The position numbers and the translations under genes are program-made. The notes beneath the pieces were generated by a model. That model saw only the letters and a list, made by a program, of their open reading frames with translations, did not search any database and was not told the DNA's origin. A stretch of DNA of 45,864 nucleotides from an uncultured Acidobacteriaceae bacterium (GTDB lineage: Bacteria > Acidobacteriota > Terriglobia > Terriglobales > Acidobacteriaceae): assembly GCA_903828675.1 (NCBI GenBank), contig CAIKND010000049.1, forward strand, positions 1-45,864, given 5' to 3'. The stretch's first letter is position 1. Every line of letters starts with the position of its first letter. Of this stretch, positions 1 through 45,864 are shown one piece after another.

Positions 1-64
1 GCTCATCGGCTTCCAAAATCCTCACCCGCAGATCGTCCGAATAGGCTCGTCCCATCCTCGTCAT
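1..64 (-). CDS. IS630-family transposase, N-terminal fragment (runs off the window)
   Basis: Only about 21 codons are visible, from an ATG at 64 (or the in-frame ATG at 55) to the window edge. The N-terminus reads MTRMGRAYSDDLRVRILEAD. This resembles the start of IS630-type transposases, where an AYSxDLRxRxLxA stretch opens the helix-turn-helix DNA-binding region. The DDE catalytic core would lie outside the window. The element would lie to the left of position 1, with one end somewhere in 65-200. I could not identify a terminal inverted repeat or the TA target duplication typical of IS630. The assignment rests on a short motif and could fail, but an insertion sequence fits the broken recombinase module next door. 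Confidence 0.55.
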   Translation of the reverse strand, partial: MTRMGRAYSDDLRVRILEADE

Positions 65-373
65 CGCGGTCACTTCGTCAGAGATATACAGAATTACTCG
101 TAAAATCGCCGCTGGGTATAGCTAACTTGATTCTGCTCTAAATGCTCCATCGGACAACAACAATAGCGCATTCTGGATCTCCGGGCCCGCTGCAAACCAA
201 CTGGAATGTTTGATTTCCATGGCGTACAACTCTCTTTCTCAGGCGATCCAATCATTATCGGACTTCCCATCGTCCTGGCGTCGGTCTTGACGTTCGCCTT
301 ATATTCGCCTAAAGTGATACTACATTTTAACAATAGGTTTTGTCTCATCAGTAGCCGTTTCGAGTGGGGTGAA
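65..373. other. Non-coding stretch between IS630 start and recombinase module
   Basis: I find no convincing gene here. An ORF in the recombinase frame opens at 206, but its first 56 codons do not look like recombinase sequence. The better start is ATG 374, preceded by a GGGGTG ribosome-binding site. The stretch presumably contains the right end of the IS630-like element and the left flank or attachment end of the recombinase module. No clear inverted repeat was seen. Confidence 0.4.
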
Positions 374-1538
374 ATGCTTGCCAATTTCCGAACGCTGTCC
401 TTCCCTGCATTTCGGGGGCCTGCATTGGTCGACTCTTTGGGACTCCCCAGATATTGGGCCGTCGTATGGGCAGCCTTCCTGCCCGCCGATCTTGCAGCGG
501 CGACGGTCAGTAAGAAACTGAGCCAGCTCGAAGGTTTCTATCAACATGCCGACACTCATCTGGGTCCAGGGCGTTTGGATGATGCGTTGGCTGACTTCGA
601 CGTTGAGGTGCTAAGCAGCGCACTCGAAGGATACTTTCTCAAATTGCGCAACCTGCCGTCATTCTCGCCGGCGGCGGGTGACACGGAACTTCCTTGATCC
701 TGAACGGATGAACAAACTCAATGGGAAGTTTGAATGTCTTGAACTCCTCCATTCCAAGTTGCACATTGGTAGACGTAGGCGTCCCGAGCAAATTCGCTCC
801 CTTCCTGCGGACATTGTCGAGTTTATGTATCGACTTTTGGACCCCGAGTCCAAGACGAACCCATTCCAGAATGAAGTCTCGCGGTGGAGAGTCTATGTCC
901 TTTTCATTCTTATGCTTCATCAGGGACTCCGGCGCGGCGAACTCCTTGTTTTACCGGCGGATGCCATCAAGGATAGCTTCGATCGAGATCTTCAGAAGGA
1001 GCGGTTTTGGATGTCGGTCAGATACAACGAGTATGAGAACGATCCACGGTACTCCAAACCTTGCATCAAGAACGCATCCTCAGTTCGTCAGGTTCCAGTC
1101 AGCGAGTTGGTCGCCCTGATCGTCCGAGAGTACGTTTCCAATTTCAGAGGGAAAGCGAACCATTCGTTCTTGCTCAATTCGCAGAAGGGAGTGCCAATGT
1201 CTCCGGAGGCAGTCTCCAAAACGTTCCAGAAAATCACGGCTTCCCTGCCCACCACCTTGCGAAAGCTTCTGCATGATCTAACCGGAAGTGATTCGATCAC
1301 CGCACATTCGATGAGGCACACATGTGCGGTGGTGCGGCTCAACCAGATCTTATCGGACGGCGTTGAGATGAACGATGCATTGCAGAGGCTTCGGGGTTTC
1401 TTTGGGTGGTCGCGGGAGTCAGAGATGCCGCTGCGCTACGCTCGCGCTGTATTTGAAGACCGGCTGTCATCTGTGTGGAGGAACGAGTTCGACGAGCGCG
1501 TATCTATTCTTCGGTCGTTGCCTGGGAGACTGAAATGA
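374..1538 (+). pseudogene. Tyrosine recombinase (first of a trio), interrupted by a frameshift
   Basis: Two frames together encode one tyrosine recombinase. From ATG 374 to stop 697, frame 2 gives the helical N-terminal core-binding part (LPRYWAVVWAAFLP, LEGYFLKLRN). The catalytic domain continues in frame 3, which is open from 615 to 1538. It contains box I (HQGLRRGEL, Arg), HSMRHT (the HxxR motif) and a C-terminal GWSRESEMPLRYAR segment with the Trp and candidate Tyr nucleophile. Joining them needs a net +1 shift between 615 and 694, around the G-rich run near 668-680. A GTG at 678 could start the catalytic half alone, so a two-protein arrangement or recoding is possible. The sequence near the join looks short for the family, so a small deletion may be involved. 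The stop overlaps the next recombinase start by ATGA. Confidence 0.65.
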
Positions 1539-3020
1539 TCAGAGTTGCAAGCGCGAAGCAACGACACGGTCTGGTTGCAAACGTGCCGCCCTTGCCATTA
1601 GCCATAAGCTACTACGATGACTTCTCAGACGCATACAACCAGCTTTCCGACCCGAGCGACGATCAATGGAAGCTCTTCTTCGACGGATCTGCTGCAACAC
1701 TGGACTTTGCCAAGTTCGACGTAGAGGTTCGGGCAGTTGTCAAGGCATGGTGTTCAATGCTCCTGGCCACGAATTCGCCACGTACAGCAGAGTGCTACTG
1801 TTATGAGCTTCAAAGAGTTCCGGGGGATCATATTATTGGCCTATTGACCTCAAAACCCCAAGAGGTCAAGTCATTTTGGAATTCTCTGCTCACAGCAAGC
1901 ATTACCTACCAGGGGCTCTCATCCTTAAAGAGCCTGCTGTCTTTCCTGTGCAATTTTGAGATTGGCGAATGGGGACCACGCTGGCTTGATCTGGCTTCAC
2001 AGTTGCAATTACCTAAGGTTGACAAATATGCATCTGTTCGTCTTGGAGACGTCTTCTTGACGGCGGCGGAAGAGGCCGAGATTGTACGGGGCATCGACGA
2101 AGAATGTGCGCGAATTCAGACGCAGGGTTGGTCGACCCCGGATGAACAACTGGAGGAAACCGCCATCTTGGTGTGTTCATATCAGTTCGGTTTGCGCCCT
2201 AAACAGATAGCCATGCTGCAGGTAAGGAACATCCGAGTTTGGGAAGATGGGATGGAGGAACACTCCGCTGTTCATCTGACTTTTACTATGATCAAGCAGC
2301 GCTCCTCAAAGCAGGTCTTCCCAATGGTTCGCCGATTAAAGCGGGACTGGACTCCGATTTTCATTGGACTGCTGGAGCGCGCAAGACAGCACGGAATGAC
2401 AGGAGCTAACCGTGTCTTTCACCGAACGCCAGAGCAAATCTCGAAAGTAGTTGTAGATCTGACAGAGTCTTTTGGGGGGCGTCCACGGACTCCCACAGAA
2501 CTACGACATACAGCAGCACAACGGCTTGTTGACGCAGGCGCAACCGAAGAAGAACTTGCGGCATTCATGGGGCATACGGACCTCAATACCGGCTTGGTCT
2601 ACTTCAATTCCACCCCAGCTCAGGGGGCACGGATCAACCAGGCGCTCGGGATTTCGAAAACCTATCAGACTGTCATTCAGATCGCTCATGGCCGTTTCAT
2701 CGCTCCAGAAGAACTGGCGGAGTTGAAAGGTGAGCAACAGATCGGCGGCGTGCCGCACGGCATTCCGATTGCGGGAATTGGCGGTTGCTCAGTTGGGCAG
2801 CCAAGTTGCCCGTACAACCCTGTGACGTCCTGCTATGGATGCAACCGGTTCATGCCGATTGCGGTAGCTGCCATTCATCAGGAGGTGCTGGATGATCTGC
2901 GCGGGGTTATGAAGCTTTTCTATTCCACGTCCCACGGTGAGCGAGGATCGCCGGCGTTTCAGCTTGAGAGCACAATCTCCAAGGTCCAAGCAATTCTCAA
3001 TGAACTGGGAGGTGAACAGA

Positions 3021-3037
<17 letters not shown>
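1535..3037 (+). CDS. Tyrosine recombinase/integrase (second of a trio, intact)
   Basis: This is a 500-residue site-specific recombinase of the phage-integrase fold. The ATG at 1535 overlaps the previous stop by 4 nt and has a GGGAG site 7-8 nt upstream, so I prefer it to the GTG at 1475. The N-terminal half (to about residue 150) is the helical core-binding part. The catalytic half shows box I FGLRPKQIAML with its Arg, a lysine-bearing MIKQRSSKQ hairpin, TELRHTAAQRL, and GHTDLNTGLVYF with the nucleophile Tyr. The usual His of HxxR is Thr here. The tail carries several cysteines (CSVGQPSCPYNPVTSCYGC), suggesting a zinc-binding extension as in some transposon recombinases of the Tn554 TnpB type. 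It probably acts with its two neighbours in moving a genomic island. Confidence 0.8.
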
Positions 3038-4321
<1,284 letters not shown>

Positions 4322-4828
4322 TTGTCAGAAAGCGAAAAAGAGAAGCTTTTGGACTCTATGGGCTGGAAGCTGCTGGCCGAGTTGCAGAAAGAAGCGCGCA
4401 TCTCCTTTGCAGAACTGGGACGCAGGGTAGGTCTCTCGACACCAGCCGTGGCGCAACGCGTTCAACGCATGGAGGATGAGGGAATCATCCGTGCATACAG
4501 GGCGGAGATCGACCCAACCAGCGTAGGGTTGCCCGTTACAGCTTTTATCCGCATGAGCATTGTTGGCAATGTGCTGGCGAAGCTGACAGAGCGAGTACGG
4601 TCGATGCCAGAGATCGTGGAGTGTCATCGCGGCACCGGAGAGGACTCGTTCATCCTTAAGGTGAACGTGGTTTCGGTTGAGCATTTGAAGGACGTGATCG
4701 ACCGGCTGACGCCGTATGGGACTACATCTACTTCGCTGGTGCTTTCGTCGATTGTGGAGAAGAACCTGCTTAGCCCTGCAAATCTGGAGTGGCCAGAAGT
4801 GCGCAAGCCGGGTTCGCGGGTCTGGTGA
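4322..4828 (+). CDS. Lrp/AsnC-family transcriptional regulator
   Basis: This 168-residue protein has an N-terminal winged helix-turn-helix (ISFAELGRRVGLSTPAVAQRVQRMEDEGII, roughly residues 25-55, described in pieces) and a C-terminal ligand-sensing RAM domain (IVECHRGTGEDSFILKV). This is the standard Lrp layout and size. The start is a TTG at 4322 with AAGAGG a few bases before it. It is divergent from the tryptophanase remnant across about 150 bp of AT-rich DNA. An amino-acid-responsive regulator beside an amino-acid catabolic gene suggests it once controlled tnaA; that is inference from position. Its target may now be lost, although autoregulation is common in the family. Confidence 0.85.
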   Translation: MSESEKEKLLDSMGWKLLAELQKEARISFAELGRRVGLSTPAVAQRVQRMEDEGIIRAYRAEIDPTSVGLPVTAFIRMSIVGNVLAKLTERVRSMPEIVECHRGTGEDSFILKVNVVSVEHLKDVIDRLTPYGTTSTSLVLSSIVEKNLLSPANLEWPEVRKPGSRVW

Positions 4829-4844
4829 GAGGAGCTGAGCGAGA

Positions 4845-4880
4845 GGGAAGGGCGGGCGCGGTGAGGCCAGTTCCCTTCCC
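4845..4880. terminator. Possible terminator between convergent genes
   Basis: An 8-bp perfect inverted repeat (GGGAAGGG at 4845-4852, CCCTTCCC at 4873-4880) with a 20-nt loop lies between the stops of the Lrp-like gene and the aldolase gene. A second small hairpin (CCGGT/ACCGG) follows at 4879-4896. The T-run is poor, so this is only a candidate. Confidence 0.3.
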
Positions 4881-4903
4881 GGTTACAAATTACCGGCCTT
4901 TCG

Positions 4904-5959
4904 CTAGTTTCTAATTTCGACCAGCAGCTTCTCTATGTCTGTCTTTTCATCTGCCGTGAGAGAAAGAAGCGGGGCGCGAGGACGGCCCCCGTAGTAGCCA
5001 TTGAAGTCGCAAGCGTACTTGATGCCGCTGACTCCGAGAGCGCTGACGATACGCCGGTTGGCTTGGGCGATGTGCTTCTGCTTCTCCTCCGCGAGTTTGA
5101 GGTCATGATCCTTCCAGGCAAAGTGGATCTCCTGGCAGGCCTGGGGAGCGCAAGCGGCAAAGGCAAGGATGGCTCCAGAAGCCCCTGCTTGAAGGGACTC
5201 AAACACTCCCAGTCCAGAACCGCAAAGCACCTGAAAGCCAACTTCCCTGGTCCGGGTCTTGATGGCGGCTGCCGGCGGGGCTGTGGCCATTGCGATGCCA
5301 CCGGCCAGATCTCCGGCAGAGACGAAATTGGCAGCACTATCGAACTTAGGCGCTAACATGCGGGCGGTTACCGCCTCGAAGATCGGGGTCACAGTTACAG
5401 TGCGCCGGGGAGCGGAAGCTGTAGCGGCAACCTGGCTACTGATCCGGTCGATGCTGCCGCTGGAGTCTTTGATGCCGATGATATTGGGGTGTGCGGAAAG
5501 CTCGGCGACCACTTCAACGGGAATCTGGTAGGGAACGCACTTGGGAACGTTATAAAGGAGGACCGGAAGTGGCGAGCGGTCCGCTACGCTGCGAAAGTAA
5601 TGCAACACGGACTGCGGGGAGATCTGTCCTGAATAGTAGGAAGGCGGACGGACCAGGACGGCGTCAAATTGATACCTCGCCGCAGCCTCAGCCAGTTCGA
5701 CCGTTGCTTTGATGCTTTCGCGCCCAACACCGGCAATGAGCACCTTTTCCGGCGCAGAGGCCTCTGCCGCAACCCGCAGCACGTCCGAAGACTCGGCGTC
5801 GTTCAGCATAGGCGCCTCGCCGGTGGTGCCCAGGACCACCATCCCGGAGAGGAGGGTACGCGAGTATCGCGCCATGTTGGCTTCAAGCTTGCGGAAGTAG
5901 ACCCGCTCATCGGGATAAAATGGCGTGGTAACGGCGGCAAAAATGCCTTCGATCAGCAT
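4904..5959 (-). CDS. Dihydrodipicolinate synthase/N-acetylneuraminate lyase family aldolase with internal insertion
   Basis: This 351-residue protein belongs to the class I (Schiff-base) aldolase family. It has the GTTGE motif at residues 44-48, the catalytic Tyr136 in LLYNVP and the Schiff-base Lys164 in IIGIKDSSG. It looks closer to the 4-hydroxy-2-oxoglutarate aldolase branch than to lysine-pathway DapA, but the substrate cannot be fixed. Family members are usually about 290-310 residues. The excess is explained by an extra segment of about 65 residues (roughly 176-240) between the Lys strand and the GFQVLCGSG strand, which normally follow closely. The insertion is in frame and without stops, so it looks like a feature of the protein, not damage. 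The gene stands alone on the minus strand. Confidence 0.8.
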   Translation of the reverse strand: MLIEGIFAAVTTPFYPDERVYFRKLEANMARYSRTLLSGMVVLGTTGEAPMLNDAESSDVLRVAAEASAPEKVLIAGVGRESIKATVELAEAAARYQFDAVLVRPPSYYSGQISPQSVLHYFRSVADRSPLPVLLYNVPKCVPYQIPVEVVAELSAHPNIIGIKDSSGSIDRISSQVAATASAPRRTVTVTPIFEAVTARMLAPKFDSAANFVSAGDLAGGIAMATAPPAAAIKTRTREVGFQVLCGSGLGVFESLQAGASGAILAFAACAPQACQEIHFAWKDHDLKLAEEKQKHIAQANRRIVSALGVSGIKYACDFNGYYGGRPRAPLLSLTADEKTDIEKLLVEIRN

Positions 5960-6096
5960 GGTCTTATTGTAGAGCCAATACGGAGGGCACCGATATCTGC
6001 CCGTGTTTCCGTATAGGTAGAATTGTTCTTATATGCCTCGCAGTGTATGTTAAATGGTAATAGGTAGGAAGTACGGACAGTACGAGGAGCCGCACG

Positions 6097-6585
6097 ATGG
6101 AGTCTCTATTGCAAAGGGATGATGAAGAGGAGAAGGGCGCCTCAAAGCTATCCCGGCAGGCTGTATCGTTCTCCATGCACACGTTTCTAGCGATAGGCTC
6201 TTGGCTGATTCTGATGTTTGTCGGCTATGCGCTAAATCCACCGGCGATCCCGCAGTTCATGATCCTGGCTTTTTCGGTCGCGGTTCCCCTGGTTGTGGGC
6301 TATACCGTAACTCTCTTCCGCCAGGACGAGATGGCTTCGGTGGTGTGGCTGGTTGGGCTTATCTGGTTGTTGATTGTCGCTCTGTGGATTCTCGATATGC
6401 CCACGGGACCAAACGAGTGCTTCCAATGCGGCGCTACCGAGAAGCTGACGCGCACATTCTTTAGTTTGCCCAAACCAAGCGGGCTGATCGACAACGACGG
6501 GCCTTTTCTGGGCACGTGGCCAGCATGCGCCCTGGTTGGCTACTCGATCGGAGCACGTCTTTCAATGCGGCGCCGCGCGGCCTGA
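6097..6585 (+). CDS. Small membrane protein of unknown function
   Basis: This 162-residue protein has a charged N-terminus (DDEEEKG) and three clear hydrophobic segments: about 30-48 (TFLAIGSWLILMFVGYAL), 52-72 and 78-98. A loop with CFQC and a fourth weaker hydrophobic stretch (CALVGYSIGARL) near the C-terminus follow. I do not recognise a family. It stands alone between a divergent aldolase gene and the convergent car operon, and its stop lies about 70 nt from the end of carB. Confidence 0.6.
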   Translation: MESLLQRDDEEEKGASKLSRQAVSFSMHTFLAIGSWLILMFVGYALNPPAIPQFMILAFSVAVPLVVGYTVTLFRQDEMASVVWLVGLIWLLIVALWILDMPTGPNECFQCGATEKLTRTFFSLPKPSGLIDNDGPFLGTWPACALVGYSIGARLSMRRRAA

Positions 6586-6630
6586 TCAAACAGCGCCGAT
6601 TTGAATTAGCTGGAAGAACTGATTGAAACG

Positions 6631-6652
6631 TGGAGCCTGCCCGAAGGCGGGT

Positions 6653-6662
<10 letters not shown>
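6631..6662. terminator. Hairpin at the end of carB
   Basis: A strong stem (TGGAGCCTG at 6631-6639 and CAGGCTCCA at 6654-6662, with an inner CCCG/CGGG stem) covers the carB stop codon. It lies between two convergent genes, so it could terminate both transcripts. The following T-run is weak in both directions (CGTTTC on the minus strand), so its efficiency is uncertain. Confidence 0.5.
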
Positions 6663-9949
<3,287 letters not shown>

Positions 9950-9952
9950 GGT

Positions 9953-10687
9953 CTAGTTAGAAACTCCTGTGATTGCCATGGCTCGCGCTTTGAGCGAGGT
10001 TAGAAGGCTTTCAAAACCTAATTCAGCCGATGGCTCGCGATAACTGCCATCCTTGGCAGAGGCTTGACTGGAAAGTAGTAGGGCTGCGCTGTCATACAGC
10101 CGTTCTCTTACCAGCTTTGTCATTAGAATCTCGTACCGCTTGGCATAGGACGTATCTCGAAACTCAGGAAATACGGGGAAATGAGGTTCTCTTACTCCAA
10201 CAGGGCTCAGTGATCGCGCAATCTCCTCCAGAAGCATTACATAGCCGAGCCATGGACGCTGTGAAAGGGAAAAAGCACCTTCACGATATGCCGTCCAGAT
10301 ATCCGTTGCACTTCCCAACGACTCCTCAGTTCTGTTATTGAAGTTATTGTCGAATGAACCAACTTGCGACTTAAATTCCATTGCTGCGATCAACTGGCCT
10401 TTTACGACCACTAGCAAGTCCCATTTCTTTTCAGCCCGAAACCAACCTGGAAGCTCGACCGCATGATTACAGAAGATAGTGGCCTGATCAATTCCACAAT
10501 CTACTAGGAAATCCCGGACCAACTCAACAAATCCGTCGAGTTGCTTGCCGCCCGTAACGGCGGTGCGGTTCCCGGCGTCGCGCGAACCGGACTTGGTGCC
10601 TTGGCGGCTGGCTTGATTCCCTCGTGTACCCCAGAAATGCTTGACAGCGGCACGGAGACGTTTCTCCCAAACAGGAGTCAAGCTCAT
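9953..10687 (-). CDS. PaeR7I/XhoI-family type II restriction endonuclease
   Basis: This 244-residue protein matches the PaeR7I family, whose characterised members cut CTCGAG. Visible signatures are WGTRGNQASRQGTKSGSRDAGNR, given here as two landmarks (WGTRGNQ and SGSRDAGNR), then LPGWFRAEKKWDLLVV and AAMEFKSQVG, the Asp and Glu-x-Lys of a PD-(D/E)xK nuclease core (about residues 88-110). NNFNNRTEESLGSATD, WTAYREGAF and PWLGYVMLLEE follow. The length agrees with the family. Its start overlaps the methyltransferase stop (ATGA at 10684-10687), and it ends 3 nt before carB. At least three CTCGAG sites occur in this window (8691, 17044, 29090), so the host must be protected if the enzyme is active with that specificity. 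The specificity is inferred from the family. Confidence 0.88.
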   Translation of the reverse strand: MSLTPVWEKRLRAAVKHFWGTRGNQASRQGTKSGSRDAGNRTAVTGGKQLDGFVELVRDFLVDCGIDQATIFCNHAVELPGWFRAEKKWDLLVVVKGQLIAAMEFKSQVGSFDNNFNNRTEESLGSATDIWTAYREGAFSLSQRPWLGYVMLLEEIARSLSPVGVREPHFPVFPEFRDTSYAKRYEILMTKLVRERLYDSAALLLSSQASAKDGSYREPSAELGFESLLTSLKARAMAITGVSN

Positions 10688-11703
10688 GGTTCCTCCACTT
10701 GCGTTACCGTCGGCCGCCAGAAGAGCCCGCCCGTCTCCCGGTAGAAGCGAGACACGGACATTTGGTGATATTTGTCGCTGATCTCATAGCCAATGCTGTG
10801 TCGTCCGGTTCGGGCGGCGGCAATCGCATTGGTTCCTGATCCAGAAAAAGGATCGACTACCACGTCGCCAGCGAAGCTGAACATTCGAATCAACCGCTCG
10901 GCCAATTCGACCGGATAGGGCGCTGGGTGGTTTTTTGTTGAAGCACCCGTTAGCCCAGTCCAAATTTGCTGAAACCAGCTTTGGTAGTTTTCAGCACTGA
11001 TGACGGAGAGCAGACGCATGGCGGTGGTGGGCTTGCGGTAGCCTCCCGGCTTGCGGAACATCAAAATGAACTCGACATCGTTCTTGATGACTGAATTCGG
11101 CTCATACGGCTTGCCAAGGAATCCACCGCCGCCCGAGACCTCATAAACGGCATTTGCGATCTTGTGCCAAATAATAGGCGCCAGATTGTCGTACCCAATT
11201 TTGCGGCAAAGCTCCTGAATGGAGGCATGGAGAGGCACAACTGTGTGACGCCCATCGTTCTGCCGCCTCGACAGGCAGACATCACCAACGACACAGATTA
11301 GCCTCCCACCAGGAACAAGCAAGTCATAGCAGCGCCGCCACACTTTGCCCAATTCCGCTAGGAACTCATCGTACTCAATTACATGGCCTAGCTGCCCGCT
11401 GGCATCGTCATATTTCTTCAGGGTCCAATAGGGGGGAGAAGTCAGAATCAGATGTGCGCTCTCCGGGGCAAGCGAACGCATCTCTCGAGCGTCACCGTGG
11501 ACAAGATAGTGGCTGGACGGGATTTGAAGCAGTGACTGCTCTAGCAATGTCATTGCTGCGGAATCGCGTGCCAATCGGGGAATTTCGGTCTGTTCAAGCG
11601 GCACATCAATAAGCGGCCTCGGCAGAAAGGAAAGAAGATCCAACTCCGGGATAATGATCCCTCCCGGCTCTGGCTCCTCCCTTCTGGCTGCGAGTCCGCT
11701 CAT
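10684..11703 (-). CDS. Site-specific DNA methyltransferase (beta-class, TSPPY type) of the restriction-modification pair
   Basis: This 339-residue amino-methyltransferase transfers a methyl group from S-adenosylmethionine to a base in DNA. The catalytic motif TSPPYW (about residue 92) comes before the SAM-binding motif [13 protein letters not shown] (near 290). This order places it in the beta class, which includes N4-cytosine and N6-adenine enzymes. HGDAREM and [15 protein letters not shown] are further landmarks. I prefer ATG 11703 (MSGLAARR) because it overlaps the carA stop as ATGA, which argues for coupled translation; an ATG at 11712 is also in frame. It presumably protects the site cut by the nuclease encoded directly downstream. 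The methylated base cannot be told from sequence alone. Confidence 0.9.
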
Positions 11704-12851
11704 GATTTCCACTCCTCCATCATCGTACGGAAGTCGCGGAACAGATAGTGCGAGTCGTGTGGGCCGGGAGCGGCTTCGGGGTGGTACTGGACGCTGAACA
11801 GCGGCAGTGTTTTGTGGCGCAGGCCTTCCAGAGTCTGATCGTTAAGGTCAACGTGGGTCAGTTCGACTTCGTTGGCGTTGATCGAGTCGGGATCGACGGC
11901 GAAGTTGTGGTTGTGGGCCGTGATCTCGATCTTGCCGGTGGCGTTGTTGCGGACCGGGTGATTGCCGCCGTGATGCCCGAATTTGAGCTTGTAGGTGCGG
12001 CCGCCCAAGGCTAGCCCGGTTAGCTGGTGGCCAAGGCAGATGCCGAAGACCGGCACGCGGCCCAGGAACTTGCGGATGGCGCGGACTGCATAATCGACCG
12101 GCTCGGGGTCGCCGGGGCCGTTCGACAGAAAGATGCCATCGGGCTTGAGGGCGAGCACGTCTTCGGCGGTGGTCTCAGCCGGGACAACCGTTACGCGGCA
12201 GCCTTCGCGTGTGAGCATTCTAAGGATGTTGTGCTTGATGCCGAAGTCGTACGCAACCACATGCAGCAAGCTACGGGACGCTTCTTCGGTCTTCATAAAC
12301 CCTTCAGCCAGCAAGGGATCCGCGGATTGGTTGCGGCTGTCTGAGGCATCGAACTGGTAGACGGATTTGGTGGAAACGACGCGCGCCAGGTCGGTTCCGT
12401 CCATCTTGCGGATGCTTCTGGCCCTCTGAACGAGAGACTCAGCATCGACGGTTTTCGTCGAAATTACGCCGCGCATCACCCCATAGGTACGCAGGTGGCG
12501 AACCAGGGCGCGGGTGTCGATCTCGGCCAGAACTGGTACCGCATAGCGCTCCATGTACTCGTCGGTGACCTGTTCGGAGCGCCAGTTGGAGCTGATGGGC
12601 GAGAATTCGCGGACGATCAGGCCCTCGATATAGGGCTTGGCCGACTCGTTGTCTGCCCGGTTGGTGCCGTAGTTGCCGATTTGAGGATTGGTAAGAACTA
12701 CGATTTGACCGGCATAGGAAGGATCGGTGGCGATTTCCTGGTAGCCGGTAAGGGAAGTATTAAAAACGACCTCGCCCTGGCATTCGCCGGGGTACCCATA
12801 GCCGTGGCCACGGAAGATGCGCCCGTCTTCGAGCGCTAAGATTGCCTGCAT
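11700..12851 (-). CDS. carA: Carbamoyl-phosphate synthase small (glutaminase) subunit
   Basis: At 383 residues this is the normal CarA length. It hydrolyses glutamine and channels ammonia to CarB. The N-terminal CarA-specific domain shows [15 protein letters not shown] and NYG. The C-terminal class I glutamine amidotransferase domain has Cys272 in FGICLGHQ and His357/Glu359 in QYHPEA, forming the triad. A TATAAAAT-like -10 element on the minus strand (12870-12877) sits about 20 nt before the start. It may be the car promoter, although no good -35 is evident. In most bacteria carB follows carA closely. Here two restriction-modification genes of about 1.75 kb lie between them, beginning with a 4-nt overlap on the carA stop. 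Confidence 0.96.
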
Positions 12852-12936
12852 CGCCTCTCCGAGGAGTGGATTTTATAGATTCTAACAGGACCAGCGGAGA
12901 ATGTCCCGGTAATGCTGAGGACGGTCTTTGGCAAGC

Positions 12937-13551
12937 CTATCGCACCACCCCGGCATCCTTGGCAGGCCAGTAGACGAAAACGGCTTTTCCATAGACCAGG
13001 GAGCGCTCGACAGGGCCAAATTCGCGGCTGTCTGAGGAGATGGAGCGGTGATCGCCCATCATGAAAAAGCTGCCCTGAGGAACGACGATCTCCTCGTAGG
13101 AGCGGCTGTCGCGGTACTCGTCTGGGACATAGTTTTCAAGCAGACGCCTGCCGTTGAGCCAGACCGTGCCATGGTCGATATGCAGACGATCGCCTGGCAG
13201 GGCGATAACGCGCTTGATGTAGCTCTTTTCCGGATCGCGGGGGTAGTGAAAGACGACTACATCGCCGCGCTCGATTGCCGAGAGGTGATAGACGAATTTG
13301 TTGATGAAGAGGCGGTCGCTGTCTTCCAGACGCGGCAACATGCTCGTTCCCTCCACGCGCACAGGCTGATAGAGGAAGGTAATAATCAAAACCGACGCAG
13401 CCGCGGAGATGGCCAGGTCGCGCAACCAGAGCGCAATCCCCCCGGCGTTAAGGGTCTGAGGAGGTGCAGGATCAGGAGTCGGCGGAGTGAGGCCGGTCTC
13501 GAGGTCGGTGCCGGAATCGACATCTTGCGTGTGCAGGGGAACCGTTGACAT
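12937..13551 (-). CDS. lepB: Signal peptidase I
   Basis: This 204-residue membrane protease removes signal peptides from exported proteins. A proline-rich cytoplasmic N-terminus precedes one membrane segment (about residues 40-62). The S26 motifs follow: Ser70 in VEGTSMLP (nucleophile) and Lys113 in YIKRVIALPGD (general base). GDHR and SSDSREFGPV lie in the C-terminal part. A GGAG site lies directly before the ATG. It follows the glycine-zipper gene by about 12 nt and precedes carA by 85 nt on the same strand, so it may share the upstream transcript. Confidence 0.95.
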   Translation of the reverse strand: MSTVPLHTQDVDSGTDLETGLTPPTPDPAPPQTLNAGGIALWLRDLAISAAASVLIITFLYQPVRVEGTSMLPRLEDSDRLFINKFVYHLSAIERGDVVVFHYPRDPEKSYIKRVIALPGDRLHIDHGTVWLNGRRLLENYVPDEYRDSRSYEEIVVPQGSFFMMGDHRSISSDSREFGPVERSLVYGKAVFVYWPAKDAGVVR

Positions 13552-13563
13552 CTCTCCTCTAGA

Positions 13564-14457
13564 TTACTCGCAACCGAGGCCTCCCGGCGGGCAGAGGATG
13601 CGCGCGCGGCGAGGTTTCTCAATCGGCCGGGGCTGGTTGGCAGCAGGAACGAACCCGGGAGCCAAAGCGGGCGCACCATTGCTTCCGAGATTCTCCGATT
13701 CAAGGATGAGAGGTCGCTGCAGGACCATCTCAACCGGCGTACCGCTTTCGATATTGATGTCGTCGCCGCGGGTGAAGAGAGCAACCACCGTGCCTACAGC
13801 CACGCCCCCCAGGCCGCCTATGGCCGCGCCCGCCAGCGGATGACCAGTGGCCGCGCCGCCTATGGTGCCTATGCCAGCGCCCTCCAACCCGATTTCGGCA
13901 GCCCGGGCAACGTCGCGGCCCTTGTTTCCGTCTTGTTCGACGGTGCCTTCGTCGCCTTTCACGGTTCGATCCTTGGCGCCGGGCAGACTATTGATGATGC
14001 CGGGGATCTCCACCACCGTGCCATTGGGAAAGATGATCGAGGTAAAGTGCAGATCGAGTTGCGCCCGGCCCTTGACGTGGCCTGCACGGGCAACACGGTC
14101 AACGATTCCCTGGACATAGACGCCCGCCGGGATCATGACCCTGTTTCCAACCACGACTGGGAAGGTCGAGGCAAGATAGACGCCATCGCCGGGTTTGGCG
14201 CTTCTGGTGTTGATCGCGCTGCGCAGTTGCAGCAGAACCTTGGTGCCGGCGGGAACTGTATAGGTGCGGGCCGCAGGGGCGGGTGGAGTGGCGCTTGCGA
14301 CTGGAGCCGAGGCCGGCGTGGCTTCGGCCGGAACTGGCATGGCGGCAGGGGCTGACTGACTGGAAACATCAGGCGCCTGAGCCACCGCTGAACACGTGGC
14401 TGCACATACCAGACCCAGCGCGATTGCGGCCGTACATGCTTTACGCAACAGACGCAT
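13564..14457 (-). CDS. Exported glycine-zipper protein of unknown function
   Basis: ATG 14457 (MRLLRKAC) has AGGAG about 7 nt upstream and opens with a typical signal peptide ending near AVAQA, so I prefer it to the upstream start at 14508. The 297-residue product has an Ala/Pro-rich linker. A folded part follows with TVPAGTKVLLQLRSAINTRS and PAGVYVQGIVDRV, a pattern shared with TrbI/VirB10-like and other conserved cell-envelope proteins. Next comes a glycine zipper (GAGIGTIGGAATGHPLAGAA and GGLGGVAVGTV, about residues 195-230) that could insert in a membrane. The C-terminus reads GTPVEMVLQRPL, then a low-complexity tail. The role is unknown. It is the probable first gene of the lepB transcript. 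Confidence 0.7.
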   Translation of the reverse strand: MRLLRKACTAAIALGLVCAATCSAVAQAPDVSSQSAPAAMPVPAEATPASAPVASATPPAPAARTYTVPAGTKVLLQLRSAINTRSAKPGDGVYLASTFPVVVGNRVMIPAGVYVQGIVDRVARAGHVKGRAQLDLHFTSIIFPNGTVVEIPGIINSLPGAKDRTVKGDEGTVEQDGNKGRDVARAAEIGLEGAGIGTIGGAATGHPLAGAAIGGLGGVAVGTVVALFTRGDDINIESGTPVEMVLQRPLILESENLGSNGAPALAPGFVPAANQPRPIEKPRRARILCPPGGLGCE

Positions 14458-14528
14458 AACTTTCTCCTTGGTGCCCTCTATTCTGATAGACGAACAATTC
14501 GTACACAAGGATAACCCAGCCGTTTGAA

Positions 14529-15725
14529 GTGACGGAAAAATGCAAGCACTCGCAAAGCAGCCGGATTCGATTCGCGGTAGGATGCAAAACAGAGATGGAT
14601 AGAGAAACTACCCCGCCGGCCCCAGTTTCCGCTCGTGCCCGTAACCGGTTTTCATCTGTTTACCGGGTGCTGGACGATGCCATCGCTTTCCGCGCATTTC
14701 CGGGCTGTGCCTTTGGTGTGCTGGCGAGCGGGGAGGTCGTGATTCAAGAAGGACTGGGGCGCTTCACCTATGACAAAGGCTCTCCGATCGTGACTCCAGA
14801 AACGGTATACGACGTGGCCAGCCTCACCAAGGTAGCCGCGACTACGGCAGCCGCCATGCTGTTGCAGCAGCGCGGCCTACTCGACCTGGATATGCGGGTG
14901 GGCGATCTGCTGCCGGGGTTCATCTCCGGAAGAAACCTGGAAGATCCTGCGCGAGCCGTAACGCTGCGGCATCTGCTGGCACACAATTCCGGTTTGCCGG
15001 GATACGTTCAGTTCTTTCGGGCGGCAGCGACGGCCGACGAACTGATGGCAGCCTGCCTGAATCTGCCGCTCGAAGCTAACCCGGGCTCGCGCGCTGAGTA
15101 CTCCGACCCCGGCTTCATTCTGCTGGGCAAAGCTCTGGAGGCGCGCATGGGAGAGCCGCTGGCCCAATGGGTCCGCCGGGAGATCCTTCAGCCGTTGGAG
15201 ATGACCGCGACAGGCTACTGCCCCCCACTTGAGGAACGAGCCTCAATCCCACCGACAGAAGAGGACGCAACCATTCGCCATCGCCGCATACAAGGTGAGG
15301 TTCAGGATGAGAATGCTTGGCTGCTCGGCGGGGCCAGCGGTCATGCGGGGCTTTTCTCGAATGTGCCGGATCTGCTTCGCTTTGCAGACGGAATTCTCAA
15401 TTCCGGGGTGGAAATTGAGCCAGAGAACGAAGCGACTCCCCTGTTTGACCCTGCGACCGTGGGACTTTATGCCCAGCGTCAGGGCCCGGAGGGGAGTTCC
15501 CGCGCTCTTGGCTGGGATACTCGTTCAGAGGATTCCTCGTCCGGCCATTTCTTCTCCCCGCATTCCATTGGACATCTTGGCTACAGTGGTTGTTCTCTTT
15601 GGATCGACCTGGAAGCCGGGGTAGCGGTTGCGCTGCTGACTAACCGCACCTGGCCAGACCGGCTAAACGAGTCGATTCGCCAGGTACGCCCCGCTTTTCA
15701 CGATGCAGTTCGGAAGTCGCTGTAA
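14529..15725 (+). CDS. Serine hydrolase of the class C beta-lactamase family
   Basis: This 398-residue protein (from GTG 14529; ATG 14595 is an alternative in-frame start) has the penicillin-binding-protein-like motifs. These are the SxxK as S98-LT-K101, Tyr191 in EYSDPGF (in place of YxN), and a GHLGYSG segment as the third box. I see no obvious signal peptide, so location is unclear. Such enzymes include beta-lactamases, esterases and D-Ala peptidases; the substrate cannot be named. It lies about 100 nt upstream of murQ on the same strand. In other bacteria, beta-lactamase-like genes accompany cell-wall recycling genes, so a role on muropeptides is plausible but inferred. Confidence 0.85.
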   Translation: MTEKCKHSQSSRIRFAVGCKTEMDRETTPPAPVSARARNRFSSVYRVLDDAIAFRAFPGCAFGVLASGEVVIQEGLGRFTYDKGSPIVTPETVYDVASLTKVAATTAAAMLLQQRGLLDLDMRVGDLLPGFISGRNLEDPARAVTLRHLLAHNSGLPGYVQFFRAAATADELMAACLNLPLEANPGSRAEYSDPGFILLGKALEARMGEPLAQWVRREILQPLEMTATGYCPPLEERASIPPTEEDATIRHRRIQGEVQDENAWLLGGASGHAGLFSNVPDLLRFADGILNSGVEIEPENEATPLFDPATVGLYAQRQGPEGSSRALGWDTRSEDSSSGHFFSPHSIGHLGYSGCSLWIDLEAGVAVALLTNRTWPDRLNESIRQVRPAFHDAVRKSL

Positions 15726-15824
15726 CAGTCCAGTGAATTCGGCGGATAGGGATTGGGGCGCGTGGAGATTTCTCTAAGGAGTTGCGAGGTTTAAAGCTAC
15801 AATGACAATGTGGGGACAGACGCG

Positions 15825-16802
15825 ATGCTAACCAGCATGACGATGCAAGAGACGCCCGGCACTCACGCAAAGGACAATAAGAACGACCAGGCCTCTATGC
15901 TTCAACAACTTACAACCGAGAGCCAGAACGAGGCTTCTCAAGGCTTTGATACCAAATCCGCTATTGAAATCGCCAGAATCATCAACCATGAGGATGCGAA
16001 GGTGGCGGCTGCAGTAAAGAAAGCGATTCCAGAGATTGCGGCGGTCATCGACCAGGTAGCCAGAAGCCTGCGCGATGGCGGCAGGCTTATCTATGTGGGC
16101 GCGGGCTCCAGCGGGCGAATAGCTGCGCTTGATTCATCCGAATGCCCGCCCACATACTCGACTGCGCCGGGACAGGTTCAGTACATCATGGCCGGCGGAC
16201 CCAAGGCTCTGGCCTCGGCCGTCGAGGTCAACGAGGACTCCGAGGAACTGGGCCAGCGGGATATTGCCCGCAGGCGGCCGACGCGCAAGGACGTTGTGGT
16301 TGGGGTTTCCGCCTCAGGCCGCACCCCTTACGTTGTAGCCGCCGTGGCATATGCACGCGCCCGCGGAGCTCACACTGCGGCCGTTACCTGCAATGTTGGT
16401 ACTCCGCTTGCCAATGCCGCCGACATAGCCGTTGTTGCCGATGTGGGCCCCGAGGTGATCTCCGGTTCCACGCGCATGAAGGCCGGCACTGCACAAAAGA
16501 TGGTGCTGAACATGATCACCACCGGCGCCATGACGCGGCTCGGCTATGTGTACGAGAACCTGATGGTGAACGTGCACATGCAGAACTCGAAGCTGGTGGA
16601 GCGTGGAATCCGCATATTGATGGGTGCATGCAAGATTGACCGTGAGACTGCAGTACACACAATCAAGAGCGCGGGACGAAGCGTGCCGGTGGCTTTAGTG
16701 ATGCTGAAGGCCCATGTTGATAAGCCCGAGGCTGTGCGCCGGCTGGCTAAATCTGACGGCAACGTGCGGCTGGCTATCGAGGATAACGTGCTGGAGCTGT
16801 AG
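15825..16802 (+). CDS. murQ: N-acetylmuramic acid 6-phosphate etherase
   Basis: MurQ removes the lactyl ether from MurNAc-6-phosphate to give GlcNAc-6-phosphate in cell-wall recycling. The protein has the SIS sugar-isomerase fold: GAGSSGRIAALDSSECPPTYS with the catalytic Glu of SSEC (given here only as landmark motifs GAGSSGRI and SSECPPTYS), NEDSEELGQRD with the second acidic residue, GVSASGRTPYV and STRMKAGTAQKMVLNM. The C-terminal helical region follows. Family members start close to LQQLTTESQNEAS (M at 15897). ATG 15825, with GGGGA upstream, gives 24 extra residues, so the start is uncertain. Together with anmK and nagZ at 37-39 kb it supplies the MurNAc branch of recycling. Confidence 0.95.
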   Translation: MLTSMTMQETPGTHAKDNKNDQASMLQQLTTESQNEASQGFDTKSAIEIARIINHEDAKVAAAVKKAIPEIAAVIDQVARSLRDGGRLIYVGAGSSGRIAALDSSECPPTYSTAPGQVQYIMAGGPKALASAVEVNEDSEELGQRDIARRRPTRKDVVVGVSASGRTPYVVAAVAYARARGAHTAAVTCNVGTPLANAADIAVVADVGPEVISGSTRMKAGTAQKMVLNMITTGAMTRLGYVYENLMVNVHMQNSKLVERGIRILMGACKIDRETAVHTIKSAGRSVPVALVMLKAHVDKPEAVRRLAKSDGNVRLAIEDNVLEL

Positions 16803-16873
16803 GGTCAGACGGACGTCTGTTAACCATCGGCTTCAGCATTCGCCCCGTAAACTTTAGTAGACTTAACCGCAGA

Positions 16874-19189
16874 ATGTTTGCCTTCTGCCGCATGATTCCC
16901 CGTCTCCGCTCCGCATCTGGCCTTTCCGTGCTTGCGGCGGCTCTTATCGCAGCCTCGGCACAGCTATCCCTGTCGCAGGGCACCCACCTTTGGGCCCAGT
17001 CCCAGCTTGAGGAGTTTGAGAAGGGCACGCCGCAAGGCGTCGCGCTCGAGAGCGACGGCAGTTTGCGTGCAGGACCGGGCTTGGCCGAGTCCTTTACTAC
17101 TCCCTCGACCTTCGTCTGGTCGGTTGCCGTGAGCAAGGCCGGCGTAGCCTACGTGGGAACCGGCTCGCCAGCGACGGTTTTGCGCGCGCCCGACAGGCAA
17201 GGCGGCAAGCCATTTACGGTGTTCTCGACCAAGGACGTCAGCGTACAGATTGTGCGGGTTGGTCAGGACGGCGCCATCTTCGCGGCCACTTTGCCCAGCG
17301 GAAGAGTCTACAAGCTCAAGGCGGATTCGAGTTCGATTCAGGACGACTCGAATGCCGCGGTGGTCTTTGACCCATCAACGTTGGATGCAGGCGGGACGGC
17401 AGATTCCAGCAAGCAGGGTGCACGATCGCGCTACGTATGGGACCTGACCTTCGACTCTTCCGGACGGTTGTACATTGCCACGGGGGGGCCAGGAGCGGTG
17501 TATCGGGTGGACCCCGCAAAACCTGGAGCAAAGCCAGAGCTATTCTTCAAGAGCGACGAAGAGCACATCCGGACACTGGCATGGGACTCGAAGGGGAACC
17601 TGATTGCAGGCTCTGACGGTTCGGGCCTTGTGTACCGGATCAGCCCCGAGGGCAAAGGGTACGTGCTATTCGAGGCCCCGAGGCGTGAGATCACCTCAGT
17701 GGTCGTGAGCGCGAACGGGACCATCTATGCTGCCAGTGTTGGCGATAAGAGCCACAATCCCCTTCCCCCGCTGCCAGTACAGGGGGTCGGAACCACAACC
17801 ATTACCGTAATCCAGCCGGGATCGCTACAAGCTGCAAATGCCAGCACATCCGTACCGGAGGGAACTGAGATTTACGCACTGGCCGAAGGGCAGGCTCCGC
17901 GCAAGCTGTGGACTGGGAAGGATGAAATCGTCTACGCGCTGGCAGCCCGGCCGGATGGCCTGCTGGCGCTGACCGGCAACCGCGGCCACATCTTTCTGAT
18001 CCACGAGGATGGCAGTTACGCGGACATGGCACATCTTGAAGCGCAGCAGGCTCTGAGCTTGGCTGCGGTTCAAGGCCCGGAAGGCATGGGTGGCGTTCTT
18101 GTTGGCACGGGGAACACGGGGAAGCTGGTGCTCCTGGGGCGCGCTGAGAAGCATGAATACGCCAGTAATGTGTTGGATACTGGCGCGCTGGCCCGCTTTG
18201 GCCGCGTAGAAGTTGAGTACGGATCGAAATTGTATGAAATCTGGACCCGTACTGGCAATGTGGAGCAGCCGGTGCGTGGCTGGTCAGAGTGGCAGCTTCT
18301 GAAGGACGGCACAGTGGCTTCCCCTTCTGGGCGATTTTTGCAGTGGAAGGCCGTGCTGCATACAGGCGGAACGGTAGGTGGTGTGGCCGTGAATTACCTG
18401 CCCATCAATGCGGCCCCGGTGGTTGACGCAGTGGCGGTGGTTCCAGGAGCGCGCATGAATACACAGAGCCTGCCGGGCAATCAGCCGCAACCGGTGACCA
18501 TCACCTTTGCCTCCTCGGGGCAAAACGCCCCGGCAAGCTTCGACAGCGCTTCTAGTCAGCCAATGCAAGCCGCAAAAGACCGCACGGCAGTTACGGTGCG
18601 TTGGGCGGCCCATGACGACAACAGCGACGACCTGACCTATTCCCTTTATCTGCGCGGTGACGGTGAAACCGTGTGGCGGCTGCTCAAGGACGGAATTACC
18701 GACAAGGCTTACAGCTTCGACGCGACGCTGATTCCAGATGGTGGCTATCAGATCAAGGTTGTCGCGTCCGACTCGCCCTCTCACACTCCAGGCGATGCAC
18801 TGAGCGGCGATAAGGTGAGCGACCGGTTCGAAGTGGATACAACGCCGCCGGTGATCACGGCTTTCAAGGCGACCGGAGACGTTGCGGAGTGCCAGCAAAG
18901 CCCCTGTCACAGGCCATTCCAGGTAACCTTCGACGCTGAGGATGCCTTCTCGCAGATCACCAAGGCTGAGTATTCGCTGGATGCGGGGCCGTGGCAGTAC
19001 ATTGAGCCGGTTGGCGGGCTCTCTGACTCCAGGCACGAGCACTACTCTGTGCGCATCCTTCTGGACATCGTCTCTGGCAAAATCACCGAACACTTGATTA
19101 CCGTGCGTGCTTACGACAGGCACGAGAACGAGGGCGTCGCGAAGACGGTGATTGCGGCCCAGGAAAACCAAGGAAAATCGACTCGATGA
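16874..19189 (+). CDS. Exported beta-propeller protein with C-terminal Ig-like region
   Basis: This 771-residue protein has an N-terminal signal peptide (hydrophobic SVLAAALIAASAQLSLSQ; ATG 16892 is an alternative start). The first part, to about residue 400, has repeated blade-like segments such as GVAYVGTGSPATVLR, GRLYIATGGPGAVYRVD, GNLIAGSDGSGLVYRI and GTIYAASVGD, consistent with a WD40/NHL-like propeller. The second part contains fibronectin/Ig-like motifs (TVRWAAHDDNSDDLTYSLYLRGDG, given in part) and DTTPPVITAFKATG. I recognise no enzyme motif. Its stop overlaps the start of the LolC/E-type permease gene (ATGA), so the two are probably made together. A role in the cell envelope is likely, but the function is unknown. 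Confidence 0.75.
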   Translation: MFAFCRMIPRLRSASGLSVLAAALIAASAQLSLSQGTHLWAQSQLEEFEKGTPQGVALESDGSLRAGPGLAESFTTPSTFVWSVAVSKAGVAYVGTGSPATVLRAPDRQGGKPFTVFSTKDVSVQIVRVGQDGAIFAATLPSGRVYKLKADSSSIQDDSNAAVVFDPSTLDAGGTADSSKQGARSRYVWDLTFDSSGRLYIATGGPGAVYRVDPAKPGAKPELFFKSDEEHIRTLAWDSKGNLIAGSDGSGLVYRISPEGKGYVLFEAPRREITSVVVSANGTIYAASVGDKSHNPLPPLPVQGVGTTTITVIQPGSLQAANASTSVPEGTEIYALAEGQAPRKLWTGKDEIVYALAARPDGLLALTGNRGHIFLIHEDGSYADMAHLEAQQALSLAAVQGPEGMGGVLVGTGNTGKLVLLGRAEKHEYASNVLDTGALARFGRVEVEYGSKLYEIWTRTGNVEQPVRGWSEWQLLKDGTVASPSGRFLQWKAVLHTGGTVGGVAVNYLPINAAPVVDAVAVVPGARMNTQSLPGNQPQPVTITFASSGQNAPASFDSASSQPMQAAKDRTAVTVRWAAHDDNSDDLTYSLYLRGDGETVWRLLKDGITDKAYSFDATLIPDGGYQIKVVASDSPSHTPGDALSGDKVSDRFEVDTTPPVITAFKATGDVAECQQSPCHRPFQVTFDAEDAFSQITKAEYSLDAGPWQYIEPVGGLSDSRHEHYSVRILLDIVSGKITEHLITVRAYDRHENEGVAKTVIAAQENQGKSTR

Positions 19190-20436
19190 AATTCGAACTC
19201 TTCCTGGCAGCTCGCTATTTGAAAGCCAAGCGGCGGCAGGCCGTGGTAGGCGTGGTCACCGTAATTTCTATAGCGGGGGTGGCTGCTGGTGTTGCTGCTC
19301 TTATCATTGCCCTGGCTATCACCAACGGCATGAGGCGCGATCTGCAGGACCGTCTGCTGGGGTCAAGCGCGCACGTGCAACTGATGCGCGTGAATAACGA
19401 CGGCATCCGCGACTGGCGGCCGTTGCTCGATCGAATGCGCCACCTGCCTCACATCACGGCTGCTTCTCCGGGACTGTACGAACAGGTGCTGGTTGCGCGC
19501 GGCGCTCGCGATGGTGGCGCGTTGATTGAAGGTATCCTGCCTGGCGATGAAAAAAGCGTCAGCGATTTGCTCTCTACAGCCACTCCCGGCGCGGCGAGCG
19601 CCCTTGAACCCGAGCCCACGCAGGTTCCAGGCGTATGCCCGACGCAGCCGCCAATTGTGCTGGGCCGTGAACTGGCTGAAACCGTGGGCGCTTCGGTCGG
19701 CGATTCGGTGATGGTGATCAGTCCGCAGGGGGAGATGACTCCCCTCGGCATCATCCCCAAGTTTGTGCGCTTTCGCCTGGCGGGAGTCTTTCACTCAGGC
19801 TTCTATCAGTACGACTCGCAAATGGGGTTTCTGCGGCTGGCAGATGCCCAGTGCCTCTTCGATGAGCCGGATCTCGTGTCTGTCATCAGCTTCAAGGTGG
19901 ACAACCTCGACCGTGCTCCCCAGATCGGCCACGACCTGGAGCAAGCGGCCGGCAAGGGCTACATGACCACGAATTGGATGGAGCAGAATCGCGAACTATT
20001 CCGTGCCCTCAAGCTGGAACAGGTGGTCACCTTCATCGTGATCGCTCTGATTGTGATTGTGGCCGCGCTGAACATTCTGATTGCGCTCACCATGATGGTG
20101 ATGGAAAAGACGCGGGACATCGCGGTCATGATGAGCTTCGGCGTGGAACCGGGCCAGGTGCGGCGCATATTCCTGATGCAAGGATTGCTTATCAGCCTGA
20201 TCGGCACCGCGCTAGGGCTTGTACTGGGCTACCTGGCCGCATGGGCTGGCGCGCACTACCACTTCATTCATCTGTCCGCCGAGGTCTACTCGATTGACAC
20301 TCTGCCCTTCGCGCCGCGACCAATAGATGGGGTGATTGTGGCCATTGTTTCGATAGGCGTTTCGATGCTGGCGACGCTTTACCCCTCGTCGGCTGCCGCG
20401 CGTGTGCTGCCTGCGGAAGCGCTCAGGTACGAATAG
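19186..20436 (+). CDS. ABC transporter permease, LolC/LolE (FtsX) family
   Basis: This 416-residue inner-membrane protein starts with FLAARYLKAKRRQ, then a first membrane helix (VVTVISIAGVAAGVAALIIAL). A large periplasmic domain (about 50-270) and three C-terminal helices (about 280-300, 325-355, 380-400) follow. MMVMEKTRDIAVMMSFG is the coupling region typical of FtsX-like permeases that release lipoproteins from the inner membrane. One protein serves both LolC and LolE roles in many bacteria. No LolD ATPase gene is next to it in this window. It overlaps the propeller gene by 4 nt and is followed convergently by a small zinc-ribbon ORF. Confidence 0.88.
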   Translation: MKFELFLAARYLKAKRRQAVVGVVTVISIAGVAAGVAALIIALAITNGMRRDLQDRLLGSSAHVQLMRVNNDGIRDWRPLLDRMRHLPHITAASPGLYEQVLVARGARDGGALIEGILPGDEKSVSDLLSTATPGAASALEPEPTQVPGVCPTQPPIVLGRELAETVGASVGDSVMVISPQGEMTPLGIIPKFVRFRLAGVFHSGFYQYDSQMGFLRLADAQCLFDEPDLVSVISFKVDNLDRAPQIGHDLEQAAGKGYMTTNWMEQNRELFRALKLEQVVTFIVIALIVIVAALNILIALTMMVMEKTRDIAVMMSFGVEPGQVRRIFLMQGLLISLIGTALGLVLGYLAAWAGAHYHFIHLSAEVYSIDTLPFAPRPIDGVIVAIVSIGVSMLATLYPSSAAARVLPAEALRYE

Positions 20437-20439
20437 TCC

Positions 20440-20649
20440 CTACTGCGGCGTAATAATCCCGCCCAGAGCATGACGCCGAGGCAGAATGATGCCGCGATGA
20501 TCGACCTGAGCGGCGGGCCCGGCGGCCTGGTTTCCCTGGGGCAGACTCGCCCGCTCGGTCAGGGCGCCGCCACAACCAGGACACCAATCCGCCATGGTCT
20601 CTTGCGCGAGCACAGCATGACATTGGCTGCAAATCCGTTCCATACCCAT
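20440..20649 (-). CDS. Small zinc-ribbon protein (putative)
   Basis: This 69-residue ORF holds a convincing four-cysteine zinc ribbon near its start (ICSQCHAV, then 12 residues, DWCPGCGGAL), followed by a low-complexity tail. It fits the gap between the convergent permease gene (3 nt away) and the divergent HAD gene. No clear ribosome-binding site precedes either ATG (20649 or 20643). The plus-strand ORF covering the same bases is an upstream extension of the HAD gene and does not look coding. I consider it a probable small gene of unknown role. Confidence 0.5.
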   Translation of the reverse strand: MGMERICSQCHAVLAQETMADWCPGCGGALTERASLPQGNQAAGPAAQVDHRGIILPRRHALGGIITPQ

Positions 20650-20724
20650 GAGATTACCGGATCGGGCCCACTTGGAGGAACCGCCTGCCTCGCTTCAGCC
20701 TCTTGCTGCTTCTACACTGGAGGT

Positions 20725-21618
20725 ATGCATCCTCCGGTTCGCCTGGTGGCGATTGACATGGACGGCACCCTTCTACCCAACGTTTCGCAAACCGTGAGCA
20801 AGCGCAACGAACGTGCGCTCCGGGCGGCGCAAGATGCAGGGATCACAGTGGCTATCGCCACGGGGCGGCGGACGGCCTATACCGTGCCGCTGCTGGAAGG
20901 ATTGGGTTTGCGAGCGGATACGCCCCTTATCACGTCTAATGGAGCAGTGATCCGGACTCTGGACGGCGAACCGATTGGCCGCCGCCATCTGGAGGTGCGG
21001 GTAGCGCGGGGACTATGCGGACTGCTCAGGCCGTTTGGGGCCGTGGTTTTCACCTTTGACAGGCCTGGACACAGCGAACTGGTTCTTGAAAACCTGGAAC
21101 AGGCTGATGGGCGAATCGCACTTTGGGTCGAGGCCAACCGCAACGCCATAGAGGTGATCAATCCGCTGGAACTGGCATTCAAAGACGCGGAAGATCCTGA
21201 CAGCGCTCCCATTCAAGGCATGGTGGCGGGTGGAATCAACAGGATGATGGAGGCGGAGGCGGCGCTTAAGGCGAGCGAGTGGTGCAGCAGTTGCGAGTGC
21301 GTACGCACGGAATATCCTGCGCGCGACGTTGCGATTCTGGACATTTTGCCGCTGGGCGTCTCAAAAGGCTGGGCGCTGCAGCAGCTAGCCGGTAGGCTGG
21401 GTGTGGATAGAAAAGAGACCATGGCCATTGGCGACAACTGGAACGATGTGGATATGCTGGAATGGGCTGGACAGGGTGTAATGATGGGTAATGCGGCTCG
21501 CGAGTTGCGCACCATGGCGAAGATGCGCGGATGGAAGCAGGTTCCCCGCAACGACCAGGACGGCGTGGCCGTGGCGCTGGAGACGGCCCTGGCAAAGCTC
21601 GTTGCGGCCAGAGGATAA
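20725..21618 (+). CDS. HAD-superfamily hydrolase (Cof/YidA type)
   Basis: This 297-residue phosphatase of the HAD-IIB subgroup has motif I DMDGTLLP right at the N-terminus, motif II TSNG, a lysine in LGVSKGWALQQLA and motif III/IV GDNWNDVDMLEWAG. These are the residues that form the aspartyl-phosphate intermediate and bind Mg. The frame is open back to 20470, but homology begins at VRLVAIDMDGT, so ATG 20725 is chosen. A GGAGG precedes it, although very close. Cof-type enzymes act on sugar phosphates, nucleotides or cofactors; the substrate is unknown. Confidence 0.88.
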   Translation: MHPPVRLVAIDMDGTLLPNVSQTVSKRNERALRAAQDAGITVAIATGRRTAYTVPLLEGLGLRADTPLITSNGAVIRTLDGEPIGRRHLEVRVARGLCGLLRPFGAVVFTFDRPGHSELVLENLEQADGRIALWVEANRNAIEVINPLELAFKDAEDPDSAPIQGMVAGGINRMMEAEAALKASEWCSSCECVRTEYPARDVAILDILPLGVSKGWALQQLAGRLGVDRKETMAIGDNWNDVDMLEWAGQGVMMGNAARELRTMAKMRGWKQVPRNDQDGVAVALETALAKLVAARG

Positions 21619-21634
21619 GCAGTAAAGTAAGGAC

Positions 21635-22390
21635 TTGAGGGTGCAATTGGAAGTGCGCGGAAAGGTATTGATTTTTGTGACTGCGGCTGCGGCGCTGCTG
21701 GCTCCGGCCACGCGAGCAGCCGAGCGCATAACCCTGCGCAACGGCTTCGAGATGCAGTGCAACCACCATGCCCAGGTAAAGGGCCGGGTGCGTCTGTACC
21801 TGAGCTCGGAGGAAGACAACTACGCTGAGTTCGCCCCAGGAGAAATTGTCCAGATTGAGCAGGTTCCAGATCCCCCTCCGCCTCCGACCTCCGCTGAAAG
21901 GGTGCTCGCCGTCGCTTCACCGGCTAATCCTGACGCGAAGCTCTCGCCAGCGGATCTAGGCGAGATACTCAACAAAGCCAGCCATGAGCACAATGTGGAT
22001 GTCGATTTGCTGGCCAGCGTGGTGAAAGCTGAGAGCGGCGGCAATGCCCGCGCAGTAAGCCGAGCCGGAGCGCGCGGCCTGATGCAACTGATGCCGGGGA
22101 CTGCCGGAGAGCTGGGCGTCGAGGACAGCTTCAAGCCGGAACAGAATGTGCGCGGCGGCACAGCTTATCTGGACGAACTGCTCATCCGATACCATGACAA
22201 TATTGCCAAGGCGCTGGCGGCCTACAATGCGGGGCCGGGAGCCGTGGACAAGTACAACGGCATTCCGCCTTATCACGAGACGCGGGCCTACGTGGCGCGC
22301 GTGATCCACGAGTTCAACCGCCGTGTGCTGGCGCGCGAGGCGCAGGCCCGACGCTCGGTAGCGTCCGTCAGTGTCCCCCTGAAACCATAA
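21635..22390 (+). CDS. Lytic transglycosylase, SLT domain
   Basis: This 251-residue protein (TTG 21635 or GTG 21641) has an N-terminal signal peptide (VLIFVTAAAALLAPATRAAE) and a short beta-rich region with a proline linker (VPDPPPPPTS). An SLT goose-lysozyme-like domain spans about 105-225: the catalytic Glu lies in VVKAESGGN, followed by GARGLMQLMPGTA, NVRGGTAYL and ALAAYNAGPGAV. Such enzymes cleave peptidoglycan to 1,6-anhydro-muropeptides in the periplasm. These products feed the NagZ, AnmK and MurQ steps encoded elsewhere in this window. Confidence 0.92.
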   Translation: MRVQLEVRGKVLIFVTAAAALLAPATRAAERITLRNGFEMQCNHHAQVKGRVRLYLSSEEDNYAEFAPGEIVQIEQVPDPPPPPTSAERVLAVASPANPDAKLSPADLGEILNKASHEHNVDVDLLASVVKAESGGNARAVSRAGARGLMQLMPGTAGELGVEDSFKPEQNVRGGTAYLDELLIRYHDNIAKALAAYNAGPGAVDKYNGIPPYHETRAYVARVIHEFNRRVLAREAQARRSVASVSVPLKP

Positions 22391-22465
22391 ATACACGCTG
22401 GTATTATGTCCCCGTGCGCGGATGAGAACATAGACATATCTTCATAGCCGCGGAACGGAGAACGC

Positions 22466-23524
22466 TTGAAAAAGAATCAATTGATTCTGGGCCTGGTGGT
22501 GCTTGTGGCGCTGGTGGCCCTGGCGATGTACGAACAGCACCTGCATCCCTTCAACTGGCAGATGTTCCTGGAAAAGTTTCAGCAGGCCAACTTGAAAGAG
22601 ATTGGCATCGGGGTCGGCTGCATATATCTTGCTTATGCTTTTCGGGCCGCGCGATGGGCCTTACTGCTACGGCCCAACAAGAAAGTGCCGCTGTTTTCGC
22701 TGCTTGGGACGCAGGTGATCGGCTTCACGGCGGTGGCACTCATTGGCCGTATTGCCGACTTGGTCCGGCCCTATCTTGTGGCCAGAAAGACGAATCTGCC
22801 GCTCAGCACGCAGATTGCCGTCTACATTGTCGAGCGGCTCTTCGACGCCGGGTCGATGGCGTTGATGTTTTCCTCTGCAATTCTTCTGGCTCCACCCGGA
22901 AGCCTGCCCAACCCCGATACCTTCAGGAAGTTTGGCTTTGGTGGGCTTGCGGCCACACTGCTGGGCGCATTGTTCCTGGCTGCGGTGCGGTTGGCCGGAG
23001 GTATTGTGGCATCGTTCCTTGAGCGCGCGTTTGGGCTGGTCTCCAAGCGCCTGGGCCAAGCGGTTGCCAATAAGATTCGCACCTTCCGCACCGGCCTGGA
23101 CACGCTGCGCACTCCCGCCGATTTTGCCATCACGCTGGGGCTTTCGCTGGCGATGTGGGCGCTGATTACGCTGGCCTATCTGGAAGGGACGCTGGCTTTT
23201 GTCACAGGACCGGAGCGCGCATCGATCACTCTCGCGAAGTGCATGGTGCTGATGGTCGGCAGCGGCGTGGCAAGTATCGTCCAGTTGCCGGTTATCGGCT
23301 GGTTTACTCAGATTGCCGCAGTAGCCGTGGCCTTGAGGGGACTGTTCAACATGGCGCCAGAGACGGCTACAGCCTGCGCTGCCACGCTTCTGGGGATGAC
23401 CTTCCTCAGCATTGTGCCCGTGGGTCTGGCCTGGGCGCAGTTTAACCATGTGGACCTGCGCAAAGTAACCATCGAAAGCGAACATGCCGGTGAAGACGTC
23501 ACGCTAAACGAGGCCCCGCAATAG
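22466..23524 (+). CDS. YbhN/UPF0104-family membrane protein (lysylphosphatidylglycerol-synthase-like membrane domain)
   Basis: This 352-residue protein has about eight membrane helices beginning with LILGLVVLVALVALAMY. It contains the family pattern YAFRAARWALLLRP, GRIADLVRPYLVARK and YIVERLFDAGSMALM, seen in the flippase-like domain of MprF and in YbhN proteins. The family is linked to lipid translocation; no soluble synthetase domain is present. It is convergent with the DUF502 gene, with the two stops about 60 nt apart. Confidence 0.85.
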   Translation: MKKNQLILGLVVLVALVALAMYEQHLHPFNWQMFLEKFQQANLKEIGIGVGCIYLAYAFRAARWALLLRPNKKVPLFSLLGTQVIGFTAVALIGRIADLVRPYLVARKTNLPLSTQIAVYIVERLFDAGSMALMFSSAILLAPPGSLPNPDTFRKFGFGGLAATLLGALFLAAVRLAGGIVASFLERAFGLVSKRLGQAVANKIRTFRTGLDTLRTPADFAITLGLSLAMWALITLAYLEGTLAFVTGPERASITLAKCMVLMVGSGVASIVQLPVIGWFTQIAAVAVALRGLFNMAPETATACAATLLGMTFLSIVPVGLAWAQFNHVDLRKVTIESEHAGEDVTLNEAPQ

Positions 23525-23582
23525 CCCGAGCCCTAGAGTGGCCTGCGGGGAACCTGGCCTATGGCTCTTACCAGAGCCTTCT

Positions 23583-24263
23583 CTAGATCGACGGAGTCGG
23601 TTCCGATTCCTCAGCGATTGCCGGCTGCGTGAATCGGATTGTTTCCGGGCCTACTGCCCCGCCCGTCATCAGCATGCTCATTGCCTGTTCCATTGTCAGG
23701 TCGGTTTCGATGACTCGCTCAATGGGAAGAACCTGAAGAAATGCCGAAGTAGGGTTGATTGCATTCGGAACCAGAACCGTCGCAAGCGTTGCGCCAGATG
23801 TTGAGTCGGTCAGGATACGGGTAAGGAATCCGATGCTCTTTTGGCCGGGGATTGGAAAGTCCACCAGGACCACGCGCTGGCTGGATTCCTTCTTGGCCAT
23901 CATGGTATCCAGAAGCTGGCGAACAGAAGTGTAGACCTTGGCCACAAAGGGCAAGCGTTCCAGAACGGCCTCGAAGAGGCTGAATGCCTGTCTCCCTATC
24001 ACCAGAGAAGTGACGCGGCCGGTTACATAGAGCACAATCAGAGTGAGTGCGATAGCCAGTACAGACTGGAGCCATGGCTCGCTTAGCCAATCCTCAGGGA
24101 AGACCGCCGCGAAAAACTGAACCACCGGCATTCCCGCCTTGGCAAGCGCGCCAAACAGAAAGCTGAAGATCAGCCAGGTGACAAACAGGGGGCCGATGGT
24201 GAGAATGCCTGCCAGGATATTGCTTTGCAGGCTGCGCAGTGTACGTGCGAGAACTGGTTTCAC
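23583..24263 (-). CDS. DUF502 family membrane protein
   Basis: I choose GTG 24263 (VKPVLARTLRSLQ), which has AGGAGAGG just upstream. The ORF extends to 24350, but the added residues are not membrane-protein-like. The 226-residue product has two membrane helices (NILAGILTIGPLFVTWLIFSF is the first, broken here: ILAGILTIGPLFVTW; the second is QSVLAIALTLIVLYVTG). The conserved DUF502 features are LPFVAKVYTSVRQLLDTM, VVLVDFPIPGQKSIGF and the LVPNAINPTSAFLQ region. The function is unknown. Confidence 0.85.
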   Translation of the reverse strand: MKPVLARTLRSLQSNILAGILTIGPLFVTWLIFSFLFGALAKAGMPVVQFFAAVFPEDWLSEPWLQSVLAIALTLIVLYVTGRVTSLVIGRQAFSLFEAVLERLPFVAKVYTSVRQLLDTMMAKKESSQRVVLVDFPIPGQKSIGFLTRILTDSTSGATLATVLVPNAINPTSAFLQVLPIERVIETDLTMEQAMSMLMTGGAVGPETIRFTQPAIAEESEPTPSI

Positions 24264-24442
24264 ACACCTCTCCTGGATATGAGGATACGGTACGAGGCTT
24301 CCCGCTGCGGGAATGCAGGCAGGCCGGCAACAGCCTTCCGGCTCCATCATTTGAATAGAAAAAGTGGGCAGCGGTTCCTATGCGATGCGAAAATCCTTTA
24401 TATATGGGGATTGCCTTCTATAGTGGATGAAGAAGGAAGTCC

Positions 24443-25102
24443 ATGAACGATTCAATGAACTTTGACTTGGACGATCAAAGCCGCCGCCCGCAGAACGCGG
24501 AGCCAACTCGCCCGCGCGCCGTTGGTTCCCCACTGCCCATGGGAGGCGGAGGGCGCGCTCAGCTCTCGCAGGCCCAGGGCAATTTGAAGCAGTTCACGGC
24601 TGCGCCTCCGCCGGGACGAATGCTTGCCAACCAGCCTGAAACGGCCACTTCTGAAGATGCGACTTCATCGAGCCTTCAGCGCGCAATGAGCGCCTTGCGG
24701 CTGGCTCTACCGTTCGTACAGAGGATATTGCCCCTGCTTGACGGCAACATTGCCACAACGGTCTCCAACATCCTCACGCCGCACCATCACGCGGCCCCGC
24801 CGGCTGCTCCAGCCGATTTGGCACCCATCGAGGATGGTCTGGCGGAGCTACAGGTGCAGCATCGCGATCTGCGCGACCAGGTGATTGAACAGAACACCTC
24901 TTTGAAACGGGTGGAAGATCAGTTGGACATGGTCCGTGAAGCCACTGACCGCAATACCCTCGAGCAGCAGGAGTTGCTTGAAGACCTGAAGACCGTTGGC
25001 AGCAAGATCAACGTTATTGCGCTGATCGCATTGGGGTTACTGGCTATTTCTGTCCTTTTAAACTTGGTCTTGTACCTGCACATCCAGCGCGTTTTGCCTT
25101 AG
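24443..25102 (+). CDS. Tail-anchored coiled-coil protein of unknown function
   Basis: ATG 24443 has AAGGAAG upstream. The 219-residue product has a low-complexity, proline-rich N-terminus and a short helical part (LQRAMSALRLALPFVQRILP). A histidine/proline linker and a predicted coiled coil (about 125-185: LAELQVQHRDLRDQVIEQNT and onward) follow. A single C-terminal membrane helix (VIALIALGLLAISVLLNLVLYL) leaves a short tail. It would be anchored at its C-terminus with the coiled coil in the cytoplasm. I recognise no family. It is divergent from the DUF502 gene. Confidence 0.65.
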   Translation: MNDSMNFDLDDQSRRPQNAEPTRPRAVGSPLPMGGGGRAQLSQAQGNLKQFTAAPPPGRMLANQPETATSEDATSSSLQRAMSALRLALPFVQRILPLLDGNIATTVSNILTPHHHAAPPAAPADLAPIEDGLAELQVQHRDLRDQVIEQNTSLKRVEDQLDMVREATDRNTLEQQELLEDLKTVGSKINVIALIALGLLAISVLLNLVLYLHIQRVLP

Positions 25103-25156
25103 ACCAAGTCCTGCCAGGACGCGGTATTCGCGCAATTGGCATGCCCCAAGCCGTTC

Positions 25157-25178
25157 GGGCGTGATGAGCATCACGCCC
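25157..25178. promoter_or_regulatory. Perfect 10-bp inverted repeat, possible CRP/FNR-type operator
   Basis: GGGCGTGATG and CATCACGCCC face each other across two bases. The core is GTGA-N6-TCAC, the spacing of CRP/FNR-family sites (consensus TGTGA-N6-TCACA). Its centre lies about 108 bp before the start site predicted from the -10/-35 pair at 25242-25269. It could instead be a hairpin ending the upstream gene, but no T-run follows. Confidence 0.45.
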
Positions 25179-25241
25179 ATCTGAAGCACTCGTGCCTTGC
25201 GCGTGAAGAGTTCTGACGGTCGCTAGTGGTCGGTATTTATA

Positions 25242-25269
25242 TTGTCAACGCCTCTGTTGCTTATATAAA
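25242..25269 (+). promoter_or_regulatory. Sigma70-type promoter candidate for the GvpL/F gene
   Basis: TTGTCA (25242-25247) and TATAAA (25264-25269) are separated by 16 nt, each matching five of six consensus bases. They lie in the most AT-rich part of the local intergenic region and point toward the GvpL/F gene. Confidence 0.5.
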
Positions 25270-25478
25270 GGTCATTTTGTCCAATATTGCTCACTTTTGC
25301 AAGGATTGTGACGGCGGATGTTGCCAGTCGTATTTTTGGAAGGCTAGTATTCGTCCTAGCTGATTGGGGCGCATTACCGGCCCAGCCTTCATGCCACTAT
25401 GTATGCAGTTGTTCCCAAGTTCACAGAGCTTCACCAACGAGCTGCGCTGACCGGCGCAAGCGAACGGAGTGTCTCGTC

Positions 25479-26303
25479 ATGGCATGGTATGCCTACTGCA
25501 TCGGTGAAAAACAAGCATTTCCTGAATTGGCCCGTCACCGCAAACCAGTTCCAATGGAATCTGTCGTTGGAGTAAGCGGTAATCAGGTCTTTCTCTACCC
25601 AGCAAGTGATCTTGCCGTTGTCGTTAGTGAACACAACCCACTGGAAACCCTTAACCAGAAGTCAGGGGTTGACCATGCACGGGTGATCGCCGACTGCTTC
25701 CAGCATTCGACAGTGCTTCCTTTCCGCTTTGGAACCGTCTTTAACGACGACGAAACCCTGCGTAAATCCATCCGTTCAAATCAACGGCAGTTTCTCACCA
25801 ACATTGACAAGCTGCGCGGCAAGACCGAGATGCACCTCAAGATCTTCGTCGACGACTTCTGCGGCCGCGATCTGGAGAAACATCTGCCGGCTGAAGGCGT
25901 TGGCCGGGAATATCTGACCAGTCTGCGTGAGAACGCGGCGCGTACTCGTGAACGGCAAACACGGGCGCGTGCGGTCAGCTTCCAGATGCACAGGCTGTTT
26001 ATGCCGCTGGACGAAGAGGTTAGCTGCCGGATGACGGAGACCGGCAAGATGGTGCTGGATATCGCCCATTTGATTGACCGCAAGTACGTCGAGCGGTACC
26101 AGAACAAATTCGCCACCACCAGCGCCATGATGCGGGAGTGCCTGATGCAGCTATCTGGACCGTGGCCGCCTTATCACTTTGTTCATCGCCTCACGCGCTC
26201 GGCCCATTCGCAACCCCATCCCACGCCTGTCACTCCTCAGCCTGCCGCACCAGTTCCGACATCTGTCATCCAAATCATGGAACCGGCGACAGTATTGGCG
26301 TAA
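25479..26303 (+). CDS. Gas-vesicle protein GvpL/GvpF family, orphan
   Basis: ATG 25479 starts MAWYAYCIGE, which matches the usual GvpL/F opening. The 274-residue product carries the family landmarks VSEHNPLETL, HSTVLPFRFGTVF, LRGKTEMHLKIFVD and LSGPWPPYHFV. GvpL/F proteins are minor or assembly components of gas vesicles. No gvpA shell gene, gvpN ATPase or other gas-vesicle gene is present in the 45 kb around it. The C-terminus adds a proline-rich tail of about 35 residues. An orphan member may have been recruited for another purpose, or its partners lie elsewhere; I cannot decide. Confidence 0.88.
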   Translation: MAWYAYCIGEKQAFPELARHRKPVPMESVVGVSGNQVFLYPASDLAVVVSEHNPLETLNQKSGVDHARVIADCFQHSTVLPFRFGTVFNDDETLRKSIRSNQRQFLTNIDKLRGKTEMHLKIFVDDFCGRDLEKHLPAEGVGREYLTSLRENAARTRERQTRARAVSFQMHRLFMPLDEEVSCRMTETGKMVLDIAHLIDRKYVERYQNKFATTSAMMRECLMQLSGPWPPYHFVHRLTRSAHSQPHPTPVTPQPAAPVPTSVIQIMEPATVLA

Positions 26304-26328
26304 AGCGATTCACACAGACTGAGATCGA

Positions 26329-26363
26329 CAAGAAAAGCCCCGGCATTGCCGGGGCTTTTCTTG
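26329..26363. terminator. Strong bidirectional terminator
   Basis: A perfect 16-bp stem (CAAGAAAAGCCCCGGC and its complement) encloses a 3-nt loop (ATT). The stem is GC-rich inside and A/T-rich at its base, so each strand ends in a T-run (CTTTTCTT). It lies between the convergent GvpL/F and inositol-phosphate synthase genes and should stop both. Confidence 0.92.
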
Positions 26364-26392
26364 TCGAAAACTGAGGTCTCGGTGCTGCGGCC

Positions 26393-27736
26393 TCAGTCGT
26401 AGTATTCAAGTCCAAGATGCGTGATCAGGGACTGGCCCATGATGTGGCGAAGGGTGTTCTTGAGCTTCATGGACTGGATGAAGATGTCGTGCTCGGGATA
26501 GAGGCCCGCAGCGGTCTGGGGCGACTTGAGATAGAAGCTGAGCCACTCCTGAATGCCGATGGAGCGCAGTTCAGGCGCGCGCTTGGCGAGATCGAGGAAC
26601 AACACCAGGTCAAGCGCAATCGGTGCGGCCAGAATCGAATCGCGGCAAAGAAAGTTCACCTTGATCTGCATCGGGTAGCCGAGCCAGCCAAAGATATCGA
26701 TATTGTCCCAGGCTTCCTTGTCGTCGCCGCGGGGTGGGTAATAGTTGATGCGAATCTTGTGGTAGATGTTCTTGTAAAGATCGGGGTAAAGCTCCGGTTG
26801 AAAGATATATTCGAGCGAACCCAGCTTGGACTCCTCTTTGGTCTTGAACGACTGCGGATCGTCCAGTACCTCTCCATCGCGGTTGCCGAGGATGTTGGTC
26901 GAGAACCAGCCGGAGACGCCCAGCAGACGCGCCTTGAAGGCCGGCGCCAGCACTGTCTTCATGAACGTTTGACCAGTCTTGAAGTCCTTGCCGCAGATAG
27001 GAGCGGCGTTCTTCTTCGAGAGATCGATCATAGCTGGAATATCGACCGTAAGATTCGGCGCGCCGTTGGCAAACGGGACCCCTTCGCTCAGCGCGGCGTA
27101 GGCATAGATTTGCGAGGGCGCGATGCCGATATCGTCAGCTTCCAGACCCTCTTCGAAGGCCTCGATGGTCTGGTGAACGGCGGTTGGCTCCAGGAAAATT
27201 TCTGTTGAGGCGGCCCAGATCATCACTACGCGGTCGACGGTCCTTTTGAAATTGCGGATGTCGGCAATAAGCTGGTCGGCCAGGTCGCGCTTGTTCTTGC
27301 CCTTCTTCACATGGGTGCCGTTCAAGCGCTTCACGTAATACTGGTCGAAGACAGCGGGCATCGGCTTAATGGTTTCAAGATAGGGCTTTAGTTGCTCCAG
27401 AGTCTTATCGTCCAACACCTTGGCGTGGGCTGCCGACTCATAGACGTTGTCCTCGAAGATATCCCAGCCGGTAAAGACCACATCCTTCAAATCGGCCAGT
27501 GGAACAAACTCCTTGATGAGCGGAGATGTGTTGTCGGTGCGCTTGCCCAGGCGAATGGTGCCCATCTGCGTAAGTGATCCAATGGGCTTGGCGAGTCCGC
27601 GTCGGACTGCCTCGACCCCGGCGATAAGCGTGGTAGCCACAGCACCGAAGCCAACTACCATCACGCCCAGTTTGCCCGTGGCGGGCGCGACATTGGATGC
27701 GGCTGTTTTGGGGCCGCCCTGCTGCTCAATTGACAT
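26393..27736 (-). CDS. ino1: Myo-inositol-1-phosphate synthase
   Basis: I choose ATG 27736 (MSIEQQ), preceded by GAGGAG. The 447-residue enzyme converts glucose-6-phosphate to inositol-1-phosphate with NAD. The NAD-binding loop is VVGFGAVATTLIAGV. Further family marks are FTGWDIFEDNVYESA, IWAASTEIF, FANGAPNLTVDIPA, CGKDFKTGQTFMKTVLAPAF, GWFSTNILGNRDGEVL and IFGWLGYPMQIKVNFLCRDS. The GKDFKTGQT lysines belong to the active site. It makes inositol for phosphoinositides or other inositol compounds. The gene is alone, and its 3' end shares the bidirectional terminator. Confidence 0.93.
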   Translation of the reverse strand: MSIEQQGGPKTAASNVAPATGKLGVMVVGFGAVATTLIAGVEAVRRGLAKPIGSLTQMGTIRLGKRTDNTSPLIKEFVPLADLKDVVFTGWDIFEDNVYESAAHAKVLDDKTLEQLKPYLETIKPMPAVFDQYYVKRLNGTHVKKGKNKRDLADQLIADIRNFKRTVDRVVMIWAASTEIFLEPTAVHQTIEAFEEGLEADDIGIAPSQIYAYAALSEGVPFANGAPNLTVDIPAMIDLSKKNAAPICGKDFKTGQTFMKTVLAPAFKARLLGVSGWFSTNILGNRDGEVLDDPQSFKTKEESKLGSLEYIFQPELYPDLYKNIYHKIRINYYPPRGDDKEAWDNIDIFGWLGYPMQIKVNFLCRDSILAAPIALDLVLFLDLAKRAPELRSIGIQEWLSFYLKSPQTAAGLYPEHDIFIQSMKLKNTLRHIMGQSLITHLGLEYYD

Positions 27737-27851
27737 GGTTTCTCCTCGCGTTGCTTTATTTTGCCGACGGATTCCCATCAGCACAAAATTGATGTGCAGT
27801 TAGACAGAACCGAATACATCCTGCGAATTTCGTCGTTCGCAGATCACGCGT

Positions 27852-28490
27852 TCAGGCCGTTCTCGCCTGCCTTCCGCGCTTGATATGCGACCAGACAAAC
27901 CAGATGATACCCGCCACCAAGGCAATCTCGACGGCGAGATGAAAGCGGTGAAATGCTTGATAGAAGCGGGGATCTGTATGCCACTTCTCTCCCAGCTTCA
28001 TTCCTGCATAGGCCAGGGCGAAACACCAGGGCCACGAGCCAACGAAAGTGTAGATGTGAAAGCGAAGCTGCGGCATCTTGGCGATTCCGGCGGGGAATGC
28101 AATAAAGGTGCGCACAACTGGCAGCAAACGTGCCAGCAATACGGTGATGGATCCGTATTTCTGAAAGAACCACGTCATGCGGTCCAGGTCATGATGGCTC
28201 ATCATGACCCATTTGCCGTAGCGCTCCACCAGTGGCCGGCCACCCTTGGCGCCAATCCAATACGCGACGACAGAGCCAAGATTGCAACCCACAGCCCCCG
28301 CAGTCGCGGCCCAGAAAAGACTGAAGCGACCCAGGTACACCAGGTATCCCGCAAAGGGCATGATGATCTCGGACGGCAACGGAATGCAGGCCGACTCGAT
28401 TCCCATCAGCGCTGCCAGGCCGACATACCCACCACTGTCGATGACGTGTGTTATGAATAGAACCAAAACGGAAATAAGTTTTTCGCTCAT
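27852..28490 (-). CDS. DedA-family membrane protein
   Basis: This 212-residue protein starts at ATG 28490 (MSEKLISVL); the ORF is open further upstream, but those residues do not belong to the family. DedA/SNARE-associated features are GIESACIPLPSEIIMPFAGYL, given as GIESACIPLPSE and IIMPFAGYL, then FQKYGSITVLLARLLPVVRTFI and FPAGIAKM with the conserved arginines, and four to five membrane segments. DedA proteins act in membrane lipid transport and envelope homeostasis. It is divergent from hemQ across about 150 nt. Confidence 0.92.
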   Translation of the reverse strand: MSEKLISVLVLFITHVIDSGGYVGLAALMGIESACIPLPSEIIMPFAGYLVYLGRFSLFWAATAGAVGCNLGSVVAYWIGAKGGRPLVERYGKWVMMSHHDLDRMTWFFQKYGSITVLLARLLPVVRTFIAFPAGIAKMPQLRFHIYTFVGSWPWCFALAYAGMKLGEKWHTDPRFYQAFHRFHLAVEIALVAGIIWFVWSHIKRGRQARTA

Positions 28491-28639
28491 GAGCGTTCCC
28501 AGTATATAGGGCTGAGGATCGCTGTTTATGCACCTTTTCGTCGATTGAGATAGAAAAGATAGTTGCACACGTATGCAATCTCAGTTTGTTAGGATGAGGA
28601 TGGTGATTGTGTTCGAGATTTGCATTTGAGGAGGTTCCC

Positions 28640-29485
28640 TTGTCTGATTTTCCCCCTGTCCCCTTGACTATTGAAGGCTCCAGCGCGCTCCATCAGTTCT
28701 TCCGCTTTGACTGGAAAGCGTGGCGCGCCACTGCGTCCGCTGAACAGGAACGCATCGCCGCGGAAGCGATTGCGGTGCTCAAAGGAATGGAACACGGCAG
28801 CCCCAAAGGGACCAGTCCTGACGCACCCATCCAGACCGCGCTCTTCTCGCAACTCGGACACAAGGGCGACCTGATCCTTGTCCACTTCCGCGAATCGCTC
28901 GAAGCCCTGAATCAGGTGGAACTGGATCTGGCACAGACCGATCTGAATGGATACCTTTCGCCTGTCCATTCGTATGTGTCGGTCGTCGAGTTGGGTCTGT
29001 ACGAGTCCAGCCGCAAGACCTATGAAGCGGCCACCGCAAAGGGGCTTGAGACGTATTCGCCGGAATGGCAGGCCGAGGTGGCTTCTACGCTCGAGCGTCA
29101 GGCTGGAGCCATGGCTCCGCGTATCTACCCATCCGTGCCCGATGCGAAGTACATCTGCTTCTACCCCATGGACCGCAAGCGAGGCGAGCAGGTCAACTGG
29201 TACACCGTCCCCTTCGCCGAGCGCCAGCGCATGATGCACGAGCACGGCATGATTGGCCGTCGCTATGCTGATCAGGTCAAGCAGATTATCTCCGGCTCGA
29301 TTGGCATGGACGATTGGGAGTGGGGCGTGGATCTGTTTGCCGAAGACCCGGTGGTTTTCAAGAAGCTGATTTACGAGATGCGGTTTGATGAAGTGAGCGC
29401 GGTGTATGCACTGTTTGGGCAGTTCTTTATCGGCGTTAGGTTGCCGATAGAGAAACTGGGCGGCTGGCTCGGCGGCAGACTCTAG
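28640..29485 (+). CDS. hemQ: Coproheme decarboxylase (chlorite-dismutase family)
   Basis: The start is TTG 28640, with GAGGAGG about 7 nt upstream; the ORF opens at 28607 but has no ribosome-binding site there. The 281-residue protein decarboxylates Fe-coproporphyrin III to heme b, the last step of the coproporphyrin-dependent pathway. The catalytic Tyr lies in YPMDRKR, where the Lys also sits, and the proximal His lies in MMHEHG. ISGSIGMDDWEWGVDLFAEDP and YEMRFDEVSAVYALFG are further landmarks. The ccsA-hemA-hemC-hemD operon lies about 800 nt beyond its stop on the other strand. Confidence 0.95.
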   Translation: MSDFPPVPLTIEGSSALHQFFRFDWKAWRATASAEQERIAAEAIAVLKGMEHGSPKGTSPDAPIQTALFSQLGHKGDLILVHFRESLEALNQVELDLAQTDLNGYLSPVHSYVSVVELGLYESSRKTYEAATAKGLETYSPEWQAEVASTLERQAGAMAPRIYPSVPDAKYICFYPMDRKRGEQVNWYTVPFAERQRMMHEHGMIGRRYADQVKQIISGSIGMDDWEWGVDLFAEDPVVFKKLIYEMRFDEVSAVYALFGQFFIGVRLPIEKLGGWLGGRL

Positions 29486-29511
29486 CTGCAGGCAGGACGA
29501 GACGAATACCC

Positions 29512-30255
29512 ATGACACCAACCAAATCGATACCAAAGACCATAGCCAAAAGTCAGAAGCCTCGCGCTCCTTCGAAGGCTTCCGGAAGGTCTTCGACCAC
29601 GAAACGCGGTGACCTCGCCCCAGAGCGCGTCACCGCCATCCTTAAAGGACTCGATGAAGCTTATCCTGACGTCGAGTGCGCTCTCAGTCACCAATCGCCA
29701 TGGGAGTTGCTGGTTGCGACAATTCTCTCTGCTCAGTGCACCGATGTCCGAGTGAATATGGTGACGCCGGAGCTGTTTCGACGCTTCCCGACCCCGGCGG
29801 CGATGGCCAAGGCGACACTTCCTGAGCTCGAAGAGCTGATCCGCACCACCGGCTTTTATCACAATAAGGCCAAATCGATTCAGGGCGCGGCCCGCAAAAT
29901 CATGGAAGAATTCGCCGGCCAGGTGCCGCAAACTCTCGGCGAGTTGATCACTATTCCTGGCGCGGCTCGCAAAACGGCGAATGTCGTTTTAGGCGTCTGC
30001 TTCGGAAAGGCCGAGGGCGTAGTGGTGGATACGCATGTCTATCGCATTGCCCGGCGGCTTGGGCTTGCCAAGGCGGAGACGGCGGAAAAGGTCGAGCGGG
30101 AGTTGATGAAGATTCTGCCCCAAAGCCGATGGATTGGGTTCTCACACCAGATCATTCACCACGGGCGACAGGTCTGCGATGCCCGCAAGCCCAAGTGCGA
30201 CTGCTGCAACCTGGAACAGCTTTGCCACGCGCCGGACAAGACCTGGCAGTCATAA
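29512..30255 (+). CDS. nth: Endonuclease III (DNA glycosylase/AP lyase)
   Basis: This 247-residue base-excision repair enzyme removes oxidised pyrimidines. A basic tail of about 38 residues (Lys/Ser/Pro rich) precedes the core. The core contains LLVATILSAQCTD, the helix-hairpin-helix IPGAARKTANVVLG with catalytic Lys154, and Asp173 in VVVDTHVYRIARRL. The [4Fe-4S] loop has the canonical spacing C-x6-C-x2-C-x5-C at the C-terminus. It follows hemQ by 26 nt and is convergent with hemD, with only 10 nt between stops. Confidence 0.95.
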   Translation: MTPTKSIPKTIAKSQKPRAPSKASGRSSTTKRGDLAPERVTAILKGLDEAYPDVECALSHQSPWELLVATILSAQCTDVRVNMVTPELFRRFPTPAAMAKATLPELEELIRTTGFYHNKAKSIQGAARKIMEEFAGQVPQTLGELITIPGAARKTANVVLGVCFGKAEGVVVDTHVYRIARRLGLAKAETAEKVERELMKILPQSRWIGFSHQIIHHGRQVCDARKPKCDCCNLEQLCHAPDKTWQS

Positions 30256-30265
30256 GCACAGCAAG

Positions 30266-31060
30266 TCAGCGATGGCTGGTCAGGGGTGGCCTCTGCAATG
30301 TACAAGCTACGGCCTGAACCAGTCCGGGAATATCCGAAGGGCTGGCTTCGGCTGCGGGTTCCCAGCCAAGAGCGCGCAGGGTTTGGCTGGTGATGGGGCC
30401 AATGGAGATGGCAGAAACCCCGGCGAAGGGAAACTGGATTCCACTCCGTTCAGCGGCTTCGGCCAGATGTGTCACGCTGGAAGAACTGGTGAAGGTTGCG
30501 GCATCGATTCCTTCAGCAAGGGCACGACGTAGTTGCTCGGGCGCGGGTTCGGGCATCACGTTGCGGTAAGCATCCACCACGTCGACCGTGGCGCCCGCCT
30601 TCCGAAGCGCATCTGGAATCACATCCCGCGCCACCTCCGCGCGCGCCAGCAGAATTCGTTGTCCCGAGACCTGGCCGGTCAAACTTTCGAGCAAGCTCTC
30701 CGCAACGTAGGACTCTGGTATCAGCATGACGGAAAGCCCGGCTTTACGCGCAGAGGCTGCCGTTGCTTCTCCAATTGCGGTGACCTTCACGGAGGCCGGC
30801 AGCGTTAATTGCAGACCGAGACAAGCGGACCTTTCAGCAAGCGCCTTGACTGTATTCGCACTGGTGAGGATGAGCCAATTGTAGAGGTCAAGTTGGCGCA
30901 GCGCGGCGTCAAGTTGCCTGAAGTTGGCCGGGGGGCGGATCTCAAGAATCGGCACTTCGACCGGCTCGACACCCAGTGCGCGAAGACCATCACTGAGCTT
31001 CCCGGCCTGATGCGCGGCGCGTGTAACCAGCACGCGGCGGCCAGCCAGCGGCAAACTCAC
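30266..31060 (-). CDS. hemD: Uroporphyrinogen-III synthase
   Basis: This 264-residue enzyme closes hydroxymethylbilane to uroporphyrinogen III. The family is weakly conserved. Visible marks are GRRVLVTRA at the N-terminus, LYNWLILTSANTV (domain switch), RILLARAEVARDVIPDAL, VDVVDAYRNV and DAATFTSSSSVTHL, and SIGPITSQTLRALGWEPAAEA near the end (given as SIGPITSQTL). It is the last gene of the ccsA-hemA-hemC-hemD transcript. Its ATG overlaps the hemC stop by 4 nt. Confidence 0.92.
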   Translation of the reverse strand: MSLPLAGRRVLVTRAAHQAGKLSDGLRALGVEPVEVPILEIRPPANFRQLDAALRQLDLYNWLILTSANTVKALAERSACLGLQLTLPASVKVTAIGEATAASARKAGLSVMLIPESYVAESLLESLTGQVSGQRILLARAEVARDVIPDALRKAGATVDVVDAYRNVMPEPAPEQLRRALAEGIDAATFTSSSSVTHLAEAAERSGIQFPFAGVSAISIGPITSQTLRALGWEPAAEASPSDIPGLVQAVACTLQRPPLTSHR

Positions 31061-32010
31061 CGCGAGCCTCCGATGACAGTCCTAACCAGCGGGCCGGCTT
31101 CGGAGTTGAGAAGCGCTTTTGCCACCGTTCGTCCCAGCTCTTCCGGGTCTGTATAGGGTCTGCATGCGCTGTACAGGACGCGCACCGCCGAGCCCGTCGC
31201 AGGAACAGCCACTACGCCAAAGACTTCGTCCCAGGTCCCCTCCGCGGAGCTTCCTTCCGGGGCGACTCCAGGACGGCAATAAACACCGATCGGCACCTGG
31301 CATCCGCCACCGAGAGCGGCTAACGCGGCGCGTTCGACCGTGACGGCAAAGCGGGTGTCCGCATGATCGAGAAAAGCGACAGCGGCGATAGTGGCGGCGT
31401 CTTCCCTCCGCGTTTCTATCCCCAATGCTCCCTGGCCCGCTGCGGGACAGAATCTCTTGGGGTCAAGCCGCTCGCGCACCCAGTCGGTCTTGCCCAGCCG
31501 GTCAAGGCCGGCGGCGGCCAACAGAATGGCATCCACCTGCCCTTCAGCCAGCTTGCGCAGGCGGGTGTCAACATTGCCGCGAAACTCGATAGCCTCAATG
31601 TCAGGGCGAAGAGCCTTCAACTGGGCGCGGCGGCGCTGGCTGCTGGTTCCCACCTTTGCGCCTTGTGGCAATTCAGCTAGACTCGCGTAATTCACCGACA
31701 CAAAAACATCGCGCGGGTCTACACGCGGAGGGGTCGCGGCCAGAGCGAACGGCTCGGACAGTTCCGTAGGCAGGTCCTTGAGCGAATGCACCGCCAGATC
31801 GACACGGCCATCGGCCAGCGCTTCCTCAATTTCTTTGGTGAACATGCCCTTTGAACCTACTTCGGCGAAGGTGACTTCCTGCAGCCTGTCGCCGGTAGTC
31901 TTGATGATCTCGATCTCGACCTCGTGGCCTTGGCCGCGAAGCAGGGCTGCGATATGGTTGGCCTGCCAGAGAGCTAGCTGGGAGCCACGGCTTCCTATGC
32001 GAAGGTTCAT
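31057..32010 (-). CDS. hemC: Porphobilinogen deaminase (hydroxymethylbilane synthase)
   Basis: At 317 residues this is the standard length. It polymerises four porphobilinogens. Marks are IGSRGSQLALWQAN, GMFTKEIEEAL, DLAVHSLKDLPT, GTSSQRRRAQL, RGNVDTRLRKL and Cys237 in GGGCQVPIG, the attachment site of the dipyrromethane cofactor. It overlaps hemA (ATGA at 32007-32010) and hemD (ATGA at 31057-31060), so the pathway enzymes are probably translated in step. Confidence 0.97.
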   Translation of the reverse strand: MNLRIGSRGSQLALWQANHIAALLRGQGHEVEIEIIKTTGDRLQEVTFAEVGSKGMFTKEIEEALADGRVDLAVHSLKDLPTELSEPFALAATPPRVDPRDVFVSVNYASLAELPQGAKVGTSSQRRRAQLKALRPDIEAIEFRGNVDTRLRKLAEGQVDAILLAAAGLDRLGKTDWVRERLDPKRFCPAAGQGALGIETRREDAATIAAVAFLDHADTRFAVTVERAALAALGGGCQVPIGVYCRPGVAPEGSSAEGTWDEVFGVVAVPATGSAVRVLYSACRPYTDPEELGRTVAKALLNSEAGPLVRTVIGGSR

Positions 32011-33332
32011 CGAGTGGTCTCCCTAGGAGATTCTGTCTGGAGTTTTTCGGGTTCGCTATCGATTGACGTGGCGGGCACCGACCAAGTGTCGCAAAGCACG
32101 TCAAGGCGGGCCGAGTCGCCTTCACGGGCAGCCTGCTTGAGCGCTTGCATCGGCGGGTGGAGAAACTTGTTCACGAGACCTCGCGTGAGCGCCTCGACGG
32201 CTGCAGCCTGTTCGGGAGTTAATGTGCCCAGACGGGATTGAATGCGATGCAGTTCGCCCTGGCGAATCTCTTCGGCCTTGCGCTGAAGGGCGACAATGGC
32301 CGGTGCTACATTGACGGTGCGCTGGCGCTGCTGGAAGCGCTCAACCTCGGCGGCGATCAGGCTTTCGGCGTCGCTGGCCTCGCGGGTGCGCTCCTCCATG
32401 TGAGCGGCGGCCACCTGCTGGAGGTCGTCGATGTCGTAAACAAAGATGCCGTCAAGCTTGTTCATCGCCGGATCGACATCGCGAGGCACGGCAATGTCGA
32501 TGAAAAACATTGGCCGGTTGCGACGGCGATGCAGAAAGGCCTGCCCATGTTCGGGGCGGAAGATGTGGTGAGGCGCGCCGGTAGAGCTGATGACGATGTC
32601 GGCGCTGCTGGCTACCTCATAAAGCTGCTCGAACGGGACAACCTGAGGCGTCACGCTGCCCTGGAACTCGGCGGCCATGCGGCGGGCGCGTTCACGGGTG
32701 CGATTGGTAACGAGGATGGCGCTGGCTCCCTGCTGAATAAGGTGCCGCGCGGCCAGTTCGCTCATCTTGCCTGCGCCTACAAGGAAAACAGTCCGGCCCT
32801 GGAGCGAGCCAAAGATCTTGCGCGCCATGTCCACGGCAACCGAGGCGATGGACACATGATTGGAGCCGATCCCGGTCTCGGAGCGTGCCTTTTTGGCTGC
32901 GGCAAATGCGCTTTGCAGCAGGTGTTCGAGCTGCCCGGCGACGGTGCCGGAGGCTTTCGCTACCGCGAACGCCTCCTTTACCTGGCCCAGAATCTGCGGC
33001 TCCCCCACCACCATGGAGTCCAGGCTGGCTGCCATGCGAAACAAGTGGCTCACTGCCTCCTGATCGCGGTATTCGTAGAGATGCGGGCCAATCTCGGCAG
33101 GGTCCAGACCGAAGTGCGTTGAGATGAACTCGGTTACCTGAGCACTGGAACCTTCAACGGCGGCCAGCAATTCAACTCTGTTGCAGGTGGAGACAATCAT
33201 GCATTCGGTTACGCCGGGCATGTCGCACAGCGCTCGTGTCGTCTCCGGGAGTTCCTCGCGGGAGATAGCAATCCTCTCTCGCAGCGCAATGGGCGCGGTC
33301 TTGTGGTTCACTCCGATGAGGGCCAGGGTCAT
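32007..33332 (-). CDS. hemA: Glutamyl-tRNA reductase
   Basis: Start ATG 33332 (MTLALIGVNHKTAP) overlaps the ccsA stop by 4 nt; the longer ORF start at 33377 lies inside ccsA. The 441-residue protein reduces glutamyl-tRNA to glutamate-1-semialdehyde, the first committed step to heme in the C5 pathway. Cys50 in IVSTCNRVEL is the thioester nucleophile. GEPQILGQVKEAF, VGAGKMSELAARHL (NADPH domain), VTNRTRERA and FIDIAVPRDVDPAM follow, with a C-terminal dimerisation helix region. Confidence 0.96.
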   Translation of the reverse strand: MTLALIGVNHKTAPIALRERIAISREELPETTRALCDMPGVTECMIVSTCNRVELLAAVEGSSAQVTEFISTHFGLDPAEIGPHLYEYRDQEAVSHLFRMAASLDSMVVGEPQILGQVKEAFAVAKASGTVAGQLEHLLQSAFAAAKKARSETGIGSNHVSIASVAVDMARKIFGSLQGRTVFLVGAGKMSELAARHLIQQGASAILVTNRTRERARRMAAEFQGSVTPQVVPFEQLYEVASSADIVISSTGAPHHIFRPEHGQAFLHRRRNRPMFFIDIAVPRDVDPAMNKLDGIFVYDIDDLQQVAAAHMEERTREASDAESLIAAEVERFQQRQRTVNVAPAIVALQRKAEEIRQGELHRIQSRLGTLTPEQAAAVEALTRGLVNKFLHPPMQALKQAAREGDSARLDVLCDTWSVPATSIDSEPEKLQTESPRETTR

Positions 33333-34174
33333 TGTGGACCAAACCTGTGAACGTGGCTGAAAAGGTTTGCGGCCCAAACCGCCATCATGACAACCAGAAC
33401 AGCACCGCTAAGATAGGCTGCCTTGCGGCCGCGAAGGCCTGCGCTGCGACGGACAAAGAGCAGAAGAACGTAAACCGCCCAACTGATGAAGGACGCAATT
33501 ACTTTGGGATCAAGGAAATAGGCAGCCCCCAGCGGTGTCTCCTGGGCCAGGACCGAGCCGATGACAAGGCCGACGGTCATGCAGGGAAAGCCAAACTCCA
33601 GGGTGGCAAGGGCGACGCGTTCCAGGGTATCGAGAGGCGGCAGCCAGTCAAGCGGTACCCACCAGGAGTCTTGCCCCGGCTTTCGTTTGCTCTTGATGCG
33701 GCGTTCCTGAACAAGATAAAGCATGGAAGACAGGAGGCTAAAACACAGAGCGGCATAGGCCACGAGCAGCGCGGCGATGTGGGCCACCAGCCAGCTTACG
33801 CGCACGCCCTCCGAGGGGAATGTGTAGCGGTCCGGGCCCAGAGCTGGGACAAAGACCAGGAAGAACGTCGCAGGTAAGGCAAAGATACCAAGGGAGATGG
33901 CGTCATAAAGCCACCAGACGAGGAAGAACAGGCAGGCCACGGCGAGGCCCAGCAGCGACTCAATTTCACGAACGCTTACCGGCATCCAGTGGTGGGCCTG
34001 GACCAGCATTTCGACAGCGGAGACGAAATGGAAGAAGACAGCCATTCCGCCCACGTGGACGCAGGTCTTGCGCCAGCGAACGATGCCGTAAAGCACGGCT
34101 GGAAAGACGGTAATGCATGCTGCCGCGTAGAGGATTGCCGCGACTCGAAGCCAGAGTAAATACATCTCGATCAT
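33329..34174 (-). CDS. ccsA: CcsA/HemX-type cytochrome c assembly membrane protein
   Basis: This 281-residue protein starts at ATG 34174 (MIEMYLLWL) or ATG 34165; AAGG lies just upstream. It has eight likely membrane helices and the CcsA-family region from LLAVAYAALCFSLLSSMLYL onward. It lacks an evident WWD heme-handling motif of true CcmC/CcsA. The HemX name is used for such proteins when they lie before hemA, as here, where they influence HemA or heme metabolism. It is the first gene of the hem operon and is divergent from mutS. Confidence 0.8.
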   Translation of the reverse strand: MIEMYLLWLRVAAILYAAACITVFPAVLYGIVRWRKTCVHVGGMAVFFHFVSAVEMLVQAHHWMPVSVREIESLLGLAVACLFFLVWWLYDAISLGIFALPATFFLVFVPALGPDRYTFPSEGVRVSWLVAHIAALLVAYAALCFSLLSSMLYLVQERRIKSKRKPGQDSWWVPLDWLPPLDTLERVALATLEFGFPCMTVGLVIGSVLAQETPLGAAYFLDPKVIASFISWAVYVLLLFVRRSAGLRGRKAAYLSGAVLVVMMAVWAANLFSHVHRFGPQ

Positions 34175-34240
34175 CACCTTACTGGTGCAAATAAACAGTA
34201 TACCGTGATACAGATCACCAAGCGGGGTTGTGAATCTAGG

Positions 34241-34266
34241 TGCCCCCTCCGGCCGCGCCGGGGGCA
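34241..34266. repeat. GC-rich hairpin in the ccsA/mutS divergent region
   Basis: TGCCCCC and GGGGGCA flank a GC-rich centre (TCCGGCCGCGCC, itself partly self-complementary). It lies in the roughly 160-nt space between the divergent starts of ccsA and mutS. It could affect either leader. No known family is recognised. Confidence 0.35.
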
Positions 34267-34334
34267 TTGCCCCTGTAACTCGTGATTTATCTGCAAGCCC
34301 GGTTACGCCGTGATCCGTCCTATGCTAACTGCTG

Positions 34335-37151
34335 GTGATGGAAAGGGTTCGAGCGTGGCTGGAACGCGTTAGTCTGAAAGGCAGAATGAATCGAGAGGAT
34401 CCCCAACCCGAATTGACTGTTCCGCAGCCCCCTGCCCTCGATAAGGTGCCTGCCGAGTTGACCCCCTTTATGCGCCAGTGGACTGCGGCGAAGCGGGAGA
34501 ACCCGGATGCGCTGCTCTTTTTCAGGATGGGGGACTTCTACGAACTGTTCTACGACGATGCCGTCGTGGTGAGCCGGGAGTTGCAGTTGACGCTCACGGC
34601 GCGGGACCGCGAGCGGAATCAGCCGATGTGCGGCGTCCCCTACCACGCGGTAGAAGCATACCTTACGCGGCTGCTGCGGAAGGGGTACCGCATTGCCATC
34701 TGCGACCAGATGGAGGACCCGAAGCTTACCAAGAAAATCGTGCGGCGAGAGGTTACGCGGGTTCTGACGCCGGGGACGGCGCTGGATAATGCGCTCGGGC
34801 AGGAGCAGAACAACTTCCTGGCGGCGCTGTTTGAGGCCGGGGCAGTCGGGGGAAAGATCGCATCAGCGGCCAAGGCCCATTCTGATCTGGACCCGCTCTC
34901 GGCGCGCCCAAAGTCACGCCCTTTCAAATCAGACGCCACTGGCGAAGCCACGATCTGCGCGGTGGCGCTTTTGGATGTTTCTACAGGCGAATTTCGGACC
35001 GCGGAGTTTCAAGGCGCCAATGCCCGGCAGTTAGCGGTGGACGCAATCCTGATGGCGGCGCCGAGCGAAGTGCTGGTGGCTGAGTCCGCTGAGTTGCCGC
35101 CGCTGCTGGAGCGGATTCCTGCTCGGACGCGGGTTTCGGACTGGGTCTGGACTCGGGATTTTGCGGTACCGCTGGTGGAGCGCCAACTACAGGTGCGGTC
35201 GCTTGAAGGCTTTGGACTGGTAGGGCACGAGTCGGCGGCGATTGCGGCCGGCGCGGTGCTGCATTATGTAAGGACGACGCAGAAGAACGAGGCGCTGCAC
35301 GTGGATTCGCTGCGTTTCGAGGAGCATTCGACGGCTCTGGAACTGGACCAGGTGACGGTGAGAAATCTGGAACTGGTGGAGCCTCTGTTTGTGGGCCAGG
35401 ACAGCCGGGCAACGCTGTTTCATACGCTGGACGAATGCCAGACGCCAATGGGCAAACGGCTGCTACGGGCGACGATTCTGCGCCCGCTGATGGATGCCGG
35501 GGCACTCGAAGCTCGCTATGAAGCAGTAGGCGAGGCTCTAGCAGACTTGGTTCGGCGCGAAGAAATTCGGCGGGCGTTTAGCGGAATTCTTGATCTGGAG
35601 CGGTTGCTGGCGAGATTGAGCTTGGATTCTGCCGGGCCGCGAGACGTGAGAGCGCTGGCGGCGAGCCTGCGCAGGCTGCCGGGATTGAAGGTGGCTCTCC
35701 ATGCGATGCAGGCGGCCAAATGGCGTGAGGTAAGCGGACGGCTTGACACACTCGAAGAGGTGACCGCGCATATTGAGACAACCCTGGTGGAGGAGCCTCC
35801 GCTGACCCTGGTGGATGGAGGAGCGATTGCCGCGGGCGTGGATGCGGAATTGGATGAATTACGAGCGATTTCATCCACAGGCCGGCAGGCTATTGCGGCT
35901 ATCGAGGAACGGGAGCGGCAGAGGACCGGGATCGGCTCTCTGAAGGTGCGGTATAACTCGGTGTTTGGATATTACATCGAGATCACTAAAGCGAATATGG
36001 CGCTGGCCCCGGCGGACTATGAACGCAAACAGACACTGGTGAATGCGGAGCGGTTTACGACGCCGGAACTGAAGGAGTACGAACGCAAGATTTTGACGGC
36101 GCACGACCGGTCCATCGAAATTGAGAAGCGGATTTTTGTCCAACTGCGAACCTCGGTGCTGGAAGGCGCTGGACGAATTCGGCGCTCGTCTGCCGCGGTG
36201 GCTGAAGCGGATCTGCTGGCGAACTTTGCGCACCTGGCTGCGGCGCGGCGGTATGTGCGGCCCACCATCGCCGAGGAACCAGTGCTGGAGGCTGTAGCGG
36301 GGCGGCATCCGGTCATAGAGCAGTGGATGGAGGAGACGCGCGAGGGGCGGTTTATCGCCAATGATCTCTACCTGAGCGCCGAGGGCGATGGGCCGAGCCT
36401 GTTGCTGATTACTGGACCGAATATGGGCGGCAAGAGCACGTATCTGCGGCAATCGGCGATGCTTGTTCTGCTTGCCCAGATGGGCTGCTTTGTGCCGGCG
36501 GAGAGCTTGCGGTTCGGGCTCGTGGACAGGATCTATACGCGCATTGGAGCCAGTGATAACGTCGCGCGAGGCCGTTCGACGTTCATGGTCGAGATGACGG
36601 AGACGGCGACAATTCTGAACACGGCAACGCGGCGGTCACTGATTCTTCTTGATGAGATGGGCCGCGGAACGGCGACCTTTGACGGATTGAGCCTGGCCTG
36701 GGCGACAGTGGAGTTTCTTCATGCGGAAACGGGAGCGCGGACGCTGTTTGCGACCCATTACCACGAATTGACGATGCTTGCCGAGAAGCTGCCCAGGGTA
36801 CGGAATCTGCGCGTGGGCGTGAAAGAAGCGGCAGGCGGGATCGTGTTCCTGCACAACATTGAGCCGGGCGCGGCCAGCAAGAGCTACGGGATCGAGGTGG
36901 CGCGATTAGCAGGATTGCCAACTGTGGTGATCGACAGGGCCAAGCACGTGCTGCGGCAGCATGAAAAGCAGGAACGGCAAAGTGTTCAGGTAGAGACAAC
37001 CCCGGAGCCGATGCAACTGACGATCTTTACTCCGCTTTCACAGCGGATTGTGGACAGGATTGAGGCGACGGATGTGAATCAACTGACGCCGCTACAGGCG
37101 TTGAACCTGCTTGAGGAGTTGCAGCAGGAGTTGAAAGACAGGGGCCAATGA
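34335..37151 (+). CDS. mutS: DNA mismatch repair protein MutS
   Basis: This 938-residue protein (GTG 34335, ATG 34338, or ATG 34386 with AAGG upstream are possible starts) recognises base mismatches. The mismatch-wedging Phe68 and Glu70 lie in MGDFYELF. The connector, lever and clamp domains follow, the last with VRYNSVFGYYIEITKAN. The ATPase domain has Walker A GPNMGGKST (near residue 695), a Walker B of the form LILLDEMGRGTATFDG and LFATHYHEL. It is a little longer than the usual 850-880 residues because of an N-terminal tail and a linker around 170-200. Its stop overlaps nagZ by 4 nt. Confidence 0.97.
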   Translation: MMERVRAWLERVSLKGRMNREDPQPELTVPQPPALDKVPAELTPFMRQWTAAKRENPDALLFFRMGDFYELFYDDAVVVSRELQLTLTARDRERNQPMCGVPYHAVEAYLTRLLRKGYRIAICDQMEDPKLTKKIVRREVTRVLTPGTALDNALGQEQNNFLAALFEAGAVGGKIASAAKAHSDLDPLSARPKSRPFKSDATGEATICAVALLDVSTGEFRTAEFQGANARQLAVDAILMAAPSEVLVAESAELPPLLERIPARTRVSDWVWTRDFAVPLVERQLQVRSLEGFGLVGHESAAIAAGAVLHYVRTTQKNEALHVDSLRFEEHSTALELDQVTVRNLELVEPLFVGQDSRATLFHTLDECQTPMGKRLLRATILRPLMDAGALEARYEAVGEALADLVRREEIRRAFSGILDLERLLARLSLDSAGPRDVRALAASLRRLPGLKVALHAMQAAKWREVSGRLDTLEEVTAHIETTLVEEPPLTLVDGGAIAAGVDAELDELRAISSTGRQAIAAIEERERQRTGIGSLKVRYNSVFGYYIEITKANMALAPADYERKQTLVNAERFTTPELKEYERKILTAHDRSIEIEKRIFVQLRTSVLEGAGRIRRSSAAVAEADLLANFAHLAAARRYVRPTIAEEPVLEAVAGRHPVIEQWMEETREGRFIANDLYLSAEGDGPSLLLITGPNMGGKSTYLRQSAMLVLLAQMGCFVPAESLRFGLVDRIYTRIGASDNVARGRSTFMVEMTETATILNTATRRSLILLDEMGRGTATFDGLSLAWATVEFLHAETGARTLFATHYHELTMLAEKLPRVRNLRVGVKEAAGGIVFLHNIEPGAASKSYGIEVARLAGLPTVVIDRAKHVLRQHEKQERQSVQVETTPEPMQLTIFTPLSQRIVDRIEATDVNQLTPLQALNLLEELQQELKDRGQ

Positions 37152-38347
37152 TCAGAGATCAAAGATCGGACAAGACCACACGCTTGCGCCACGCGGCGGG
37201 AAGCCTACTGGTGGTGGGGCTCGGAAGCACGGAGTTGACGGGCCTGGAGCGCGCCTGGCTAAAGCTGGTGCGCCCGACGGGGATCATTTTGTTCCGTAGG
37301 AATATAGCGGACGCGCCGCAGACGCGTGCGCTGCTGGTCGAGGCTACGGCGCTCTGCGCGGAACACAGTCTGCGCTGCGTGGATTTAGAGGGCGGCACGG
37401 TAGACAGGCTGCGCGACGCGCTTGCGCCGATGCCTTCAGCGCAGGCTGTTTGGCGGGCGACCCAGATACTGGATTCAACATCTCCCTCCGTTTCAAATAA
37501 AGCTCAAAAGGATGGGGCACCCGAGGTATTTCGGACGTTGGGATTGGCGCATGAACACGGGGAGTTGGTGGCGCGAGCGGTGAAGGCTTTTGGGTTTAAC
37601 ACAACGCTGGCGCCGGTGGTGGATCTGGCGTTGCCGGAGTCGGCTAAAGTGATTGGGACGCGCGCGGCTACGGACACAGTTATTGGCGTAGTGGAATATG
37701 CTCGGCAATTCCTCGCTGGTCTGGCCGCGCAAGATGTTGCAGGGTGCGGGAAGCACTTTCCAGGACTGGGCGCAGGCACGCGGGATTCGCATTTGGAGAC
37801 ACCGGAGATTCGCCGGAGTGGACGTGTGCTGTGGCGTGAGGATCTGGCGCCCTACCGGGAACTGCGCGATGAACTGCCGATGGTGATGGTGAACCACGCG
37901 GCCTATCCAGAGACCCCCGGCAAGAAACGGCCCGCCAGCGTATCGCCCTATTGGATCACCGCAGTCCTGCGCAAGCGAATCGGATACAAGGGGATTGTCT
38001 TCTCAGACGACCTGGAGATGGGCGGGATTCTGAAATTCATGTCCATCGAAGAGGCTGTGGTAGCGGCGGTGCGCGCTGGGATGGACCTGATGGAGATCTG
38101 CCACAGTCCAGAACTGATTCTGAGGGCCTACGAGGCGCTGATTGCGGAGGGAGAGAGATCAAAGTCGTTCGAGGATCTACTGACGATGCGAGCAAGGCGG
38201 ATGACTCGACAGAGGGCCAGGCTGTTTGGCGGCGGCGTTCCGAGGGCGCTTTCATCACGGCAGTTTGAGGCGTTGCGAAAGAGGATTGTGCGCTTCGGCG
38301 ATACGATTGCGAAGGCGCAGGCCGCGAAAGAGGGGGAGCCGGCATGA
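37148..38347 (+). CDS. nagZ: Beta-N-acetylhexosaminidase, glycoside hydrolase family 3 (NagZ type)
   Basis: This 399-residue enzyme removes GlcNAc from GlcNAc-anhydroMurNAc peptides during recycling. The key signatures are VDLEGGTVDRLR, the GKHFPGLG...DSH loop with His203 and the following Asp-Ser-His that supply the acid/base dyad of NagZ, and FSDDLEMGGI (around 284-293) with the nucleophile Asp. A short low-complexity insert (about 105-130) is unusual. No signal peptide is seen, fitting a cytoplasmic NagZ. ATG overlaps exist with both mutS and anmK. Confidence 0.92.
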   Translation: MIRDQRSDKTTRLRHAAGSLLVVGLGSTELTGLERAWLKLVRPTGIILFRRNIADAPQTRALLVEATALCAEHSLRCVDLEGGTVDRLRDALAPMPSAQAVWRATQILDSTSPSVSNKAQKDGAPEVFRTLGLAHEHGELVARAVKAFGFNTTLAPVVDLALPESAKVIGTRAATDTVIGVVEYARQFLAGLAAQDVAGCGKHFPGLGAGTRDSHLETPEIRRSGRVLWREDLAPYRELRDELPMVMVNHAAYPETPGKKRPASVSPYWITAVLRKRIGYKGIVFSDDLEMGGILKFMSIEEAVVAAVRAGMDLMEICHSPELILRAYEALIAEGERSKSFEDLLTMRARRMTRQRARLFGGGVPRALSSRQFEALRKRIVRFGDTIAKAQAAKEGEPA

Positions 38348-39528
38348 GTTCGAAGGCAATGACCGTGGCCGGAGTCATGAGTGGGACGTCGGCTGATGGA
38401 ATCGACGTGGCGGTGGTGAGGATTACGGCCGGCGAGGCCGCTCCGCGTGTTACGTTATTGGCGCACGAGGGGTTTCCATTCTCTGCTGCGCTGAGGCAGG
38501 CGGTGCTGGCTGCGATGAATGCGGCTGCGACCTCGACATCGGAATTGGCGCGCCTGAACTGGCGGTTGGGCATCGCGTATGCTGAGGCGGTAAAGACAAC
38601 CATCGAGCGGCACCAGGTGAAATTGGGCGAGGCGAAGCTCGATTTGATTGGGTGTCATGGACAGACGCTCTTCCATCAGCCGCAGGCAGTAGCCTATGCG
38701 GGTCGCAATTTTGCATGCACATGGCAGACAGGCGAAGCTGCTGTGATTGCGGCGACGCTTGGCACGCCAGTGGTTTCAAACTTCCGTCCGGCGGATATGG
38801 CGGCCGGTGGGCAGGGAGCGCCGTTGGTTCCGCTGCTCGACTATGTACTTTTCGCCGATGCGACGCGCGGACGCGTGTTGCAGAACATCGGCGGCATCGC
38901 CAACCTCACGGCGATTCCCGCGGGGGCGAAACCGGAACAGGTGATCGCGTTCGACAGCGGCCCGGGAAATATGGTGATGGATGCGCTGACCCAGGAGCTT
39001 TTCGGTAAGCCGTTTGACCGCAACGGAGCCTATGCGGCGGAAGGAACGGTGCTGGAGGAGGTGCTGGAGTCAGCGCTGCAGAATCCCTACTTTCAGCTGA
39101 AGCCGCCGCGGACGGCGGGGCGAGAGCAGTTCGGGCGGGAATATTCGGAGAAGTTCCTGATGGTCTGCAAGGGGCTCAGTGCAAAGCCAGAAGACGCGCT
39201 CGCTACTGCGACGGCGCTGACAGCAGAAACGATTGCGGGAAGCTACAAGCGATTTGCGCGACAACACATGAAGGGATGCGCCGTCGATTGGATTGTTTCA
39301 GGGGGTGGTGCCCGCAATCTCAGGCTGATGGCGATGCTGGCAGAACGGCTGGTGCCCATGGGTTGCAAACTGGCCGCCAGCGAGGAGTTCGGTATGCCTG
39401 CGGAGGCCAAAGAGGCGGCGGCGTTTGCGCTGCTGGCCTGGCAAACGTGGCATCGACTCCCTGGCAATGTACCCTCTGCCACCGGGGCGACACGACCGAT
39501 GATTCTGGGCCAGGTGACTTATGCGTAA
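38344..39528 (+). CDS. anmK: Anhydro-N-acetylmuramic acid kinase
   Basis: This 394-residue kinase opens and phosphorylates 1,6-anhydroMurNAc to MurNAc-6-phosphate, the substrate of MurQ (gene at 15825-16802). Marks are GVMSGTSADGIDVAVV, LIGCHGQTLFHQP, the VVSNFRPADMAAGGQGAPLV landmark, QNIGGIANLT, FDSGPGNMVMDAL and IVSGGGARNLRLM. The hexokinase/actin-like fold length is normal. It overlaps nagZ by 4 nt and the following lipoprotein gene by 8 nt. Confidence 0.97.
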   Translation: MSSKAMTVAGVMSGTSADGIDVAVVRITAGEAAPRVTLLAHEGFPFSAALRQAVLAAMNAAATSTSELARLNWRLGIAYAEAVKTTIERHQVKLGEAKLDLIGCHGQTLFHQPQAVAYAGRNFACTWQTGEAAVIAATLGTPVVSNFRPADMAAGGQGAPLVPLLDYVLFADATRGRVLQNIGGIANLTAIPAGAKPEQVIAFDSGPGNMVMDALTQELFGKPFDRNGAYAAEGTVLEEVLESALQNPYFQLKPPRTAGREQFGREYSEKFLMVCKGLSAKPEDALATATALTAETIAGSYKRFARQHMKGCAVDWIVSGGGARNLRLMAMLAERLVPMGCKLAASEEFGMPAEAKEAAAFALLAWQTWHRLPGNVPSATGATRPMILGQVTYA

Positions 39529-41035
39529 GGTGTTTGCGCTCATCTTGCTCGCGGTGCTTGCGGGTTGTCATGCGGCGCAGCGCGATAGGGGGACTGTAGT
39601 TTTTTTGATCGAAAGCAGCCCGGCGAATCTCGATCCGCGGATTGGAACCGACGGACAATCCGAGCACATCGATGAACTGATGTTTGATGGGCTGGTCGCC
39701 CGTGATGCGAGCTTTCACTTTACCCCAGCTTTGGCCGAGCGGTGGGAGCGGCCCGATCCGCGGACCCTGGTATTTCATCTGCGCAGCGGGGTTCACTTTC
39801 ACGACGGGCGCGAACTGACCGCGCGTGATGTTCTTTGGACTGTGAACTCCATGCGGACCGGAGCCGTGATCTCGCCGAAGGCCGCAGCTTACGCGGCGGT
39901 GGACACACTGGAAGCGCCGGACTACTGGACGGTCGTTTTTCATCTGAAGCATGCTGACAATTTTCTGCTGACCAACCTGTCGACTGGCGCAATTGGAATT
40001 GTTCCTGACGGGAGCGGACGGGAGTTCTGGCGGCATCCCGTAGGGACCGGGCCGTTTCGTTTTGTAAGCCAGCAGACGGATCAGGATGTCGTGATCGAGC
40101 GCAATCCACGGAGTTGGAGCTCGGCGCCGAAGATTGACCGGGTTCGCTTCACCGTGGTTCCCGACGCGATTACGCAGTCGCTGGAACTGGAAAAGGGATC
40201 GGGCGATGTGGCCGTCAATTCCCTTCCCATGGACTCCCTGCCGGCATTGGCGGGCAGACCTAATCTGGCGGTGGAGGACGCGGGTGGAACGCAAGTCCAG
40301 TACCTGGCCTTCAACCTGCGCGATCCGTTGCTGAAGGATGTACGGGTGCGGCAGGCCATTGCCTGCGCGATTGACCGGAACCTGATTATCAAGACGCTTA
40401 TCGGCGGTCATGCCCAGGCAGCACTGAGCCTGCTGCCCACCAGTCACTGGGCCTGGACGGGCGATGGGCCTCGCTACGATTACGATCCGGCCAGGGCGCA
40501 GCGGCTATTGGATGAGGCGGGCCACAGACGCGGCAATGACGGCCTTCGCTTCCACGTGACGATGAAGACAAGCAACGTGGAAGATGTCCGGCTGCTGGCC
40601 GCGGTGCTGCAGCAGCAACTGGCCACGATAGGGATTGCACTGGACCTGCGAAGCTATGAGTTCGCCACGTTTTACTCGGACGTGACGCGAGGCGCATTCC
40701 AGATGTATTCGTTGCGCTGGATCGGCGGAAACGAACAGCCCGACATTTTCAGCTACGCGTTTTCGACCGCGAATTTCTCTCCCAAGGGCGCCAACCGTGG
40801 CCACTATTCAAATGCCAGGCTTGATGCGATCCTCGACGACGCATCCCAAAGCGAGGACGCTGCAAAACGGCGGGCGGACTATGTGGAGGCGCAACAGATA
40901 TTGGCCGGCGATCTGCCGTCGATCAACCTCTGGTACCGGGACACGATCGTAGTGCACAACCGCAGGTTAACTAACGTGGTTCCCACGCCTTCGGGCAGCT
41001 ATGCGTTTCTTGAGACTGCGGAACTGGCTCGATAG
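39521..41035 (+). CDS. ABC transporter substrate-binding lipoprotein, peptide type (SBP_bac_5)
   Basis: This 504-residue periplasmic binding protein has a lipoprotein signal (LLAVLAGC, Cys16). It follows the family 5 pattern: ESSPANLDPRIGTDGQSEHI, LAERWERPDPRTLVFHLRSG (partial), VHFHDGRELTARDVLWT, GTGPFRFV, VRQAIACAIDRNLI and YDPARAQRLLDEAG. The family binds oligopeptides, including murein peptides in MppA-like members. It sits directly after nagZ and anmK, so a muropeptide or peptide ligand is a reasonable guess. No permease or ATPase gene accompanies it here. Confidence 0.92.
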   Translation: MRKVFALILLAVLAGCHAAQRDRGTVVFLIESSPANLDPRIGTDGQSEHIDELMFDGLVARDASFHFTPALAERWERPDPRTLVFHLRSGVHFHDGRELTARDVLWTVNSMRTGAVISPKAAAYAAVDTLEAPDYWTVVFHLKHADNFLLTNLSTGAIGIVPDGSGREFWRHPVGTGPFRFVSQQTDQDVVIERNPRSWSSAPKIDRVRFTVVPDAITQSLELEKGSGDVAVNSLPMDSLPALAGRPNLAVEDAGGTQVQYLAFNLRDPLLKDVRVRQAIACAIDRNLIIKTLIGGHAQAALSLLPTSHWAWTGDGPRYDYDPARAQRLLDEAGHRRGNDGLRFHVTMKTSNVEDVRLLAAVLQQQLATIGIALDLRSYEFATFYSDVTRGAFQMYSLRWIGGNEQPDIFSYAFSTANFSPKGANRGHYSNARLDAILDDASQSEDAAKRRADYVEAQQILAGDLPSINLWYRDTIVVHNRRLTNVVPTPSGSYAFLETAELAR

Positions 41036-41302
41036 CTAATGCTTTGATGCGCTTGAAATGCGTGTCATGAGCAGATTGCCTGCCAGGGTACGGGTGTATT
41101 TCGCATTCGCCGCCGGCATAGCCATAGCCCCGCTAATCTACAGAAACCATGCTTCTTAGCATCGTCAGCGCCACTGCCTCAAGCCTGTCGCCACAGTATG
41201 AGATCTCTTTCTCAACCTTTTGGTGTGGTGGTTCGTCTACCCAATAGAGACACCATTTTTATCCCGAATCACGGCAAGACCAGTGCCGCGGAGAATTGGC
41301 TA

Positions 41303-42472
41303 ATGAAAAGCAACATCAAAATCAAGATCCCGGTTTCGATTGCGCTGCTCGCAGCGCTTCTGACTGCCGCGCCGCTCATCGGCGCTCAAGCTCCTGTGCG
41401 GTTTCTGGGCACTGTAACCGCCATCAATGGCACCACGCTGACCGTAAAGACCGACGCTGGAGAAGTCCATCAGGTGGACGTGCCGACGACCGCCGTACTG
41501 AAACAGATTGCTCCTGGAGAAAAGGACCTGAGCACTGCCATAGTAATCGAGTTCAACAGCCTGGCAACCGGGGATCGCGTACTTGTGAAGCTTGATCCCA
41601 AGGCGCCGGAAGGTGCGCAGGTGGCGTCGCAGATCATCGCCGTCAAACAGGCGGATCTGGCCAAAAAGCAGGAACAGGAGCGCGAAGACTGGCAGCGCCG
41701 GGGTGTGGGCGGCCTGGTTAAGAGCGTTGACAGCACAGGCGGGGTGATCGTGCTTACGAGCGGCGCAGGTGCCTCGGCCAAGACAATTACAGTTCACACC
41801 ACCAGCGCAACCATTCTCAAGCGGTACGCGCCGGCCTCGGTGAGGTTCGATGAAGCGCAGGTTGCATCTATCGACGCGATAAAAGCGGGCGACCAGTTGC
41901 GTGCCCGTGGCGCCAAGAATGCTGACGGAACCGATATCGGCGCAGAAGAGGTGATCTCCGGCGGCTTCCGCAATATCTCCGGCACAATCACCTCTCTTGA
42001 TGCAGCCGGCTCAACGCTGGTGTTGAAGGATCTTGCCACCAAGAAACAAGTAACCATCCACATCGGCGCCGAGGCGCAGATGCGGCAACTGCCGGAACGC
42101 ATGGCACAGATGCTGGCGATGCGCCTTAAGGGCGGCACGGGTGCTGCCAATGGCGCACCCACTGGTGGCGCGGGCCAACGCGGTGGAGCGGGCGCTCCTG
42201 GCGGTCAATTCGGTGGTCCAGGCGGTCCTGGTGCCCCAGGCGGCGGGCCGGGTCGATTCGATCCGGAACAGATGTTGAGCCGCGCCCCGGCTATCAAGTT
42301 TGCCGATCTGCAAAAGGGTGAAGCCGTCATGCTGGTTTCTACGCAGGGCGCAACAGAAGTGACTGCGATTACATTGCTAGCCGGAGTTGAGCCTTTGCTC
42401 GAAGCTCCCGCGGCCAGCAATCTGCTGTCGAACTGGAGCATGAGTTCAGGCGCGCCAGAGATGGCCCAATAA
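41303..42472 (+). CDS. Exported DUF5666-type protein with glycine-rich segment
   Basis: ATG 41303 (MKSNIKIKIPVSIALLAALL) has GGAGA upstream and begins a clear signal peptide ending near LIGAQA. The 389-residue product has repeated small beta-barrel-like units, with motifs such as FLGTVTAINGTTLTVKTDAG and VKSVDSTGGVIVLTSGAGA and a third copy ISGTITSLDAAGSTLVLKDL. This pattern is typical of DUF5666-like proteins. A Gly/Ala/Pro-rich stretch (about 280-330) follows, then AVMLVSTQGATEVTAITLLAG. The function is unknown. It is followed after 39 nt by the Oar-like receptor gene and likely shares its transcript. Confidence 0.75.
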   Translation: MKSNIKIKIPVSIALLAALLTAAPLIGAQAPVRFLGTVTAINGTTLTVKTDAGEVHQVDVPTTAVLKQIAPGEKDLSTAIVIEFNSLATGDRVLVKLDPKAPEGAQVASQIIAVKQADLAKKQEQEREDWQRRGVGGLVKSVDSTGGVIVLTSGAGASAKTITVHTTSATILKRYAPASVRFDEAQVASIDAIKAGDQLRARGAKNADGTDIGAEEVISGGFRNISGTITSLDAAGSTLVLKDLATKKQVTIHIGAEAQMRQLPERMAQMLAMRLKGGTGAANGAPTGGAGQRGGAGAPGGQFGGPGGPGAPGGGPGRFDPEQMLSRAPAIKFADLQKGEAVMLVSTQGATEVTAITLLAGVEPLLEAPAASNLLSNWSMSSGAPEMAQ

Positions 42473-42511
42473 CTTCATACAAATCTTTCATAAGAAGCAA
42501 GCGAGGGACGC

Positions 42512-45500
42512 GTGTACTTAAAATTGCATTTTGGCATTCACTTTCTGATTGCTTTGGTATTAGCAGTGGCTGCGAACGCTCAAGCACCAGCCAAGCCGGC
42601 TGGCTCACCAACACCGACGCGGGCAACCGGCGCAACCACTTCGATAGTGCGCGGGCATATTGCCGACCCTTCAGGGGCGTTGATCCCCGGTGCCCAGATC
42701 ACCGTGACCACTGCGGCAGGGGCAGTTGCCGGTTCTGCGACCGCTGACGCAGGCGGCGCTTACACAGTGAACGGCCTGACTCCCGGAAGCTACTTCGTTT
42801 CAGCTACTTTTGAGGGCTTCGCTCCAGCCACTTCACCCGCCATCCAAATTGCAGCCGGGCAGATCAAGCGCGTCGATATTGCGATGGCAATCGTTGTTGA
42901 GCAACAAAGCGTGACGGTCTCCGAAGATACGCTGAGCGTAAACACCGACGCGGGCAGCAACTCCGACTCTGTCCAGCTCAAAGGCAAAGACCTCGATGCC
43001 CTCTCTGACGATCCCGATGAACTATCGAACGAGTTGACGGCGCTGGCTGGACCCTCAGCGGGGCCGAACGGCGGACAAATCTACATTGACGGCTTCAGCG
43101 GCGGACAACTGCCACCCAAGTCAGCTATCCGCGAAATTCGCATTAACCAAAACCCGTTTTCCTCTGAGTTTGACCGTCTGGGCTACGGTCGTATCGAGAT
43201 TCTGATGAAGCCCGGCACCGACAAACTGCGCGGGCAGTTCTTCTTGCAAGGCAACGACGACAAATTCAATACCGGCAACCCCTTCACGAAGACCATTCCT
43301 CCCTACTACAGCTACCAATTCAACGGCACGGTGAGCGGGGCGATCACAAAAAGTTCCTCCTACTCCATCAGCGCCGAACAGCGCAACACGCAAAGCGTGA
43401 ATGCCTGGAGCATTCCGAACGCCGTTTTTGCGAATAGTGCAGGCGTTTATGCGGATTACCCGGACTTTGGCGTGAACCTTTTGAACCGGCGCATTCGCGA
43501 CAACGCTTCAGCGCGCATCGATTGGCAGATTGGCCCCCGCAACACCTTCACGGCGCGCTACGGCTTCTGGTCGGAGTCCGAACACGGAAATCTGAACCAG
43601 AGTGCGCTGGCCAGCGCCTCCACTCACGAATCGAACACCGACCACACCATCCAGATAAGCGATGCGATTGTCATCAACGACCACGCAGTGAACGAAACCC
43701 GTTTTCAGTACGAGCGGCAGAATGAGAATCATTTTCCCGACTCGACGGATCGGACCATCAGCGTTTCCGGAGATTTCACGGCCGGCGGTTACTCCGGCCA
43801 GCAGAGCCGCGATCACTCCACGCGCCTGGAATTCCAGAACCTCACTACGCTCACCCGTGGCGCACATGCCATCAAGTTCGGCACTCGCATGCGGGACACG
43901 CGCGACGCGAATCTGAGCAGTTCGAACTTCAACGGCAGGTTTACATTCGGCACCTATCAGAGCTACCTGGCGATGGCCAATGGCTTGGCTGCCGGAACGC
44001 CGTTTGCCACGCTGGTGGCCGCAGGCAATGGCCCCACATCCGCCAGCTACAACAGCGGCAAGCAATCGGCGCTGGCCAATGTATTTGACCTGGCACTGTT
44101 CGCACAGGACGACTGGAAGTTAAATACGCGGCTCACGCTTTCTGGCGGCATTCGCTGGGAAACTCAGAATCACGTCAGCGATCACAACGACTGGGCGCCT
44201 CGCGTCGCGCTTGCCTACGCCCTCGATGGCGGCAAGGACAAAAAGGCCAAAACGGTATTGCGCAGTGGGTACGGATTCTTTTACGACCGATTTGGCAGCG
44301 GCGGCCTGTTGGCCATCAACCGCTCGAATATACAGAACCAGGTCGTGTTGAACAACCCGAACTGTTCTGCTACGGCAACTTCGCTGAATGCCATCGACAT
44401 GACTACCTGCTCGAGCACCAGTGGCACCTCCACAGCTTCAGCACCGGTGAAGTATCAGATTGCACCCAACTATCACTCGCCCTACACCCAGCAGGCCAGC
44501 GTGAGCCTTGAGCGGCAGCTAGCCACTGGCATCAGCGCAACCCTGACCTATATGCATTCGTTCGGAGTCCACCAGCAGGTGACGCGCAACGCCAACCAAG
44601 CGAGCAGCGACGGCACTCCGGAGACCACAACCGGCGGATACCTGTACGAATTCTTTCCAGAAGGCGTCTTCAAGCAAAATCAGCTCATCACCAGCGTCAA
44701 CGCGGCATTCAGCAAGAAAATGAGCCTGATGAGCTTTTATACGCTCTCGTTTGCCCACGGCAACGACAATGGTTCGGCTTCAGACGCTTACAACCTGGAC
44801 AAGGACTACGGGCGCTCAGGTTTTGTGGCGCGCAACATGCTGTTTGTGATGGGCAACTATGCCGGACCCTGGGGACTTCGCTTCAATCCATTTCTGATCG
44901 CACAGTCCGGCCGGCCCTACAACATCACCTTGGCCTCGGACCCGCTGAACAACTTCTTCAATCAGCGGCCGACATACGCCACCTCCGCAACACCAGCAGC
45001 GCATCAGGTAACCACCTCCTTCGGAGTTCTGGACTACACCGGAGCCACAGGTAAGGCCATTCCGATCAACTTGGGCACCGGGCCGGCGGCAGTAGCTGCT
45101 AATCTCCGCGTCAGCCGGTCCTTCGGCCTCGGTCCAAAACTTGCTTCAGCCACTCCCAGCCAGGACGGCATGGGCGGCCCACCTCCGGGAGGCCCGCCTC
45201 CGGGCGGTGGACGCGGCGGACCGGGCGGTGGCGGTGGTGGTGGACGCGGTGGGCCGGGCGGTGGTCCTGGTGGACCCGGCGGAATGATGGGCGGAGGCGC
45301 AAGTACCGGCCGGAAGTACTCGCTCACCTTCAGCGCCCAAGCGCTGAACCTGTTCAACAACATCGACAGGGGAACGCCGAATGGCACCATAATTCCTACT
45401 CTGAATACCAGCACTGGACTCTACGGCCCGGGCAGTCAATTTGGGCAGTCAACCAGCTTGGCCGGCGGAATCTTCTCCCAAGGCTCGGCTGCGCGGCGCG

Positions 45501-45529
45501 TTTTTGTGCAAGCCGTTTTCTCGTTCTGA
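42512..45529 (+). CDS. Oar-like TonB-dependent outer-membrane receptor
   Basis: The start is GTG 42512 with GCGAGGGA upstream. The 1005-residue product has a signal peptide (LIALVLAVAANAQA). A carboxypeptidase-regulatory/Cna-B-like domain (about 40-130) contains VRGHIADPSGALIPGAQI and GSYFVSATFEGFAP. A plug-like region with QIYIDGFSGGQLPPKSAIREI precedes a long beta-barrel ending in VFVQAVFSF, with the terminal Phe of outer-membrane barrels. A Gly/Pro tract of about 45 residues near 885-930 interrupts the barrel. Proteins of this type are abundant in Acidobacteria and are thought to import large substrates. The substrate is unknown. Confidence 0.9.
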   Translation: MYLKLHFGIHFLIALVLAVAANAQAPAKPAGSPTPTRATGATTSIVRGHIADPSGALIPGAQITVTTAAGAVAGSATADAGGAYTVNGLTPGSYFVSATFEGFAPATSPAIQIAAGQIKRVDIAMAIVVEQQSVTVSEDTLSVNTDAGSNSDSVQLKGKDLDALSDDPDELSNELTALAGPSAGPNGGQIYIDGFSGGQLPPKSAIREIRINQNPFSSEFDRLGYGRIEILMKPGTDKLRGQFFLQGNDDKFNTGNPFTKTIPPYYSYQFNGTVSGAITKSSSYSISAEQRNTQSVNAWSIPNAVFANSAGVYADYPDFGVNLLNRRIRDNASARIDWQIGPRNTFTARYGFWSESEHGNLNQSALASASTHESNTDHTIQISDAIVINDHAVNETRFQYERQNENHFPDSTDRTISVSGDFTAGGYSGQQSRDHSTRLEFQNLTTLTRGAHAIKFGTRMRDTRDANLSSSNFNGRFTFGTYQSYLAMANGLAAGTPFATLVAAGNGPTSASYNSGKQSALANVFDLALFAQDDWKLNTRLTLSGGIRWETQNHVSDHNDWAPRVALAYALDGGKDKKAKTVLRSGYGFFYDRFGSGGLLAINRSNIQNQVVLNNPNCSATATSLNAIDMTTCSSTSGTSTASAPVKYQIAPNYHSPYTQQASVSLERQLATGISATLTYMHSFGVHQQVTRNANQASSDGTPETTTGGYLYEFFPEGVFKQNQLITSVNAAFSKKMSLMSFYTLSFAHGNDNGSASDAYNLDKDYGRSGFVARNMLFVMGNYAGPWGLRFNPFLIAQSGRPYNITLASDPLNNFFNQRPTYATSATPAAHQVTTSFGVLDYTGATGKAIPINLGTGPAAVAANLRVSRSFGLGPKLASATPSQDGMGGPPPGGPPPGGGRGGPGGGGGGGRGGPGGGPGGPGGMMGGGASTGRKYSLTFSAQALNLFNNIDRGTPNGTIIPTLNTSTGLYGPGSQFGQSTSLAGGIFSQGSAARRVFVQAVFSF

Positions 45530-45603
45530 GCAGCTTGACTCGCGGCTGCGCGTTACGTCCAGGGTTGAACGGCCGCCGTCTACCCCGCAACTAAGCACCG
45601 TGC

Positions 45604-45638
45604 CCCATCCATTCCGCGTTCTTTGCGGAATGGGTGGG
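45604..45638. repeat. Palindromic element, REP-like
   Basis: CCCATCCATTCCGC and GCGGAATGGGTGGG form a 14-bp arm pair with one G-T-type mismatch and a 7-nt loop. From memory, similar CCCATCC...GGGTGGG palindromes occur between genes in Acidobacteriaceae genomes. I see only one copy in this window. It may also help end the receptor transcript, although no T-run follows. Confidence 0.5.
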
Positions 45639-45693
45639 ACAGAACAACACTCAACCGAACCGTTCATCAGGAGTGAATCGCCGGAAAAACAAC

Positions 45694-45724
45694 GGGCCGG
45701 AGCGCAACGCTCCGGCCCTTCTGC
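45694..45724 (+). terminator. Rho-independent terminator hairpin
   Basis: GGGCCGGAGCG (45694-45704) pairs perfectly with CGCTCCGGCCC (45708-45718) around a CAA loop, followed by TTCTGCTT. It lies about 165 nt after the receptor stop. The group II intron starts 8 nt after the stem. Confidence 0.8.
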
Positions 45725-45726
45725 TT

Positions 45727-45864
45727 GTGCGCCCAGCATGGGCGCACTCTTACGGGTGCAAGTCCCGTCACAAGCTGGTCACAGTGAGTGAAGTGAAGCG
45801 CAACTGCATGAGGGTGACCGATTGTGGGGAGGAAGCGTGGATCGAAGCTGCGGGCCGATGAACA
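45727..45864 (+). mobile_element. Group II intron, 5' end (domain I; continues beyond the window)
   Basis: The sequence begins with GTGCG, the conserved 5' end of bacterial group II introns. The first 21 nt fold into a perfect hairpin (GTGCGCCC / GGGCGCAC, loop AGCAT). This is followed by CTCTTACGGGTGCAAGTCCCGT, recognisable as ACGGGTGCAAGTCCCGT, and further on GTGAGTGAAGTGAAGCGCAAC and GGGGAGGAAGCG landmarks of domain I. The intron-encoded reverse transcriptase/maturase and the catalytic domain V would lie to the right. Assignment is from the remembered consensus of the group II D1 motif. The intron class cannot be fixed from this part. Confidence 0.82.

Follow-up and report, generated by a model that had tools for sequence, protein, structure and literature searches.

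An XhoI-type restriction-modification pair between carA and carB of Acidobacteriaceae: probable long-term resident of a variable operon slot

Analysis of a 45,864-nt stretch of DNA from an uncultured Acidobacteriaceae bacterium (GCA_903828675.1, contig CAIKND010000049.1; hereafter the window) and of corresponding loci in related genomes points to an old, operon-resident restriction system housed in a family-wide cargo slot between carA and carB, a reading to which we assign a probability of about 0.7. Its basis is the gene order, the kept overlaps, the grouping of the enzymes on a tree, purifying selection, the variability of the slot, copies of the slot boundaries, and, in one sister pair, near-native flanks. 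The pair is likely made from the host biosynthesis message and is likely one of several exchangeable passengers.

Gene layout and enzyme identity

The four genes lie on the minus strand in the order carA, methyltransferase, nuclease, carB, joined by two 4-nt ATGA overlaps and one 3-nt gap:

12879..12907, minus strand: likely carA promoter with extended -10 TGTTAGAAT, ending 27 nt 5′ of the carA ATG (predicted)
11700..12851, minus strand: carA, upstream flank of the slot (PF00988/PF00117)
11724-11700, minus strand: carA tail, the last 25 nt, including GGAGGAG and terminating in ATGA
11700..11703, minus strand: ATGA overlap of methyltransferase start and carA stop (sequence)
10684..11703, minus strand: DNA methyltransferase, 339 aa (PF01555, TSPPYW; predicted N4-cytosine type)
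10684..10687, minus strand: ATGA overlap of nuclease start and methyltransferase stop (sequence)
9953..10687, minus strand: XhoI/PaeR7I-family restriction endonuclease, 244 aa (PF04555)
9950..9952, minus strand: 3-nt spacer (ACC) from the nuclease stop TAG to the carB ATG at 9949
6653..9949, minus strand: carB, downstream flank of the slot (PF02786/PF25596)

These coordinates confirm the order, overlaps and gap given in a preliminary description of this DNA, and the same order recurs in 19 genomes. A possible alternative methyltransferase start, a GTG at 11712, lies inside carA. From the overlaps we infer that the pair is translationally coupled with carA and carB.

The nuclease matches PF04555 (XhoI) over positions 3-190 of 191 (E 3e-77, 259 bits against a curated cut-off of 25), with one PF04555 match in the window's own genome, and has no PDB relative by sequence at E up to 1. 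The methyltransferase is a beta-class enzyme matching PF01555 (N6_N4_Mtase, E 2.3e-38), and its nearest PDB match is 2zie, a putative Thermus enzyme (E 4e-105); PADLOC labels the two proteins REase_II and MTase_II. Read from the sequence, the nuclease contains WD...EFK, which we take to be PD-(D/E)XK-type catalytic residues, and the methyltransferase contains TSPPYW, presumably indicating N4-cytosine methylation. The pattern E/D/Q-F-K-S/A-Q is present in 35 of 41 nuclease relatives, and EFKSQ in all 20 rows located between carA and carB, one record of which appears twice (G435 is the named record of L122). Among 80 named nuclease loci, this methyltransferase lies directly upstream in 38 and downstream in others, while some have no match. 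The pair is predicted to be a type II restriction-modification system, of a kind in which the nuclease stands beside its cognate methyltransferase in many lineages.

The ratio of observed to expected CTCGAG sites is 0.40 (G000), 0.35 (G103), 0.73 (G023), and 0.62 (G094) in genomes with the pair, and 0.87 (G060) and 0.65 (G002) in genomes without it; the window holds 8 sites where 16.4 are expected. We rejected this avoidance as proof of specificity because G002, which lacks the pair, also stands at 0.65, with CTCGAG fourth lowest of 54.

Conservation of the arrangement across the family

A search of 398 genomes of the family, most of the genomes compared being draft metagenome bins, recovered the methyltransferase at E 1e-100 or better in 35. 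Of 21 newly fetched family loci, 13 lie between carA and carB and 8 elsewhere, several of them on short contig ends; five matches came without a fetched locus, and in two of the genomes concerned (G170 and G139) the carA-carB slot holds something else. Together with six loci of the window's genus, the order carA, methyltransferase, nuclease, carB was found in 19 genomes from 9 genera; since these were assembled separately, we rejected an assembly artefact as the main reading. A 4-nt overlap joins the methyltransferase start to the carA stop in 18 of the 19 (7 ATGA, 11 GTGA), a constancy that led us to discard chance overlap, and the gap from nuclease to carB is at most 9 nt in 17, the exceptions being G435 (210 nt) and G454 (26 nt). 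A small third ORF at L122:1886-2114 lies between the nuclease and carB and runs into the first carB codons. In G103, 608 nt separate the pair from carA, with a hairpin and a secreted-protein gene in between; the overlap with carA is therefore not obligatory.

Identity among the car-located systems falls to 61% for the methyltransferase and 60.5% for the nuclease, indicating that the layout has outlasted much change. On the methyltransferase tree (10 of 37 forks weak and left open), 3 changes between car and other locations suffice for 41 rows, against a minimum of 8 and a mean of 13.6 in 100 shuffles. Methyltransferase and carB distances are correlated (rho 0.74, matched in 0 of 2000 permutations; 20 rows, one record twice). 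Values of dN/dS between 0.02 and 0.06 in the four pairs, out of six, with unsaturated dS (8 of 12 comparisons) show that the compared pairs are under purifying selection.

Copies found elsewhere in the window's genus (G025, G029, G087, G089, and G015) fall in another methyltransferase clade. Those of G083 and G018, sited outside carAB, belong to the car clade, as former or displaced members of it. In G083 (L119:4970-6729), the car-type pair lies 140 nt behind a PEP-carboxykinase-like gene and begins GTGGAAAGC-ATG, resembling a carA tail; in G018 (L121:4982-6723), the copy follows a galE-like gene and has a TAG within the nuclease, the methyltransferase being open.

At least 35 of 159 genomes from other families of the class have carA next to carB (single-row alignment), so something entered between them, as the preliminary description had proposed. 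A recent, one-off insertion, as its reading would imply, is not supported, as the car-located lineage spans 9 genera and groups on the methyltransferase tree. In other genera of the family, the gap measures 67-3074 nt and contains coupled ORFs, transposases, and GIY-YIG genes (20 intervals, 18 of them chosen for length). One of these genera has a 3-kb slot (L270, G281) with two large membrane-protein ORFs, the second starting MPRRNDI like carB; we did not count it as a carB-head relic, the DNA match being non-significant (p 0.07).

Contents of the slot within the genus

Searches of 80 genomes of the window's genus returned a carA match in 69, a carB start in 62, and the methyltransferase in 16. 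Presence of the same two genes in all relatives, which the preliminary description had named as evidence against its insertion, is not what we found, as 64 of the 80 have no methyltransferase match. Sixty-three genomes entered the pairing of carA with carB, excluding carA fragments that end before the 3′ end (e.g., G066, G003, G098, G085, G014, and G093); in nine, the contig with carA lacked a usable carB, and the 54 with both genes on one contig supplied the intervals analyzed.

These intervals span 88-2468 nt, and carA ends in ATGA in all 54. Passenger genes occupy 39, and 15 are passenger-free (14 at 168 nt or less, one at 313 nt). The XhoI-type pair is present in six (G000, G010, G023, G073, G094, and G103). 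By names that rest on a scan of part of the passengers, carboxypeptidase-regulatory-like secreted proteins occur in 16 of the 54 intervals, another secreted family in 7, GIY-YIG proteins in 7, REP-associated transposases (NCBIfam REP_Tyr_transpos) in 15, and a gamma-class methyltransferase with a partner of no named family in one (G064); several intervals contain two or more kinds. The G064 locus (L115:37-2516) thus has a different, restriction-modification-like pair, encoding, beside this methyltransferase, a 296-aa protein with 804 homologues, many in Acidobacteriota; its carA match stops at residue 289, and this carA may be frame-shifted or misassembled. The GIY-YIG-like passengers of L103, L104, L105, and L107 are possible further defense genes, with weak PADLOC PDC-S14 hits in L103 (E 0.0034) and L107 (E 0.00012).

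Of the 54 intervals (L063-L116), 32 have a hairpin of the form GCGGGGC-loop-GCTCCGC followed by T, which in 30 cases stands 29-46 nt past the carA stop. Folding energies of three examples lie between -17.5 and -20 kcal/mol (z -3.8 to -4.2), and the element resembles an intrinsic terminator placed between carA and carB. The strict pattern is found a single time in each of the G060, G002, and G103 genomes, where carA ends, and has no match in those of G000, G035, and G022, the latter two having carA-end variants that it misses; with at most one occurrence per genome in these six, we rejected a genome-wide repeat. The hairpin is missing from five of the six intervals with the XhoI-type pair, and G103 retains it in front. 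In some genomes, the hairpin is itself coding, read in frame at the beginning of a secreted-protein gene (RGFWLRCFL).

Turnover, boundary copies, and breakpoints

On the carA tree (23 of 54 forks weak and left open), the pair requires 5 changes for 6 rows, where 50 shuffles average 4.86, and the 16 slot states distinguished take 31 changes across 51 rows, where 50 shuffles reach a minimum of 30; on the rpoB tree (16 of 30 forks open), the 5 pair-bearing rows need 4 changes (33 rows). The scatter of the pair on the carA tree equals that of shuffled labels, and the pair occupies 6 of 54 intervals, which argues against the earlier idea that residence in carAB is a way to fix a selfish cassette.

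The histories of the genes also disagree in places. G023 combines a nuclease resembling that of G094 (82%) with a methyltransferase resembling that of G000 (87%), and G094 has the most divergent methyltransferase (0.24-0.26), yet its carB distances are 0.05-0.08 (within the genus). The unrelated methyltransferase of G064 has nearly the same first codons as the partner of the XhoI-type nuclease.

Scanning 74 intervals for copies of the slot boundaries, with 200 simulated sequences for each, uncovered copies of the carB head at passenger joints in G029 (5 of 33 mismatches), G095 (8 of 33), and G139 (2 of 33), and of the carA tail in G089 (0 of 25) and G262 (6 of 25). A candidate carA-tail relic before the G103 methyltransferase was rejected as not significant (8 of 25 mismatches, p 0.05), weaker head-like hits in G008, G025, and G015 (11-13 of 33) were left uncounted, and head matches in G028, G099, G016, G020, and G011 are true carB starts rather than duplicates. 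The copies suggest that cassettes have been stacked at some joints.

One sister pair differs in slot contents: G010 carries the XhoI-type pair and G004 a secreted protein, and the two share 89-97% identity in carA and 90-94% in carB. On the right flank, the first 62 nt of carB are identical; on the left, differences are confined to the final 4 nt ahead of the stop and the stretch from nt 22 onward. An imported tract was not seen in 300-nt bins of the flanks of this pair.

Taken together, turnover, the sister pair, the mixed pair of G023, the first codons of the G064 methyltransferase, and boundary copies speak for a history of cassette exchange and stacking. The slot would act as a swap site, at which cassettes carrying different genes displace one another or pile up, the breakpoints lying at the carA tail and the carB head or no more than ~20 nt from them.

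Promoter and translation signals

A TGNTANAAT element found 27 nt 5′ of the carA start in 47 of 57 genus genomes is the likely carA promoter; as its -10 ends 27 nt before the carA ATG, little room is left for a leader attenuator. Scanning 9500-13200 for sigma-70-type promoters gave two hits against 1.3 expected: one is the carA promoter, and the other falls within carA. No element comparable to TGNTANAAT is present in the pair or toward the 3′ end of carA. With nothing beyond chance there, the preliminary description is supported in placing the pair in a housekeeping operon with no evident promoter of its own. Rfam searches of the slot in 5 loci, taken to E up to 1, matched neither a riboswitch nor any other known RNA.

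One glutamate codon within the GGAGGAG of the carA tail is GAG in every row, compared with an average of 0.79 across 15 conserved glutamate columns, and codons 2, 4, and 6 of carB are CCA, AGA, and GAC in all 48 genus heads compared. The GAG codon and the invariant carB codons may reflect translation signals, recombination ends, or both.

Based on these features, we propose that RNA polymerase would start at the conserved promoter 5′ of carA and produce one message. GGAGGAG in the last carA codons would load ribosomes that, after the carA stop, reinitiate first on the methyltransferase and next on the nuclease before arriving at the carB start 0-9 nt further on. By this order of restarts along the message, the nuclease would always be made behind its methyltransferase.

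Discussion

Our preferred reading of an old resident in an exchangeable slot leaves expression, coupling, restriction activity, and the route of exchange to be deduced from the gene arrangement, and several other histories have to be weighed against it. A mobile pair could have jumped into carAB recently and been held there since its loss breaks carB or triggers post-segregational killing. Such an event would fit the adjacency of carA and carB in other families, the scattered presence in the genus, and the mobility for which restriction systems are known (movement of PaeR7I was seen in laboratory E. coli; PMC3031569). It is nonetheless unlikely, because the car-located lineage extends over 9 genera with conserved overlaps, the tree speaks against a recent origin, and the pair is often absent or replaced and so not locked in. 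We consider it very improbable that the pair was simply inherited vertically from the family ancestor, with many losses and no cassette exchange: the correlation of methyltransferase with carB distances across genera (rho 0.74) and the few changes of location on the methyltransferase tree are as expected, but the divergent methyltransferase of G094, the mixed pair of G023, and the shared first codons of the unrelated G064 enzyme are not.

Exchange itself could proceed by more than one route. Homologous recombination over long carA and carB tracts after DNA uptake, as in a classical minimal mobile element, would give the tail and head no special role; the definition fits, with conserved genes flanking different cassettes (PMC3082526), but G010 and G004 show no imported tract and place the breakpoints within ~20 nt of the slot, other pairs being too distant to resolve, and the copies of tail and head found at joints suggest very short homologies. 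This route is possible, though we lean away from it. Equally tentative is our own suggestion of an integrase-less cassette slot set in a core biosynthesis operon, with two docking ends, the carA tail (GGAGGAG as ribosome-binding sequence, and ATGA) and the carB head (ATGCCACGCAGAAATGA), in which landing genes would at once be transcribed and translated by coupling, passengers would stack and leave boundary copies, and one restriction-modification lineage would have become permanent across the family. That REP-associated tyrosine transposases drive insertion into the slot, the restriction pair having come in their wake, seems very unlikely: such genes are present in 15 of 54 genus intervals and 5 of 20 intervals from other genera, but in none of the six genus intervals with the restriction pair.

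If the preferred reading of an old resident in an exchangeable slot is true, an essential biosynthesis operon serves over long evolutionary times as a landing slot for promoter-free passengers, and a restriction system, usually thought to need timing controls of its own, lives by reinitiation behind a housekeeping gene. The locus offers a testable system for how defense genes enter, come to be expressed, and give way to others without recombinases, and successive events can be read from the joints that have boundary copies.

Comparison with known systems

In Neisseria gonorrhoeae, carA and carB were reportedly found in 1995 to be separated by a variable stretch, said to consist of repeats and not of coupled genes. 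Our literature search, with subscription papers mostly outside its reach, found no description of a restriction-modification pair between carA and carB of Acidobacteriota. The closest parallels are the minimal mobile elements of Neisseria, where pheS and pheT flank different whole-gene cassettes, including type II restriction-modification systems (PMC3082526). The carAB slot likewise consists of conserved genes flanking different whole-gene cassettes (54 intervals, 39 filled). Compared with pheS/pheT, the start of the first passenger here overlaps the stop of the gene before it, stacked cassettes are marked by boundary copies, and the variation is seen between species.

In Helicobacter and Campylobacter, restriction-modification genes occur in his and glutamate operons (PabI homologues and a GANTC system), and an R gene has been replaced under a kept M gene, with competition for the operon niche (PMC10273834). 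The acidobacterial case resembles these in having restriction genes inside an amino-acid operon and a contested niche; relative to the systems described there, it differs in its enzymes and lineage, its spread over 9 genera in which the 4-nt overlap is conserved, and a slot that takes non-defense genes too. As in the XhoI/PaeR7I systems (CTCGAG), the nuclease belongs to PF04555 and has the same catalytic residues, whereas its partner is a beta-class enzyme with TSPPY and of predicted N4-cytosine type, unlike the PaeR7I methyltransferase, which makes 6-methyladenine (PMC3031569).
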